From: Leucobacter weissii
Lineage (GTDB): Bacteria > Actinomycetota > Actinomycetes > Actinomycetales > Microbacteriaceae
Reading direction: 5' to 3'
Assembly: GCF_017565745.1 (NCBI RefSeq)
Contig: NZ_JAGDYM010000009.1
Span: 124,001-188,000, forward strand
Length of the DNA: 64,000 nucleotides
Part shown: positions 1 through 64,000 of the stretch, in pieces
Layout of the letters: each line of letters opens with the position of its first letter
Numbering within the stretch: the first letter of the stretch is position 1
Made by a program: the position numbers and the translations under genes
The notes under the pieces: model-generated
What the model was told of the DNA's origin: nothing
Seen by the model: only the letters and a program-made list of their open reading frames with translations
The model's database searches: none

Positions 1-1272
1 CGGTCCCCCGCCCCGCTCGACGCGCTTCTGGATCGACTCCCACTGCTTGGTCAGCCTCTGCACGTCGTGAGTGAGCTGCTCCTCGGTGGCGCCCTCGGCC
101 GCCGTGCGCACGATCACGCCCGCACCGCTCGGGAGCACCTCCTTGAGGATCTTCTTGAGGCGGGCCCGCTCGGTGTCGGGAAGCTTCCGCGAGATGCCGT
201 TCATGGCGCCCCCGGGCACGTACACCAGGAATCTGCCGGGAAGCGAGATCTGGCTGGTCAGCCTGGCACCCTTGTGACCGACCGGATCCTTCGTCACCTG
301 CACGAGCACCTGGTCGCCGGGCTTGAGCGCGTTCTCGATCCGACGCGCGCTGTTGGTCCCCTCGAACTCGGACCAGTCGACCTCGCCGGAGTAGAGCACC
401 GCGTTCCGTCCGCGACCGATGTCGACGAACGCGGCCTCCATGCTCGGCAGGACGTTCTGCACCCGGCCGAGGTAGACGTTGCCGATCATCGAGGTCTCCG
501 CGGAGCGGGCGACGTAGTGCTCCACGAGCACGCCGTCCTCGAGCACGCCGATCTGAATGCGACCGGCGGTGGTGCGCACGATCATCTCGCGCTCGACGGC
601 CTCGCGACGCGCCAGGAACTCCGACTCCGTGATCACCAGGCGCCGGCGACGCCCGGCGTCGCGGCCCTCGCGGCGGCGCTGCTTCTTCGCCTCGAGCCGC
701 GTCGACCCCTTCACCTTCTGCGGCTCGGTGACCTGCGGGGCCTGGCGCTTCTGCTTCACGGGCGGCGCGTCGTCATCGCCGGCCTGACTCGTGCGCCGCC
801 GCCCGCGGCGGCGGCTCTGCCCGCCCTCGCGCTCCTCCGCGCGACCGCGCTCCTCCGCCGCGTCCTGAGGATCCTCGATGAAGCGCTGATCCAGCAGATC
901 GTCGAGCTGCCGCAGCGCGCTGCGGCGCTGGCGCGGCTGCACCGGGGGAACATCCGGGGCGAGGAACACCAGTCGAGCGGTCGCCCGGAACCGCTCCTCG
1001 GGCGTCAGCTCCGCCAGCGAGACCACCAGAGCCCGGCCGTCCTCGGCGACCACCGGTTCCGGTTCGGTCGTCTCCTCCCCCGCGGCGGCGGGAGCGGCCT
1101 CGGCCCCGGCTGGCTCCGTGCGCTCCGTCTCCGCCACGCGCCCCTGCTCATCGGAACCCGCTTCGGCCGGCGCCCCCGGCTCGGAGGGAGCGATCGCCCC
1201 CTCGTCGATCGCGGATGCCGCATGGTCCGCCTCGGCCGTGGTCGTCTCGTCATATTCTGAATCATTCACCAT
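1..1272 (-). CDS. rne: Ribonuclease E/G family endoribonuclease, N-terminal part (runs off the window)
   Basis: Single-strand-specific endoribonuclease for rRNA processing and mRNA decay. The open frame starts at ATG 1270-1272 (MVNDSEYDETTT), with an AAGGAG ribosome site at 1283-1288, and is still open at base 1, so 424 codons are visible. Residues 1 to about 110 are acidic and Ala/Pro/Glu-rich. Residues from about 110 to 220 are Arg/Lys-rich (RRRGRRR, KKQRRREGRDAGRRRR), as in actinobacterial RNase E/G N-terminal extensions. From about residue 229 the S1-type catalytic-domain start is clear: MIVRTTAGRIQIGVLEDG, then GNVYLGRVQNVLPSMEAAFVDIG and YSGEVDW. The catalytic Asp residues and zinc link lie outside the window. 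GTG at 1267-1269 is an alternative start. Confidence 0.9.
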   Translation of the reverse strand, partial: MVNDSEYDETTTAEADHAASAIDEGAIAPSEPGAPAEAGSDEQGRVAETERTEPAGAEAAPAAAGEETTEPEPVVAEDGRALVVSLAELTPEERFRATARLVFLAPDVPPVQPRQRRSALRQLDDLLDQRFIEDPQDAAEERGRAEEREGGQSRRRGRRRTSQAGDDDAPPVKQKRQAPQVTEPQKVKGSTRLEAKKQRRREGRDAGRRRRLVITESEFLARREAVEREMIVRTTAGRIQIGVLEDGVLVEHYVARSAETSMIGNVYLGRVQNVLPSMEAAFVDIGRGRNAVLYSGEVDWSEFEGTNSARRIENALKPGDQVLVQVTKDPVGHKGARLTSQISLPGRFLVYVPGGAMNGISRKLPDTERARLKKILKEVLPSGAGVIVRTAAEGATEEQLTHDVQRLTKQWESIQKRVERGGGP

Positions 1273-1504
1273 CGCTGGTGTACTCCTTATAGCCCGGCTC
1301 GACTGCGCGTCGCCCGGAAACCGTTCTGGCGGCGTCTCCGCCGCTGCACTTCATCTGCGCGCCGGCTGGTGCCAGGCGCCCGGCCATGTCCATGACCGCT
1401 GGTCGCATCGCGCGACCGAAAGACTGCTTCGTGCCCGACACGCTTCGGTGTCGGGCATCGCTCACCATTATGGCACGTTCAGACAGGGCCAGTAGGATCG
1501 CGGC
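1273..1504. promoter_or_regulatory. Divergent rne/VKOR intergenic region with a UUCG-loop hairpin
   Basis: This 232-bp region separates two divergent genes. A perfect 10-bp inverted repeat, TGCCCGACAC (1432-1441) and GTGTCGGGCA (1448-1457), encloses GCTTCG and would form a stable UUCG-type hairpin. It lies 160-185 nt before the rne start, where a long rne 5' leader could contain it. A -10-like TAGGAT (1493-1498, plus strand) lies 6 nt before the ATG at 1505, so the VKOR transcript is probably leaderless. I could not assign a convincing rne promoter. Confidence 0.5.
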
Positions 1505-2134
1505 ATGAGCGCTCCTTCCGTATCGGCAGAGAACCACCCGGTAGCCGCGCGCAGTCGCGGCTTCGCCATCTTCTCGATCCTGCTCGGGCTGATCGGCTGG
1601 TTCGCGTCGTTCGAGTTGCTCACGGAGTATCTGAAGACGCTCCAGGAACCCGACTACATCCCCAATTGCGCGGTCAGCCTCCTCGTCACCTGCGGCCCCA
1701 ACATGGGCTCGTGGCAGGGCTCGGTGCTCGGGTTCAGCAACACCATCATCGGGGTCAGCGCGTTCGTGGCCCCCATCGCGGTCGGTGTGGCGACGCTCGC
1801 GGGAGCCCGCTTCGCCCCCTGGTTCTGGGGGGTCTACCAGATCGGCCTGCTCGGCGGCTTCGTGCTGGTGAGCTGGCTCCAGTACCAGAGCATCTTCGAG
1901 ATCTTCACGCTCTGCCCCTGGTGCATGGTGATCTGGGCGGTGATGATCCCGTTGTGGTGGAACGGCCTCGTCCGGCCCTTCGCCGTCGGAGACATCCCGA
2001 TCGGCGAGCGCGGACGCCGCTTCGCACAGGCCGCTCACGGCTGGGTCTGGGTGATCGTGGTCGTGAACTACCTCGTCATCGCCGCGGTCGCGCAGTTCCA
2101 ACTCGACTGGCTGGCCGAGTTCTCGAGGATCTGA
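1505..2134 (+). CDS. Vitamin K epoxide reductase (VKOR) family membrane protein
   Basis: A 209-aa integral membrane protein of the VKOR family. In actinobacteria such proteins reoxidise DsbA-like thiol oxidases using menaquinone, supporting disulfide formation outside the membrane. The family cysteines are present: C55 and C63 in a periplasmic loop (NCAVSLLVTCG) and the active-site CxxC at C137-C140 (LCPWCMV) at the edge of a transmembrane segment. At least four hydrophobic helices are visible (about 20-42, 80-98, 107-125, 138-152), with a fifth near 185-200. It starts at ATG 1505 without a Shine-Dalgarno site. No DsbA-like partner lies next to it. Confidence 0.9.
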   Translation: MSAPSVSAENHPVAARSRGFAIFSILLGLIGWFASFELLTEYLKTLQEPDYIPNCAVSLLVTCGPNMGSWQGSVLGFSNTIIGVSAFVAPIAVGVATLAGARFAPWFWGVYQIGLLGGFVLVSWLQYQSIFEIFTLCPWCMVIWAVMIPLWWNGLVRPFAVGDIPIGERGRRFAQAAHGWVWVIVVVNYLVIAAVAQFQLDWLAEFSRI

Positions 2135-2186
2135 GCCGTCGGCACGGCGGCGCCCCGGTCCTCTGACCCTCCGGGCGATCGCGCGC

Positions 2187-2783
2187 TCAGACGCTCAGAC
2201 GCTCCCAGAGCGCGTCCACCTGGTCGAGCGTCTGCTCCAGGCTGCCGCCCGTATCGATCACGACATCGGCCACGGCGCGGCGCTCCTCGTTGCTCGCCTG
2301 GCTCGCGATGCGCTTCCGCGCCTCGTCCTCCGGAAGCCCGCGCAGCTCCACCAGGCGCCTGAGACGCAGATCGTCCGGCGCCTCCGCGATCACGATGAGA
2401 TCCCAGTCCTGATCGACCCGGCCCTCCACGAGCAGCGGCACGTCGTAGATCACGATCGCGTCGGGCCGCGCGGTCCCGATCTCCGCGATCCGGCGGGCGG
2501 CCAGCGCTCGCACCGCCGGATGGACGATCCCGTTCAGCTCCGCCAGAGCTCCGGGATCCCCGAACACCCGCCTCGCGAGCGCCGCGCGGTCGAGCGAGCC
2601 CTCGGAGCGGATCACCTCTTCGCCGAACCGCTCGCGCAGCCGGGCGAGGGCGGGCGTTCCGGGCTCGACCACCTCGCGCGCGAGCCCGTCGGCGTCGATG
2701 TGCGCCGCCCCGAGCTCCGCGAGCCTCGCGGCGATGGTCGACTTGCCCGAGGCGATGCCCCCGCTCAGCGCTACCAGCTTCAT
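2187..2783 (-). CDS. coaE: Dephospho-CoA kinase
   Basis: Catalyses the last step of coenzyme A synthesis, ATP-dependent phosphorylation of the 3'-OH of dephospho-CoA. The 198-aa frame starts with MKLVALSGGIASGKST: the P-loop is residues 8-16. DADGLAREVVEPGTPAL and DVPLLVE are CoaE signatures, and QASNEERRAVADVVIDTGG is the usual C-terminal motif. I chose ATG 2781-2783 over upstream in-frame starts because it puts the P-loop at the normal place and because TAACCT lies 7 nt upstream on the minus strand. Length is normal for a stand-alone CoaE. Proximity to rpsA and polA matches the mycobacterial order. Confidence 0.95.
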   Translation of the reverse strand: MKLVALSGGIASGKSTIAARLAELGAAHIDADGLAREVVEPGTPALARLRERFGEEVIRSEGSLDRAALARRVFGDPGALAELNGIVHPAVRALAARRIAEIGTARPDAIVIYDVPLLVEGRVDQDWDLIVIAEAPDDLRLRRLVELRGLPEDEARKRIASQASNEERRAVADVVIDTGGSLEQTLDQVDALWERLSV

Positions 2784-2790
2784 GGTTCTC

Positions 2791-2796
2791 AGGTTA
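2791..2796 (-). promoter_or_regulatory. Likely -10 element of coaE (leaderless)
   Basis: TAACCT on the minus strand, 7 nt before the coaE ATG. No Shine-Dalgarno site fits in that gap. It belongs to the window-wide leaderless pattern. Confidence 0.45.
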
Positions 2797-2853
2797 GCGG
2801 CTCGGTCCGAGCGTCCGGCCCGACGGGCTAAACTTCCCCCCGAGAGGAGACGC

Positions 2854-3471
2854 ATGCTCGAGATCATCACGGGAACCGTCCTCGCGAGCGCGGCCGGACT
2901 CAACGCCTACATCCCGCTGCTCGGGATCGGCCTCCTGTCGCGCTTCACGGAGATGGTGCAGCTGCCCGAGGGGTGGGCCTGGCTCGAGAACGACTGGGCG
3001 CTCGGCGTGATCGGCGTGCTGTTGCTCGTCGAGCTGATCGTCGACAAAGTGCCGGCCCTCGACAGCGTCAACGACGTGCTGCAGACCGTGGTGCGCCCGG
3101 CGTCGGGCGGGCTCGTCTTCTCGGCCGGATCCTCCAGCGAGACGGTCGCGGTCGCCGACCCCGCCGCCTTCGTCGGCTCGTCCCAGTTCTGGCCGTTCGT
3201 GCTCGGCGCCGTCGTGGCGCTGATCCCCCACCTGCTCAAGGCCGTCGCACGACCGGTGCTCAACGTGCTCACCGCGGGGGCCGGGGCGGCCGTCTCGAGC
3301 GCGCTGGAGGATCTCGGAGCGGCGCTCCTCACGATCCTCGCGGTGATCGTCCCGCTCCTCGCACTGGTCTGCGCCGTCGCGCTGATCGTGCTCCTCATCC
3401 GCCGTCTGAGGCGAGGGCTCGCTGCGCGGCGGGACCGCGCGTCCCGGGCCGGGGCGGGGACCGCGACCTAG
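2854..3471 (+). CDS. DUF4126 family membrane protein
   Basis: A 205-aa hydrophobic protein of the DUF4126 family, whose function is unknown. It opens with MLEIITGTVLASAAGLNAYIPLL, the typical family N-terminus, and carries VDKVPALDSVNDVLQTVVRPASGGLVFSA near residues 55-85. Further hydrophobic segments lie near residues 45-60, 110-130 and 160-190, followed by an Arg-rich cytoplasmic tail. ATG 2854 has GAGAGGAGA at 2842-2850 as ribosome site. A TAAACT at 2828-2833 could be the -10 element. It is divergent from coaE and convergent with rpsA. Confidence 0.8.
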   Translation: MLEIITGTVLASAAGLNAYIPLLGIGLLSRFTEMVQLPEGWAWLENDWALGVIGVLLLVELIVDKVPALDSVNDVLQTVVRPASGGLVFSAGSSSETVAVADPAAFVGSSQFWPFVLGAVVALIPHLLKAVARPVLNVLTAGAGAAVSSALEDLGAALLTILAVIVPLLALVCAVALIVLLIRRLRRGLAARRDRASRAGAGTAT

Positions 3472-3495
3472 CGGAGCTCGCGGGCGTACGGAACG

Positions 3496-3535
3496 GGTTC
3501 GGGCCCGGCTTCCGTGAAGAAGCCGGGCCCGAACC
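3496..3535. terminator. Bidirectional terminator between DUF4126 gene and rpsA
   Basis: Perfect 17-bp inverted repeat (3496-3512 and 3519-3535) with a 6-nt loop (CGTGAA). It sits in the 82-bp gap between two convergent genes. It is very GC-rich with no strong T-run, as is usual in high-G+C Gram-positives. Confidence 0.85.
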
Positions 3536-3553
3536 ACGAAGGCGCTCAGCGGA

Positions 3554-5011
3554 TCAGTTGCCTTCGAGCTGCGCCTTGAGCGCGGCGAGCGCCTCATCGT
3601 CGGCGAGCGCGCCGGAGGAGGAGACGTCTCCCGAGAAGTCCGAGGAGCTGTCGTCCCCGCCGCCCTGCGCGGCTGCGGCAGGAGCGGCGAGCGTCTCGCC
3701 GACCTGCTTCTTGTGCGCCTCCCAGCGCTCCTGAGCGGCGGCGTACTCCTGCTCCCACTGCTCGCGCTGGGTCTCGAAGCCTTCCTTCCACTCCTGGGTC
3801 TCGGGATCGAAGCCCTCGGGGTACTTGTACTCGCCGTTCTCGTCGTACTCGGCGGTCATGCCGTAGAGCGCCGGGTCGAACTCGGTGCCCTCGGGATCGA
3901 CGCCCTCGTTGGCCTGCTTGAGGCTGAGCGAGATGCGGCGGCGCTCCAGGTCGATGTCGATGATCTTGACGAAGACCTCCTGGTTCGCCTGCACGACCTG
4001 CTCCGCGAGCTCGACGTGCTGGTCGGAGAGCTCGGAGATGTGCACCAGGCCCTCGATGCCGTCCGCGACGCGCACGAACGCGCCGAAGGGCACGAGCTTG
4101 GTGACGACGCCCGGGGCGATCTGACCGATCGCGTGGGTGCGGGCGAAGACCTGCCACGGGTCCTCCTGGGTGGCCTTGAGCGACAGCGAGACGCGCTCGC
4201 GGTCCAGCTCGACCGAGAGCACCTCGACGGTGACCTCCTGGCCGACCTCGACCACGTCGGAGGCGTGGTCGATGTGCTTCCAGGAGAGCTCGGAGACGTG
4301 AACCAGGCCGTCGACGCCGCCGAGGTCGACGAAGGCGCCGAAGTTGACGATGGAGGAGATGACGCCCTTGCGCACCTGGCCGGGCTTGAGCTCGGCGAGG
4401 AAGGACGAGCGGCTCGCGGACTGGGTCTCCTCGAGGAGCGCCCGGCGCGACAGCACGACGTTGTTGCGGTTCTTGTCGAGTTCGAGGATCTTCGCCTCGA
4501 TCTCCTGGCCCAGGTACGGGGAGAGGTCGCGCACGCGCCGCAGCTCGATGAGCGACGCCGGGAGGAAGCCGCGCAGGCCGATGTCGACGATGAGACCTCC
4601 CTTGACGACCTCGATGACGGTGCCGGTGACGACGCCCTCGGTCTCCTTGATCCGCTCCACATCGCCCCAGGCGCGCTCGTACTGCGCGCGCTTCTTCGAG
4701 AGGATCAGGCGGCCTTCCTTGTCCTCCTTCTGGAGAACCAGCGCCTCGACCGCGTCGCCGACCTCGACGACCTCGCCCGGGTCGACGTCGTGCTTGATGG
4801 ACAGCTCGCGCGAGGGGATGACGCCCTCGGTCTTGTAACCGACGTCGAGCAGCACCTCGTCGCGGTCGATCTTCACCACGGTGCCCTCGATGAGGTCGCC
4901 GTCGTTGAAGAACTTCAGGGTCTCCTCGACCGCGGCAAGGAAGTCTTCGGCAGAGCCGATGTCGTTGATAGCGACCTGCTTGCTTGCCTGCTCGGTCGTT
5001 GCGTTCGTCAT
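3554..5011 (-). CDS. rpsA: 30S ribosomal protein S1
   Basis: A 485-aa S1 protein that binds mRNA on the 30S subunit. Four S1 (OB-fold) repeats are visible, at about residues 36-105, 123-187, 208-277 and 294-363. The last two are canonical (GVISSIVNFGAFVDLGGVDG and GVVTKLVPFGAFVRVADGIEG). The acidic tail, rich in Glu, Ser and Gly, is the actinobacterial form and lacks the last two repeats of enterobacterial S1. The start is ATG 5009-5011 (MTNATTEQASKQVAINDIG); upstream in-frame codons do not look like protein. It is transcribed alone with its own promoter and terminator. Confidence 0.97.
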   Translation of the reverse strand: MTNATTEQASKQVAINDIGSAEDFLAAVEETLKFFNDGDLIEGTVVKIDRDEVLLDVGYKTEGVIPSRELSIKHDVDPGEVVEVGDAVEALVLQKEDKEGRLILSKKRAQYERAWGDVERIKETEGVVTGTVIEVVKGGLIVDIGLRGFLPASLIELRRVRDLSPYLGQEIEAKILELDKNRNNVVLSRRALLEETQSASRSSFLAELKPGQVRKGVISSIVNFGAFVDLGGVDGLVHVSELSWKHIDHASDVVEVGQEVTVEVLSVELDRERVSLSLKATQEDPWQVFARTHAIGQIAPGVVTKLVPFGAFVRVADGIEGLVHISELSDQHVELAEQVVQANQEVFVKIIDIDLERRRISLSLKQANEGVDPEGTEFDPALYGMTAEYDENGEYKYPEGFDPETQEWKEGFETQREQWEQEYAAAQERWEAHKKQVGETLAAPAAAAQGGGDDSSSDFSGDVSSSGALADDEALAALKAQLEGN

Positions 5012-5394
5012 GAAATTGGTCTCCAGAATGGACAGGGAATCAGGCGGGGCACGCGAGTACCGGCTGTCGACGTTCCGACGCCGGATCCCTCGTCCCGCGC
5101 GTGGACATAGTGAATTCGTCACACATGTGACGCTCCAGCCTACCCTGATCGGACGCGGAAGACCAAGGCGGATGCAGTTCGATTTCACCTGAAGTTCATA
5201 CGATAGGCGCTCCGACCGCACTCACCGGGCTCCGAAGCGGCGGAGAACGGGCTCCGCGCGGCAGCGCAGAGGACCGTCATGAGCTGCTCGTCGAAGCCGT
5301 GCGAGGTGACCGCGAAGGGCCGTGGCGCGGAGACCCGCGCTCGTCACGCCGCGCGAGGCACGGGTCTGCGCTCCGGACGCCCTCCTGATCCTCA
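5012..5394 (-). promoter_or_regulatory. rpsA leader and promoter; remainder of the intergenic gap
   Basis: A 383-bp gap. On the minus strand TTGGTC (5161-5166) and TAGGCT (5137-5142), spaced 18 bp, form the likely rpsA promoter and imply a leader of about 120 nt. Just downstream of the -10 lies a perfect palindromic site, CGTCACA-CA-TGTGACG (5117-5132), at the expected start point. The leader also contains a hairpin at 5060-5084 with GTCG/CGAC and CCGGC/GCCGG pairs and one bulge. From 5170 to 5394 I see no gene or clear signal; part of it must hold the 3' end of the response-regulator transcript. Confidence 0.5.
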
Positions 5395-6063
5395 TCATCC
5401 TCGATCCGCGCGCACCGCCGGGCGGGCGATGCCGTGCTCGTAGGCGTGGATCGCCACCTGCACGCGGCTGCGGAGCCCCAGCTTCTGCATGACGCTCCGC
5501 AGCTGGCTCTTCGCCGTCGCCTCGGCCACCGTGAGCTCCGCGGCGATCTCGGCGTTGCTGAGCCCGCGGGCGCAGAGCAGGAACACCTCCCGCTCCCGCG
5601 GAGTCAGACCGGGCAGCACGGGCTCGGCCAGCCGATGCCGATCCTGCTCGGTCTCCAGCAGTTCCAGGAGATCCGCCGACCCGACCGCGGTCTCCCCCTC
5701 GTGCACCCGGCGTATCGTGTCGAGCAGCACCTCGGGCCGCGCGTCCTTGGTGAGGTAGGAACTCGCTCCCAGCCGGAGCGCTTCGAGCAGGGCGCGCCGG
5801 TCGCGGATGGTGGTCAGCACGATCGTGCGAGTGCCGGTCTCCGGCGGCATGCGACGCAGCACCTGCAGGCCGTTCAGACGCGGCATGCGCAGGTCGAGCA
5901 GGAGCACATCGGCGGTCTCGGCCGCGAGCGCGGGCATCACTTCCGCGCCGTCGGCCACCTCGCCCACGCAGCGCAGCCCGGGCCAGGCGTCGATGACGAG
6001 CCGGAGGCCCGAGGTGAACAGCGGCTGGTCGTCGGTCAGCAGCACCCGGATCGGCCCGCTCAT
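5395..6063 (-). CDS. NarL/FixJ (LuxR-type) response regulator
   Basis: A 222-aa response regulator. The receiver domain (about 1-120) has the acidic pair TDD (10-12), phospho-acceptor D57 (LLLDLRMPRLNG) and the conserved Lys in YLTKDARPE. The C-terminal LuxR-type helix-turn-helix is LTPREREVFLLCARGLSNAE followed by IAAELTVAEATAKSQLRSVM. The start at ATG 6061-6063 overlaps the stop of the upstream kinase (ATGA), so the two are translationally coupled. The inducing signal and target promoters cannot be read from the sequence. Confidence 0.93.
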   Translation of the reverse strand: MSGPIRVLLTDDQPLFTSGLRLVIDAWPGLRCVGEVADGAEVMPALAAETADVLLLDLRMPRLNGLQVLRRMPPETGTRTIVLTTIRDRRALLEALRLGASSYLTKDARPEVLLDTIRRVHEGETAVGSADLLELLETEQDRHRLAEPVLPGLTPREREVFLLCARGLSNAEIAAELTVAEATAKSQLRSVMQKLGLRSRVQVAIHAYEHGIARPAVRADRG

Positions 6064-7361
6064 CGCAGCACCGTCTCGGCGACGACACGCTGCGGGAGCA
6101 CGGCCGTGACCATGAACTCGTCGCCGTCCGCCTCGGCCGTGAGCCAACCGCCCGCCATGCGCGCTCGGGTCTGCATGCTGCCGATGCCGATGCCGGTTCG
6201 CGACTCCGCAACCGCATCGGCGCCCTGCGCCGGTTCGGGCGCGTCGATCTCCGCGCTCGAGAGGCCTCCCGCCGAGAACACGCGGAGCGCCAGCTGATCG
6301 CCGCGCCAATCGAGACCGATGCCGACTCGGGCCCCGCGTCCCTGATGCTTGAGCGCGTTGGTGAGCGACTCCTGCAGAATGCGCCGCACCGTCAGCTGCA
6401 GTCCGTCCGCGAGTTCCGGGCGCGGACCGGACTCCCGCAGCTCGATCCGAAGGCCGGCGGCGGCGAAGCGGTCGATCATGACGTCGAGATCTTCGAGCGA
6501 AGGGGCCGCCTCCCCGCTCGATTCGCCCTGGTCCAGCCGCTCGATCAGCGCGCGCACATCGACGAGCGACTCACGAGCGATCGTGCTGACGCGCTCCAGC
6601 ACCGGGTGGTCCGCCCCGCTGGCGATCGCCCCGTCGAGTTGCGCGATGATCACCGTCAGCGAGTGCGCCAGCACGTCGTGCACGTCATCGGCGATGGTCT
6701 GGCGCTGCGCGGTCAGCAGACGGGCCGTCTCGCTCGCGGCGAGCTCCCGCTCGGCGGCGGCGAGCACCTCGCGAGCCTGCTGCTCGCGCCGCCAGTATCG
6801 CAGCGCGGCGCCGAGTCCCCAGCTGCCGACGAGCAGGATCAGTGCTGCGAGCACGACCTCGACCGACGCCGGGATCCCGCCCGCGGGAATCCCTCCCGCC
6901 CAGGACGCCCACCCGTGCGCCGTGTCGGGCGCCCCGCCGACGCCGAGAAGGGCCGCCACCCGATCCGGCGCCACCATCAGCGCGCTCACGGCGACGGAGC
7001 AGAACACGCCCGTGATCGCCGCACGCAGCCGGAGCCTCCGCTCGTCGTGCATCGCGACCACGACGAGGACCAACCCGAAGCCGAGGTAGACCGGCCAGTC
7101 ATTCGACGTCGGCCCGGCGATCAGCCCCAGTGCCTGCAGCGCGGGGACCACCACGAGGGAGGCGAGCGAGACGCGCGGCAAGAACGGTGCGAGGGCGATC
7201 GCCGCACCGATGAGCACGAACGCGAACGGCCGATCCTCCAGCCGCCATCGGCCGGCCTCGCCGAGCCACCACAGCACGACGAACACGATCCCCCCGAGCG
7301 GGGCCGCCCACCTCGTCCAGCGGAAGAGCCGGTCCGATGCATTCGATCTCCGTACGGTCAT
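6060..7361 (-). CDS. NarL-family sensor histidine kinase
   Basis: A 433-aa membrane sensor kinase paired with the response regulator downstream. Residues about 17-185 hold six or so hydrophobic segments with short loops and no large extracellular domain, as in DesK-like kinases. The HisKA_3 dimerisation motif is IADDVHDVLAHSL with phospho-acceptor H228. The ATPase domain has the N-box RILQESLTNALKHQGRGA and a G-box GIGIGSMQTRARMAGG. It starts at ATG 7359-7361, with TAGTGT (7368-7373) 6 nt upstream, so it is probably leaderless. Intramembrane-sensing kinases of this kind often respond to envelope stress; that is inference. Confidence 0.92.
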   Translation of the reverse strand: MTVRRSNASDRLFRWTRWAAPLGGIVFVVLWWLGEAGRWRLEDRPFAFVLIGAAIALAPFLPRVSLASLVVVPALQALGLIAGPTSNDWPVYLGFGLVLVVVAMHDERRLRLRAAITGVFCSVAVSALMVAPDRVAALLGVGGAPDTAHGWASWAGGIPAGGIPASVEVVLAALILLVGSWGLGAALRYWRREQQAREVLAAAERELAASETARLLTAQRQTIADDVHDVLAHSLTVIIAQLDGAIASGADHPVLERVSTIARESLVDVRALIERLDQGESSGEAAPSLEDLDVMIDRFAAAGLRIELRESGPRPELADGLQLTVRRILQESLTNALKHQGRGARVGIGLDWRGDQLALRVFSAGGLSSAEIDAPEPAQGADAVAESRTGIGIGSMQTRARMAGGWLTAEADGDEFMVTAVLPQRVVAETVLR

Positions 7362-7367
7362 GAGACC

Positions 7368-7373
7368 ACACTA
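7368..7373 (-). promoter_or_regulatory. Likely -10 element of the two-component operon
   Basis: TAGTGT on the minus strand, exactly 6 nt before the kinase ATG. Confidence 0.45.
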
Positions 7374-7464
7374 GGAAAACGTCCTCCGATGCATCCAGCC
7401 GATCGCGTGAACTTCATCCAAAAGACGGATGCCGACCACCGAGCGCCGGATCCCGCCGTTCGAC

Positions 7465-7513
7465 GTCGCACGAACGGTCGTCCCCGCCCGCATCACACGG
7501 CCGTTCGTGCGAC
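7465..7513. repeat. 49-bp inverted-repeat element, copy 1
   Basis: GTCGCACGAACGG (7465-7477) is exactly complementary to CCGTTCGTGCGAC (7501-7513). One more A/T pair and part of a second extend the stem outward. The element is 49 bp long and lies downstream of polA. A second 49-bp element with the same outer arms is at 57885-57933. It may act as a polA terminator or belong to a small REP-like family. Confidence 0.7.
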
Positions 7514-7542
7514 GTGATCCGCGGGGCACGCCGTCGCGCACC

Positions 7543-10215
7543 TCAGTGGGCGGCGGAGTTCCAGTTCGGCCCGGAGCCCAGCTGCACCTCGAGCGGCACC
7601 GAGAGCTCCGCGGCCGAGCCCATCTCCTCGCGCACGATGCCCTCGAGCGGCTCCCACTCCCCCGAGACGACCTCGAACATCAGCTCGTCGTGGATCTGGA
7701 GCAGCATCCGGGACCCGAGCCCGGCGTCCTGGATCCGCCGCTCGATCCGCGCCATCGCGATCTTGATGATGTCGGCCGCGGTGCCCTGAATCGGCGCGTT
7801 GAGCGCCGCGCGCTCGGCGTTCGCGCGCAGTGCGCGGTTCGGGCTCGCCAGGTCGGGGAACGGACGCCTCCGCCCGAAGATCGTCTCGGTGTACGTGTCG
7901 CGCTTGGCCTGCTCGACGACGGAGCGCAGATAGTCGCGCACGCCGCCGAATCGCGCGAAGTAGTCGTTCATCAGCTGCTCGGCCTCGCCACGGCTGATGC
8001 CGAGCTGCTTGGACAGTCCGAAGGCCGAGAGCCCGTAGGCGAGGCCGTACGACATCGCCTTCACCTTCGCCCGCATCTCGCTCGTCACCTCCTCCGGGGG
8101 CACGCCGAAGATCCGCGCCCCCACGAAGCGGTGCAGGTCCTCCCCCTCGATGAACGCCTCGATCAGGCCCGCGTCGCCGGAGAGATGCGCCATGATCCGC
8201 ATCTCGATCTGCGAGTAGTCGGCGGTCATGAGGGTCTCGTACTCCGGGGCGTGGATGAAGGCCTCGCGGATGCGACGGCCCTCCTCGCTGCGCACGGGGA
8301 TGTTCTGGAGGTTCGGGTCGGCGGAGGCGAGACGGCCGGTGCTCGCGCCGTTCTGGAGCAGCGTCGTGTGGATGCGGCCGTCGTCCCGCACCGATTTGAT
8401 CAGCGTCTCGACGATCTGACGGAGCTTGTTGACGTCGCGGTGGGCGAGCAGCGCGTCGAGGAACGGATGCGGCTGCTTCTCCTGCAGCTCGGCGAGCGCG
8501 GCGGCATCCGTGGTGTATCCCCGCTGGGTCTTGCGCGTCTTCGGCATGTCGAGTTCGTCGAAGAGCACCTCCTGCAGCTGTTTCGGGGAGGAGAGGTTGA
8601 CCTCTCGGCCGATGGCGTCGAAGGCCGCGCGCTCGTGTTCGCGCACGCGATCGCGCAGCTCGGCCTCGTGCGCGCGCAGCAGCGGGACGTCGATCTGGAC
8701 GCCGCGGTTCTCCAGCGCGGTGAGCACGGGGACGAGCGGCACTTCGATGTCGCGGTAGATCCCCGCGGTGCCGCCCTCGAAGCGGGCCAGCATCTCCGCG
8801 TGCACCCTGACGATGTACCACGCGAGCGCATCGGCTCCGGCGCGGTCGTCTTCCTCCGGCAGCAGCTGGTTGGGGTCGGGCTCCGGTACTTCTTCGCCGA
8901 GGAAGCGCTGCACGGCCTGCGCGAGCGTCTTCTCCGGGGTCGAGGGGCGGATCAGCCAGGCCGCGATCAGCCCGTCGCCGGCGATGCCTCCGACCGTATC
9001 GATGCCGCCGACCGAGGCCCCCGCCTCGGCGGCGAGCCGCGTCTGCGCCTTGGCGTCGAAGAACACCTTGGGCGCGTCCGAGGCGAGCCATTCCTCGAAG
9101 GGCGCGTAATCCCGTCCGCCCGGCTTCCAGTCGAGCAGCACCGTGGAGTCCGGCGTCGCGATGCCCACCTCGAGACCGTCGTACCCCTGGGCGAGATGCA
9201 CCGCCGGAGCATCGGCCTTCGCCAGCCAGTCGCCCAGCTCCTCGTCGAGCAGCCGCCTCGTCTCCGGCAGCGCGGGCGCCAGCGCCGCGCCCGGGGCGTC
9301 GCCGTCGGAGCCCGTCGGGACGTCCGCGCCCGCCAGCTTGCCGACCCGCTGCAGCAGCGTGCGGAACTCGAGCTTCGAGAACACCCGTTGCACCGCGGCC
9401 ATGTCGACCTCACCGCGGTCCAGCTCGTCGAGCGACACCGCGAGTTCGACATCCCGCACCAGCCGGTTGAGCCGTCGGTTGCGGATCGCGTGGTGGGCGT
9501 TCTCACGCAGACTCTCGCCGACCTTGCCGCCGATCTCGTCCTGCCTCCGGAGGATCTCCTCGAGCGAGCCGAACTGGTTGATCCACTTGACGGCCGTCTT
9601 CTCTCCCACCCGCGGGATGCCGGGCAGATTGTCGCTGGTCTCGCCGACCAGCGCTGCGATCTCCGGATACTGCTCCGGCCGGACGCCGTAGCGCTCCATC
9701 ACGCGCTCGGCGTCGTAGCGGGTGAGCTCGCTCACCCCCTGCTTCGACGGGTAGAGCAGGGTGATCCGGTCGTCCACGAGCTGGATCGTGTCCCGGTCCC
9801 CGCTGACGACGAGCACGCGGTATCCGCTCTCCGCCCCGCGCGTCGCCAGGGTGGCGAGGATGTCGTCGGCCTCGTAGTTCTCCTTCTCGAGCGTGCGGAT
9901 CCCCATGGCGTGCAGCGCCTCCTGGAGCAGGGGCACCTGTCCCTTGAACTCGGGAGGGGTCTCGCCGCGGGTGCCCTTGTACTCCGGGTACTCCTCGGTG
10001 CGGAACGAGTGCCGCGAGATGTCGAAGGCCACTGCGATGGCGTCGGGCTTCTCGTTGCCGAGCAGGTTGATGAGCATCGCGATGAAGCCGTGGATCGCAT
10101 TCGTATGCTGCCCGCTGTGCGTCTGGAAACTGTCCACCGGGAGCGCGTAGAAGGCCCGGAAGGCCAGCGAGTGGCCGTCGATGAGCATCAGCGTGGGCTG
10201 CGAGGTATTCGACAC
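7543..10215 (-). CDS. polA: DNA polymerase I
   Basis: An 890-aa repair and Okazaki-fragment polymerase. Residues 1 to about 300 form the 5' nuclease domain (LMLIDGHSLAFRAFYALP, VVSGDRDTIQLVDD, ALVGETSDNLPGIPRVGEKTA). The middle segment lacks the DTET-type metal ligands of a 3'-5' proofreading exonuclease, as usual in actinobacteria. The C-terminal polymerase domain has motif A (ADYSQIEMRIMAHLSGD), motif B (KVKAMSYGLAYGLSAFG) and motif C (LLQIHDELMFEV). The start codon is GTG 10213-10215 with TAGGCT exactly 6 nt upstream. Neighbours rpsA, coaE and the ANTAR regulator match the mycobacterial order. Confidence 0.98.
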   Translation of the reverse strand: MSNTSQPTLMLIDGHSLAFRAFYALPVDSFQTHSGQHTNAIHGFIAMLINLLGNEKPDAIAVAFDISRHSFRTEEYPEYKGTRGETPPEFKGQVPLLQEALHAMGIRTLEKENYEADDILATLATRGAESGYRVLVVSGDRDTIQLVDDRITLLYPSKQGVSELTRYDAERVMERYGVRPEQYPEIAALVGETSDNLPGIPRVGEKTAVKWINQFGSLEEILRRQDEIGGKVGESLRENAHHAIRNRRLNRLVRDVELAVSLDELDRGEVDMAAVQRVFSKLEFRTLLQRVGKLAGADVPTGSDGDAPGAALAPALPETRRLLDEELGDWLAKADAPAVHLAQGYDGLEVGIATPDSTVLLDWKPGGRDYAPFEEWLASDAPKVFFDAKAQTRLAAEAGASVGGIDTVGGIAGDGLIAAWLIRPSTPEKTLAQAVQRFLGEEVPEPDPNQLLPEEDDRAGADALAWYIVRVHAEMLARFEGGTAGIYRDIEVPLVPVLTALENRGVQIDVPLLRAHEAELRDRVREHERAAFDAIGREVNLSSPKQLQEVLFDELDMPKTRKTQRGYTTDAAALAELQEKQPHPFLDALLAHRDVNKLRQIVETLIKSVRDDGRIHTTLLQNGASTGRLASADPNLQNIPVRSEEGRRIREAFIHAPEYETLMTADYSQIEMRIMAHLSGDAGLIEAFIEGEDLHRFVGARIFGVPPEEVTSEMRAKVKAMSYGLAYGLSAFGLSKQLGISRGEAEQLMNDYFARFGGVRDYLRSVVEQAKRDTYTETIFGRRRPFPDLASPNRALRANAERAALNAPIQGTAADIIKIAMARIERRIQDAGLGSRMLLQIHDELMFEVVSGEWEPLEGIVREEMGSAAELSVPLEVQLGSGPNWNSAAH

Positions 10216-10305
10216 AGGCCCAGCCTACAAGCCGGACGCGGCTTTCGTCCGAACCGGATCCGCACGAGGGGGGTGCCGGACGGCGTTGCGAAGTAGGCTG
10301 GGGGG
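10216..10305. promoter_or_regulatory. Divergent leaderless promoters of polA and the thioesterase
   Basis: The same hexamer TAGGCT occurs on both strands: 10222-10227 (minus), 6 nt before the polA GTG, and 10294-10299 (plus), 6 nt before the thioesterase ATG. Neither gene has room for a ribosome binding site, although GGGGGG directly precedes the thioesterase ATG. The -35 regions are not obvious. Confidence 0.6.
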
Positions 10306-10752
10306 ATGAGCGAGCTCCGCGATACCCAGCCCCCCTCCGACGCCGATGCCGGGCTCGATTGGATCGCGAGCCGGGGCGTCGGCGCGCTCGCCGACCGCAT
10401 GGGCATCGTCATCACCGAGTTCGATCGCGAGCACGCCGTAGCCACGATGCCGGTGGAGGGCAACACCCAGCCGATCGGACTCCTGCACGGGGGCGCCTAT
10501 GTGGTGCTGGCCGAATCACTCGGCTCCATGCACGCCAACTACCTCGCGCCGGAGGGCCATGTGGCCGTCGGCGTCGACATCAACGCCACGCACACGGGCT
10601 CCGCTACGGAGGGGGTCGTGACGGGCGTCTGCCGACCGATACACGTCGGCAGATCGCTCACCGTTCACGAGATCGCGGTCACCGACGAGCGCGGTAGCCG
10701 CTGCTCAACGATCCGGATCACGAACTTCTACAAGACTTTCACGCCGTCGTGA
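10306..10752 (+). CDS. PaaI-type hotdog-fold thioesterase
   Basis: A 148-aa hotdog-fold protein expected to hydrolyse an acyl-CoA or aroyl-CoA thioester. The active-site region is TQPIGLLHGGAYVVLAESLG (about 55-74), with the HGG of the PaaI/MenI-like group and a Glu as likely general base. GVDINATHTGSATEGVVTGV is the second conserved strand pair. The substrate cannot be read from sequence. The family includes menaquinone-pathway DHNA-CoA hydrolase (MenI) and phenylacetate PaaI; menaquinone would suit an actinobacterium, but that is inference. It stands alone between polA and the ANTAR regulator. Confidence 0.85.
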   Translation: MSELRDTQPPSDADAGLDWIASRGVGALADRMGIVITEFDREHAVATMPVEGNTQPIGLLHGGAYVVLAESLGSMHANYLAPEGHVAVGVDINATHTGSATEGVVTGVCRPIHVGRSLTVHEIAVTDERGSRCSTIRITNFYKTFTPS

Positions 10753-11028
10753 TCGGTCCATGGGTTCGCGAGCCGGCGAGCGACACCCCGTCCCGTCCCG
10801 TCCGTGTCGCTTCGGCGCGCGGGGCCGCGTGCCCTGCTGCGAGAATGGCACCCCGGCACGAGAGGCACCCTCCGCGACAGGGGCGGAGCATCATTCTCGT
10901 CGCAGTGTGCGCTTCTCGTCGTTCTGCGCGGAGTGAGCGGAGCGGACACAGTCGCAGAATCTCCGCGCCCCGCAACGATTGCAGGTAGGCCTCCGGGCAG
11001 GCCCTGCGACCCGCTCCGCTCGCGCAGA
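10753..11028. other. Gene-free intergenic stretch with REP-like palindromes
   Basis: No convincing gene. GAGAATG and CATTCTC flank a 44-bp stretch near 10852-10909. A CGTTCTGCGCGG segment and a later GTCGCAGAATCT segment (about 10919-10963) resemble the palindromic sequence at 58446-58473. These look like remains of an interspersed palindromic repeat. Short open frames in all phases lack start signals. Confidence 0.4.
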
Positions 11029-11081
11029 GCCGAGTGAACCCGATCACAGCGGCGCGGCCGCCTGATGCGGGTTCACTCGGC
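11029..11081 (-). terminator. Terminator of the ANTAR regulator gene
   Basis: GCCGAGTGAACCCG (11029-11042) is exactly complementary to CGGGTTCACTCGGC (11068-11081). The loop contains a further GCGGC/GCCGC pair, so the whole 53 bp can fold into one long hairpin. The stem includes the stop codon (11073-11075). Confidence 0.8.
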
Positions 11082-11678
11082 TTTCTTCGGTCCGAGCTGA
11101 TCGATGATCGTCTTGGCGACGTCCTGCATCGTGAGCCGGCGGTCCATCGACGCCTTCTGAATCCAGCGGAAGGCCTCGGGCTCGGTCAGCCCCATCTTCT
11201 CGTTCAGGATGCCCTTCGCCCGGTCCACGAGCTTTCGGGTCTCGAAGCGCTCCGCGAGATCCGCGACCTCGTTCTCGAGGGTGACGATCTGCTGGAACCG
11301 CGACAGCGCTATCTCGATGGCGGGGATCAAGTCCGCAGGAGTGAAGGGCTTCACCACGTAGGCGAGCGCCCCGGCCTCGCCGGCCCGTTCCACCAGCTCG
11401 CGCTGGCTGAAAGCGGTGAGGAGCACCACCGGGGCGATGTTCTCCTTGTTGATCTGCTCGGCCGCGGAGATGCCGTCGAGCTTGGGCATCTTCACGTCCA
11501 TGACCACCAGATCGGGTCGGAGCTCCTCGACGAGACGAACGGCTTCCTCCCCGTCGCCGGCTTCGCCGACCACGTCGAATCCGTTGTCGCGGAGCGTCTC
11601 CACGATATCGAGACGGATCAGCGACTCATCCTCTGCGACGACGACACGCCGCGCCGGCTCGGTGTTCTGCTCGGTCAT
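11073..11678 (-). CDS. pdtaR: ANTAR-domain response regulator (PdtaR-like)
   Basis: A 201-aa response regulator that acts on RNA rather than DNA. The receiver domain (about 10-130) has E16-D17, phospho-acceptor D61 (LVVMDVKMPKLDG) and YVVKPF. The C-terminal ANTAR domain has the motif of aromatic and Ala/Asn positions in DRAKGILNEKMGLTEPEAFR followed by WIQKASMDRRLTMQDVAKTI. ANTAR proteins bind paired hexaloop hairpins and prevent termination. In mycobacteria PdtaR works with kinase PdtaS, which is not in this window. It starts at ATG 11676-11678, 7 nt after TAGACT, so it is probably leaderless. Confidence 0.93.
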   Translation of the reverse strand: MTEQNTEPARRVVVAEDESLIRLDIVETLRDNGFDVVGEAGDGEEAVRLVEELRPDLVVMDVKMPKLDGISAAEQINKENIAPVVLLTAFSQRELVERAGEAGALAYVVKPFTPADLIPAIEIALSRFQQIVTLENEVADLAERFETRKLVDRAKGILNEKMGLTEPEAFRWIQKASMDRRLTMQDVAKTIIDQLGPKKAE

Positions 11679-11685
11679 GCTGTCC

Positions 11686-11691
11686 AGTCTA
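11686..11691 (-). promoter_or_regulatory. Likely -10 element of the ANTAR regulator
   Basis: TAGACT on the minus strand, 7 nt before the ATG. Confidence 0.45.
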
Positions 11692-11733
11692 CTCCTGAGT
11701 CATATATATCGCGCGTCAGGCCGGGAGCCCGCG

Positions 11734-11901
11734 CGTGTTCCTCGCTACCGCTCAACCAACGGACTTCAATCGCCTCGGTCAAGCGAGCAAGCTTGCTTTC
11801 CACTCGGCTCAATCGTCCGTGCTCTTCGCTACCGCTCAATCAACGGGCTTCAATCGCCTCGGTTAAGCAAGCGAGCTTGCTTTCCACTCGGCTCAATCGC
11901 C
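11734..11901. repeat. Two tandem copies of an 84-bp repeat next to tRNA-Leu
   Basis: Copy 1 (11734-11817) and copy 2 (11818-11901) are each 84 bp and align without gaps. I count 8 differences, all transitions (90% identity). The first four bases (CGTG) recur at 11902-11905, at the tRNA 3' end. Each copy contains a short palindrome: AGCAAGCTTGCT in copy 1, and AAGCAAGC-GA-GCTTGCTT in copy 2. No start, ribosome site or codon bias supports a protein. It lies directly downstream of the tRNA-Leu gene (minus strand) and upstream of the ANTAR gene. Confidence 0.9.
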
Positions 11902-11903
11902 CG

Positions 11904-11985
11904 TGCCGGATGGGGGACTTGAACCCCCACGCCCGAAGGCAACGCATTTTGAGTGCGCCGCGTCTGCCAATTCCGCCAATCCGGC
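11904..11985 (-). tRNA. tRNA-Leu (anticodon CAA)
   Basis: Read on the minus strand, the acceptor arm GCCGGAT pairs with ATCCGGC at the 3' end, followed by discriminator A. The anticodon arm is GCGCA-CTCAAAA-TGCGT, giving anticodon CAA (reads UUG). The long variable arm TGCCTTCGGGCG and T-arm GGGGG-TTCAAGT-CCCCC are typical of a class II tRNA-Leu. CCA is not encoded. Length is 82 nt. A TAGGCT at 11996-12001 (minus strand) is the likely -10 element. Confidence 0.97.
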
Positions 11986-12025
11986 CTAAACAGACAGCCT
12001 AACGCACCGTGCGCGCCCACCCGGA

Positions 12026-12075
12026 TTGGACGGGAAACGAGAATTCGGTATTATTGATATTTGTTCTCATTATCA
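12026..12075 (+). promoter_or_regulatory. Promoter overlapping a Fur/Zur-like AT-rich box before the S53 operon
   Basis: TTGGAC (12026-12031) and TATTAT (12049-12054), spaced exactly 17 bp, form a strong sigma-A-type promoter. Immediately downstream, 12055-12075 is a 21-bp AT-rich imperfect palindrome. Its minus-strand left half TGATAATGA matches all nine bases of the left half of the generic Fur/Zur-type box; the right half matches 6 of 9. Its position over the start point is typical for a repressor. The region is strikingly AT-rich for this genome. Which metalloregulator binds, if any, is not known. Confidence 0.5.
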
Positions 12076-12105
12076 TAATTGCAGTCACCAAGGATCGGAT
12101 CGTCC

Positions 12106-14007
12106 GTGCTCTCCTCCAGGATCGGCGCCGCGCTGCTGTGCGGCGGCCTCATCGCCGCACTCGCCCTCGGCTCGTCGGGCATCCCCCTCTCCTCCTTCGA
12201 ATCGGCGGACGGCGCATCGAATCGGGTGGCGCTCTCCGGAGCCGTTCTCGAGTCCGGTCCCGACACCACGGCGTCCGTCGGCGTCGCGGACGATCACCCG
12301 GTGTCGCTCCGTCTGCTGCTGCCGGAGGATGCCGCCGAGGACGTCGTGCCGCACACGATCGCCTCCTGGCTCCGGGCAGCCGGACTCCGCTTCGAACCCG
12401 GGACCTCCGCAGCCGGCACCCTTCCGGTGAGCGGGGACGCCGCCGGCTTCGAACGCGCCTTCGGGACGCCGCTCGTCAGGGTCGACCATCGCGGCTCGCA
12501 GATCGTGCACCCCCGCACCACCCCGTCGATCCCCCGGGCGCTGGCGGAAGACATCCGCGGCGTCGCCGGCTCCGTCCAGGCCGACCACTATCAACCGCTC
12601 AACACGGGCGCCCACGAGCAGCCGGACGACGAGGCCGAGAGCACGGCGACGGATCTGCTCCCGACGCCCGAGCCGAGGTCTCCCGACGCGGAATCGCGGC
12701 GCAGCCCCTCGTCGGCGGCCGGAACGCCCAGAACATCCGACGCCTGCTCGCGCTACTGGGGTGAGCGGCTGACGGCGTCCTGGCCGGCGAACGCCGCCTA
12801 CGAGCTCCGCTCGAACTGGCTCTGCGGGTACGCTCCGCGCGACCTGCGGATCATCCACGGCGTTCCGGACTCCATCACCGGGACCGGCGCCAGAATCGGC
12901 ATCATCGCCGCCTACGACGACCCCGCGGTCGAGGCGAACACGAACGAGTACTTCACGACTGCGGGCGCCCAACCCCTGCGCCCCGGCCAGTACGTCGTGC
13001 ACGCACCCGACGATCCGGACGAAAGCGTGTGCGGCGGCGTGGCCAATTGGACGGATGAGCAGCACCTCGACGTGCAGGCGGCGCATGCCATAGCCCCGGA
13101 CGCCCGGATCGTCTACTGGGGGGCGAACAGCTGCCGCTCGCTGGATCTCTTCTCCACCATTCTCGAGGCGGCGGGATCGCAGACCGTCGACGTCCTCTCC
13201 CTGTCGTTCGGCTCGCGCGAGAAGTCGGACACGGCCGACGACCGCGAGCTGCTGAACCGCGCACTCGTCCAGGCCGCGGCGAACGGGGTGTCGGTGTTCG
13301 CCGCGTCGGGGAACGACGGCGACTACACCCACGAGGGCGACCACCCGGAACTCGACGTCACCTCCCCGGCCTCCAGCCCCTACGTCACGGCGGTCGGCGG
13401 GGTGAGCGCGGGGCTGCGCAGGGACGGTTCGCTCGCCGTGATGACCGGCTGGGCCTCGAAGCCGTTCTTCGCCCGCACCGGCGGCCTCATCCCGCCCGGC
13501 TTCGACAGCGGCAGCGGCGGGGGTTCGTCCTCCAGCTACCGCGCACCGTCTTGGCAGGATGCCGCATCGGGCCTCGACAGCGGTTCCAGCTACCGGCACA
13601 CGCCCGACGTCGCCGCACTCGCGGACCCGACGAGCGGATTCACCGTGTACACGACCACGGGCGAGGGCACGGCGTACCGCTCCATCGGCGGCACGAGCCT
13701 CGCGACGCCGATCGTCGCCTCCATGGTGTCCATGGCCAAAGCCGAGAAAGGGCTGCGGATCGGCCTCGCGACGCCCTGGCTCTATCGGCTGCAGGGCACC
13801 GCGGCGATCCGCGACATCCGACATCAGGACGCCGCCGTGTGGTCGAACCTCCCCTCCAGACGGGGACAGCTGTGGCCCGAGACGATCTACGCGTGGGACG
13901 CGAGCCCGCAATCCCTCCGCACCGGCGTCGGCTGGGACGAGGTCACCGGTCTGGGCGTGCCCCGCGGAGCGGCGTTCTTCGAACTCTTCGGCGAAACCCA
14001 ACGATAG
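12106..14007 (+). CDS. Secreted S53 family (sedolisin/kumamolisin-type) serine-carboxyl peptidase
   Basis: A 633-aa secreted pro-peptidase. GTG 12106 is preferred: AAGGA at 12090-12094 lies 11 nt upstream, and the product begins with a clean signal peptide (LSSRIGAALLCGGLIAALALG). Residues about 45-180 form the pro-domain (HPVSLRLLLPEDAAEDVVPH, AFERAFGTPLV). The catalytic domain has the sedolisin residues E318 and D322 (TDEQHLDVQAAHAIAPDA), oxyanion D404 (SGNDGDY) and nucleophile S531 (SIGGTSLATPIVAS). GWDEVTGLGVPRG matches the C-terminal calcium-site region. Family members work at acidic pH. A Ser/Glu/Pro-rich insert (about 200-245) separates pro- and catalytic domains. It is co-transcribed with the next gene (19-bp gap). 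Confidence 0.92.
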   Translation: MLSSRIGAALLCGGLIAALALGSSGIPLSSFESADGASNRVALSGAVLESGPDTTASVGVADDHPVSLRLLLPEDAAEDVVPHTIASWLRAAGLRFEPGTSAAGTLPVSGDAAGFERAFGTPLVRVDHRGSQIVHPRTTPSIPRALAEDIRGVAGSVQADHYQPLNTGAHEQPDDEAESTATDLLPTPEPRSPDAESRRSPSSAAGTPRTSDACSRYWGERLTASWPANAAYELRSNWLCGYAPRDLRIIHGVPDSITGTGARIGIIAAYDDPAVEANTNEYFTTAGAQPLRPGQYVVHAPDDPDESVCGGVANWTDEQHLDVQAAHAIAPDARIVYWGANSCRSLDLFSTILEAAGSQTVDVLSLSFGSREKSDTADDRELLNRALVQAAANGVSVFAASGNDGDYTHEGDHPELDVTSPASSPYVTAVGGVSAGLRRDGSLAVMTGWASKPFFARTGGLIPPGFDSGSGGGSSSSYRAPSWQDAASGLDSGSSYRHTPDVAALADPTSGFTVYTTTGEGTAYRSIGGTSLATPIVASMVSMAKAEKGLRIGLATPWLYRLQGTAAIRDIRHQDAAVWSNLPSRRGQLWPETIYAWDASPQSLRTGVGWDEVTGLGVPRGAAFFELFGETQR

Positions 14008-14026
14008 AAAGCAGGAAGCGACACCC

Positions 14027-16411
14027 ATGTCACTCAGACGAACCCTGGCGCTCGCGCTCAGCGGAGCGCTCCTCATGAGCGGCCTCGCGGCGGGACTCTC
14101 CCCGACGGCGAGCACCCCGGCGGCCGCCGACCAACCCGCCGCACCGCAGACCGCCGCGTCCGGCATCGCGATCCGGGACATCGACGGCGGCACCGTCACG
14201 GCGCCGACCGCAGCCGTCACCTGGAACTCGGGCGAGACGGAGCGGGCGACCCTCGCGCACTACGACAACACGACGGTCGACGGCATCAAGAACGGCTACG
14301 ACATCCGCGTCGCGAACACCGAGACCCGCGCGGGAGGGACCGGCGCGACCACCGAGGTGGAAGACGCCGTGCTCGGCCTTCGGGGCCGGGTTCCGGTCAC
14401 GGTCACCGGGCTCCGCGTGAGCATCGCCCCCAACGGGCGCTCCTTCGTCTCCTTCGACTCGCTCAAGGTCGGCGACGAGGACATCACCGGACAGGCGAGG
14501 GGCAGGCAGGACTTCAGCTACCGGGTGCCCGACAGCGGGGGGCGCACGACCAACACCGTGCTCCGCCTGAACTCCACGGCGCACTCGAACGGCACGACCA
14601 CGCTCACGGGCCTCACGATCTCGGACGACAGCTACCAGTACGAGGTGTCGACCCTGCGGCTCGGTCAGGTCAGCACCACCGCGTTCGCTCAGCAGGAGTC
14701 CGCGCCGTTCCGTGCCGCAGGCGTGCAGATCACCGATCCCGCCGACGGGACGCGCCTGCTCGATACCGCCCCGACGATCGACACCCCTGGCGCCGCCTCC
14801 GCCAGCGCTCGGGCTCTGCAGGCGGACGGCGTGCGCGCCAGTGCCTCGAACGTCGTGCTGGCGACCGCGGCGGACGGCTCGGCGCAGTTGTCGATCGATG
14901 CGTTCGAGCAGTTCGCGACCGTCGAGTCGTTCCCGGAGTACCGCGCGAGCGCGCTGCGCGTCTACGGGCTGAGCCTCTCGGTCGATGCCGAGGGCAACTC
15001 CTCAGTGAGCTTCGCCGACCCGAGCTCGGCGGTCTTCGTCGATGCCCGCTGGATCAACGCCCAGAACGGCGTGATCTACACCAAGGTGGACGATCGGCAG
15101 GAGCCCGTGCTCCAGGTCTACGTCAACGAGCGGATCACCGGGGCTGACGGCAGTGTCACCGTCAACGCTCTGCGCTACGTCGATCTCACGGGCGCCTGGC
15201 CCTCGGTGGTTCTCGGCCAGATCACGATCCCGCCCCACCAGGGGGAGCCGGATCCCGGCCCGGGTCCCGGAGAGATCCCCGACGGCACCGACTTCTCAGG
15301 CAAGTGGCACGCCTTCGGAGTCGAAGCCACCGGCGCCTCCCGGGTGACGGCCGCGCCCGTGGTCGCGAGCGAACAGGGCGGCACGATGCTCAGCCGCAAT
15401 GCGGAGACCGTCGGAGACGGCGGCGCCGATCAGATCTCGGCGAGCGGGCTCGACGTCGCGCTGAACGAGCACGGCGCGGCATCGTCGGTGAGCCGTCTGC
15501 GACTCTTCCCGAACACCGATCTCGCCATCGATCTCACGAACCTCACGACCGAGGTCGTCGACGGGAAGGCCACGGTCACGAGCGACGGCGGCACGGTGTT
15601 CGGTATCGCGGTCGAGGCAGGGGCGATCGAGCCGGACACCGTCTTCACCGTGCCCGGCGGCACGGCGACGGCGACGCTCGGACGCATCGAGACGGACCGG
15701 ACCGGTCTGACGGTTGCCACCGGGCTCGTCTTCCTCGACGCCCACGGGCTCGGCACCAGAGTGTCGGCGGCGCGGGCAGCGGGCGGCGAGACGGACGACG
15801 GAGACGGGACGGTTGCCGCGGAGACGCGCACCAGTCTCTCGCTCTCGCGCACGAGCAGCAGGCACGGCTCCCCCGTCACCGCGACGATCCGGGTGACCTC
15901 CAGCGGCTCGGTTCCCGAGGGCCGTGTCCAACTGCGCCGAGGCAGCGCGATCCTGGGGACCGCGACGCTGAGCCCCGCGAGCGGCGACTCCTCGAGCGCA
16001 CGGATCCCGCTGAGTCGATCCCTGGCCGCCGGCGGCCACGCCCTGCGGGCCGTCTATGCACCCGCCGACCCGCAGTGGGCGGAATCGAGGTCGGCCGCGC
16101 GCAGTCTACGGGTCGCGAAGTCCAAGCCGGGGCTGAGGCTCACTGCGAAGAAATCGGTCAGGCCGGGAAGCCGCGCGACGGTCAGGATCGCCGTGAAGCG
16201 CGTGGCCGGAGGCGCCGCGCTTCGCGGAACGGTGAATCTGTACCAGAAGGGCAAGCGCGTCGCCACGAAGCGGGTCATCGGCAACTCGAAGACCTTCACC
16301 GTGCGCCTGAAGACGCTGCGCTCGTCCTCCCGGGTGAAGGCCGTCTTCGTCGGTGACAAGAACTACGCCAAGGCGACCGCCCAGCAGCGGATCATCGTGA
16401 AACGACGCTGA
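14027..16411 (+). CDS. Large secreted repeat protein with C-terminal Ig-like domains
   Basis: A 794-aa secreted protein of unknown function. ATG 14027 follows AGGAAG (14013-14018). The signal peptide is residues 1 to about 36 (LALALSGALLMSGLAAGLS, cleavage near AAADQ). Three beta-rich modules follow, at about 45-215, 225-415 and 425-600, sharing a pattern of alternating Ser/Thr/Val strands and GLxVxxxxxGxSSVS turns. A Pro/Gly linker (PDPGPGPGEIPDGTD) precedes module three. The C-terminus has two bacterial Ig-like domains (about 605-700 and 700-794: GSPVTATIRVTSSGSVPEG, then RPGSRATVRIAVKRVAGGAAL). There is no LPXTG or membrane anchor, so it is released or held non-covalently. It sits 19 bp after the S53 peptidase, which suggests a functional pair. 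Module three vaguely recalls choice-of-anchor-type domains; I do not assign a family. Confidence 0.8.
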   Translation: MSLRRTLALALSGALLMSGLAAGLSPTASTPAAADQPAAPQTAASGIAIRDIDGGTVTAPTAAVTWNSGETERATLAHYDNTTVDGIKNGYDIRVANTETRAGGTGATTEVEDAVLGLRGRVPVTVTGLRVSIAPNGRSFVSFDSLKVGDEDITGQARGRQDFSYRVPDSGGRTTNTVLRLNSTAHSNGTTTLTGLTISDDSYQYEVSTLRLGQVSTTAFAQQESAPFRAAGVQITDPADGTRLLDTAPTIDTPGAASASARALQADGVRASASNVVLATAADGSAQLSIDAFEQFATVESFPEYRASALRVYGLSLSVDAEGNSSVSFADPSSAVFVDARWINAQNGVIYTKVDDRQEPVLQVYVNERITGADGSVTVNALRYVDLTGAWPSVVLGQITIPPHQGEPDPGPGPGEIPDGTDFSGKWHAFGVEATGASRVTAAPVVASEQGGTMLSRNAETVGDGGADQISASGLDVALNEHGAASSVSRLRLFPNTDLAIDLTNLTTEVVDGKATVTSDGGTVFGIAVEAGAIEPDTVFTVPGGTATATLGRIETDRTGLTVATGLVFLDAHGLGTRVSAARAAGGETDDGDGTVAAETRTSLSLSRTSSRHGSPVTATIRVTSSGSVPEGRVQLRRGSAILGTATLSPASGDSSSARIPLSRSLAAGGHALRAVYAPADPQWAESRSAARSLRVAKSKPGLRLTAKKSVRPGSRATVRIAVKRVAGGAALRGTVNLYQKGKRVATKRVIGNSKTFTVRLKTLRSSSRVKAVFVGDKNYAKATAQQRIIVKRR

Positions 16412-16528
16412 GCGGGGTCTTCACCGGGCGGCGGTGGCGTCCTCGCCGGACGAGCGGGGCGCCGCCCCCGCGCCGACCGAACGCATCGCCGAAACGGGGA
16501 TCCGGTTCGGATCGTGACCGACGTGGGA

Positions 16529-18004
16529 TCAGGCGAAGATTCGGCCGCGCCCGACCGTGTGCTTGCGCGGGCCCGCCTCGGCCAGTCGACCGGTCGATTC
16601 GCCCATGCGGTGGATGCGGAGCGTGTTCGTCGTGCCGACCACGTTGGGAGGCGAACCGGCGACGATCAGCACCTTGTCCCCGACTTCGGCACGGCCGTGT
16701 CCGAGCAGGATCTCGTCCACCTGCTCGAACATCTCGTCGGTCGAGCCCACCCGGTCCACTTCGTAGCTCCGCGCGCCCCAGGTGAGCTCCATCCGGCGCC
16801 TGGTTCCCCGGCGGGGGGTGAAGCCGATGATCGGGATCGGCTTGCGCAGCCGCGACATGCGACGCACCGTGTCGCCGGACTCGGTGAAGACGCAGATGTA
16901 CTTCGCACCGACGAACTCGGCGACCTCGGCCGCGGCGAGGGTGAGCGCTCCGCCCTGCGTCTGCGGGCTCGTGCCGAGCGGCTCGATGCGGTCGAGCGCA
17001 TGCTCCTCGGTGGCGGCGATGATCCGCGCCATCGTCTGCACCGCCTGCACCGGGTAGGCGCCCACGCTCGTCTCGCCGGACAGCATCACCGCGTCGGCGC
17101 CGTCCAGCACCGCATTGGCGCAGTCGCTCGCCTCGGCCCGGGTCGGTCTCGGGTTCTCGATCATCGACTCGAGCACCTGCGTGGCGACGATCACCGGCTT
17201 CGCATTGCGACGCGCCAGCGCGACGGCCTCGGCCTGCACGAGCGGAACCTGCTCGAGCGGCAGCTCCACGCCCAGGTCGCCCCGCGCCACCATGATGCCG
17301 TCGAAGGCCTTCACGATGTCCTCGAGACAGTCCACCGCCTGCGGCTTCTCGATCTTCGCGATGACGGGCAGCGAGACGCCCTCCTCCGCCATGATCTCGT
17401 GCACGCGCACCACATCTGCGGCATCGCGCACGAAGGACAGCGCGATGTAGTCGACTCCGAGGCCCAGCGCCCAGCGCAGATCGTCCTCGTCCTTCTCCGA
17501 GAGCGCGGGGACGTTCACCGCGACCCCCGGCAGGTTGATGCCCTTGCTGTTCGACACCGTGCCCGGGATCTCGACCACGGTGTGGACCGTGTCCTCGGTC
17601 ACGCGCACCGCTCGCAGCGCCACCTTGCCGTCGTCGATCAGCAGCGGGTCCCCGGGAGCCACGTCCCCCGGGAGTCCCGCGTGCGTGGTCCCGCAGATCG
17701 TGCGATCGCCGACGACGTCCCTCGTGGTGATCGCGAACTCGTCCCCCGCCTCGAGTTGATAGGGGCCGTCTGCGAAGGTGGCGAGCCGGATCTTCGGGCC
17801 CTGCAGATCCGCGAGCACCGCGATCGGACGACCCACCTCGTTCTCGGCACGCCGGATGTTCCGATAGATGCCCTCGTGCACGTTGTACGTGCCGTGCGAC
17901 ATGTTCAGCCGGGCGACGTTCACTCCCGCGCGGATCAGGTCGAGCGTGTGGTCGTAGCTCGAAACCGCTGGCCCCCAGGTGGCGACGATCTTCGCGTGAC
18001 GCAT
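16529..18004 (-). CDS. pyk: Pyruvate kinase
   Basis: A 491-aa glycolytic enzyme converting phosphoenolpyruvate and ADP to pyruvate and ATP. It starts at ATG 18002-18004 (MRHAKIVATWGPAVSS), and the frame shows the substrate and metal sites: NVARLNMSHGTY, LADLQGPKIRLATF, VIAKIEKPQAVDCLEDIV, MVARGDLGVELPLEQVP and VILATQ-like VIVATQVLESM. MLSGETSVGAYPVQAV is the family signature near residue 330. It is the last gene of the trp-lgt run, 38 bp after lgt, as in mycobacteria. The 117 bp beyond its stop, shared with the convergent secreted-protein gene, contain a GC-rich hairpin (16454-16471). Confidence 0.97.
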   Translation of the reverse strand: MRHAKIVATWGPAVSSYDHTLDLIRAGVNVARLNMSHGTYNVHEGIYRNIRRAENEVGRPIAVLADLQGPKIRLATFADGPYQLEAGDEFAITTRDVVGDRTICGTTHAGLPGDVAPGDPLLIDDGKVALRAVRVTEDTVHTVVEIPGTVSNSKGINLPGVAVNVPALSEKDEDDLRWALGLGVDYIALSFVRDAADVVRVHEIMAEEGVSLPVIAKIEKPQAVDCLEDIVKAFDGIMVARGDLGVELPLEQVPLVQAEAVALARRNAKPVIVATQVLESMIENPRPTRAEASDCANAVLDGADAVMLSGETSVGAYPVQAVQTMARIIAATEEHALDRIEPLGTSPQTQGGALTLAAAEVAEFVGAKYICVFTESGDTVRRMSRLRKPIPIIGFTPRRGTRRRMELTWGARSYEVDRVGSTDEMFEQVDEILLGHGRAEVGDKVLIVAGSPPNVVGTTNTLRIHRMGESTGRLAEAGPRKHTVGRGRIFA

Positions 18005-18042
18005 GATTTCAGCCTTTCGTGTCGGGGTGCCGTGCGCGGGAC

Positions 18043-19089
18043 TCAGCTCTTGGCGGTCTCGGTTTCGGGGGCGTCCGGCCCAGCGGCGGTTTCCGACGGC
18101 GCCGACGGGGGCGCTGCCGCGGTCTCGTCCGCGTCGGGGTCCTCGATCCTCGGTTCCTCGGCCGCCGGCTCGACCGCTGCGGAGTCTCCGAGCACGTGAT
18201 AGTACTCGTCGGGATCGGCGGTCGCCTCGTCGACGGAGTCCCTCGGATTGCTGCGCCCGGGCAGGTAGACCGAGGTCTCGATCCCCACGTGGCGCCAGCG
18301 TCGCACGACGATGATGATCACTCCGAGGAGCACGGCGATCAGCGCGGTGAGCTGATTGGTGCGGAGACCGAGGAGGATGAAGCTCGGATCCACGCGGATC
18401 CCCTCGATGACGAAGCGTCCGACGCCGTACCAGACCAGATAGGCGCCGAAGAAGATGCCCCAGCGCGGTCGCCACTTGCGCTCGATCGCGAGGAGCACGA
18501 CGATGCCGAGAAGATTCCAGAGGATCTCGTAGAGGAACGTGGGGTGGAAGAGCGTATCCGTCGGAAGCCCCACCGGGAACGCCGCGTTCGTGCTCTCGAT
18601 CTCGAGCCCCCAGGGGAGCGTGGTCGGGCCGCCGAAGAGCTCGTGATTGAACCAGTTGCCCAGACGCCCCGCGGCCTGCGCCAGCAGCATGCCCGGCACG
18701 AGCGCGTCGGCGAAGGACCAGAAACGGATCCCCGTGATCCGCGACGCCACCAGCACGCCGATCGCACCGCCGAGCAGCGCGCCGAAGATGGCGATCCCGC
18801 CGTTCCAGAAGGCGAAGATCTCGAGCGGGTTCTTCCCCTCGCCGAAGAAGTCGCCCCAGTGGGTGACCACGTGGTAGAGACGCGCACCGACGATGCCGAG
18901 CACCACGGCCCACACCGCGAAATCGATCACGGCCCCCCGCTCGCCGCCGCGACGCGTGAGGCGCCGACCGGTCCAGACCATGGCGAGCACGATCCCGGTG
19001 AGGATGCAGAGCGCGTAGAAATAGATCCGCAGCGGACCGATCTGCAGGAACTGCACGTCGGGACTGGGAATACTCAGCGGAAGAATCAT
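18043..19089 (-). CDS. lgt: Prolipoprotein diacylglyceryl transferase
   Basis: A 348-aa inner-membrane enzyme that transfers diacylglycerol from phosphatidylglycerol to the lipobox Cys of prolipoproteins. About seven transmembrane helices are visible. The Lgt signature AQAAGRLGNWFNHELFGGPT is present, with HPTFLYEILWNL further on and RVDPSFILLGLRTNQ before the last helix. The last 70 residues are an acidic Pro/Ala/Glu-rich tail (AAEEPRIEDPDADETAAAPP), common in actinobacterial Lgt. I chose ATG 19087-19089 because the product then starts MILPLSIPSPDVQFLQIGPL, the normal N-terminus. It lies between trpA and pyk, as in mycobacteria. Confidence 0.95.
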   Translation of the reverse strand: MILPLSIPSPDVQFLQIGPLRIYFYALCILTGIVLAMVWTGRRLTRRGGERGAVIDFAVWAVVLGIVGARLYHVVTHWGDFFGEGKNPLEIFAFWNGGIAIFGALLGGAIGVLVASRITGIRFWSFADALVPGMLLAQAAGRLGNWFNHELFGGPTTLPWGLEIESTNAAFPVGLPTDTLFHPTFLYEILWNLLGIVVLLAIERKWRPRWGIFFGAYLVWYGVGRFVIEGIRVDPSFILLGLRTNQLTALIAVLLGVIIIVVRRWRHVGIETSVYLPGRSNPRDSVDEATADPDEYYHVLGDSAAVEPAAEEPRIEDPDADETAAAPPSAPSETAAGPDAPETETAKS

Positions 19090-19152
19090 GCTCGGCTTTC
19101 TCGCTTCGGCGTGCTCGCGTGGGGCATGTGCGCGGACGCACAAGACCCCAGT

Positions 19153-19965
19153 CTAGCGGGGTGTTCCCCTGCTCGGGGCGGTGCCCGCGGCGATCGCGCG
19201 GACCTCCTCGGCCAGACCGTCGACCCCGCCGTCGCGCAGCGCGCGCACGAAGGCCGTGCCGACGATCGCGCCGTCCGCATAGCCCAGCGCGTCGGCGACC
19301 TGCTCGGCGCTCGAGATGCCGATCCCGACGCAGGCGAGATCCGCGCCGTGCTCGCGCAGGCGCCCCGTCAGCCGCCGGGCCGCGGCGTCGAGCTGCGCGC
19401 GCTCGCCGGTGATGCCCATGGTCGAGACGGTGTAGACGAAGCCCGTGCTGCTGCGGGCGACCAGTTCCAGACGCTCATCGCTCGAGCTCGGCGCCGCGAG
19501 GAACACGCGATCGAGGCCGTGGCGCTCGCTCACCTCCATCCACTCGGCCGCGGAATCCGGGGTGATGTCGGGCGTGATCAGCCCGGCCCCGCCCGCGGCG
19601 GCCAGATCGGCCGCGAAGCGATCCACCCCGTACTGGAGCACCGGGTTCCAGTAGGTCATCACGAGCACCGGGGTGTCGACCGCTGAGCGCACCCGTCGCA
19701 CCGCCTCGAACACGTCGCCCACCCGGAAACCCGCTTCGAGCGCGGCACGGGTGGCCTCCTGGATCACGACGCCGTCCATCACCGGGTCGCTGTAGGGCAC
19801 GCCGAGCTCGATCACATCGGCGCCGTTCCGAGCGACCGCGATCGCGGCCTCCACGCCGGTGTCGAGATCGGGGAAACCGATCGGGAGATAGGCGACGAGC
19901 GCGCCCCGGCGCTGATCCTTCGCGGCGCGGATCGCTGCGGATACCGCGGAGTCGCGGGCGCTCAC
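19153..19965 (-). CDS. trpA: Tryptophan synthase alpha chain
   Basis: A 270-aa TIM-barrel subunit that cleaves indole-3-glycerol phosphate to indole and glyceraldehyde-3-phosphate. The catalytic acids are E53 ([11 protein letters not shown]) and D64 (VMDG). [15 protein letters not shown] and the phosphate loop [10 protein letters not shown] and GAIVGTAFV are present. GTG 19963-19965 overlaps the trpB stop by 4 bp (GTGA), so the two subunits are translationally coupled, in line with their alpha2-beta2 complex. Confidence 0.97.
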
Positions 19966-21254
19966 GATCCCGTCCCGCTCTCATCGATCAGGCCGAAGTA
20001 GCGGGCTGCGGTCTCCATGTCCTTGTCGCCGCGACCGGAGAGGCTCACCGCGATCACGGCGTCGGGCCCCAGCTCGCGGCCCACGCGGATCGCGCCCGCC
20101 AGCGCGTGCGCCGACTCGATCGCCGGGATGATCCCCTCGCTGCTGCTGAGCAGGCGCAGCGCCTGCATCGCCTCGTCGTCGGTCGCGGGGATGTACTCCG
20201 CGCGGCCGATGTCGGCCAGCCAGGCGTGCTGGGGTCCCACCCCGGGGTAGTCCAGACCCGCCGAGATGGAGTGCGATTCGATCGTCTGGCCGTCCTCGTC
20301 CTGCAGCACGTAGCTGCGGGCGCCGTGCAGGATCCCCGGCCGTCCGCGCTCGATCGAGGCGGCGTGCTGCTCCGTGTCGACGCCGGCGCCGGCGGCCTCG
20401 ACGCCGTACAGGCGCACCCCGGGATCGTCGAGGAACGCGTCGAACATGCCGATCGCGTTGGATCCGCCGCCGACGCAGGCGATGACCGCGTCCGGCAGAC
20501 GGTCGATCCGCTCCAGCAGCTGCGCCCGGGCCTCCTCCGAGATCACGCGCTGGAAATCGCGCACCATCGCAGGGAACGGGTGCGGCCCCGCAGCGGTGCC
20601 GAAGATGTAGTTCGTCCGTTCGACGCTCGCCACCCAGTCGCGATAGGCCTCATTGATGGCGTCCTTGAGCGTGCGCGAGCCCGTGGTCACGGGCACCACC
20701 TCGGCGCCGAGCAGGCGCATCCTGGCGACGTTGAGCGCCTGCCGCTCCGTGTCCACCTCGCCCATGTAGACGGTGCACTCGAGGCCGAACAGCGCGGCTG
20801 CCGTGGCGGTCGCCACGCCGTGCTGGCCGGCGCCGGTCTCGGCGATCACCCGGCTCTTGCCGAGCCGCCGGGTGAGCAGCGCCTGGCCGAGCACGTTGTT
20901 GATCTTGTGCGATCCCGTATGGTTCAGGTCCTCGCGCTTCAGGAAGACCCTGGCCCCGCCCGCCTGCTCCGCGAAGCGCGGCACCTCGGTGACCGGGGAC
21001 GGACGCCCGGCGTAGTCGCGCAGAAGGCCGGCCAGCTCGGCGAGGAACTCGGGGTCGCGTCTCGCGCGCTCGTAGGCCTCCGTCAGTTCGTCGATCGCCG
21101 CGATCAGGGACTCGGGCATGAACCTGCCGCCGAAGTCGCCGAAGAACGGGCCCCGCTGCTCCCGCAACGACGCCCCGGAATGGGTACCCTCTGCCATCGG
21201 CCCTCCGCCTGTCTGTGACATTCCGCTTCCGCGATGAGACGACATTCCGCTCAC
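19962..21254 (-). CDS. trpB: Tryptophan synthase beta chain
   Basis: A PLP enzyme condensing indole with serine. The frame gives 430 aa from GTG 21252-21254. K117 in [15 protein letters not shown] forms the Schiff base. [19 protein letters not shown] and [15 protein letters not shown] (phosphate cradle) are intact. The start is uncertain: the first ~20 residues are poorly conserved, and ATG 21195-21197 (MAEGTHSG) has GGAGG about 4 nt upstream and would give 411 aa. It follows trpC by 19 bp. Confidence 0.96.
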
Positions 21255-21273
21255 GCCTGAGACGATTCCCCGG

Positions 21274-22044
21274 TCATACGCCGAGATAGCTCTGCAGCGT
21301 TGCGAGCGGATCGCCGGTGACGAGCGCCTCGCCGACCAGCACCGCGTCGGCTCCAGCCTCCCGATATCGGATCACGTCGCTCACATCGAGCACGGCGGAC
21401 TCGGCGACCCGGATGACGCCGGCCGGGATCTGATCGGCGACCCGGCCGAACAGCTCGCGATCGAGCTCGAAGGTGCGCAGGTCGCGCGCGTTCACTCCGA
21501 TCAGCTGAGCCCCGAGATCGACCGCACGGGTGACCTCCTCGTCGCTGTGCGCCTCTACCAGCGCGGTCATGCCGAGTTCCCTGGTGAAGGCGTACAGCCG
21601 CTCCAGCAGCTCCTGTTGCAGAGCCGCGACGATCAGCAGGACGAGATCGGCGCCCGCGGCTCGGGCCTCGAGGATCTGATACTCCTCGCCGATGAACTCC
21701 TTGCGCAGGACGGGAATGCTCACCGCCTTGCGCACGGCCTCGAGATCGGCGAGCGAGCCCTTGAAGCGACGCTCCTCGGTGAGCACGCTGACCGCGCTCG
21801 CACCGCCCGCCTCGTACTTCGCGGCGAGCGTCTGCGGCTCGGCGATCTCCGCGAGATCGCCCCGCGACGGGCTGGCCCGCTTCACCTCGGCGATCACCCT
21901 GATGGTCTCGGACGGCGCCAGTGCCTCGAGCGCGTCGATCGCGGGAGGCCTGTCCAGCGCCTCGGCCTCGACCACGGAGACCGGTTTGAGCTGACGCCTC
22001 GCCCGCGAGTCCTCGAGGGAGCCGGCGAGCAGTTGCTCAAGCAC
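21274..22044 (-). CDS. trpC: Indole-3-glycerol phosphate synthase
   Basis: A 256-aa TIM-barrel enzyme closing the indole ring from carboxyphenylaminodeoxyribulose phosphate. [18 protein letters not shown] holds the catalytic Lys. [47 protein letters not shown] and [20 protein letters not shown] match the family. It is the monofunctional form with no fused TrpF. No trpF (or hisA/priA) is in the window. The GTG start at 22042-22044 overlaps the stop of the HGxxPAAW gene by 8 bp. Confidence 0.96.
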
Positions 22045-22279
22045 CTGAGTCGTGCGCCTTCGGCTTGAACCGCGGCCCGTTCACGCCGTAACCGGCCTTC
22101 GAGAGGATGAATCCGAGCAGAGCGCCGACGACGACGATGCCGACGCAGACCCACACCAGCCACGCCTGATGCAGGAAGAATGCCACCGTGCCGGCCGCGA
22201 TACCGAGCAGCATGACGATCACCGCCGTCCATGCAGCGGGCGAGTCGCCGTGGCCAGGGTCTCCGTGCTGGGTGCTCAT
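22037..22279 (-). CDS. HGxxPAAW family small membrane protein
   Basis: An 80-aa protein starting at ATG 22277-22279 with GAGGAG just upstream. Residues about 7-15 contain HGDSPAAW, the signature of this small actinobacterial family, followed by two transmembrane helices (about 17-36 and 41-60) and a short basic tail ([11 protein letters not shown]). Function unknown. The family sits beside trpC in many actinobacteria, so a tie to Trp synthesis or to the neighbouring membrane protein is plausible but unproven. An in-frame GTG/ATG 11 codons upstream is possible but lacks a ribosome site. Confidence 0.85.
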   Translation of the reverse strand: MSTQHGDPGHGDSPAAWTAVIVMLLGIAAGTVAFFLHQAWLVWVCVGIVVVGALLGFILSKAGYGVNGPRFKPKAHDSGA

Positions 22280-22328
22280 GAATCTCCTCGAAGCAGAACC
22301 GTTCGTACTCACTCTACCTTCTGCGGGC

Positions 22329-22914
22329 TCATTCCTGCGACCGGGTCGGGTCGTCGCCCCCGCTCAGCGCGTCCCAGTCCGAGATGCGATCCGGTTCTCT
22401 CCCGGATTCCGGCGCCGGGGGGCGCTCGTCCGAACGGAATCTGCGTCCGCCGGCCTTCCATCGTCCCCCGAGCAGGAGCACCGCCACGCCGAGCAGCGCG
22501 ATCACCGCGCCCGCCGCGACGGCGGCGGACGGCCAGCTCGTGGCGGTGACGTCGCGGATGACCCCGTACTGCGCATCGCCGGTGATGCCGGTGACCTCGC
22601 TGACCGACCAGCTCACGCCGCCGCGCGGATCGATGAGGCTGAAGACGCCCAGAGCCGCGAGCCCCGCCCCGAGCAGCAGGACGAGCGCGCCGAGCACCCG
22701 GCGGAAGACCGGGCCGGCGATGGTGAGCGCGAGGGCGGCGGCGAGCCCGGCGAGAGCGATCGGCGAGAGCGAGGGGTTCAGCTGCTGCCCGGTGAGCTCC
22801 AGCCAGTCGAACGCCGCGGAGCCCTCGGTGAAGGAGACGACGACCCAGGGCTGCGTCGCCGCCGCGAGCGCGAGCGCGGCGGCGAGCGCGATGGCGAGGA
22901 GCAGGACGGCTTTG

Positions 22915-22922
<8 letters not shown>
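22329..22922 (-). CDS. Trp-operon-associated membrane protein (Trp biosynthesis-associated)
   Basis: A 197-aa protein with four transmembrane helices (about 5-24, 50-67, 75-95, 140-160). QPWVVVSF and SFTEGSAAFDWLELTGQQLNP after helix 1 fit the family usually annotated as Trp biosynthesis-associated membrane protein (TIGR02234-like), found only in actinobacterial trp operons. Function unknown. GTG 22920-22922 overlaps the trpE stop by 8 bp, which fixes the start. The cytoplasmic tail is charged (RRFRSDERPPAPESGREPDR). Confidence 0.85.
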
Positions 22923-24468
<1,546 letters not shown>

Positions 24469-24567
24469 CCCATCACCCTACCGCGCGCACCCTCCCGGGA
24501 GACGGCTCCGGCCGCGACACCGAATGTTCACTGGTCGCAGACGGCCGGGCTCTGGGACGATGGTCGC
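24469..24567. promoter_or_regulatory. Divergent trpE/ldh promoter region
   Basis: A 99-bp region. The minus-strand TAGGGT (24475-24480) lies 6 nt before the trpE GTG. On the plus strand GACGAT (24556-24561) lies 6 nt before the ldh ATG but is a poor -10 match. No terminator or leader peptide is present, so a classical trp attenuator cannot exist here. I see no clear operator. Confidence 0.45.
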
Positions 24568-25518
24568 ATGGCCGTCATCGAGAACTCGAAGATCACCATC
24601 GTCGGCGCCGGTTCCGTCGGCTCCTCGGTCGCCTATGCCGCGCTGATCCGGGGCTCGGCACGGCACATCGTCCTCTACGACATCGACACCGCCAAGGTCG
24701 AGGCGGAGGTGCTCGACCTCGCGCACGGCACCCTGTTCGCCGGCTCGGGGGACATCGTCGGGGGCAGCGACATCGGGGCCGCCGAGGGCTCGCATGTGGT
24801 CGTCATCACCGCGGGAGCCAAGCAGAAGCCGGGCCAGAGCCGCATGGAGCTCGCGGAGGTCAACGCGGGCATCATCAGGACGCTGATGCCCCAGCTGCTC
24901 GCCGTGGCCCCCCGCGCGATCTACGTCATCGTCACGAACCCCTGCGACGTGCTCACCGTCATCGCTCGGGAGGTCAGCGGACTGCCCGCCGAGCGCGTGT
25001 TCTCCTCCGGCACGGTGCTCGACACCGCCCGGCTGCGCTGGCTGCTCGGACGTCGCGCCGGCGTCTCGGCGGCCAACGTGCACGCCTACATCATCGGAGA
25101 GCACGGCGACACCGAGTTCCCGCTCTGGTCGAGCGCCATGATCGGGACCGTCCCGGTCCTGGAGTGGGCCACGCCCGACGGGGGTCGCCTGACGGTCGGG
25201 GAACTGGATCGCATCGCGGTCGACGTGCGCGACGCGGCCTATCAGGTGATCCGGGGCAAGGGCGCGACGAACTACGCCATCGGGCTCTCCTCGACCCGCA
25301 TCGTCGAGGCCGTCCTGCGCGACGAGCAGGCGGTGCTCCCGGTCTCCACCGTGCTCGAGGGCTTCCACGGCGTCGACGGGATCGCCCTCTCCGTGCCGTC
25401 GCTCATCACGGCGGCGGGAGCATCGCCGGTGCGCGAGACCTGGTTCTCCGCGAACGAGCTCGAGCTCTTCGGCCGCTCGGCCGACGCGCTGCGCGACGCG
25501 ATCGGCGGAGTGCGCTGA
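24568..25518 (+). CDS. ldh: L-lactate dehydrogenase
   Basis: A 316-aa NAD-dependent enzyme interconverting pyruvate and lactate. ATG 24568 gives MAVIENSKITIVGAGSVGSS with the GxGxxG dinucleotide motif. Q86 (AGAKQKPGQSRMEL) is the lactate-type specificity residue; malate dehydrogenases have Arg there. IVTNPCDVLT and the catalytic H179 (IIGEHGDTEFPLWSS) are intact. It stands alone, divergent from trpE and convergent with hisI, and shares a terminator that includes its stop codon. Confidence 0.95.
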   Translation: MAVIENSKITIVGAGSVGSSVAYAALIRGSARHIVLYDIDTAKVEAEVLDLAHGTLFAGSGDIVGGSDIGAAEGSHVVVITAGAKQKPGQSRMELAEVNAGIIRTLMPQLLAVAPRAIYVIVTNPCDVLTVIAREVSGLPAERVFSSGTVLDTARLRWLLGRRAGVSAANVHAYIIGEHGDTEFPLWSSAMIGTVPVLEWATPDGGRLTVGELDRIAVDVRDAAYQVIRGKGATNYAIGLSSTRIVEAVLRDEQAVLPVSTVLEGFHGVDGIALSVPSLITAAGASPVRETWFSANELELFGRSADALRDAIGGVR

Positions 25519-25538
25519 AACCCGCCGAGCGGGTTCAG
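25515..25538. terminator. Compact bidirectional terminator between ldh and hisI
   Basis: AACCCGC (25519-25525) pairs with GCGGGTT (25529-25535) around CGA. CTG (25515-25517) and CAG (25536-25538) extend the stem past a bulged A. Both stop codons (25516-25518 and 25535-25537) lie inside the hairpin. There is no T-run. Confidence 0.6.
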
Positions 25539-25891
25539 GGCGCGGAGCGGGCCGCGGGCAGCTCGCGGTCGGTGAAGCAGCTCCGCGTGCCGGTGTGGCA
25601 GGCCGCGCCCACCTGGATCACGCGCACGAGCAGGGTATCCCCGTCGCAGTCCATCGAGACGCCGCGCACGTACTGCAGGTGTCCCGAGGTGTCGCCCTTC
25701 CGCCAGTACTCGCCGCGCGAGCGCGACCAGAAGGTGACCCGCCCCTCCGTCAGCGTGCGGCGCACCGCCTCCCGGTCCATCCAGGCGAGCATCAGCACCT
25801 CGCCCGACTCGTCGTCCTGCACGATCGCGGGCAGCAGGCCGTCCCGGCCGAACACGAGGGCGTCGAGCGCGTCCGCGACGTCGCCGCTCAT
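25535..25891 (-). CDS. hisI: Phosphoribosyl-AMP cyclohydrolase
   Basis: A 118-aa metal-dependent enzyme for the third step of histidine synthesis. [39 protein letters not shown], the metal-binding DCDGD and CHTGTRSCF are all intact. It is the single-domain form; the pyrophosphohydrolase (hisE) is separate. ATG 25889-25891 overlaps the hisF stop (ATGA). Confidence 0.97.
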
Positions 25892-26661
25892 CGCGTCGCA
25901 CTCCGCACCGGGTATCCGGATGCCGCGATCGCGTCCTTCACCTCGCCGATGGTGAAGACCCCGTCGTGGAACACCGACGCCGCGAGCACCGCGTCGGCGC
26001 CGGCATCGACCGCCGGCGCGAAGTGCTCCAGGCGCCCGGCGCCGCCCGAGGCGATCACCGGCACCGAGGCGATCTCGCGCACCCGCCGGGTCAGCTCCAG
26101 GTCGAAGCCCGCCAGCGTGCCGTCCGCGTCCATGCTGTTGACCAGCAGCTCCCCGGCGCCGCGGGAGACGCCCTCCGCGGCCCACTGCAGGGCGTCGAGC
26201 TCGGTCTCCCGGCTCCCGCCGTGCGTGGTCACGACGAAGCCGCTCGGCGTGCGCGGCGAGCGCTTCGCGTCGAGCGACAGCACGAGCACCTGGGACCCGA
26301 AGCGATCCGCGATCTCGCCGATCAGCTCGGGCCTGGCGATCGCCGCGCTGTTGACCCCGACCTTGTCCGCGCCGACGGCGAGCAGCCGGGCGACGTCCTC
26401 GGCGCTGCGCACCCCTCCGCCCACCGTGAGCGGGATGAAGACCTGCTCGGCGGTGCGCCGCACGACGTCGTAGGTGGTGCTGCGGTCGTCCACGGTCGCG
26501 GTGACGTCGAGGAAGGTGAGCTCGTCCGCGCCCTGGTCCGCGTAGCGCGCGGCGAGCTCCACGGGATCGCCCGCGTCGCGCAGGTTCAGGAAGTTGACGC
26601 CCTTGACCACCCGGCCGGCGGCGACGTCGAGGCAGGGGATCACACGCACGGCTACGCTCAT
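25888..26661 (-). CDS. hisF: Imidazole glycerol phosphate synthase cyclase subunit
   Basis: A 257-aa TIM barrel that makes imidazole glycerol phosphate and AICAR from PRFAR and ammonia. The catalytic acids are D12 ([14 protein letters not shown]) and D131 (SLDAKRS). [20 protein letters not shown] and VIASGGAG are the two phosphate sites. Its partner hisH and the isomerase hisA are not adjacent. It starts 14 bp after the hisG stop, with AGGA shortly before the ATG. Confidence 0.97.
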
Positions 26662-26675
26662 CGTCCTGGGCCTCC

Positions 26676-27518
26676 TCAGAACCGCGCGGCGTGCACTTGG
26701 GTGACGAAGATGCCCTTCGCCCCGAGATCGTGCAGGCGGTCCATCACCTCGTTGGCGTCGTCGCGGTGCACCATCACCCGCACGGCCACCCAGCCGTCCT
26801 TGTTGAGGGGGGACACCGTGGGCGACTCGATGCCGCTCGCGATCTCCGTCGCCGCCTCGATCAACGAGTCGGGCAGATCGTACTCCAGGATCACGTACTT
26901 GCGGGCCACGAGCACGCCCTGCAGGCGGCGCAGGAGCCGATCGGTGCCCTCGCGGCGCTCCGGTCCGCCGATCAGCAGCGCGGTCGACTCGAGGATCACC
27001 GGCCCGAAGATCTCGAGCCCGGCGGCCCGCAGCGTCGCGCCGGTCGAGACGACATCAGCCACGGCGTCCGCGACGCCCAGCTCGACCGCGGACTCGACGG
27101 CCCCGTCGAGTTTCACCGTCACCGCCTCGACGCCCCGCTCCCGCAGGAAATCGTCGACGAGCTTGGGATAGCTGGTCGCGACGCGCCTGCCGTCGAGATG
27201 CGCGATCTCGCGGATCTCGCCCTCGGCCGGTGCCGCGAAGCGGAAGGTCGAGTCGGCGAAGTCGAGGGCAGAGATCTCGACGGCCTCGGAACCGGAGTCG
27301 AGCAGCAGGTCGCGCCCGGTGATCCCGACGTCGAGCGCCCCGGAGCCGACGTAGGTCGCGATGTCCCGCGGCCGGAGGTAGAAGAACTCGACGTCGTTGC
27401 GCGCATCGCGATGCACGAGCTTGCGGGCGTCGCGTCGGCCGCTGTAGCCGGCTTCCGCGAGCATCTCGGCAGCGATCTCGGACAGCGAGCCCTTGTTGGG
27501 AACCGCGACGCGGAGCAT
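26676..27518 (-). CDS. hisG: ATP phosphoribosyltransferase, long form
   Basis: A 280-aa first enzyme of histidine synthesis joining ATP and PRPP. The catalytic part runs to about 200 ([70 protein letters not shown]). Residues about 210-280 form the ACT-like domain that binds histidine for feedback inhibition, so it does not need a HisZ partner. ATG 27516-27518 follows hisE by 42 bp. Confidence 0.97.
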
Positions 27519-27560
27519 ATCTCGGTCTTTCTTCAGAGGTGGCGGATCGGGACTGACGGA

Positions 27561-27824
27561 TCAGAGGTGACGGTAGACGTCCTGCAGGCTGAGCCCCTTG
27601 GCGAGCATGAGCACCTGCAGATGGTAGAGCAGCTGGCTGATCTCTTCGGCGCAGGCCTCGTCGCCCTCGTGCTCGGCGGCCATCCAGACCTCGGCCGCCT
27701 CCTCCACGATCTTCTTGCCGATGCTGTGCACGCCCGCATCGAGACGCGCGACCGTGTCGCTGCCCTCCGGCCGGGTCTCGGCCTTCTCGCTGAGCTCGGC
27801 GAACAGCGCATCGAATGTTTTCAC
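27561..27824 (-). CDS. hisE: Phosphoribosyl-ATP pyrophosphatase
   Basis: An 87-aa MazG-fold enzyme for the second step of histidine synthesis. [20 protein letters not shown] and [20 protein letters not shown] carry the Glu residues that bind magnesium. [20 protein letters not shown] completes the fold. I chose GTG 27822-27824 (MKTFDALF) because homologues begin this way; an in-frame GTG two codons upstream is possible. It begins 6 bp after rpe. A TAGGAT at 27833-27838 looks like a -10 but includes the rpe stop codon, so it may be chance. Confidence 0.95.
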
Positions 27825-27830
27825 GATCAC

Positions 27831-28505
27831 CTATCCTAGCGCCGTGTGCCGGTGGTCCGCGGCGGCGGCGCGGAGCTCGGCGATGCGCTCCTCGGGCACG
27901 CCGCCGTAGACCGCGGATCCCGCCACGAAGGTGTCGGCCCCCGCCTCCGCGGCGATCCCGATGGTGTCGACCGTGATGCCGCCGTCGACCTGCAGCCAGA
28001 CGTCGAGGCCGTGCGCCTCCCTGGCCGCGGCGAAGCGGCGCAGTTTCGGCATCGTCTCGGACATGAAGGACTGCCCGCCGAAGCCGGGTTCGACGGTCAT
28101 CACGAGCACCTGGTCGAATTCCGGCAGGAGCTCCAGGTAGGGCTCGGGATCGGTGCCCGGCTTCAGCGCGATCCCGGCACGGGCGCCGATCTCGCGCAGT
28201 CGGCGGGCGAGACGGACCGGATCCGCCGCGGCTTCCGCGTGGAAGGTGACGGAGAACGCGCCCAGCTCGGCGTAGCCCGGAGCCCAGCGATCGGCGTCGG
28301 CGATCATCAGGTGCACGTCGAGGGGCACCGGGGAGACCGCCTGGATCCGCTCGACGATCGGCGGCCCCATCGTGAGGTTGGGGACGAAGTGGTTGTCCAT
28401 CACGTCCACATGCACGAGGTCGGCGCTCGCGATGCGCTCGAGCTCCGCCTGCAGGTTCACGAAGTCCGCCGAGAGGATGCTGGGGTTGATGCGCTGGGCC
28501 GTCAC
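27831..28505 (-). CDS. rpe: Ribulose-phosphate 3-epimerase
   Basis: A 224-aa TIM barrel of the pentose phosphate pathway, interconverting ribulose-5-P and xylulose-5-[40 protein letters not shown] (metal-binding His and Asp), [20 protein letters not shown] and LQVDGGI are present. GTG 28503-28505 overlaps the rarA stop (GTGA). Its position before hisEG links pentose phosphate supply to the PRPP-consuming pathway only by gene order. Confidence 0.97.
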
Positions 28506-29884
28506 CCGTCCAGCTTAGGGCCACTTCCCCGCGTGATCCGCCGGATCCTCTCCAGCCGCTCGGCGACCGCGCGCTCGTTGCCGTGCTCGCTCGGCCGGTA
28601 GTACACCCGATCACGGAGCTCGTCGGGCAGGTGCTGCTGCGTCACCACGCCGCGCGGGTCGTCGTGCGGGTACCGGTAGCCCTTGCCGTGGCCGAGCCGC
28701 TTGGCGCCCGGATAGTGGCCGTCGCGCAGCGGCTTCGGCACGCGCCCGAATCCCCCCGCGCGCACATCGGCGATCGCACCGTCGATCGCGACGATCACGG
28801 CGTTGGACTTCGGCGCCGTCGCGAGGTAGAGCGTGGCCTCGGCCAGCGGGATGCGCGCCTCCGGCAGACCGATCAGCTGGGTGGCCTCCGCAGCGGCCAC
28901 CGCGATCGGCAGGGCCTGAGGATCGGCCAGCCCGATGTCCTCCGCCGCGTGCACCATGAGCCTGCGCGCGATGAACCGCGGATCCTCCCCCGCCTCGATC
29001 ATCCGCGCCAGATAGTGGATGGCGGCATCGGGGTCGGAGCCCCGGATCGACTTGATGAAGGCGCTGATCACGTCGTAGTGCTCGTCGCCCTGGCGATCGT
29101 AGCGCAGCAGGGCGCGGTCGATGGAGGCCGCGACGACCTCGGCGGTGACGACCGGAGGCGGCGCGTCGGCCCCCTCCGCCCCCTCCTCCGCCGCGGCCGG
29201 ACGGGCCAGCACGGAGGCCGCCGCGGCCTCCAGCCCGGTCAGCGCCCGCCGGGCGTCGCCCGAGGCCACCTGCACCAGAGCCGCAACCGCCTCGTCCTCC
29301 ACCTCGACCGAGCCGCCGAGCCCGCGCGGGTCCTGCACGGCGCGGCCGATCAGCCTGGTGAGATCCTCGTCGGCGAGCGGCTCGAGGGTGAGCAGCAGCG
29401 ATCGCGAGAGGAGCGGGCTGATCACGGAGAACGAGGGGTTCTCGGTGGTCGCCGCGACGAGCGTGACCCAGCCGTTCTCGACGCCCGGCAGCAGGGCGTC
29501 CTGCTGCGCCTTGGTGAAGCGGTGGATCTCGTCGAGGAACAGCACGGTCGACACCCCGTAGAGATCGCGATCGTCGAGCGCGCGCTGCATGACGGTCCGC
29601 ACATCCTTGATGCCGGCGGTCACCGCCGAGAGCTCGACGAAGCGCCGTCCGCTCGATCCCGCGATGGCCTGGGCGATCGTGGTCTTCCCCGTTCCCGGCG
29701 GCCCCCAGAGGATCACCGAGACCGCGCCGGCGGCGCCCTCCGCCTCGGCGAGGACTCGGAGCGGGGCTCCGGCGCGCAGCAGGTGCTGCTGTCCCACGAC
29801 CTCGTCGAGGGTGCGGGGGCGCATCCGCACCGCGAGTGGGGTGCTCGGCCCGCTCATCGTGCTCGGCCCGCTCGGGGAATCCAT
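28502..29884 (-). CDS. rarA: Replication-associated recombination protein A (MgsA/WRNIP1-type AAA+ ATPase)
   Basis: A 460-aa clamp-loader-like ATPase acting at stalled replication forks. It has [15 protein letters not shown], Walker [17 protein letters not shown], Walker [21 protein letters not shown], sensor 1 AATTENPSF and an SGDARRAL sensor 2. A Glu/Ala-rich loop ([12 protein letters not shown]) near residue 230 is an insertion. The C-terminal tetramerisation region ([20 protein letters not shown] and [15 protein letters not shown]) is complete. The ATG at 29882-29884 lies 6 nt after TAGCAT (29891-29896). Confidence 0.95.
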
Positions 29885-29890
29885 GCGTCG

Positions 29891-29896
29891 ATGCTA
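29891..29896 (-). promoter_or_regulatory. Likely -10 element of the rarA-rpe-his operon
   Basis: TAGCAT on the minus strand, 6 nt before the rarA ATG. It is probably the main promoter for rarA-rpe-hisE-hisG-hisF-hisI, since all later gaps are under 45 bp. Confidence 0.45.
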
Positions 29897-30007
29897 TCCC
29901 AGCCCTGTCCGCCCCTCCCGTGTGAGCGGGGCGCTCCGTATGGCATAGTGGAGGAGCACTGCACGGTCGGCCGACGCGCCGGCATCGACGAACGACGGGT
30001 GAGCACC

Positions 30008-31228
30008 GTGAGCCAGAACGAACATCCTTGGGGACGAGTCGACGAGAATCGGACGGTCTACGTTCGCGACGGCGAGACCGAGCGGGAGGTGGGGCAGTTC
30101 CCCGACGGCACCCCCGAGGAGGCGCTCGCCTATTTCGAGCGCAAGTACGAGGATCTGAAGGGCCAGGTGACCCTGCTCGAGGCCCGCATCGCCCGCGAGC
30201 TCGCCGGTGGCGACGCCTCGGAGGCGGTGGGCCATCTCCAGGAGCAGCTCCGCGAGCCGGCCGCGGTCGGCGACCTCGAGTCGCTGCGCAGCCGGGTCGA
30301 GAAGCTGGCGGGCAAGGCCGGCGAGCTCGGGGAGAAGCAGCGCGCCGAGCGCGAGGCCGCCCGCGCCGAAGCCCTCGCGAAGCGGGAGAGCATCGTGGTC
30401 GAGGCGGAGCGGCTCGCGGCTCAGCCGGAGGAGTCCGTCCGCTGGAAGGAGACGGGTGCCGCCTTCGAGGAGCTGTTCAACGACTGGCAGAGCGCGCAGC
30501 GCGGCGGCGTCAGCGTGCCGAAGGCCCAGGCGGACGCGCTCTGGAAGCGGTTCCGCAAGGCACGGCAGAGCTTCGACACCGCGCGCCGCGCGCACTTCGC
30601 CCGCGTCGACGCCGCCAACAAAGAGGTCAAGGACGTCAAGGAGCGCATCATCGCCCGCGCCGAGGCGCTCGCCTCGCGCGGGGTCGAGGGCATCCCCGCC
30701 TACCGCGGACTGCTCGACGAGTGGAAGGCGGCCGGACGCGCCAGCCGCAAGCTCGACGACCAGCTGTGGGCGCGCTTCAAGGCCGCAGGAGATGTGCTCT
30801 ACCAGGCGAAGGCGGCGGAGGTCGCCCTGCAGGACGAGGAGTACGCGGGCAACCTTCAGGCGAAGGAGGCGCTGCTCGCTGAGGCCGAGCCGCTGCTCCA
30901 GGAGACCGATCGCGTCGCGGCCCGCAAGCGGCTCACCGCGTTCCAGCTGCGCTGGGACGAGATCGGCCGGGTGCCCCGCGAAGCGCTCCGCGACGTCGAG
31001 GGCCGGCTGAAGAAGATCGAGGATCACGTGAAGTCGCTCGAGGACGAGCACTGGCGGAAGACCAACCCCGAGACCAAGGCGCGCAGCGAAGGCCTCCGCG
31101 GTCAGCTCGAGGCCTCGATCGAGCAGCTGACCGCGGAGATCGCCGCCGCCGCGAGCCCCAAGGCCAAGGCAGAGGCCGAGCAGAAGCTCGCCACTCAGCA
31201 GTCCTGGCTCGCAGCTCTCGGGGACTGA
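30008..31228 (+). CDS. DUF349 domain protein
   Basis: A 406-aa, very charged, largely helical protein with several DUF349 repeats (about residues 125-190, 200-270, 280-345; for example RWKETGAAFEELFNDWQSAQ and GIPAYRGLLDEWKAAGRASR). Function unknown. The N-terminus WGRVDENRTVYVRDGETERE is conserved in actinobacterial homologues, and long coiled-coil segments flank the repeats. GTG 30008 has GGGTGA upstream; GTG 29999, three codons earlier, is possible. A CATAGT at 29943-29948 is a candidate -10. It is divergent from rarA. Confidence 0.85.
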   Translation: MSQNEHPWGRVDENRTVYVRDGETEREVGQFPDGTPEEALAYFERKYEDLKGQVTLLEARIARELAGGDASEAVGHLQEQLREPAAVGDLESLRSRVEKLAGKAGELGEKQRAEREAARAEALAKRESIVVEAERLAAQPEESVRWKETGAAFEELFNDWQSAQRGGVSVPKAQADALWKRFRKARQSFDTARRAHFARVDAANKEVKDVKERIIARAEALASRGVEGIPAYRGLLDEWKAAGRASRKLDDQLWARFKAAGDVLYQAKAAEVALQDEEYAGNLQAKEALLAEAEPLLQETDRVAARKRLTAFQLRWDEIGRVPREALRDVEGRLKKIEDHVKSLEDEHWRKTNPETKARSEGLRGQLEASIEQLTAEIAAAASPKAKAEAEQKLATQQSWLAALGD

Positions 31229-31303
31229 CGGCGCTCCGGGGATCCGGGCCGCCGGTTATCCACAGGTATCGCCGGACGGCCCACGCTCGACGGCTCGAGC
31301 GGG

Positions 31304-31309
31304 CAGACT
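31304..31309 (+). promoter_or_regulatory. Likely -10 element of the AbiEi-like gene
   Basis: CAGACT, 6 nt before ATG 31316. A perfect TTATCCACA (DnaA-box-like) lies 40 bp further upstream at 31256-31264. Confidence 0.35.
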
Positions 31310-31315
31310 GTGGGG

Positions 31316-31912
31316 ATGCCCACCCCGCTTCCTCCCGCACCGCCGAGACTGGACCTCTGGCCCGTCGCCCTGCGGTCGGCCGAACGACTCCGAGGCACGC
31401 TCGTTCCGTGCGGGCCGGGCCTGCGCGGCGTCGGCTGGCCGGAGACGCCGTCGGTCCGCGCGGCCGCGCTCGCCGAATGGCTCGGCGACGACTGCGTGGC
31501 CGTCCGCCTCACCGCGGCCTGGATCTGGGGCGCCGCGCGCGCTCCCGGCCGTCCCCTGCGCGTCACGACCAGGGAGAGGCGCCGCAGCGCGCGCATCAGC
31601 ACCGACTGGTTGCGCATCCACGCCATGCGATGCCCCGACTCCGAGACGCTGGGGCTCTGCGGATTCCGCGTGACGACCCCGTTGAGAACCGTGCTCGACC
31701 TGCTGCACGCGCAGGAATCGTTCGATCTGCCGGAGCGCGTGGCCTGCCGACTGCTTCTGACGACGATCGAGGGCGGGTCGGCGACCGTGGCGCACAGCCT
31801 CGCCCGGCGCACGCGTCCGCACCTGCGACGCGCGCGGGAGCGCTTCGCCGGTCTCCTCGGCGTCACGGAGGACCGCCCCGGAGGCGCCCCTCACGCGCCG
31901 TTCATGCGATAG
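31316..31912 (+). CDS. AbiEi antitoxin-like / hypothetical protein, no toxin partner
   Basis: A 198-aa protein. Its layout (AEWLGDDCVAVRLTAAWIWG, PLRVTTRERRRSARISTDWL, HAMRCPDSE, GFRVTTPLRTVLDLL) resembles the C-terminal domain of type IV antitoxins of the AbiEi kind and the many actinobacterial proteins that share it. The N-terminal winged helix is not recognisable. There is no AbiEii-type nucleotidyltransferase toxin nearby, so a toxin-antitoxin role is doubtful. It starts at ATG 31316 without a ribosome site, 6 nt after CAGACT. Its last 22 bp overlap the 3' end of rel on the other strand. Confidence 0.6.
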   Translation: MPTPLPPAPPRLDLWPVALRSAERLRGTLVPCGPGLRGVGWPETPSVRAAALAEWLGDDCVAVRLTAAWIWGAARAPGRPLRVTTRERRRSARISTDWLRIHAMRCPDSETLGLCGFRVTTPLRTVLDLLHAQESFDLPERVACRLLLTTIEGGSATVAHSLARRTRPHLRRARERFAGLLGVTEDRPGGAPHAPFMR

Positions 31913-34137
31913 GCGTCGTAGACGCCCTCGATCCTGCGCACAGCCCCGAGCACGTGGTCGAGGTGCGTGGTGCTGGCCATCTCGAAGAGGAAACGGCTGA
32001 TGGCGAGCCGCGACGAGGAGGTCTGCACGGAGGCCGAGAGGATGTTCACATGGTGCTCGGACAGCACGCGGGTGACATCGGAGAGCAGCCCTGAGCGGTC
32101 GAGCGCCTCGACCTGGATCTGCACCAGGAAGACGCTCTTGCTGGTGGGCGCCCATTCGACGTCGACCAGGCGCTCGGGCTGGTTCTGCAGCGCGATGAAG
32201 TTGGCGCAGTCGGTGCGGTGCACCGAGACGCCCTGTCCCTTGGTGATGAACCCTCGGATCTCGTCGCCGGGCACCGGCGTGCAGCATTTGGCGAGCTTGA
32301 CGAGCACGTCGGCCGCGCCCTTGACCACCACGCCCGCGGTGGCCTCCCGCTTGCCGGTCCGGGCCGGGGCCGACGCCGGCACCGAGGTGGCGGCGGGCTC
32401 GACGTCGGAGACGTCGCTCTCGACGAGCGCCGTCACCTTCTCGATCACCGACTGCACGGAGACGTGGTGCTCCCCGATCCCGGCGAACAGACCGGCGACA
32501 TCGACATAGCCCTGCTGCAGGGCCACCTGCTGGATGGCCTCGGAGTTCATGATCCGGTGCAGCGGCAGTCCCAGTCTGCGCAGTGCCTTCGTCAGCTCGT
32601 CCTTGCCGAGTTCCGCAGCCTCCTCACGGCGCTCCTTGGTGAACCACTGGCGGATCTTGTTCTGCGCCCGCTTGCTCGCGACGAAGTTCAGCCAGTCCTT
32701 GTTGGGACCGGCGTTCTGCGCCTTCGAGGTGAACACCTCGACCACGTCGCCGTTCTGGAGGACGGTCTCGAGCGGCATCAGACGGCCGTTGACCCGGGCT
32801 CCCATGGTGCGGTGACCGATCTCCGTGTGCACGGCGTACGCGAAGTCGACCGGTGTCCCGCCGGCCGGGAGTCCGATGACCCGGCCCTTCGGCGTGAAGA
32901 CGTACACCTCCTTCGCGCCGATCTCGAAACGCAGGGCGTCGAGGAACTCGCTCGGATCCTCGGTCTCCGCCTGCCAGTCCGAGATGTGCGCGAGCCACGC
33001 CATGTCGTCCGAGGACGGACCGCCCTGCTGCTTCTGCTTGTACTTCCAGTGCGCCGCCACGCCGTACTCGGCCCGCTGGTGCATCTCGTGGGTGCGGATC
33101 TGGATCTCGACGGCCCGTCCGTCCGGACCGATCACGGTGGTGTGCAGCGACTGGTAGAGGTTGAACTTCGGCGTTGCGATGTAATCCTTGAACCGGCCGG
33201 GGATCGGGGTCCAGCGCGCGTGCACCGCACCGAGCACCGCATAGCAGTCGCGGATGGAGTGCACGAGCACCCGGATGCCGACGAGGTCGTAGATGTCGTC
33301 GAAGTCGCGTCCGCGCACGATCATCTTCTGGTAGATCGAGTAGAGCTCCTTGGGCCGACCGGTCACCTCGCCCCGGATCCGCGCCTCGCGCAGATCCTCG
33401 TTGATGGCGCCGATGACGAGCCCCACCAGCTCCTCGCGCTGGGGGTTCCGCTGCGTGACCAGGTTCTCGATCTCGGTGTAGAGCTTGGGCTTCAGCACCG
33501 CGAAGGAGAGATCCTCGAGCTCGGTCTTGATCGACTGGATGCCCAGCCGGTGCGCGAGCGGGGCGTAGATCTCCAGCGTCTCCTGCGCCTTGCGCTTCGC
33601 CGAGGCCTCCGGCATGAATCCCCAGGTGCGGGCGTTGTGGAGACGGTCCGCGAGCTTGATCACGATGACCCTGATGTCGCGCGACATGGCCACGATCATC
33701 TTGCGCACCGTCTCGGCCTGGGCGGAGTCGCCGTACTTGACCTTGTCGAGCTTGGTCACCCCGTCGACGAGCATCGCGATCTCCTCGCCGAAGTCGGCGC
33801 CGAGCTGCTCGAGCGAGTAGTCCGTGTCCTCGACCGTGTCGTGCAGCAGCGCCGCGGCGATGACCACCGGGGCCACCCCCAGGTCGGCGAGGATCTGCGC
33901 GACGGCGACCGGGTGCGTGATGTACGGCTCGCCGCTGCGGCGCTTCTGCTCGCTGTGCGCCTCCGCGGCCGTGCGGTAGGCGCGGTCGATGATGGTGAGA
34001 TCGGCCTTCGGCCAGCCGGTGCGGACGGTGCGCTTCAACTGCTCCACCGCGCCGGGAACCGTGCTGCGCGAGAAGATGCGCGGCACGAGGCGGCGCAGCG
34101 AGCCCGCGGCAGGCGCTCCGACGTCGTTGGTCGACAT
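31891..34137 (-). CDS. rel: Bifunctional (p)ppGpp synthetase/hydrolase Rel
   Basis: A 748-aa stringent-response enzyme that makes and degrades (p)ppGpp. The hydrolase HD domain (about 45-200) has HPVAVAQILADLGV and the metal motif ALLHDTVEDTDYSLEQ. The synthetase domain (about 240-360) has DFDDIYDLVGIRVLV and GRFKDYIATPKFNLYQSLH. The RFKD sequence is the RxKD type found in bifunctional enzymes rather than the acidic EXDD of monofunctional RelA. TGS (KEVYVFTPKGRVIGLPAGGT), the Cys pair region KCCTPVPGDEIRGFITKG and a C-terminal ACT domain follow. ATG 34135-34137 has GGAGG 8 nt upstream. It follows secF by 31 bp. Confidence 0.97.
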   Translation of the reverse strand: MSTNDVGAPAAGSLRRLVPRIFSRSTVPGAVEQLKRTVRTGWPKADLTIIDRAYRTAAEAHSEQKRRSGEPYITHPVAVAQILADLGVAPVVIAAALLHDTVEDTDYSLEQLGADFGEEIAMLVDGVTKLDKVKYGDSAQAETVRKMIVAMSRDIRVIVIKLADRLHNARTWGFMPEASAKRKAQETLEIYAPLAHRLGIQSIKTELEDLSFAVLKPKLYTEIENLVTQRNPQREELVGLVIGAINEDLREARIRGEVTGRPKELYSIYQKMIVRGRDFDDIYDLVGIRVLVHSIRDCYAVLGAVHARWTPIPGRFKDYIATPKFNLYQSLHTTVIGPDGRAVEIQIRTHEMHQRAEYGVAAHWKYKQKQQGGPSSDDMAWLAHISDWQAETEDPSEFLDALRFEIGAKEVYVFTPKGRVIGLPAGGTPVDFAYAVHTEIGHRTMGARVNGRLMPLETVLQNGDVVEVFTSKAQNAGPNKDWLNFVASKRAQNKIRQWFTKERREEAAELGKDELTKALRRLGLPLHRIMNSEAIQQVALQQGYVDVAGLFAGIGEHHVSVQSVIEKVTALVESDVSDVEPAATSVPASAPARTGKREATAGVVVKGAADVLVKLAKCCTPVPGDEIRGFITKGQGVSVHRTDCANFIALQNQPERLVDVEWAPTSKSVFLVQIQVEALDRSGLLSDVTRVLSEHHVNILSASVQTSSSRLAISRFLFEMASTTHLDHVLGAVRRIEGVYDAYRMNGA

Positions 34138-34149
34138 CCGCTTCACCTC

Positions 34150-34168
34150 CCTCAGCATTTTGCTGAGG
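34150..34168 (-). promoter_or_regulatory. Hairpin between secF and rel, next to the rel ribosome site
   Basis: A perfect 8-bp inverted repeat (34150-34157 and 34161-34168) with a 3-nt loop. It fills the secF-rel gap and its downstream arm abuts the GGAGG that serves rel. Without a T-run it is unlikely to terminate, but it could adjust rel translation or stabilise the rel end of a processed transcript. Confidence 0.4.
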
Positions 34169-35188
34169 CTACACTACCGCTTCGTCGGGCTCCTCCGCGC
34201 CGCTCTCGCTCTCAGCTCGCTCCCGGAGCTTCAGCACCCGGGCGTCGCTCTTCTTGATCTCGTCCTCGTGCTGACGCAGCTGCACGTACACGGGTGCGGC
34301 CACGAAAACCGTGGAATAGGCGGCGACGATGGTGCCGACGAAGATCGACAGCGAGATGTCGGTGAGGGTCTGGGCCCCGAGCCACAGTGCGCCGATGAAG
34401 AGGATCGCACCGGTCGGCAGGACGGCCACGACGGTCGTGTTGATCGAGCGAACCAGAGTCTGGTTGACCGCGAGATTCACCGATTCGCCGAAGGTTCGCC
34501 CGCTCGCTTCACCCGGTACGGCCGTGTTCTCGCGTATCTTGTCGAAGACGACCGTGGTGTCGTAGAGCGAGTAGCCCAGGACGGTGAGGAAGCCGATCAT
34601 CGCCGCAGGCGATATCTCGAAGCCGAACACCGCGTAGATACCCACCGTGATCACCAGCACGTCGATCACCCCGATGATCGCGGCGACCGACATCTTCCAG
34701 GTTCGGAAGTACAGGGCGAGGATCAAGAAGGTCAGCGCGAGGAAGATCGCCAGGCCCCAGAGCGACTGCCTGGTCACGTCCGCGCCCCAGCTCGGCCCGA
34801 TGAACGAGGCGCTGACGTCCGTCTCGCTCACCTGGAAGGCCTCTGCGAGGGCGGCGGTGACATCGCGGCTCTGCTGGTCGGTGAGCTGATTGGTCTGCAC
34901 TCGGAGCGTGCCGTCGCCGACCGTCACCACCTTCGTCGCCGCGCCCTCGACCACGGATTGCACCGTCGACGTCGCGAGCGCCTGATCACCCGTCGTCTCC
35001 TGCGAGACCGTGAACTGGGAACCGCCGGTGAACTCGACCGAGAACTGGATCGGCCGGAAGAAGGGCACGAGCACCGAGCCGACGACCAGGATCGCCGCGA
35101 TCAGGAACCACAGCCGACGACGCCCGACGAACGGAAAGGAGAGCTTCCCGGTGTACAGGTCATTGCCGAAGCTACTCATCGCACCCAT
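34169..35188 (-). CDS. secF: Protein-export membrane protein SecF
   Basis: A 339-aa partner of SecD that uses the proton gradient to help proteins leave the Sec channel. Six transmembrane helices are visible, with a large periplasmic loop between helices 1 and 2 (VEFTGGSQFTVSQETTGDQA; the FTGG motif is typical). Family motifs include VIDVLVITVGIYAVFGFEIS and TVLGYSLYDTTVVFDKIREN. The C-terminal tail is charged (LKLRERAESESGAEEPDEAV). ATG 35186-35188 overlaps the secD stop (TGATG). Confidence 0.96.
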   Translation of the reverse strand: MGAMSSFGNDLYTGKLSFPFVGRRRLWFLIAAILVVGSVLVPFFRPIQFSVEFTGGSQFTVSQETTGDQALATSTVQSVVEGAATKVVTVGDGTLRVQTNQLTDQQSRDVTAALAEAFQVSETDVSASFIGPSWGADVTRQSLWGLAIFLALTFLILALYFRTWKMSVAAIIGVIDVLVITVGIYAVFGFEISPAAMIGFLTVLGYSLYDTTVVFDKIRENTAVPGEASGRTFGESVNLAVNQTLVRSINTTVVAVLPTGAILFIGALWLGAQTLTDISLSIFVGTIVAAYSTVFVAAPVYVQLRQHEDEIKKSDARVLKLRERAESESGAEEPDEAVV

Positions 35189-37026
35189 CAATCGTTCCCA
35201 TCATCCGTAGAGACAGTCAAGCCGTCGCGTTTGCGTTCTGCCAGCGTCTGCCGCCGCTCCGCCTCTCCCCGAGAACGCTGAGCGCGCCGAGCCGTCGAGC
35301 CGCCCGTCGCGAGCACTGGAGTTCGGAACTGAGCACGCCCCTGGTACACGGCGCCGAGCGCCTGCGGGTCGAGGCCCGAGAGCGGATGCCCGGAACCGAA
35401 GAATCGGGTCCTGGCGAGGAGCTGCATCACCGGGTGGGTGAACACGACGAAGATCAGCACGTCGAGCACTGTGGTGAGACCGAGCGTGAACGCGAACCCC
35501 TTGACGGTCGAATCGGCGAGGATGTAGAGCACCACCGCCGCGAGGACGTTGATCGACTTGGAGATGAAGATCGTGCGCCGAGCCCTCTCCCAGCCCTTCT
35601 TCACGGCGCCTTCGATGGTCTTGCCCTCGCGCAGTTCGTCGCGTATTCGCTCGAAGTAGACGATGAAGGAGTCCGCCGTGAATCCGACCGTGACGATGAG
35701 TCCCGCGACACCCGCGAGCGAGAGACTGAAACCCATGCGCCAGGCCAGGATGCAGAGCGCGAGGTAGGTCAGAACGCCCATCACCGCCAGCGAGGCGATG
35801 ATGACGAAGCCGAGAACACGGTAGACGATGAGCGAGTACACGGCGACGAGCACGAGACCGATCAGGCCCGCGATCAGGCCGATCTGCAACTGCTGAGAAC
35901 CGAGGGTCGCGGAGATCGAGTTCGAACTCACCACCGTGAAGCCGATCGGCAGCGCGCCGAACTTGAGCTGATCGGCGAGCGCTTTCGCACTCTCCTGGGT
36001 GAAGCCGCCGGTGATCGAGGGGCGACCGTCGAGGATCTGCCCCTGCATCGCCGGAGCGGAGAGCACCCTGCCGTCGAGCACGAAGGCGAACTGATCGAGC
36101 GGCGACTCGGCGCCGTACATGCGCGTGCTGATTTCACCGAAGGTCTTGGTGCCCGCGTCGTCCAGTCTCATCTGCACGGCCCACTCGCCAGTGGTCGCAC
36201 CGGTCTGGGTGGTGACCATCTCGGCGACCGCATCGTCGATGGACTCGCCGCTGAGCTCCACCGGGCCGAGGATGTACTTGTAGCCGCCCTCATCGCAGGT
36301 GATGAAGGGGCGGTCGGCCGGTGCATCGCCCAGATCGGCGACCGACTCCAGCGTGCACTCGAAGGCGTCGAACTCGGCGAGCAGCCCCTCGGTGAGCCAG
36401 GCCTCGTCGTAGGCCGTATCCGGGATGGGATCCGGATCCACGTCGGAACGGTCCGAATCGCCTTCCTCGGCCTGGCCGGTGTTCTCGGCATCATCGGCAG
36501 CGGCGTCGCCCTCCGCCCCCTCCGACTCGGCGCCCTCCGCAGCATCGACATCCTCGGCTGCGTCGGTATCGTCTTCGCCCTCGACCACCGCGGCGTCCGA
36601 CTCGACGCCCTCCTCGTCGGTCCCGGCAACCCCCGGGGCGACGCTGAGCACAGGCCGGAAGTCCAGCTTCGCCGAGGCCTCGATCCGCTGTCGCGTCGCG
36701 TCATCGGCGGGTCCGGGAATGGAAACCGAGATGTTCTGCGCGCCCTCGGTCGTGATCTCGGCCTCGGCGAGGCCTGAGGCATCGACACGCTGGCGGATGA
36801 TCGAAACGGCCTGCTGCAGCTGCTCTCCGCTCACGGCTTCGCCGTCGGTCTGCTGCGCGGCCAACGTGATCTGGGTGCCGCCCTGCAGATCGAGAGCGAG
36901 CTTCGGCGCCAGGCTCGCCTCGCCACGGCTGATGCCGATGGCGAGAATGCCCGCGAACACCGCGACGATGATGAGGAGTGCGATGAGCGCGCGCCTGGCT
37001 TGCTTCACTGCGGGTGTGGACGCCAC
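35188..37026 (-). CDS. secD: Protein-export membrane protein SecD
   Basis: A 612-aa Sec accessory protein. Helix 1 (about 11-32) is followed by the periplasmic P1 region starting LALDLQGGTQITLAAQ. TLGSQQLQIGLIAGLIGLVL and the C-terminal five-helix bundle (FSLSLAGVAGLIVTVGFTAD, SFIVYFERIRDELREGKTI) are canonical. Residues about 136-204 form a highly acidic, Ala/Glu/Asp-rich insertion that interrupts P1. GTG 37024-37026 is the start, with AAGAAG about 8 nt upstream. It is followed by secF with a 1-bp overlap and preceded by yajC by 65 bp. Confidence 0.96.
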   Translation of the reverse strand: MASTPAVKQARRALIALLIIVAVFAGILAIGISRGEASLAPKLALDLQGGTQITLAAQQTDGEAVSGEQLQQAVSIIRQRVDASGLAEAEITTEGAQNISVSIPGPADDATRQRIEASAKLDFRPVLSVAPGVAGTDEEGVESDAAVVEGEDDTDAAEDVDAAEGAESEGAEGDAAADDAENTGQAEEGDSDRSDVDPDPIPDTAYDEAWLTEGLLAEFDAFECTLESVADLGDAPADRPFITCDEGGYKYILGPVELSGESIDDAVAEMVTTQTGATTGEWAVQMRLDDAGTKTFGEISTRMYGAESPLDQFAFVLDGRVLSAPAMQGQILDGRPSITGGFTQESAKALADQLKFGALPIGFTVVSSNSISATLGSQQLQIGLIAGLIGLVLVAVYSLIVYRVLGFVIIASLAVMGVLTYLALCILAWRMGFSLSLAGVAGLIVTVGFTADSFIVYFERIRDELREGKTIEGAVKKGWERARRTIFISKSINVLAAVVLYILADSTVKGFAFTLGLTTVLDVLIFVVFTHPVMQLLARTRFFGSGHPLSGLDPQALGAVYQGRAQFRTPVLATGGSTARRAQRSRGEAERRQTLAERKRDGLTVSTDDGND

Positions 37027-37091
37027 GGATCGACTTCTTTCTACTGCTCAGGATGATCACATGTCGCGGGGCCGAGCCCCGTCGACGCACT

Positions 37092-37499
37092 TCAGGCTTT
37101 TTCGGGCTTGCCCTCGTCGTCGGACTCCGGCTGTGCGGCCGACTCGGCCTCGCCCTGGGCGGTCGAGTCGCCCTCGCCCACGCGCTCTCCGAACTCCGGG
37201 TCGTCGTCGGGGGCGACCTCGTCGTCGGACGCATCGCTCTCGACCGGGGCGATGATCTGGCCGACCGCGTTCCGGTGCACGACGATCGTCGACGTCCCGC
37301 TGCGCACGGTGACGCGGTTGTCCTCCTCGTCCACCTCTTCGACCGTGCCGAAGATGCCGGACTGGAGCATCACCTCGGCACCCGGAACCAGATTGCTCTG
37401 CATCTCCTGCTGCGCCTGCTGCCGCTTCTTGCCGTTGCGGATCATGAAGATGATCAACACCGCGATCAGGCCGAACATGATGAGCGTCATCGGATCCAT
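37092..37499 (-). CDS. yajC: Preprotein translocase subunit YajC
   Basis: A 135-aa single-pass membrane protein accompanying SecDF. MDPMTLIMFGLIAVLIIFMI is the membrane helix, followed by RNGKKRQQAQQEMQSNLVPG and the conserved GAEVMLQSGIFGTVEEVDEE and VRSGTSTIVVHRNAVGQII. The last 50 residues are an acidic tail. The likely -10 TATAGT (37563-37568, minus strand) overlaps the ruvB stop codon and would give a leader of about 57 nt. Confidence 0.94.
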   Translation of the reverse strand: MDPMTLIMFGLIAVLIIFMIRNGKKRQQAQQEMQSNLVPGAEVMLQSGIFGTVEEVDEEDNRVTVRSGTSTIVVHRNAVGQIIAPVESDASDDEVAPDDDPEFGERVGEGDSTAQGEAESAAQPESDDEGKPEKA

Positions 37500-37562
37500 A
37501 AGGGTGGGACGATCCTTTCACAGGAGAGAACTCGAGTGCGCCGTGCGCGCACAACCCCTACG

Positions 37563-37568
37563 ACTATA
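37563..37568 (-). promoter_or_regulatory. Likely -10 element of the yajC-secD-secF-rel unit
   Basis: TATAGT on the minus strand, overlapping the ruvB stop codon. The 64-bp gap to yajC suggests a separate promoter rather than simple read-through. Confidence 0.35.
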
Positions 37569-38562
37569 GGGCATCGGGCAGGGGAATCCCGGTGTATTCC
37601 CAGCCACGCCTCGTCGCCACTCTGCCGCGCGGCGTGCGGCTGAGCAGACCGGTGCGCACCAGGAACGGTTCGACCACCGCCTCGATGGTCTCGGCCTCCT
37701 CCCCCACGGAGACCGCCAGCGTCGACAGGCCGACCGGACCGCCGCCGAAGCGCTCCACCACCGCCCGCAGGACCTCTCGATCGAGACGGTCCAGCCCGTG
37801 GGCGTCGACGTCGTAGAGACTGAGCGCCCGATGCACCGTGTCCTCGTCGCCCGGCACGCCGTGGACGAGGCTGTAGTCGCGCACCCGCCGAAGCAGGCGG
37901 TTCGCGATGCGCGGAGTGCCGCGGGAGCGGCTCGCGATCTCGGAGACGCCGGCCGCGGCGATGCCGAAATCGATCAGCGCCGCGGCGCGGCTCACCACCT
38001 GGGCGAGCTCGCCGTCGTCGTAGAACTCGAGATGCGCGGTGAAGCCGAAGCGATCGCGCAGCGGGTTCGGCAGCAGGCCGGATCGCGTCGTGGCCCCGAC
38101 CAGGGTGAAGGGGGCGAGCTCGAGCGGGATCGAGGTCGCCCCGGCCCCCTTGCCGACCATGATGTCGATCCGGAAGTCCTCCATCGCGAGGTAGAGCATC
38201 TCCTCGGCGCTGCGGGCCATCCGGTGGATCTCGTCGATGAACAGCACCTCCCCCGGCGTCAGCGCGGAGAGCACCGCGGCCAGATCCCCGGCGTGCTGGA
38301 TCGCCGGGCCGGAGGTCTGGTGCAGCGGCTTGCCGAGCTCCGTCGCGACGATCATCGACAGCGTGGTCTTGCCGAGCCCGGGCGGGCCGGCCAGCAGGAT
38401 GTGATCGGGAGTGCGCTGCTGCATCGTCGCGGCGTCGAGCAGCAGACGCAACTGACCGCGCACCTTGGTCTGGCCCACGAACTCCTCGAGCGAGGCCGGT
38501 CGGAGCGCCCCCTCGAAGCCGAGCTCGTTCGGCGAGACCCGCGGCGAGAGCTCGTCGGTCAT
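37564..38562 (-). CDS. ruvB: Holliday junction branch migration helicase RuvB
   Basis: A 332-aa AAA+ motor that drives branch migration with Ruv[21 protein letters not shown], Walker [19 protein letters not shown], Walker [11 protein letters not shown], sensor 1 [20 protein letters not shown] and the arginine-finger region are intact. The C-terminal winged helix ([20 protein letters not shown]) is complete. ATG 38560-38562 overlaps the ruvA stop (ATGA). Confidence 0.98.
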
Positions 38563-39227
38563 CGCCGCCCCCCCGAGGCCCCGCCGGCGCCCGGCGCCCG
38601 GGCCCCGCCGCGCGGCGCCTGGAGGAGCGCGAGAGCGGAGCGCAGCAGCCCCGCCTGATCCGCGGGCGCTCCGGCGTCGACGGCGTCCTGCACGGCCGTC
38701 TCGGCCTGCGCTTCCGCGTAGCCCAGCCCGATGAGCCCCTGGGTCACCAGCACCCGGGTGACGAGATCCTCGGATCCCGCCTTCCCGTCGGCGTCCGCCT
38801 CCGGGCCGAGACCCTCGTTCGCGAACCGCCGCGGATCCAGTTTTCCGCCGAGCTGGACGGCGATCAGCTTCGCCGTCTTCGGCCCGATACCGGACACCTT
38901 GCGGAAGGGCTTCTCGTCCTCCTGCGCCGCCGCCGCGGCGATCTGCGCGGGCGTCAGCTCGGTGAGCACGCCGAGCGCGCTGCGCGGACCGACGCCCGAG
39001 ACGCCGAGCAGGATGCCGAACACCTCGAGCTCCGACTCGCTCGCGAAGCCGAACAGCGTCAGCGAATCCTCGCGCACCACCAGCTGCGTGTGCAGAGCCA
39101 CCGGCTCTCCGGGATGCAGTCCCGGGATTCTGCCGGGCACCTCGACGCGCAGACCGACACCGCCGACGCCGACCACGACCCAGCCGGCCCCGGCCGACAG
39201 CACCTCACCGCGCACAGAAGCAATCAC
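38559..39227 (-). CDS. ruvA: Holliday junction DNA helicase subunit RuvA
   Basis: A 222-aa junction-binding protein. The N-terminal OB fold ([20 protein letters not shown]), two helix-hairpin-helix motifs ([15 protein letters not shown] and [16 protein letters not shown]) and the C-terminal RuvB-binding domain ([19 protein letters not shown]) are present. The extra C-terminal 25 residues are Gly/Ala/Arg-rich. GTG 39225-39227 lies exactly 6 nt after TAGGGT (39234-39239), so ruvAB is probably leaderless. ruvC is not upstream; leuA is. Confidence 0.97.
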
Positions 39228-39233
39228 ACGATC

Positions 39234-39239
39234 ACCCTA
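39234..39239 (-). promoter_or_regulatory. Likely -10 element of ruvA-ruvB
   Basis: TAGGGT on the minus strand, 6 nt before the ruvA GTG, the same spacing and hexamer as at trpE. Confidence 0.5.
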
Positions 39240-39372
39240 GAGCCGAGCCCAGACATCGCGCCCTGCGCCACGCCGGGCGTTCGAAGATATGTTCTAAGAT
39301 CTGCGGGCCCGGGACCGGCGCGGCAGCGGGCCGATCCCCACGAAGACGCTCGAGAAGTTCTCGAAACGCAGC

Positions 39373-39484
39373 GAGGGCGCGGGGATCGCGGTTTCGTCAC
39401 ATGAGCGGCTGAGCGGCGTGGCATGCTTGTCAGCCACGCCGCGAAGACGCTCCGGAGGGATGAGACCGCGATCCCCGCGTCCTC
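39373..39484. repeat. 112-bp nested double-hairpin element downstream of leuA
   Basis: The outer arms, 39373-39395 and 39462-39484, are 23 bp each with two mismatches that would be G-U pairs in RNA. The inner arms GCGGCGTGGC (39413-39422) and GCCACGCCGC (39433-39442) are a perfect 10-bp repeat with a 10-nt loop. It lies between the leuA stop (39509) and the ruvA promoter. It may be the leuA terminator, a structured RNA, or a mobile palindromic repeat. Confidence 0.65.
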
Positions 39485-39508
39485 GCGATCGCTCCAGGCG
39501 CCGACAAC

Positions 39509-41302
<1,794 letters not shown>

Positions 41303-41321
41303 CTATCGGCCAGCACAAACA

Positions 41322-41360
41322 CCGCGACGAGGGAGGCCTGAGGATTAGGACTCGTCGCGG
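41322..41360 (-). terminator. leuA attenuator terminator
   Basis: On the minus strand CCGCGACGAG (41351-41360) and CTCGTCGCGG (41322-41331) are perfectly complementary with a 19-nt loop, followed by TGTTTGTG. The first arm is formed by leader-peptide codons 10-13, so a ribosome held on the upstream Leu codons would mask it and let transcription reach leuA. Confidence 0.75.
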
Positions 41361-41389
41361 CGGCTAAGGAGAAGCGATCCGCACAGCAC
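41345..41389 (-). CDS. leuA leader peptide (LeuL-like), 14 codons
   Basis: The reading frame GTG-CTG-TGC-GGA-TCG-CTT-CTC-CTT then AGC-CGC-CGC-GAC-GAG-TCC-TAA encodes MLCGSLLLSRRDES. Four of 14 residues are Leu, three of them consecutive, written with CTT and CTC rather than the CTG/CTC usual at this G+C. The GTG start is exactly 6 nt after TATAGT (41396-41401), so the leader mRNA is probably leaderless. Codons 10-13 form the first arm of the terminator. Leu attenuators before leuA are known in actinobacteria; this peptide sequence is read directly here. Confidence 0.75.
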   Translation of the reverse strand: MLCGSLLLSRRDES

Positions 41390-41395
41390 GATCTC

Positions 41396-41401
41396 ACTAT
41401 A
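41396..41401 (-). promoter_or_regulatory. -10 element of the leu leader/leuA transcript
   Basis: TATAGT on the minus strand, 6 nt before the leader-peptide GTG. It is one of the best -10 matches in the window. No clear -35. Confidence 0.6.
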
Positions 41402-41511
41402 GCAGGAGCCGGGGCTCCCCCACGCGAGCCCTCCCCGCGCCCGTGGACGCGAGCCGCCCTTCCGTCGGATCGCAACGGGCCGTTCGGGCCCACACTCGGG
41501 GCCCGGCGAAG

Positions 41512-41517
41512 TACGCT
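41512..41517 (+). promoter_or_regulatory. Likely -10 element of the DUF2207 gene
   Basis: TACGCT, 6 nt before ATG 41524. Confidence 0.45.
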
Positions 41518-41523
41518 GGACGC

Positions 41524-43326
41524 ATGCGGAGAATCTGGTCGACGTTGCTGCTCGCACTCGCCGTCGTCTGGACGGGGGCGGCGCTGGGCGCCGCCGCGCC
41601 CGCCCGGGCCGACGTGCAGGACTTCAGCTACGACAGCTGGCACGTGGAATACGAGGTCGGCGTCGACGAGAGCGGACGTGCGCTCGCGCACGTCACCGAG
41701 ACCCTGGTCGCGCGCTTCCCCGACTTCGACCAGAACAAGGGCCTCGTGCGCGGTCTGCCGCTCGACTACCAGGGCACCTCGACCGATCCCCGTGATTTTC
41801 GGGTGACCGACGAGAACGGCAGGGCGGTGCCGTTCTGGACCGAGAAGGACGGCGGCTTCATCGCGGTGCTCACCGGCGACGACGACTACGTGCACGGGGT
41901 GCAGACCTACGTCATCAGCTACACGCTGAGCGATGTGATCCTCGCGCGCGACGACGGCACCGCCGATGAGTTCTACTGGGATCTCACCGACTTCGAGCAT
42001 CAGCAGTCGATTGCCGCCTTCACCGCTGAGATCCGCTTCTCCTCCGAGCTCGCGGCGAAGCTCGACGGCAACGCGCGCTGCTACTCCGGCACGGCGAATT
42101 CCCGCGACGAGTGCTCCATCGCGCGGGCCGGAGACGAGGCGTCCTACACGATTCCGCCGATCCCGTTGAGCCGTTTCGAGGGGGTCACGGTGGCGATCGG
42201 GCTCGAGCCCGGAAGCGTCGCCCAGCCCTTCGCCCGCGAGCACGGCGGCGTGCTCGACGGGCTCCCCCTCGCCCTGGGCGGAGCGGCTGCTGCGACGGCG
42301 GTGGCCTCCGCGGCCGTCGCGGGATCGATGCGGCGCAAGCGCAGAGTCGGCCGCGGCACGATCGTCGCGCAGTACGACGTACCGTCTTCGCTGCCCCCGC
42401 TGCTCGCCGCGCCCATCGCGGGCGCGCCGGGCCCCGCCGTCTCCGCCCAGATCGTGCACCTCGCGGTCAACGGAGCGCTCAGGATCGAGGAGGGCGAACC
42501 CGAGCGGACTCTCCTCAGCACGAAGGCCGGCAGGCCCCGGCTTCGCCTGCTCGACCCCACGCTGGCGGCGGATCAGCTCGACGCGCAGATGGTCGACGCG
42601 CTCTTCGCGTCCGGCGAGGCGGGTGCCCAGTTCACCGTGCCCGGGCAGAGCGAGAAGTTCGCAGAGCAGATGGGCGCGCTGGCCGAGGCCGGGAAGAAGG
42701 CGGCACAGGATCGCGGCTACTTCGAACGGGAGTACAGCCCGGTGGCGCGGATCCTCGGCTTCGTCTCGCTCGGGCTCGTCGTGCTGTCCGGGATCGTGAT
42801 CGCCTTCGTGCTCGCCTCCCGCGAGACGATGACTCCCGCGATCGGCATCGTTCTGGCGGCACTGGCGCTGCTGTTCGCCTTCGGCGGCGTCTGGAAGCAC
42901 CGGGTGCACACCCGCCAGGGCGCCGAGGCCCGCGAGTACCTGGAGGGCGTGCGCGAGTTCATCCGGGTCGCCGAGGCGGACCGTCTGCGGATGCTCCAGT
43001 CCTACGAAGGGGCCGAACGGAAGAGCGACGGCACCGTGGACGTGATCCACGTCTACGAGAAGCTGCTGCCCTACGCGATCCTGTTCAAACTCGAGAAGCA
43101 GTGGGGCAAGGTGCTCGAGGTGAAGTACGCGGAGCACGGCGGCTACGTGCCGCTCTGGTACCCGGCCGTCGCGGCCCACGGCATCGGTGCCTTCGACAGC
43201 ACGATCTCGCAGTTCACGAGTTCGCTGCAGTCCTCGGCCAGCTACACGTCGAGCAGTTCCGGCGGTTCCGGCGGCGGCGGGTTCAGCGGCGGCGGAGGCG
43301 GCGGCGGGTTCAGCGGCGGCCGCTGA
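41524..43326 (+). CDS. DUF2207 family membrane protein
   Basis: A 600-aa membrane protein of unknown function. A signal peptide (RRIWSTLLLALAVVWTGAAL, cleavage near ARADV) leads an extracellular beta-rich domain (about 30-235; DFSYDSWHVEYEVGVDESGR, FYWDLTDFEHQQSIAAFTAE). A helix near 245-265 crosses the membrane to a domain with a winged-helix-like part (VSAQIVHLAVNGALRIEEGE). Two more helices follow near 415-435 and 440-458. The tail is Ser/Gly-rich (GGSGGGGFSGGGGGGGFSGG), a hallmark of the family. ATG 41524 has TACGCT 6 nt upstream. It ends 2 bp before the convergent DUF5684-like gene. Confidence 0.85.
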   Translation: MRRIWSTLLLALAVVWTGAALGAAAPARADVQDFSYDSWHVEYEVGVDESGRALAHVTETLVARFPDFDQNKGLVRGLPLDYQGTSTDPRDFRVTDENGRAVPFWTEKDGGFIAVLTGDDDYVHGVQTYVISYTLSDVILARDDGTADEFYWDLTDFEHQQSIAAFTAEIRFSSELAAKLDGNARCYSGTANSRDECSIARAGDEASYTIPPIPLSRFEGVTVAIGLEPGSVAQPFAREHGGVLDGLPLALGGAAAATAVASAAVAGSMRRKRRVGRGTIVAQYDVPSSLPPLLAAPIAGAPGPAVSAQIVHLAVNGALRIEEGEPERTLLSTKAGRPRLRLLDPTLAADQLDAQMVDALFASGEAGAQFTVPGQSEKFAEQMGALAEAGKKAAQDRGYFEREYSPVARILGFVSLGLVVLSGIVIAFVLASRETMTPAIGIVLAALALLFAFGGVWKHRVHTRQGAEAREYLEGVREFIRVAEADRLRMLQSYEGAERKSDGTVDVIHVYEKLLPYAILFKLEKQWGKVLEVKYAEHGGYVPLWYPAVAAHGIGAFDSTISQFTSSLQSSASYTSSSSGGSGGGGFSGGGGGGGFSGGR

Positions 43327-43328
43327 AC

Positions 43329-43697
43329 TCAGGCTCGGCGCGTGTACTTCGCGTCGCCGAAGCCGATGATGAAGAAGCCGATGAACTGGAACAGCCAGAG
43401 CAGGAAGAACGAGAAGACCCCTCCCTTGCCGAAGCGCTCGCCGAGACGGATCGCCACGAGGATCGCGAACACGATGTTCACGATCGGGATGAGGTAGAGC
43501 AGCGTCAGCCAGCCCGAGTAGCCGGCGATCTTGACGATGACGACGACGTTGACGATGGGGATGATGGCCAGCCAGCCGGGGTAGCCGGCCTTCGTGAACA
43601 CCTTCCAGGCCGCGATGACCCAGATCACGTAGAAGACGAGGTAGAAGATCGAGGTCGTTCCGGAGTACAGGGCGGTGAGCGATTCGTTGTAGTCCAT
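43329..43697 (-). CDS. DUF5684-like four-helix membrane protein
   Basis: A 122-aa protein with four hydrophobic segments (about 10-32, 40-56, 58-80, 90-112). The repeated motif KAGYPGWLAIIPIVNVVVIV / IAGYSGWLTLLYLIPIVNIV is typical of small membrane proteins annotated as DUF5684 or signal-peptidase-like. Function unknown. ATG 43695-43697 lies 7 nt after TATGCT (43705-43710). It is encoded 82 bp downstream of era on the same strand but probably has its own promoter. Confidence 0.75.
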   Translation of the reverse strand: MDYNESLTALYSGTTSIFYLVFYVIWVIAAWKVFTKAGYPGWLAIIPIVNVVVIVKIAGYSGWLTLLYLIPIVNIVFAILVAIRLGERFGKGGVFSFFLLWLFQFIGFFIIGFGDAKYTRRA

Positions 43698-43779
43698 GCG
43701 TTCAAGCATACGCACCGGATCACACGACGTACATAGCAATTTCAGGGCAGGCTCGCACCCGATGGCGTCGCCCGGTCGC

Positions 43780-44670
43780 TCAGAACCCGAAACGGCCGAG
43801 CGCCTTCGGATCCCGCTGCCAGTCCTTCGCCACCTTCACCCGCAGCGAGAGGTAGACGCGGCGCCCGAGCAGACCCTCGATCTCGCGGCGCGCGCGCTCG
43901 CCGAGATCGCGCAGATAGGAGCCTCCCCTGCCGATCACGATGCCCTTCTGGCTGTCGCGTTCGACGTAGACGCTGGCGTAGATCTCGAGCAGCCCTTCCC
44001 GCTCCTCGCGATCGTCGACGGTCACCGCGAGCGAGTGCGGCAACTCCTCGCGAGCGCCCTCGAGCGCGGCCTCGCGGATCAGCTCGGCGATCCGGTCGTC
44101 CTCGCGCTCCTCCGTTCGCGTGCCGGCGTCGTACAGCGGGGGCGACTCGGGCATCAGGCGGAGCAGCTCGTCCGCGAGCAGATCGAGCTGGTCGCGCGTC
44201 ACCGCGGAGATCGGGATGACCGAGTCCCATTCCCGCAGCGCGCCGAGCTGGGTCAGCTGCTCGATGATCTCGTTCTTGGAGGCCTCATCGGTCTTGGTGA
44301 GGATCGCGACCTTCTTCGCACGGGGGAAGTCGTCGAGCCGCTCGTTGATGAAGCGATCGCCGGGTCCGAGCTTCTCGTTCGCCGGGACGCAGAATCCGAT
44401 CACGTCGACGTCGCCGAGCGTCGCCTCGACCAGCGCGTTGAGCCGCTCGCCGAGGAGGGTGCGCGGCCGATGGATGCCCGGCGTATCGACGATGACGAGC
44501 TGGCCGTCCGTCCGATGCACCACGCCGCGGATGGTGCGTCTGGTCGTCTGCGGCTTGGGACTCGTGATGGCGATCTTCTCGCCGACCAGCGCGTTGGTCA
44601 GCGTCGACTTGCCCGCGTTCGGCCGTCCGACGAACGACACGAACCCCGCGCGGAACGGCGTGTCCGTCAT
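43780..44670 (-). CDS. era: GTPase Era
   Basis: A 296-aa GTPase needed for 16S rRNA maturation and 30S assembly. G1 GRPNAGKSTLTNAL, effector TTRRT, G3 VDTPGIHRP, G4 LTKTDEAS and the C-terminal KH domain (ERDSQKGIVIGRGGSYLRDL) are intact. The start ATG 44668-44670 overlaps the CNNM stop (ATGA). It is the last gene of the HIT-phoH-ybeY-CNNM-era run. Confidence 0.97.
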   Translation of the reverse strand: MTDTPFRAGFVSFVGRPNAGKSTLTNALVGEKIAITSPKPQTTRRTIRGVVHRTDGQLVIVDTPGIHRPRTLLGERLNALVEATLGDVDVIGFCVPANEKLGPGDRFINERLDDFPRAKKVAILTKTDEASKNEIIEQLTQLGALREWDSVIPISAVTRDQLDLLADELLRLMPESPPLYDAGTRTEEREDDRIAELIREAALEGAREELPHSLAVTVDDREEREGLLEIYASVYVERDSQKGIVIGRGGSYLRDLGERARREIEGLLGRRVYLSLRVKVAKDWQRDPKALGRFGF

Positions 44671-45965
44671 CGCTCCTCCTCCTCATCGCCGGTCTCCCCG
44701 CCCACCCAGCGCGCGCCCACCACGACGAGCCGCTGCCGCCGCCGCTCGGTCTCGAGGGCGGTGAGCTCGATCCCGTCGACGACGACCGCGTCGCCCGGCG
44801 CGGCGAGCCGTCCGAGGTGCTTGGCGACGAGTCCGCCGACGCTGTCGACCTCGTCGTCCTCGAGCTCCCTGCCGAAGATCTCGCCGAGGCGGTCGACCGG
44901 CAGCTTCGCATTGACGCGGAAGGAGCCGTCGTCCTGCAGCACGGCCTCGGGATCCTCGCGATCGTGCTCGTCCGCGATGTCCCCGAGCAGCTCCTCGATC
45001 AGATCCTCGAGCGTGACGAGTCCCGAGATCCCGCCGTACTCGTCGACGACGAGCGCCAGGTGGTTCGCCTCGCGCTGCATCTGGCGCAGCAGATCGTCGG
45101 CCCGCTGGAACTCCGGCACGAACAGCGCGGGCTTCATGACCCGGGAGATCGGCGAGGACCCCGCGTCGTCGGGGCGGCGGAGCACGAATCCGCTGACATC
45201 TCGCAGGTAGGCGACTCCCGCGACCTCGTCGGCATCGCCCGTGACGACGGGCACGCGGGAGTGCCGCGAGCCGAGGAGCACGTCGAGGGCCTCTCGCACC
45301 GACTGCTCGGAGTCGACGGTCACCATATCGGTCCGCGGCACCATCAGCTCGCGCGCCAGCGTGTCGCCGAACTCCACGATCGAGTGGATGTAGGCGCGGT
45401 CGTCCTCCTCGAGCAGCTCGAACTCGGCGGCCTGATCCACCATCGAGAGCAGCTGCCGCTCATCCCGGATCGGCGCGCTCACCGCGGCCCGCCCCGGGGT
45501 GACCCGGTTGCCGAAGCGCATCAGGGCGATCGCGAGAGGCCCCAGGAGCAGTCGCACCCCTCGGACGAACGGGGCCGAGAACCGGATGATGCCGTCGGGG
45601 TGCTGGGTGCCGACGGTGCGCGGGCTCGATCCCACGAGCACGAAAGAGGTGCCGGTGACGATCAGCGTGGCGAACAGCAGGGTCAACCACACGTTGCCGA
45701 CGGTGGAGGCGAGCACGAGGGTGATGAGCACGGCGGAGAGCGTCTCGGCGATGACCCGGGCGAAGCTGAGCGCTCGGAGATGGGCCGGCCCGTCCTCGGC
45801 GATGGCGCGGATCGCCGAGGACCCTCGCGGCGATTCGTCCGCGAGGGCCAGGAGATCCGCCCGCGACCGCACGCCGAGTGCGGCATCGCTGGCTGCCAGC
45901 AGTCCGCCGATGCCGAGCAGCAGGATCGCCGCGCCCAGGAGGACGATGACCAGGGCGACGCTCAT
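44667..45965 (-). CDS. CNNM/CorC-type hemolysin-domain membrane protein
   Basis: A 432-aa protein with an N-terminal CNNM membrane domain (about 1-175; MSVALVIVLLGAAILLLGIG, three or four helices), two CBS domains (about 200-330; MVPRTDMVTVDSEQSVREAL and MKPALFVPEFQRADDLLRQM) and a C-terminal CorC/HlyC domain (FRVNAKLPVDRLGEIFGREL). The family is linked to magnesium transport or efflux. The older haemolysin name is misleading. It overlaps ybeY and era by 4 bp each, a fixed arrangement in actinobacteria. Confidence 0.93.
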   Translation of the reverse strand: MSVALVIVLLGAAILLLGIGGLLAASDAALGVRSRADLLALADESPRGSSAIRAIAEDGPAHLRALSFARVIAETLSAVLITLVLASTVGNVWLTLLFATLIVTGTSFVLVGSSPRTVGTQHPDGIIRFSAPFVRGVRLLLGPLAIALMRFGNRVTPGRAAVSAPIRDERQLLSMVDQAAEFELLEEDDRAYIHSIVEFGDTLARELMVPRTDMVTVDSEQSVREALDVLLGSRHSRVPVVTGDADEVAGVAYLRDVSGFVLRRPDDAGSSPISRVMKPALFVPEFQRADDLLRQMQREANHLALVVDEYGGISGLVTLEDLIEELLGDIADEHDREDPEAVLQDDGSFRVNAKLPVDRLGEIFGRELEDDEVDSVGGLVAKHLGRLAAPGDAVVVDGIELTALETERRRQRLVVVGARWVGGETGDEEEER

Positions 45966-46423
45966 CGGCGACGCTCGCCCGCCGAGAAGCCGAGGAGGAG
46001 ATCCCGCTGCAGCCCGAACATCTCGGCCTCCTCCTCCGGCGTCGCATGGTCGAAACCGAGGAGGTGCAGCATGCCGTGGGTGAGGAGGACGCAGACCTCG
46101 GTGTCGAGATCGTGCCCCGCGGCCTCCGCCTGCGACTGCGCGATCTGCACGCAGATGACGACGTCCCCGAGCAGCCCCGAGGGCGTCGGGGCGTCGGGGC
46201 GGCCGGGCCGGAGCTCGTCCATCGGAAAGCTCAGCACATCGGTCGGACCCGGCTCGTCCATCCACTGCACGTGCAAGCGCTCGATGGTCGCCTCGTCCAC
46301 GAGCGAGATCGCGAGCTCCGTCTGGGGGTGCACGTGCAGGCCCTCGAGCACGAACGCGGCGAGCCGCTGCAACCGGGACGCGTCGAAGTCGACGCCCGAC
46401 TCGTTGTTGATCTCGACCGTCAT
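45962..46423 (-). CDS. ybeY: Endoribonuclease YbeY
   Basis: A 153-aa zinc-dependent RNase for 16S rRNA 3'-end maturation and ribosome quality control. The three metal His are in LTHGMLHLLGFDHATPEEEAEM (HxxxHxxxxxH). DEPGPTDVLSFPMDEL is the other conserved block. Both ends overlap neighbours (ATGA with phoH upstream and CNNM downstream). Confidence 0.97.
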   Translation of the reverse strand: MTVEINNESGVDFDASRLQRLAAFVLEGLHVHPQTELAISLVDEATIERLHVQWMDEPGPTDVLSFPMDELRPGRPDAPTPSGLLGDVVICVQIAQSQAEAAGHDLDTEVCVLLTHGMLHLLGFDHATPEEEAEMFGLQRDLLLGFSAGERRR

Positions 46424-47451
46424 GCCTGCTTCTCCCTGGGCTTTCGGGCCTCGTACGCCGAGTAGGCGTCGACGATGCGGCCGACGAGGCTGTGCCGCAC
46501 GATGTCGTCGGCGGTCAGCTCGGCGAAGTGGATGTCGTCGACGCCCTTCAGGATGCCGCTCACCACGCGCAGGCCGCTCGCCGCGAGCGGCAGATCGACC
46601 TGGGTGACATCGCCGGTGACGACCATCTTCGACCCGTACCCCAACCGGGTGAGGAACATCTTCATCTGCTCGGGCGTGGTGTTCTGCGCCTCGTCGAGGA
46701 TCACGAACGATTCGTTGAGCGTGCGGCCGCGCATGTAGGCGAGCGGTGCCACCTCGATGGTGCCGCTCTGGAGCAGCTTCGGCACCGCCTCGGTCTCCAT
46801 CATCGAGCCGACCGCGTCGAAGAGGGGCCGCAGATAGGGGTCGATCTTGTCCTCGAGCGTCCCGGGAAGGTACCCGAGCCGCTCGCCGGCCTCGACCGCG
46901 GGCCGCGTGAGGATGATCCTCGCCACTTCGCGGCGCTGCAGGGCCTGCACGGCCTTCGCCATCGCGAGGTAGGTCTTCCCGGTGCCCGCGGGACCGATCC
47001 CGAAGGTGATCGTATGGTCGTCGATCGCGTCCACGTAGGAGCGCTGCCCCCGGGTCTGGGCGCGCACCGTCTGCCCGCGCACCGTGAGGATCGCCTCGCT
47101 GAGCAGCTGCGCCGCCGACGGCTCGCCCTCCGGGCGCGCCGACCGCCGCAGCACCATGCGGGTGATCTCGCGCACATCGTTGCGGCTCACCGCGCCGGTC
47201 CGGCGCGCGACCTCCAGCACCTGATCGACCACGCGCTCGGCGTCGACCACGGCGGTCGCCGGACCGCGAAGCGTGAGCACGTGGTCGCGCGCGTGGAACT
47301 CGACCTCGGGATGCTGGCCCTCGAGCTCGCCGATCAACCGATCGCGATGTCCGAGGAACTGCGCGAGGTCGACGCCCGTGAGCAGCACGCTGCGCTCCAG
47401 ACGGGCGGACTCGGACGCTTCGGATCGGCCGCCGCCGTCGGGATGCGGCAC
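46420..47451 (-). CDS. phoH: PhoH-like ATPase
   Basis: A 343-aa P-loop ATPase, probably an RNA helicase partner of YbeY. Walker A FGIGPAGTGKTYLAMAKAVQ, LTRPAVEAGERLGYLPG, Walker B SFVILDEAQNTTPEQMKMFL and VVTGDVTQVDLP are present. The N-terminal ~110 residues hold a KH-like segment. GTG 47449-47451 shares one base with the HIT stop (TAGTG). Confidence 0.96.
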   Translation of the reverse strand: MPHPDGGGRSEASESARLERSVLLTGVDLAQFLGHRDRLIGELEGQHPEVEFHARDHVLTLRGPATAVVDAERVVDQVLEVARRTGAVSRNDVREITRMVLRRSARPEGEPSAAQLLSEAILTVRGQTVRAQTRGQRSYVDAIDDHTITFGIGPAGTGKTYLAMAKAVQALQRREVARIILTRPAVEAGERLGYLPGTLEDKIDPYLRPLFDAVGSMMETEAVPKLLQSGTIEVAPLAYMRGRTLNESFVILDEAQNTTPEQMKMFLTRLGYGSKMVVTGDVTQVDLPLAASGLRVVSGILKGVDDIHFAELTADDIVRHSLVGRIVDAYSAYEARKPREKQA

Positions 47452-47792
47452 TAGAGCGAGCCCTCCGTCAGTCCGCCGGCGAGCAGGTGGGCGTGCACGT
47501 GGAAGACGGTCTGCCCGGCGTTCGCCCCGTTGTTGAACACGAGGCGGAAGTCTCCGTCGGCGTGCTGCTCGGCGAGCCGCCGGGCCACCGCCACGATCTC
47601 GGCGAGCAGTCCGGGATCCCCGGCCGCGAGTTCGGTGACGTCCGCGTACTCCGTCGTCTTCGGGATCACCAGGATGTGCACCGGGGCCTGCGGGGAGATG
47701 TCGGGGAACGCGATGACCCGCTCGGTCTCGGCGAGCCTCTCCACCGGGATCTCTCCCGAGACGATCTTCGCGAAAACGGTGTCAGCTGCCAT
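47451..47792 (-). CDS. HIT family (HINT-like) nucleotide hydrolase
   Basis: A 113-aa histidine-triad protein. TVFAKIVSGEIPVERLAETE, DISPQAPVHILVIPKT, the conserved FRLVFNNGANAGQTVFHVHAHL with the HxHxH triad are complete. HINT enzymes cleave nucleoside phosphoramidates and acyl-AMP. It is 9 bp downstream of the GT2 gene and overlaps phoH by 1 bp. Confidence 0.95.
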   Translation of the reverse strand: MAADTVFAKIVSGEIPVERLAETERVIAFPDISPQAPVHILVIPKTTEYADVTELAAGDPGLLAEIVAVARRLAEQHADGDFRLVFNNGANAGQTVFHVHAHLLAGGLTEGSL

Positions 47793-47801
47793 GCGTCAAC
47801 T

Positions 47802-49649
47802 CTACCCAGTGCTCGAGCGACGATGGCTCGACCACATCTCGACGTCGAAGCGGGCGTCGTCCGGATTCGCACCGGGCACCGCGGCCTTCTCCGTGACGTC
47901 GAAGCTCTCGCGATACCTGCCGAGGAGCAGGCGCAGCTGCGACGTGATCGCGCTCAACGCGTTGTAGCAGATCATGGTGATGGGGAGCAGCACCCACTGC
48001 GCGATCATGCCGAGATTCCTCAGCCGGCTCACCTCCGGTGGCCGCGGCGGCAGCGTGAGGAGGGTGAGCACGATCGTCACGACCACGGCGACCGTGGCCA
48101 GCGGGCGCACCGAGTCGACCAGGAACGGCAGCAGCGCGGCGAGCCGGTCGGCGAAATCCGGGATCGGCTGGATGAACGCCTGCACCGACGGGGTCGTGAC
48201 CTGCGCGGTCCCCAGGCCGAGGATCTGAGCCAGCCGCTCGGTCTCCGAGATGCCGTTCACCAGAATGGACTCGGAGGGCTCGTGGAGCGTCTTTCCGAAC
48301 AGCTCGGCGAACCACGACGGGATCCACACGCCGAAGGCCAGCATCGGCGCGATCGTGGAGAGGGTGACGTGGGAGTCGAGCAGCAGGATGAACCTGCGCA
48401 GCGTCGCGCCGAACGGGGCCGCCGCGCGCTCCCGCTCGAGCATGCGCACGCCGACGAAGGGCACGTCCGAGGCGCCGTAGGCCCAGCGGCAGAGCTGCTT
48501 GAACTGGGCTCGGAGCGTGCGCGGCAGGTTCTCCGCGAGCACCGCATCCTGGTAGATGGGCACGTGGACCGGGACGACCCCGTAGTCCCCGCGGAAGTGG
48601 AAGAAGCTCCGCCAGTACTGGTGCCCGTCCTCGACGATCGTGCGTCGACTCCAGAAGTCCATCTCGATGAGCGCCGCGAGCGGCTGGGTGTGCGACGCGA
48701 AGTTCCGCAGGGAGAAGGGCCGCATCGTGGAGGTCAGGTTCCAGAGCGAGTTGCCCGCGGCGATCACCCGCGTGGGGGCCGGGGCGTGCCACACGTTGTT
48801 GACGAAGAGCGAGATCGGCTGGAACGAGAGACGCTGCGGATCGCGGGCGCGCACGAACTCGTAGCTGACGTAGTCGAAGTACGCGGGATGGACGCGGTTG
48901 TCGCAATCGAGCGTGGTGACCAGCACGCTCTCGGGATCGATTCCCTGCTCCTCGACCCAGCGGGCGAGGTAGCGACCGCCGTAGGTGATGTTGCCGCCCT
49001 TGCCCGGGATCTCGTCGGGCAGTCCGGCGGGATGCTCGACCGGGAGGAACGCGCGGAAGAGATGGCCGAACTCGAGCTCGAGCAGCCGGACCGAGTCGCG
49101 CATCTGCTCGCCGCCGCGCTCCTCATGGGCGAAGACGACGACGAGGTTCTCGGCGCCGATGGAGGACTCGGTCAGCGCGCGGATGCTCGGCGCCATCACC
49201 TCGTAGGGCTCGTTGTACGCCGCCACCACGACCGCGTGCACGAGTCGGGACGGCGCCGTCTTGCCGGCCGGTTCGCTGCGGAGGCGAGCGAGCAGCTCGG
49301 TGTGGCGGGCGGCGAAGGGAGCGGGAAGGGCGCGAGGCAGCCCCAGCCGGGGCGATGCCGACGAGGACCGGTCGAGCACCAGATCGAGTTCGGCGTTCAG
49401 CTGGCCCCAGTCGACCGACTCGGCGGCGCGCAGGCGCCGGTAGCCGCGGATCGCATCGATCCCCGTGCGGAGACCCTTGAAGATGGTGATCGCCACGAAC
49501 ACCGCCACGAAGGCCACCGCCAAGCGGAGGTCGACGACCGTCAGGACGATCACCGCAAGCGGGGTCGCGATGCTCAAGGCCGCCGGCAGCATCTCGAAGA
49601 AGCGGTACAGCGGCGAGCGTTCGCCTGTGGGCAGCTCGTTCTCTTCCAC
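47802..49649 (-). CDS. GT2-type membrane glycosyltransferase
   Basis: A 615-aa processive-type glycosyltransferase. Helices near residues 22-40 and 42-58 precede the catalytic domain (about 135-390): VHAVVVAAYNEPYEVMAPSI, the DxD-like TTLDCDNRVHPAYFDY, WHAPAP, and QFKQLCRWAYG, which fits the QxxRW motif of cellulose-synthase-like enzymes. Four more helices follow (about 425-445, 505-525, 530-545, 565-585). The product is unknown. It is placed in front of the HIT-phoH-ybeY operon, which in related genomes normally follows rsmE. GTG 49647-49649 is the start, with weak ribosome-site support, so it could be off by some codons. Confidence 0.85.
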   Translation of the reverse strand: MEENELPTGERSPLYRFFEMLPAALSIATPLAVIVLTVVDLRLAVAFVAVFVAITIFKGLRTGIDAIRGYRRLRAAESVDWGQLNAELDLVLDRSSSASPRLGLPRALPAPFAARHTELLARLRSEPAGKTAPSRLVHAVVVAAYNEPYEVMAPSIRALTESSIGAENLVVVFAHEERGGEQMRDSVRLLELEFGHLFRAFLPVEHPAGLPDEIPGKGGNITYGGRYLARWVEEQGIDPESVLVTTLDCDNRVHPAYFDYVSYEFVRARDPQRLSFQPISLFVNNVWHAPAPTRVIAAGNSLWNLTSTMRPFSLRNFASHTQPLAALIEMDFWSRRTIVEDGHQYWRSFFHFRGDYGVVPVHVPIYQDAVLAENLPRTLRAQFKQLCRWAYGASDVPFVGVRMLERERAAAPFGATLRRFILLLDSHVTLSTIAPMLAFGVWIPSWFAELFGKTLHEPSESILVNGISETERLAQILGLGTAQVTTPSVQAFIQPIPDFADRLAALLPFLVDSVRPLATVAVVVTIVLTLLTLPPRPPEVSRLRNLGMIAQWVLLPITMICYNALSAITSQLRLLLGRYRESFDVTEKAAVPGANPDDARFDVEMWSSHRRSSTG

Positions 49650-49742
49650 GTTCGGTTCGTAACTCCCTGGTCGGCTGTTTCACGATCGATTCGGTGAGGC
49701 ACGCAGGCCGGAGCGTACTCACGCCATCCACGTAATGTCTCG

Positions 49743-49748
49743 AGTATA
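49743..49748 (-). promoter_or_regulatory. Likely -10 element of the GT2-HIT-phoH-ybeY-CNNM-era unit
   Basis: TATACT on the minus strand directly after the rsmE terminator stem. It would give a leader of about 90 nt before the GT2 start. Downstream gaps are 9 bp or less until era. Confidence 0.45.
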
Positions 49749-49750
49749 GC

Positions 49751-49788
49751 CTCGCAGCGGCGAATAACCGACTACCCGCCGCTGCGAG
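49751..49788 (-). terminator. rsmE terminator
   Basis: CTCGCAGCGGCG (49751-49762) is perfectly complementary to CGCCGCTGCGAG (49777-49788); the loop is 14 nt. It lies 38 bp beyond the rsmE stop. Confidence 0.75.
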
Positions 49789-49825
49789 AACGGTCAGAGT
49801 TTCGCCGGATGACGGCCGACGGCCC

Positions 49826-50614
49826 CTACCAGCGGCCCAGCACCGTGTTGATCACCGCGATCCCGGCCGGACCCGCGCTCGAGGTGCGCAGCACCGTATC
49901 GCCGAGCCGGAGGACCACGGCGCCCGCGCCGGAGAGAGCTGCGAGTTCGGCCTGGCTGAATCCGCCCTCGGGTCCCACGACGATCAGGATCTCCGATGGT
50001 TGCGCATCGGACGGTTGCGCGCCCGACCTCTCCGAGGCGAGCCGCTCCGCGTGGGCGCTCAGTCGTTCACCGCCCCCCGGGTGCAGCACCAGCACGCGCG
50101 CGCGATCCGCCCGCTGGCAGAGCTCGGAGAGCGAGAGGGGGGCCTCGACCTCGGGAATGCGCGCCCGCAACGACTGCTTCGACGCCTCTCGCGCGATCCG
50201 GCGCCACTTGGCCAGTCCCTTGGCGCGTTTCTCCGCGGCGCCCGAGCCGCCCCAGCGGGAGACCGAGCGCTCGGCCTGCCAGGGAATGATGCGGTCGATC
50301 CCGAACTCGGTGGCCTGTTCGACCGCCCGCTCATCCCGATCCCCCTTGGCGAGCGCCTGCACCAGCGCGATCGGGCCCGCGGGCTCGGGAGCGTGCTCCA
50401 CCCGCTCCACGCGCACCGCGAAACGGTCTCGCGTCGCCAGTACCGCCTCCCCGTGACCCAGCGCTCCCGCGCCGTTGCCCACCACGATCGACTCGCCGAC
50501 CCGCAGGCGGCTCACGCGCACCGCGTGCCGGGCCTCCTCCCCCTCCACCTCGAGAATCGCGCCCGCCCGGAACGACGCCGCGGGAAGATCCTCGCGATAG
50601 TAGAGATTCGCCAT
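49826..50614 (-). CDS. rsmE: 16S rRNA m3U1498 methyltransferase RsmE
   Basis: A 262-aa SPOUT methyltransferase. The N-terminal PUA-like domain (about 1-75; EVEGEEARHAVRVSRLRVGE) is followed by the trefoil-knot catalytic domain with VQALAKGDRDERAVEQATEF, IVVGPEGGFSQAELAALSGA and LRLGDTVLRTSSAGPAGIAV. ATG 50612-50614 is supported by TACGCT 6 nt upstream (50621-50626), so it is probably leaderless. It is separated from dnaJ by a gene on the other strand. Confidence 0.96.
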   Translation of the reverse strand: MANLYYREDLPAASFRAGAILEVEGEEARHAVRVSRLRVGESIVVGNGAGALGHGEAVLATRDRFAVRVERVEHAPEPAGPIALVQALAKGDRDERAVEQATEFGIDRIIPWQAERSVSRWGGSGAAEKRAKGLAKWRRIAREASKQSLRARIPEVEAPLSLSELCQRADRARVLVLHPGGGERLSAHAERLASERSGAQPSDAQPSEILIVVGPEGGFSQAELAALSGAGAVVLRLGDTVLRTSSAGPAGIAVINTVLGRW

Positions 50615-50620
50615 GCCCTC

Positions 50621-50626
50621 AGCGTA
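50621..50626 (-). promoter_or_regulatory. Likely -10 element of rsmE
   Basis: TACGCT on the minus strand, 6 nt before ATG 50614; same hexamer as before the DUF2207 gene. Confidence 0.45.
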
Positions 50627-50696
50627 GTGCGCTCGGTGGCCCCGCTCGGCAGGAGGATCCCCGATGGCGGCGCTCGGCGGCGCAGATCGCGCGCAC

Positions 50697-50725
50697 TTGA
50701 CGCCCGGCACCCACCCCTCTACCTT
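50697..50725 (+). promoter_or_regulatory. Promoter of the secreted NPCBM-like gene
   Basis: TTGACG (50697-50702) and TACCTT (50720-50725) are spaced exactly 17 bp. The transcript would have a leader of about 88 nt. This is one of the few full -35/-10 promoters seen. Confidence 0.55.
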
Positions 50726-50819
50726 GGGTACGGCTGCGAGGCGGCTGAGAATACTGCGCCCCGCGGCGGAGAACCGTGTCGAGAGAGCCCGAGCAGGGAT
50801 CAGAGCGCCGAGGAGCACC

Positions 50820-51728
50820 GTGTCGAAACCCAGCATCATCCGGAGGTCGATCGTTGCGCTGACCGCCTCCGCCCTGTTCGGATCGGCCCTGGTGCTCGGC
50901 GGCACCACGGCCGGCGCCCTGCCCGGGCCGGAGACGGCGGCGGTCGTCACGCCGCGGATCGACGCGGCGCCAGCACCCCTCGCGCAGAAGGCGAAGAAGA
51001 AGAAAAAGGTCGCGGGCACCCTGACGGTGACGTCCCGCACGAAGAGCGACGTGAGCACCGGAGACGCGCTCGCCTTCTCCGGCAAGACCTCACGGGCGCT
51101 CAAAGGCAAGAAGGTGCAGCTGCAGTTGCGGGTCGGCAAGAAGTGGCAGGCGGTCTCGACCGCGAAGGTCACCGAGAAGCTGGCCTTCACCGTGCGCGCG
51201 AAGGCCACCAAGGCCGGCGCGCAGAAGTACCGCCTCTACGTCGCGCCGACGAAGAGGACCCAGTCGGCCAAGAGCAGGACCTTCACCTACCGCGTCTGGA
51301 AGTGGTACAGCGTCGCCGCCCTGCCGAAGGTCGACGAGGGCGGCGACACCTGGAGCAGCGGCATGGCGCACGAGAGCGCCACGATCGCCGGCAAGCGATA
51401 CGCTCACTCGATCGTGGGATGGAGCACCTACCGGGATCAGGCGAGCTGGTCCGAATACAACGTCAACTACCGGTGCACGGAGTTCCGTTCCTCCATCGGC
51501 CTCATCGACGAATCCGCGAGCGGGCAGACCCGCGCGTTCAGCATCCGCGCCGACGATGCGACCACCTCGCTCGGGAGCGCCGGTCTGGGATCCGCGAAAT
51601 CGGTCTCGGCGGACATCTCGGGCGTCTACCGCATCCGGCTCGCCATCGGCCGCTCCGGCAACGACAACGCGGAGAGCAAGGGCGCATTCGCCAACCCGCA
51701 GGTCTACTGCCTCACCAGCCCGTCCTGA
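50820..51728 (+). CDS. Secreted protein with Ig-like and NPCBM-like domains
   Basis: A 302-aa secreted protein. GTG 50820 follows GAGGAG. The signal peptide (IIRRSIVALTASALFGSALV) ends near residue 33. A basic Lys-rich stretch (QKAKKKKKVAG) precedes a small Ig-like beta domain (about 65-150; KSDVSTGDALAFSGKTSRAL, KKVQLQLRVGKKWQAVSTAK). The C-terminal ~135 residues (GGDTWSSGMAHESATIAGKR, SEYNVNYRCTEFRSSIGL, DISGVYRIRLAIGRSG) have the layout of an NPCBM-type carbohydrate-binding module. It could bind cell-wall or surface glycan, perhaps made by the nearby glycosyltransferase; that is inference. It is convergent with dnaJ (9-bp gap). Confidence 0.7.
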   Translation: MSKPSIIRRSIVALTASALFGSALVLGGTTAGALPGPETAAVVTPRIDAAPAPLAQKAKKKKKVAGTLTVTSRTKSDVSTGDALAFSGKTSRALKGKKVQLQLRVGKKWQAVSTAKVTEKLAFTVRAKATKAGAQKYRLYVAPTKRTQSAKSRTFTYRVWKWYSVAALPKVDEGGDTWSSGMAHESATIAGKRYAHSIVGWSTYRDQASWSEYNVNYRCTEFRSSIGLIDESASGQTRAFSIRADDATTSLGSAGLGSAKSVSADISGVYRIRLAIGRSGNDNAESKGAFANPQVYCLTSPS

Positions 51729-51737
51729 GCCGTCGCC

Positions 51738-52832
51738 TCAGCCCTGACGGAAGAAGCGATCCCGGATCTTGCCGAAGAGGCCCTGCTGGAACTCCCCCAG
51801 GTTCGGCCCGGGATCCTTGCGCAGCGCGGCCAGCTGACGGACCAGATCCTGTTCGCGCTTCGACAGCTTGGCCGGCGTGATCACCTGCACCGCCACCTTG
51901 AGATCGCCGCGGCTGGTCGACTGCAGCGCCTGGATGCCGCGCCCGCGGACCGTGATCACATCGCCGGACTGCGTCCCCGCCGGCACCTGCACCCGCACCT
52001 CGCCGTCGAGCGCCGCGACGCTCGCATCGGCGCCCAGGATCGCGTCCGCCATGCTCACCTGCAGCGTGGCGAGCAGGTCGTTGCCGTCCCGGCTGAACAC
52101 ATCGTGGTGCATCACGCGGAACTGGATGAACAGGTCGCCGTTGGGCCCGCCGCCGGGGCCGACCTCGCCGCCTCCCCTCAGCTGCATCCGGGTGCCCGTC
52201 TCGATGCCCGAGGGGATGTCGATGGTCTGCGTGCGCCGCGTGCTCACCCTGCCCTGACCGCCGCACTCGATGCAGGGGTGCTCGATGACCGTGCCGTATC
52301 CGTGGCAGCTGCCGCAGGGGTGCGCGGTGACGACGTTGCCGAAGAGCGAGCGCACCTGCCGCTGCACCTGACCGGTGCCGCGGCACACGTCGCAGCTGAT
52401 GGGGGACGTTCCGGGCTGGCAGCAGGTGCCGTTGCAGGTCTCGCACAGCACGGCGGTGTTCACGGTGATCTCGCGCTGGACCCCGAAGATCACCTCGGCG
52501 AGCTCCACATCCACGCGGATCATGGCGTCCTCGCCGCGCTCGGAGCGCGAGCGCGGGCCGCGCTGACCGCCTCCGAAGCCCTGGCCGAAGAAGGTCTCGA
52601 AGATGTCGCCGAAACCGCCCGCACCGCCCGAGCCGCCCTGATCGTAGCGCTGACGCTCGTTCGGGTCGCTCAGGACGTCGTAGGCGTGCGTCACCGCCTT
52701 GAACTGCTCGGCGGCCTCCTCGCTGGGGTTCACATCGGGATGGAGCTGACGAGCGAGCCGGCGGTACGCCTTCTTGATCTCGTCGGAGCTCGCGTCGCGG
52801 GAGACCCCCAGGGTGTCGTAATGATCGGCCAA
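51738..52832 (-). CDS. dnaJ: HrcA-linked chaperone DnaJ (DnaJ2)
   Basis: A 364-aa Hsp70 co-chaperone. The J domain (1-70) has HPD ([11 protein letters not shown]). A Gly-rich linker follows. Four zinc motifs are complete: [23 protein letters not shown] and CIECGGQG. The C-terminal substrate-binding domains are present ([20 protein letters not shown]). This is the DnaJ copy paired with hrcA in actinobacteria, not the one in a dnaK operon. It begins 3 bp after the hrcA stop, so it should share the CIRCE-controlled promoter. Confidence 0.97.
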
Positions 52833-52835
52833 GTT

Positions 52836-53897
52836 CTATCCTTCTTCCAGCACGCGGCTCAGGTAGCTCGCGACCGCGCGCACGGTGGCGATGTTGCTCG
52901 CGTAGTCCATGCGCATCGGTCCGAGCACGCCCAGTTTCGACCGCGCGTCACCGTTCTGTTCGTAGGTCGAGGCGATCACCGACGCGCCGGCCAGTCCGTA
53001 CGGCTCGTTCTCCCGGCCGATCGACGCGGTGACCTCTCGATCGTCTCTGACCAGCTCTCCGAAGAGCCTGAGCAGCGTGACCTGCTCCTCGATCGCCTCG
53101 AGCACCGAGGGGAGGTCGCCGTCGAACTCCCCGGGTCTCGAGAGGTTCGCGGCTCCGGCTATCGCGATGCGCTCGCTCCGGTTCGCACGGAGCTGGGCGG
53201 AGACCACCTCGAGCACTCGGCTCACCAGTCCCGTCTCGTCGGGATCCGCCCAGTCGTCGACCGACGCCGAGAGCGCCTGGGCACCCGCGACCGCGGACTC
53301 CAGGTCGCATCCCACGACGGCCTCGGCGATCCGGCTCTGCAGTCCGTGCACCCAGGCCTCGGTGACCCGCGCGGCGGGCAGGCGCGCGAGCTGCTGCTCG
53401 ACCACGCCGGTTCCGAGGATGAGCACGCACAGCACCCGATCCTCGCCGACCGCGATCAGGTCGATGTGCCGCACCCGGGTCCGCGTGAGCGACGGATACT
53501 GCACGACCGCCACCTGGTTGGTCAGCTGCGCGAGCAGACGCACGGTGCGCGCCAGCACGTCGTCCAGACCGGTGGACTCGCCGAGGAAGCGCTCGATCGC
53601 GGATCGCTGCGCGCTCGTCAACGGACGGATCTTCGCGAGGGTGTCGACGTAGAGGCGGTAGCCCTTGTCGGTGGGCACCCGGCCGGAGGAGGTGTGCGGA
53701 GCCGCGATCAGATCCTCTTCTTCGAGCAGGGCCATGTCGTTGCGGATGGTCGCCGCGGAGACGCCGAAACGGTGGCGCTCGACGATGGCCTTGCTTCCCA
53801 CGGGCTCGTTCGAGGCCACGTAGTCGGCCACGATCGCGTGCAGCACCGCCAGACTTCGCTCGCTGACGCGCTGCTCCGCCGTCGGCTCCTCCGCCAC
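52836..53897 (-). CDS. hrcA: Heat-inducible transcription repressor HrcA
   Basis: A 353-aa repressor of heat-shock genes that binds CIRCE. The N-terminal winged helix has SERSLAVLHAIVADYVASNE and PVGSKAIVERHRFGVSAATI. HTSSGRVPTDKGYRLYVDTL is the family hallmark. GTG 53895-53897 is chosen because GGAGG lies 6 nt upstream and homologues begin here; an in-frame GTG 10 codons earlier falls inside the CIRCE element. Confidence 0.96.
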   Translation of the reverse strand: MAEEPTAEQRVSERSLAVLHAIVADYVASNEPVGSKAIVERHRFGVSAATIRNDMALLEEEDLIAAPHTSSGRVPTDKGYRLYVDTLAKIRPLTSAQRSAIERFLGESTGLDDVLARTVRLLAQLTNQVAVVQYPSLTRTRVRHIDLIAVGEDRVLCVLILGTGVVEQQLARLPAARVTEAWVHGLQSRIAEAVVGCDLESAVAGAQALSASVDDWADPDETGLVSRVLEVVSAQLRANRSERIAIAGAANLSRPGEFDGDLPSVLEAIEEQVTLLRLFGELVRDDREVTASIGRENEPYGLAGASVIASTYEQNGDARSKLGVLGPMRMDYASNIATVRAVASYLSRVLEEG

Positions 53898-53911
53898 CCC
53901 GCACCTCCGCT

Positions 53912-53942
53912 CTAGCACTCTGGGCACCTGAGTGCCAGTTTA
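53912..53942 (-). promoter_or_regulatory. CIRCE operator and -10 element of hrcA-dnaJ
   Basis: CTAGCACTC (53912-53920), nine bases, then GAGTGCCAG (53930-53938). This matches the CIRCE consensus TTAGCACTC-N9-GAGTGCTAA at 7 of 9 positions in one arm (minus-strand CTGGCACTC) and 8 of 9 in the other. TAAACT (53937-53942, minus strand) is the likely -10, so the operator covers the transcription start and hrcA represses itself. Confidence 0.9.
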
Positions 53943-53994
53943 CACGTCTGCACGGAGTTCCGTCTGCATGCGCACCGCCGCCGGCGGGCGGGGC

Positions 53995-55239
53995 TCAGCC
54001 CAGGAGACGGTGGACGACCGTGTCGGCGAGCAGGCGCCCCCGCAGGGTCGGCACGGCCCGCCCCGGCCCGCGCCCCGGCACCGGCAGGGCCGCGGCCCCC
54101 TCCAGGAGCCCCTCCGCGATCAGCGGGGGAACCCGGCGCCGCTCCTGCTCCGTGAGCGCCTCGAGCGGCAGCCCGTCCACGATGCGGGTCTCGAGGAGGA
54201 CCCGCTCGACGCGACGGGTCTCGGCGTCGAGCACCTCACGCGCCTCCGCGGGTGACGACCCCGCGGAGACCCGCGCGGCATAGGCCCTGGGGTGCTTGAC
54301 GTTCCACCAGCGCGTTCCGCCGACGTGGCTGTGCGCGCCGGGGCCGACACCCCACCAGTCCGTCCCCCTCCAGTAGGCGAGATTGTGCCGCGAGCGGGCC
54401 TCCGGAGAACGCGCCCAGTTGCTGATCTCGTACCACCCGAAGCCGGCAGCGGCGAGCACGCGGTCGGCCGCCTCGTACATCTCGGCCTGCAGATCCTCGT
54501 CGGGCTCCGCGACCTCGCCCCGACGGATCTGGGCGGCGAGCTTGGTGCCCGCCTCGATGATCAGGGCGTACGCCGAGAGGTGATCCGGATCGCAGGCCAG
54601 CGCGGCGTCGAGCGAGCGCCGCCAGTCGTCGAGCGTCTCCCCCGGCGCGCCGTAGATGAGGTCGAGGCTGACCTGCAGACCCGCCTCGCGCGCCCAACGG
54701 ACCACCTGCGGCACGCGTTCCGGCGCGTGAGTGCGGTCGAGGACGGCCAGCACGTGCGGCACCGCGGACTGCATGCCGAAGCTCACCCGCGTGAATCCCG
54801 CCTCGACCAGGGCCTCCAGGTAGCGCCGATCCACCGAATCCGGGTTCGCCTCCGTCGTCACCTCGGCGCGCGCCGATAGTCCCCATTCCTCGCGGATGCC
54901 GCGCAGCATCTCGGCGAGATCCTCCGCAGGCAGCAGGGTCGGCGTGCCCCCGCCGAAGAAGACCGTGTCGGCGGTGCGCTCCGCCACCCCGGAGCGGCGC
55001 AGCGCCGACGCGCCGAACCGCATCTCCGCCCGCGCCTGCGCGGCGTAGTGCGCCCGGCTCGCCCCGCCGCCCAGCTCGCTCGCCGTGTAGGTGTTGAAGT
55101 CGCAGTATCCGCAGCGCACCCGGCAGTACGGAACATGCACGTACAGCCCGAAGCCGCGCCCCGCCGAGCCTTCGGCCGCGCTGGGCGGCAGCACCCCGTC
55201 CGCGGGGGCCGGCTCGCCGCTCGGAGGGGTGCCCGGCAC
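53995..55239 (-). CDS. hemW: Radical SAM protein HemW (heme chaperone; formerly annotated HemN-like)
   Basis: A 414-aa radical SAM protein. The cluster motif is YCRVRCGYCDF (CxxxCxxC) near residue 40, followed by VFFGGGTPTLLPAEDLAEML, EVTTEANPDSVD and RVSFGMQSAV. SRHNLAYWRGTDWWGVGPGA has the HNxxYW motif, which marks HemW rather than true coproporphyrinogen dehydrogenase. HemW binds heme and delivers it to target proteins. GTG 55237-55239 is 4 bp after the DUF1990 stop. Confidence 0.93.
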   Translation of the reverse strand: MPGTPPSGEPAPADGVLPPSAAEGSAGRGFGLYVHVPYCRVRCGYCDFNTYTASELGGGASRAHYAAQARAEMRFGASALRRSGVAERTADTVFFGGGTPTLLPAEDLAEMLRGIREEWGLSARAEVTTEANPDSVDRRYLEALVEAGFTRVSFGMQSAVPHVLAVLDRTHAPERVPQVVRWAREAGLQVSLDLIYGAPGETLDDWRRSLDAALACDPDHLSAYALIIEAGTKLAAQIRRGEVAEPDEDLQAEMYEAADRVLAAAGFGWYEISNWARSPEARSRHNLAYWRGTDWWGVGPGAHSHVGGTRWWNVKHPRAYAARVSAGSSPAEAREVLDAETRRVERVLLETRIVDGLPLEALTEQERRRVPPLIAEGLLEGAAALPVPGRGPGRAVPTLRGRLLADTVVHRLLG

Positions 55240-55243
55240 GGCG

Positions 55244-56004
55244 CTACTCGTCCGCGCTCGTCATCCGGCCTTCGCCGGGGCTCGTCACCCGGCCTTCGCC
55301 GGGACCCGCCGACTGGTCCTCGTCGGGGCCCGTCGACCGGCGCTCGCCGTTCAGCACGCCGGGCACGAGCGAGGCCAGCTGACGCTCGGCGAGGCCGGTG
55401 GCGATGCGGACCGCGGCCTTCGTGCGCAGTCTGGCGATGCCGCCCGGCCGAGGATACAGAAAGCCCTGCACGGTGGCCCACACCGTGTCGTCGTCACGCC
55501 ATTCGACGGCGAAGGCCTCCTCGCCGATCGCTCCTGCGTCGTCGATGCTGCCCCAGGCGAAGCCCACGTACTGGGGCTCGTTCACCGTGGAGACCACCCG
55601 CACTCTCCGGCTCGACGACTCTCCCGGGATGCGGATGGCCGCGGTGGTCCCCGCGCTCAGAAACGGGTCGCCGTCCGGGCCGTAGTGGGTCTCGGTCTCG
55701 GCCACCGGTTGGGGCGTGCCCCGCTCGTCGAAGGCGACGCCCGCGTACCGCTGCCCGTCGCCGTGCTCGATCTCCTCCACCTCCATGCCGGCGCCGCGCT
55801 GCGCTCCCCAGGTCATCAGCGCGCTGGAGGCGAGCAGGAAGCGCTCCGCCCCGCTTCCGAGCCGCAGTTCGCTCGCGTAGGGCGCGCTGCCCTCGGGCGG
55901 GAACCGCATCAGATCCGCGGCGACGGAGGCGCCGACGGCGGCGTAGGCGACGTCGTGCTCCACATGGGTGCTGCGGCGGTTCGGCTCGCCGGAGCGGTGG
56001 GCGC

Positions 56005-56008
<4 letters not shown>
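55244..56008 (-). CDS. DUF1990 family protein
   Basis: A 254-aa protein of unknown function. [60 protein letters not shown] and [20 protein letters not shown] match the DUF1990 pattern of a compact domain of about 170 residues. The last 35 residues contain a triplet repeat ([20 protein letters not shown]) with matching near-identical DNA. GTG 56006-56008 overlaps the lepA stop (GTGA). It lies between lepA and hemW, all closely spaced, so the three form an operon. Confidence 0.8.
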
Positions 56009-57855
<1,847 letters not shown>

Positions 57856-57884
57856 ACCGGGCCATTCTCTCATGCCTGCGCGAT

Positions 57885-57933
57885 GTCGCACGAATGATTG
57901 CCGCGGTGCTCCGCCGGCGACCATTCGTGCGAC
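57885..57933. repeat. 49-bp inverted-repeat element, copy 2
   Basis: GTCGCACGAATG (57885-57896) and CATTCGTGCGAC (57922-57933) are exact complements. The total length is 49 bp, the same as copy 1 at 7465-7513. The outer ten bases of each arm (GTCGCACGAA / TTCGTGCGAC) are identical in both copies while the centres differ. It lies between lepA and the rpsT terminator. Confidence 0.7.
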
Positions 57934-57953
57934 TCCACCGCAGTACCGGGATA

Positions 57954-57985
57954 CGCAGAAGGCCCCCGATCGAGGGCCTTCTGCG
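57954..57985 (-). terminator. rpsT terminator
   Basis: Perfect 12-bp arms CGCAGAAGGCCC (57954-57965) and GGGCCTTCTGCG (57974-57985), 8-nt loop, starting 13 bp beyond the rpsT stop. Confidence 0.85.
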
Positions 57986-57998
57986 GAAGCTGACGCGC

Positions 57999-58259
57999 CT
58001 AGAGCGCGGCGACCTGAGCGGCGAGGCTCGACTTGCGGTTCGCCGCCTGGTTCTTGTGGATGACGCCCTTCGACACGGCCTTGTCCAGCTTGCGGCTGGC
58101 GTGCTGGAGCTTCTGCTCGGCGACCGCCTTGTCACCGGCCGCGATGGCTTCGCGGGCCTGACGCACCACGGTGCGCAGCTCGCTCTTGTACGCCCGATTG
58201 CGCTCGGTCGCCTTCTGGTTGGTCTTGATGCGCTTGATCTGCGACTTGATGTTTGCCAC
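57999..58259 (-). CDS. rpsT: 30S ribosomal protein S20
   Basis: An 86-aa basic helical protein of the 30S subunit ([40 protein letters not shown]). GTG 58257-58259 is preceded by AAGGAA at 8 nt. Single-gene unit with its own terminator, next to but not co-transcribed with lepA. Confidence 0.97.
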
Positions 58260-58445
58260 TGAGGTGTTTCCTTACACGTGCTCGAAAGCTGAATTCGGGT
58301 GTTTCGCGCGACGGAAGAGGGCGCCCCGCGAAGGGTGTGGATTGCTCCACACGCAAGCCAAGGATTAATCCTAGCAGATCAACCGCCAAGACCGCATCTG
58401 CGTCCCCGATTCTGTGCACATACATACTGCGCCAGTCACCGCTCC
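58260..58445 (-). promoter_or_regulatory. rpsT leader and possible promoter
   Basis: TAGGAT (58368-58373, minus strand) is the best -10 candidate and would give a leader of about 100 nt. It sits beside the palindrome GGATTAATCC. The leader contains a hairpin GTGTGGA-TTGC-TCCACAC (58335-58352), possibly used in S20 autoregulation. From 58375 to 58445 the sequence becomes AT-richer with no recognised signal. Confidence 0.4.
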
Positions 58446-58527
58446 GTCATTCCGCGCGTAGTCGCAGAATCTCGTGCCCCAGTTCGGCTCGGACCTCCTG
58501 AGACTCACTACGTTCGCGAAGGATGAC
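58446..58527. repeat. REP-like imperfect palindrome at the edge of the low-G+C island
   Basis: GTCATTCCGCGCGTAGTCGC (from 58446) and its continuation to 58473 are an imperfect match to the reverse complement of 58499-58527 (ending AAGGATGAC). A related segment (CGTTCTGCGCGG and GTCGCAGAATCT) lies at about 10919-10963. Confidence 0.45.
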
Positions 58528-58575
58528 TCGCGACTGAATAAAGTAATCAAAAAGCTTACCGTTTCCTTGAACTGA

Positions 58576-58602
58576 TGTCGGCAAAGCAACGCTTTGCCGA
58601 CA
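58576..58602. repeat. 12-bp-arm hairpin of the GC(A/G)AAGC family
   Basis: TGTCGGCAAAGC (58576-58587) and GCTTTGCCGACA (58591-58602) with loop AAC. The core GCAAAGC-NNN-GCTTTGC recurs at 60857-60873 and, with A/G exchange, at 62618-62634. It could terminate the protease transcript, whose stop is 152 bp upstream. The rest of 58528-58753 is AT-rich and holds no supported gene. Confidence 0.65.
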
Positions 58603-58753
58603 GAGAATCAGTTCCGAGTAAGACTGCGTTGGATCACCTGCTAGGGCTCCGCCGCCTCATGGAGAAGGCACTCGATGTAGGTCGTTTCACAGGGTGGTCT
58701 ATTCTCGGTGGCCTGATGTCACCAATCCAAGGTCACCCCTTCATGAACTTCGC

Positions 58754-60103
58754 TCAACCTTTGAGAATAGTTGAATCCAATCGACTTCCGACAAGTCCGA
58801 TTCGAGTGAACGTCGACCTCCAACCATTCTTGTAGAAGATTGCTCCCTTAATGATACCTTTCGCGGTGTTGTTGCGGAACACGGGGCCCCCGCTATCGCC
58901 GAAATAAGAAATATGATGTCTCGCAGCCGAAATTCCGCAGTACTGCTTATTCATCTGAGCGTCATTCAAACATTCATTAACAAGTATGACATCTGAGCAG
59001 CCCTTATCTTTCGTGCCAGCGCCATACATGCAGACTTCCTCATCCTTCTCGGGATTCGATGATCCCACGACCGTTCGGATGTCATCTCCCACATTGGCGC
59101 GAAATCGCGGGTGAGTGTCATTACTGCCTAAAGTTCGATGGAACTGAAGATCATAGTGAGAGGCACCATCATTGGTGGCGTTCGTCACAAAGGAGATAAC
59201 TCCCGACTGCCCGTTTAAGTAGAGAGTATTCGGGCAATGATCCGCAGTAACAAGCCCGTTCACACCATTCCTCTTCACAGAAAACCCTGAGGTGCAATCG
59301 ACGGAACCCCCGACCAGTGTCGATAATAGCTTGCCGCCGCGAACGGTGGCGTATGATTGCACGAGTTCCCCCTCGGGCTGTGGCGTGAACGAAATAGTCG
59401 TGGGAAGGTCCCGATAGCCGGTCAAATTAAGAATCTTCGACTCCAATTTCTCCGGGTCAATCGCTGACGTGTAACGTTTGGCAGCACCTAGGGCGAAGCG
59501 TACAGTGATGGCCGAGTCTTCGGAGGTTTCGGTAATCACATCAATCGACCCAAGCTCATCAACAACCGCTTCGATCGCAGCGGATTTTAATCCCCGCAGC
59601 TCAACGTCACTCAACGGTGCGCCGTATCGCAGGGCAGTATTGAAAGGCAGGTCACCAAGAATCTTGATAAGACCATCGCTCGGAGCGTCGGTTAGGGAAA
59701 GGCTGGGTAGATCGGGGCTCTGAGCCCAGGAAGAACTCGAGAGAGTATCGCCGAAAAGCTCCTCAACTTCGTCAACAGCCGATGCGAACAATTCAGAGTC
59801 CACCGACTCCTTCACATAGTCCTCGGGAGCGATCCCTCTACGATCGGCAATCGTTCGAATATCCCGCTGCTCGGCATCACTAAGCTCCTCAAGCCGGTAG
59901 TCGGGAACTTCTCCCTCACCCTTGACCACGAACTCGCGAAGTTCAGAAGGGGGAGTACCAATGGTGACGCTTTCTCCGTTTGAGGTTGGAGGGTGGGATG
60001 CATCCTGTTCCGACTCCTGTTCCGACGCAGAGGCGACAGGAGAGAGGAAACCCATGAGCAGTAGCGTTGCTGCTGCGACAGTAGCAATTTTTCTTTTCTT
60101 CAA
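58754..60103 (-). CDS. Secreted trypsin-like (S1/streptogrisin-like) serine protease with pro-region
   Basis: A 449-aa secreted protease. TTG 60101-60103 is the start: AAGGG lies 6 nt upstream and the product begins with a signal peptide (MKKRKIATVAAATLLLMGFL, cleavage near ASA-SEQ). Residues about 27-255 are a charged pro-region (YRLEELSDAEQRDIRTIADR, ALGAAKRYTSAIDPEKLE). The protease domain has triad H289 (GLVTADHCP), D318 (SHYDLQFH) and S404 (YFGDSGGPVF), with Cys pairs at 270/290, 358/369 and 378/389. Two lines counted within the gene give 50% and 52% G+C, against 68% in a line of neighbouring lepA, and it uses AT-ending codons freely. This suggests recent transfer. Confidence 0.9.
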   Translation of the reverse strand: MKKRKIATVAAATLLLMGFLSPVASASEQESEQDASHPPTSNGESVTIGTPPSELREFVVKGEGEVPDYRLEELSDAEQRDIRTIADRRGIAPEDYVKESVDSELFASAVDEVEELFGDTLSSSSWAQSPDLPSLSLTDAPSDGLIKILGDLPFNTALRYGAPLSDVELRGLKSAAIEAVVDELGSIDVITETSEDSAITVRFALGAAKRYTSAIDPEKLESKILNLTGYRDLPTTISFTPQPEGELVQSYATVRGGKLLSTLVGGSVDCTSGFSVKRNGVNGLVTADHCPNTLYLNGQSGVISFVTNATNDGASHYDLQFHRTLGSNDTHPRFRANVGDDIRTVVGSSNPEKDEEVCMYGAGTKDKGCSDVILVNECLNDAQMNKQYCGISAARHHISYFGDSGGPVFRNNTAKGIIKGAIFYKNGWRSTFTRIGLVGSRLDSTILKG

Positions 60104-60247
60104 GATACGCCCTTAACTCTTTGCTCTGATTCGAACGCCCCAGAGTTCGTCATGCCGCATGCCACATTCAGGCGATCGATGCTCGGAACTCTACGGGACT
60201 CAGGTTAGCATTGAGTATTCGTCTTCCTTATCGCCCGTGTTCTCAAC

Positions 60248-60793
60248 TTAATAACGATCAGGTGAAACACTTCGAAACCCTCCCTGGTCGTCTTCATCAA
60301 GAGGACCGCGAAACCGCAGCGGCTCGTCCGTCCACGGCTCGACGGAGGCGCGGCCCTCCGCGCTCAGGCGCACGGGCCGGAGCGTCGCCCCGTCGACGAT
60401 CACCACGGTCGTGATCGCCCGCGCGACGACCCGGCGCTCCTCCGCGGCGCCATCCACGGTTTCCTCGCGCGACGCGTGGTCCACGATCTCATAGTGGATC
60501 TCGAGGCTCGACCCTCCGAGCCGGCCGATCCACAGCTCGACCGTGATCGGACGCTCCGCGTACTCGAGCACGCGGAGGAACTCGATCCGTTGGCTCGCCA
60601 CGAGCATCTTCGGGCCCTCGGGATCATCGCCCCGGAAATGGCGCTCCATCCCGGTGCGCTCCCGGCCGGAGCCGAGCCAGAAGGTGCGCACCCGCGACTC
60701 TTCGAGAAAGCGTGCGATGGCGACGTTGTTGACGTGCCCGTAGGCGTCCTGATCGCCCCAGCGGAGCTCGAGGTCGACGTGCGTGCGGGCCAT
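60248..60793 (-). CDS. Acyl-CoA thioesterase (4HBT-type hotdog protein)
   Basis: A 181-aa hotdog thioesterase. HVDLELRWGDQDAYGHVNNV holds the catalytic Asp and the DxxGHVNN motif of the YbgC/4-hydroxybenzoyl-CoA thioesterase group. RIEFLRVLEYAERPITVELW and GGSSLEIHYEIVDH follow. Substrate unknown. ATG 60791-60793 has GGAGG 8 nt upstream. It lies downstream of ettA on the same strand (89-bp gap with a hairpin). The last ~15 codons run into the low-G+C island, and its stop (60248) is in AT-rich sequence, so the 3' end may have been replaced or extended there. Confidence 0.85.
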   Translation of the reverse strand: MARTHVDLELRWGDQDAYGHVNNVAIARFLEESRVRTFWLGSGRERTGMERHFRGDDPEGPKMLVASQRIEFLRVLEYAERPITVELWIGRLGGSSLEIHYEIVDHASREETVDGAAEERRVVARAITTVVIVDGATLRPVRLSAEGRASVEPWTDEPLRFRGPLDEDDQGGFRSVSPDRY

Positions 60794-60856
60794 ATCGGCT
60801 CCCTCCGGGGCTCTGTTTCCTGCACCGGCCTGCTGACAGGCCGGGAGACTCATCGT

Positions 60857-60873
60857 GCAAAGCGGCGCTTTGC
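60857..60873. repeat. GCAAAGC-family hairpin between ettA and the thioesterase
   Basis: GCAAAGCG (60857-60864) and CGCTTTGC (60866-60873) around one G. It starts 10 bp beyond the ettA stop and may terminate or stabilise the ettA message. Confidence 0.55.
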
Positions 60874-60882
60874 CTCGAACGA

Positions 60883-62562
<1,680 letters not shown>

Positions 62563-62584
62563 GGTTCACAAGCTTACTCTCAAC

Positions 62585-62634
62585 GGAGCCCGAGGGCGGG
62601 CTCCGGACATACGCCGCGCGAAGCGATGCTTCGC
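62585..62634. repeat. Two hairpins between the DUF6993-like gene and ettA
   Basis: GGAGCCCG (62585-62592) / CGGGCTCC (62597-62604) with loop AGGG, and GCGAAGC (62618-62624) / GCTTCGC (62628-62634) with loop GAT. The second belongs to the GC(A/G)AAGC family. Together they probably terminate the upstream gene. Confidence 0.6.
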
Positions 62635-62635
62635 C

Positions 62636-63163
62636 TCATGCGGCTGGGTCCCAGTCGATCTCCCTGGTCTCCCCGATCAGGCAGAGGTCGCGCCCGGGAC
62701 CGATCGCCGGCGCCGTCTCGGCGACGAAGGTGCGATCCTCCACGACCATCTGCCCGATCAGGCAGTGCCGTCCGATGAGCACCGAGACGAAGATGTTGTC
62801 GGCGACGAGCCCGGTCTTGGTGCGGTCGAAGCTCACCTGCATCGCGGTCCGGTCGAAGCCGGACTCCACCACGGCATCCACGAGCCCCCGGCCCTCGACC
62901 GGATCGTCGCCGACCGCGTAGACGCGCAGCACCTCGGAGAAGTAGGGGAGGTTGTCCGCGGCGCTGCCATCGGGGAAGAACTCGGGCGGCACGTCGGGCT
63001 CCCGGAAATTCTCCTCCCGCGCGGACTGCTGGGGGCCTGCGTCGGCGAGGAACAGATAGACGCCCGTGCCCGCGGCGGCGAGCAGCACGACCAGGATGAT
63101 CAGGATCATGAGCACTCGGGCGCCCCGCCGTCGAGCCGGCGCGGGTCTCCGGTGCTCTGCCAT
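62636..63163 (-). CDS. Conserved actinobacterial membrane-anchored protein (DUF6993-like)
   Basis: A 175-aa protein with an N-terminal basic stretch (RRPAPARRRGAR), one transmembrane helix (about 17-39; MILIILVVLLAAAGTGVYLF) and an extracytoplasmic domain of about 105 residues. DADNIFVSVL-type VADNIFVSVLIGRHCLIGQM and RDLCLIGET carry two Cys that may pair. The pattern recalls DUF6993, which I remember near ssb/ettA in Microbacteriaceae, but I cannot confirm it. Function unknown. ATG 63161-63163 is 6 nt after TAGTCT (63170-63175). Confidence 0.7.
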   Translation of the reverse strand: MAEHRRPAPARRRGARVLMILIILVVLLAAAGTGVYLFLADAGPQQSAREENFREPDVPPEFFPDGSAADNLPYFSEVLRVYAVGDDPVEGRGLVDAVVESGFDRTAMQVSFDRTKTGLVADNIFVSVLIGRHCLIGQMVVEDRTFVAETAPAIGPGRDLCLIGETREIDWDPAA

Positions 63164-63169
63164 CCCACC

Positions 63170-63175
63170 AGACTA
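63170..63175 (-). promoter_or_regulatory. Likely -10 element of the DUF6993-like gene
   Basis: TAGTCT on the minus strand, 6 nt before the ATG. Confidence 0.45.
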
Positions 63176-63362
63176 GGGCATGTCCCGCGACGGCGAGCAT
63201 TCCTGGGACGCGCCGCAGAGCGCATCGCTCAGGGCCGTGCGCCGACGAGGCGGTGCGGACGTCGGCGGATCGCCCCGCCCCTCACACGGACCCGCTTCGC
63301 GATCCCGCGCGCGAGTTCTCCACAGATCTCGCCTCCAGCGCCCCGCGCCGTGCGCGCCAGAG

Positions 63363-63414
63363 CAGACTGTGAACGGAGGCGCCGAGCAACCTGGCGCGGC
63401 CGCTCGGCGCCTCC
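63363..63414 (+). promoter_or_regulatory. Possible ssb -10 element and 5' hairpin
   Basis: CAGACT (63363-63368) is followed 6 nt later by GGAGGCGCCGAGC (63375-63387), exactly complementary to GCTCGGCGCCTCC (63402-63414). If the -10 is right, the ssb mRNA would begin with a 13-bp stem and have a leader of about 88 nt. The preceding 63176-63362 holds no gene or clear signal apart from a TTCTCCACA near 63318. Confidence 0.45.
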
Positions 63415-63462
63415 GCCGACGTCGCGGACCGCGGCGTCCCGCATCGAGTGAGGAGTCCGGAT

Positions 63463-63996
63463 ATGAGCACCCCTATCGGCATCGTCGGCACGGTCGCCAC
63501 TGACCCCCGGCTGGTGACCACCCAGACCGGTGTGACGCTGTGCACGTTCAGGCTGGCGAGCGGCGAGCGCCGTTTCGACCGGGAGCAGCAGAAATGGGTC
63601 GACGGCGAGACCAACTGGTTCACGGTCGCCGCGTTCCGCGCGCTCGCCGAGCACGCCCACGCCTCGTTCCGGAAGGGGCAACGGGTGATCGTCTCCGGAC
63701 GTCTGCGCATTCGCCGCTGGGAGAACGGCGATCGGAGCGGCACCTCGGTGGAGGTCGACGCGGAGGCCGTCGGCCACGACCTGCGCTGGGGCGTCTCCCG
63801 CTTCGAGAGACGCGCGCGCACCGAGCCGTCCGACGGCGGTGGTTCCGCGGCGGAGGGGGCATTCAGCGGAGCCGATGCTCCCGACCGCCGGGCGGCGGTT
63901 CCGAGCGGCTGGTCGGAGAGCGCCGGAGCCGGTCGCACCGATGGCGGACGCCCCGAGGAGCCGCGGGAGACGCCTCTCGTGCCGGCCGCCGCGTGA
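63463..63996 (+). CDS. ssb: Single-stranded DNA-binding protein, probably the SsbB-type paralogue
   Basis: A 177-aa OB-fold protein. IGIVGTVATDPRLVTTQTGV, FRLASGERRFDREQQKWVDG, TNWFTVAAFRALAEHAHASF and KGQRVIVSGRLRIRRWENGD match SSB. The C-terminus ends EPRETPLVPAAA and lacks the acidic DDEPPF-like tip that recruits partner proteins in the replicative SSB. The gene is not between rpsF and rpsR either. Both points indicate a paralogue (as Rv2478c beside ettA in M. tuberculosis, from memory). ATG 63463 has GAGGAG 7 nt upstream. Confidence 0.9.
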   Translation: MSTPIGIVGTVATDPRLVTTQTGVTLCTFRLASGERRFDREQQKWVDGETNWFTVAAFRALAEHAHASFRKGQRVIVSGRLRIRRWENGDRSGTSVEVDAEAVGHDLRWGVSRFERRARTEPSDGGGSAAEGAFSGADAPDRRAAVPSGWSESAGAGRTDGGRPEEPRETPLVPAAA

Positions 63997-64000
63997 TCGC

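Follow-up and report, generated by a model that had tools for sequence, protein, structure and literature searches.

Classical leucine attenuators, such as that of E. coli leu, feature a leader peptide with leucine codons, and in erm-type translational attenuators ribosome stalling within a leader ORF exposes the downstream Shine-Dalgarno (SD) sequence. Upstream of leuA in most actinobacteria lies the LEU element, described by Seliverstov et al. in 2005 (PMC1262725; this and the other papers are cited here for individual passages), which comprises a leader ORF with leucine codons, a base stem formed by these codons and the leuA SD, and a pseudoknot. Its discoverers favored a binding protein, proposing one that is helicase-like, and cited earlier mutations in the leuA leader of Streptomyces coelicolor that are at odds with classical attenuation; for mycobacterial cys leaders without terminators, Rho was suggested (PMC1262725). 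The mode of action of the actinobacterial leuA leader was left open in 2005, and we found no later answer in the literature searched. In Streptomyces lividans, the leader peptide LeuL1 (MRFGLLLLSCRGEGL) is transcribed leaderless and a typical terminator is absent, and the same paper places leuL1 among attenuators (PMC8079986). Leader peptides of leuA have also been described in two corynebacteria (PMC4046766 and PMC5784534, with no start site assigned in the latter); the former is mentioned again in PMC3890552.

The window analyzed here, 64,000 nucleotides of the Leucobacter weissii contig NZ_JAGDYM010000009.1, holds a member of this LEU element on its minus strand. The hexamer TATAGT (41401-41396), part of an extended −10-like sequence (TGCTATAGT, 41404-41396), is followed by GAGATC and by the GTG (41389) of a 14-codon leader ORF encoding VLCGSLLLSRRDES (GTG CTG TGC GGA TCG CTT CTC CTT AGC CGC CGC GAC GAG TCC TAA, 41389-41345), whose three consecutive leucine codons CTT CTC CTT lie at 41374-41366. 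Past these codons stands a hairpin, H1, formed by CCGCGACGAG (41360-41351) and CTCGTCGCGG (41331-41322) with 10/10 Watson-Crick pairs and followed by TGTTTGTG. Its 5′ arm consists of the last base of leader codon 10 and codons 11 to 13, and the leader stop TAA (41347-41345) sits inside its 19-nt loop (41350-41332). A preliminary description of this stretch had reported the leucine leader peptide six nucleotides behind TATAGT and the perfect 10-bp hairpin with its first arm in codons 10 to 13, and both hold up. The gene downstream is leuA (39509-41275, minus strand, ATG at 41275), coding for a 588-aa 2-isopropylmalate synthase (TIGR00970, 843 bits, above cut-off), with its SD region GAGAAGACGA at 41289-41280. 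A scan for σ70-type promoters found none at the leader, and the −10-like assignment is based on the sequence and on the spacing of TANNNT in the family. Divergent from leuA, a secreted-looking membrane protein (MRRIWSTLLLALAVVWTGAALG...) is encoded on the plus strand (41443-43326), which places the leader promoter within a short shared region. Among tRNA genes, the window yielded a single one, for tRNA-Leu (CAA), at 11903-11985 (minus strand). Rfam gave no matches for the window region or for six related loci, and an Rfam riboswitch or T-box identity was rejected on this basis.

Two pairings are absent from the preliminary description: that between the leucine codons and the leuA SD region, and a possible one between the H1 loop and GGCCGA (41311-41306). 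In the minimum free energy (MFE) fold of the 120-nt leader, UCG-CUUCUC (codons 5 to 7) pairs with GAGAAG-A-CGA in the leuA SD region and encloses H1: CUUCUC (41374-41369) is predicted to pair with GAGAAG (41289-41284) and UCG (41377-41375) with CGA (41282-41280), with A41283 bulged. The fold, the codon bias and the computed accessibilities with their controls, all given below, point to the leucine codons as both sensing codons and 5′ strand of this base stem; fold and accessibility point to the SD region as its 3′ strand. The overall fold energy of the 120-nt leader is not exceptional compared with shuffled sequences (z = −1.29). The possible pseudoknot would join UC(A)GGCC in the H1 loop (41341-41335) to GGCCGA, with support mostly from class-level and within-genome comparisons. 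That the design has no separate antiterminator, as stated in the preliminary description, overlooks the codon:SD stem and the pseudoknot of the 2005 element (PMC1262725). No mutually exclusive antiterminator appears in the MFE fold of the window's leader or in the alignment consensus.

LeuA was searched in 54 genomes of the genus, 100 of the family and 148 of the class (some genomes shared), with matches in 52, 97 and 142, and 226 usable upstream regions were read from these three sets (L208, with 61 bases, was left out). In 224 of the 226 there is a leader containing a run of three or more leucine codons, so that the window leader is not a chance feature. The two misses are L182, a parsing artefact whose element is present as L396, and L170, the second LeuA locus of genome G032, where no leader was found by the Leu-run pattern. 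In a best-fit search, all 224 leaders can form 9 or all 10 of the H1 pairs; H1 starts 5 nt past the leucine run in 217 of them, and the leader stop falls wholly within its loop in 223. Alignment of the related genomes (A1, 115 of 143 family leaders; A2, 82 of 93 candidates listed), which the preliminary description had suggested, likewise finds the leucine codons and the stem conserved, with 99.4% standard pairs in H1 and double changes at 5 of its 10 pairs. The primary sequence of H1 is strongly conserved, beyond what pairing needs. Conservation of the leader peptide for its own sake was rejected, given that the C-terminal residues differ among lineages while H1 stays paired. The last leucine codon is CTT in 210/224 leaders (46/46 in the genus, 95/97 among other family members and 69/81 among other members of the class); among the leucine codons of leuA ORFs, the share of CTT is 1.8%, 4.6% and 3.8% in genus, family and class (32, 32 and 23 ORFs, 87 in total). 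Counted without a chance control, TANNNT stands 5 to 9 nt before an in-frame start in 143/143 family leaders, 66/81 other class leaders and 43/43 leaders of leuC (see below). Together with the leaderless leuL1 of S. lividans (PMC8079986), this spacing suggests that the leaderless start proposed in the preliminary description is probably right. A covariance model built from 82 leuA elements (R1) matched just upstream of leuA in 80/80 named loci, which is confirmation only, because these are the best 80 LeuA relatives and some are probably of the same species as the training set.

R1 matched in 98 of the 100 family genomes, with two or more matches in 68. The window's own genome holds a second element (C19:356476-356558; E = 4e-8), which was outside the training set and stands directly before leuC (L313:1489-1616; TIGR00170 above cut-off), with the leader VRMRQLLLRCRDGV and TAGAAT 6 nt before its GTG; further matches in this genome are weaker (E = 0.01 to 8). 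Among the matches listed, we read 47 sites in the family that do not belong to the main leuA: 43 precede leuC (L313, 36 of L318-L357, L361 and L373-L377) and four a second leuA (L346, L351, L354 and L356). In the leuC set, H1 has at least 9 pairs and holds the stop in its loop in 43/43 cases, and CTT is the last leucine codon in 41/43.

For each of the three pairings, partners were swapped between species; all p-values given here and below overstate independence because the sequences are related. Swapping weakened the H1 energy strongly (p = 1.8e-15, family, n = 97; p = 3.3e-12, class, n = 81) and the pairing of leucine codons and SD moderately (p = 0.0048 and 0.0066 for the same sets). A further swap test of the base stem gave p = 0.0008 in the family, 0.012 in the class—where several leuA starts were placed too far downstream by rule, adding noise to the base-stem tests—and 0.47 in the genus. 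For the pseudoknot, the class stood out (p = 2e-5, compared with 0.08 in the family and 0.28 in the genus), and in one fixed register 50.4% of cells pair, partly because the register shifts between groups. Genus-only swaps were flat, with no change for H1, codon:SD pairing or pseudoknot. In the leuC set, codon:SD pairing was stronger than in shuffled (p = 3e-12) and in swapped sequences (p = 0.021), and the pseudoknot beat shuffles only (p = 0.001; swap, p = 0.33). Comparing own pairings with leuA/leuC cross pairings within the 42 genomes that have both elements, H1 was stronger in 13, equal in 29 and weaker in none (p = 6e-4), codon:SD pairing stronger in 26, equal in 3 and weaker in 13 (p = 0.0026), and the pseudoknot stronger in 24, equal in 3 and weaker in 15 (p = 0.012). 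The possible leuC pseudoknot of the window's genome, UUCGACC with GGUCGAA, is unlike that of its leuA, and in both the own strands pair more strongly (−9.8 and −12.1 kcal/mol) than strands combined crosswise (−7.3 and −8.6 kcal/mol).

On balance, the LEU element with its probably leaderless leucine leader ORF, hairpin and possible pseudoknot is best read as acting on leuA by translational attenuation, a prediction that we consider somewhat probable. If this was the case, the RNA would begin at the leader GTG or in its immediate vicinity. When leucine suffices, the ribosome would reach the stop codon in the H1 loop and cover the 5′ arm of H1, leaving the leucine codons behind it exposed; being pyrimidine-rich and anti-SD-like, these would pair with the leuA SD region and switch leuA off. 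When charged tRNA-Leu is scarce, the ribosome would stall on the leucine codons and cover that strand, so that the SD would be free and translation of leuA could start. Lying 5 nt ahead of the leucine codons, H1 with the pseudoknot probably assists in holding the ribosome there and in bringing the SD close.

SD accessibility was computed with ViennaRNA, a folding model without pseudoknot, co-transcriptional order or RNA polymerase, using a ribosome mask with an assumed size of 30 nt. For the window, the accessibility is 0.20 in the ribosome-free leader; placing a ribosome on the first leucine codon raises it to 0.64, and placing one at the stop gives 0.31. The corresponding means are 0.22, 0.65 and 0.22 for leuA of the genus, 0.15, 0.50 and 0.18 for leuA of the family, and 0.24, 0.50 and 0.25 for leuC; the first-codon stall exceeds the free state in 46/46, 94/97 and 40/43 cases and the stop state in 46/46, 89/97 and 38/43. 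In this model, a stall in the leader is predicted to release a sequestered SD in both the leuA and the leuC sets. A stall on the last leucine codon opens the SD less (means of 0.46, 0.39 and 0.46 for genus leuA, family leuA and leuC). When the leucine codons were drawn from background usage, the free accessibility rose to 0.51 versus 0.22 (p = 4e-14, genus, n = 46), and shuffled leader segments also masked the SD less. Swapping the SD-bearing tails loosened the masking (p = 0.019 for genus leuA, 1.8e-8 for family leuA and 0.021 for leuC), with no significant change in the stall gain of leuC (p = 0.14). Leader, H1, codon bias, stop position and SD pairing are backed by these computations. Several observations count against translational attenuation: the flat genus-only swaps, the unexceptional fold energy of the whole leader, the smaller opening by a stall on the last leucine codon, the S. 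coelicolor leader mutations (PMC1262725), the uneven masking outside leuA and leuC described below, and a wide 27 × 33-nt duplex test with mechanically assigned starts, in which the window's leuA start ranks only 18th of 40 ORF starts of the window in duplex energy with the leader (−17.3 versus a mean of −17.0).

Two further models (R2 and R3) and class searches led to elements before further genes. Elements precede leuB at L380, L381, L391, L397, L399, L401, L402, L425 and L431; examples of their leaders are MRHALILRCRGGA, MRFVLILRCRDGA and MLWSVRILSCRDEAR. LeuB was checked on two fragments, for which PF00180 is above cut-off and the best NCBIfam model, 3-isopropylmalate dehydrogenase, is below its own; the other loci we take to be leuB from a GDGIG motif (LeuB-type) recognized by eye, at L425 in a shifted frame. 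Between element and leuB lies a conserved tiny ORF, 20 to 45 codons long, in which a motif resembling ALQESMDRRDQG stands close to the end (7/9 leuB loci by rule: L380, L381, L391, L399, L402, L425 and L431); three of these ORFs were scanned, giving no NCBIfam match and one Pfam match below cut-off. At L378 and L379, the element stands before a stand-alone LeuA_dimer-domain (allosteric) protein (PF08502 just above cut-off), with Leu and Val codons in the leaders MSRMLVVRRRSGV and VARRLVLVVPRRSGV, and at L382 and L387 before similar small proteins that are candidate kin of these; an 80-residue piece of the L387 protein had no Pfam match. Second, diverged LeuA genes have their own copy of the element at L346, L351, L354, L356, L359, L360, L364, L404, L415 and L422. 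In other classes of the phylum, four matches precede LeuA (L365-L368), and three weak ones (L369, L371 and L372) show no Leu-run leader by pattern. Some of the leaders found beyond the main leuA carry Ile or Val codons. Among elements other than those of leuA and leuC, a stall is predicted to raise SD accessibility by at least 0.15 in 6 of the 13 computed and by less or not at all in 7 (starts chosen by rule; three further elements had no usable start), and at L431 a ribosome at the stop likewise opens the SD. Masking is not general in leuB-type, LeuA-dimer and second-leuA elements, and given that 7 of the 13 show little or none of it, H1 and the pseudoknot may have a role of their own.

The preliminary description had proposed transcription attenuation, with H1 as a terminator that a ribosome stalled on the leucine codons prevents from forming by masking its first arm. 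While the ten perfect, G+C-rich pairs, the T-rich tail within the genus (mean of 4.87 T in 9 nt, n = 46) and the listing of leuL1 among attenuators (PMC8079986) speak for it, the T content is lower elsewhere, with 3.08 of 9 for the other family members and 2.72 of 9 for the class, and in 215/224 leaders no T run longer than 3 occurs in the 12 nt after H1. A terminator scan gave no matches, with its reach limited to loops of 3 to 8 nt and the H1 loop measuring 19, and for S. lividans leuL1 the authors themselves describe no typical terminator (PMC8079986). Nor is direct masking supported: given that H1 begins 5 nt past the leucine run, a ribosome with an assumed 30-nt footprint would cover none of the H1 bases when stalled on the first leucine codon and about 4 of 10 on the last, hardly touching H1 and leaving most of it free. 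Swap, accessibility and codon-control results fit translational attenuation better than a terminator. We consider transcription attenuation unlikely, and the window feature, as an instance of a known element, is better explained by the predicted translational attenuation than by the mechanism first described. Similarly improbable is a control by Rho or polymerase pausing, in which leader translation would decide on Rho binding downstream or H1 and the pseudoknot would cause pausing; the suggestion of Rho for the mycobacterial cys leaders (PMC1262725) and the retention of H1 in leuB-type and LeuA-dimer contexts, about half of which show weak SD masking, are consistent with it, but it leaves the CTT bias and the codon:SD complementarity unexplained. 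The discoverers' regulatory protein, binding the element with the leader ORF being secondary, would account for the conservation of the H1 sequence beyond pairing and has the proposed helicase-like candidate (PMC1262725), but we regard it as very unlikely, because a protein site alone would need neither the branched-chain codons directly before H1 nor the fixed stop position found in the leaders examined.

From the comparison, a single RNA module may be controlling several leucine genes. It is tempting to speculate, although we hold this wider reading only tentatively, that across Actinomycetota the LEU element serves the leucine branch as a modular switch read by the ribosome, acting on leuA, leuB, leuC, a second leuA and a stand-alone allosteric domain of LeuA. 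In this reading, H1 and the pseudoknot would stay constant, the sensing codons would be exchanged to suit the gene, and those of leuA and leuC would double as the anti-SD strand masking the gene start, so that codon choice and switch would be one sequence. The wider regulon is the more interesting part: elements before leuC, leuB, a second leuA or a LeuA-dimer gene were not found in literature searches, which covered few subscription papers and gave no actinobacterial leuB or leuC leader of such kind, and the main texts of PMC1262725 and PMC8079986 contain no mention of leuB, leuC, leuCD or leuD.

Compared with the systems described so far, the window locus shares with the LEU element of 2005 the leader ORF with a leucine run upstream of the same gene, the base stem of leucine codons and SD—indicated here by fold, comparison and accessibility—and, as a candidate, the pseudoknot (PMC1262725). 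It departs from that description, in the passages cited, as follows: leuA and one transposase are named there, whereas the genes preceded by an element here also include leuB, leuC, a LeuA-dimer gene and a second leuA; the codons there are those of leucine, whereas some here are Ile or Val codons; and a binding protein was favored, whereas the present data favor a ribosome-read switch (PMC1262725). The S. lividans peptide MRFGLLLLSCRGEGL recurs letter for letter in five class loci (L192, L200, L227, L228 and L229), and the leuL1 passages give no structure or SD model (PMC8079986). With E. coli leu and Streptomyces leuS (PMC1262725), the locus has the Leu-codon leader peptide in common; unlike in classical leucine attenuators, neither an intrinsic terminator with a U-tract nor an antiterminator/terminator pair is seen. 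The proposed switch would work like the erm-type translational attenuators, but differ from them in sensing an amino acid rather than a drug, in using the sensing codons as the anti-SD strand and in having a leaderless leader.
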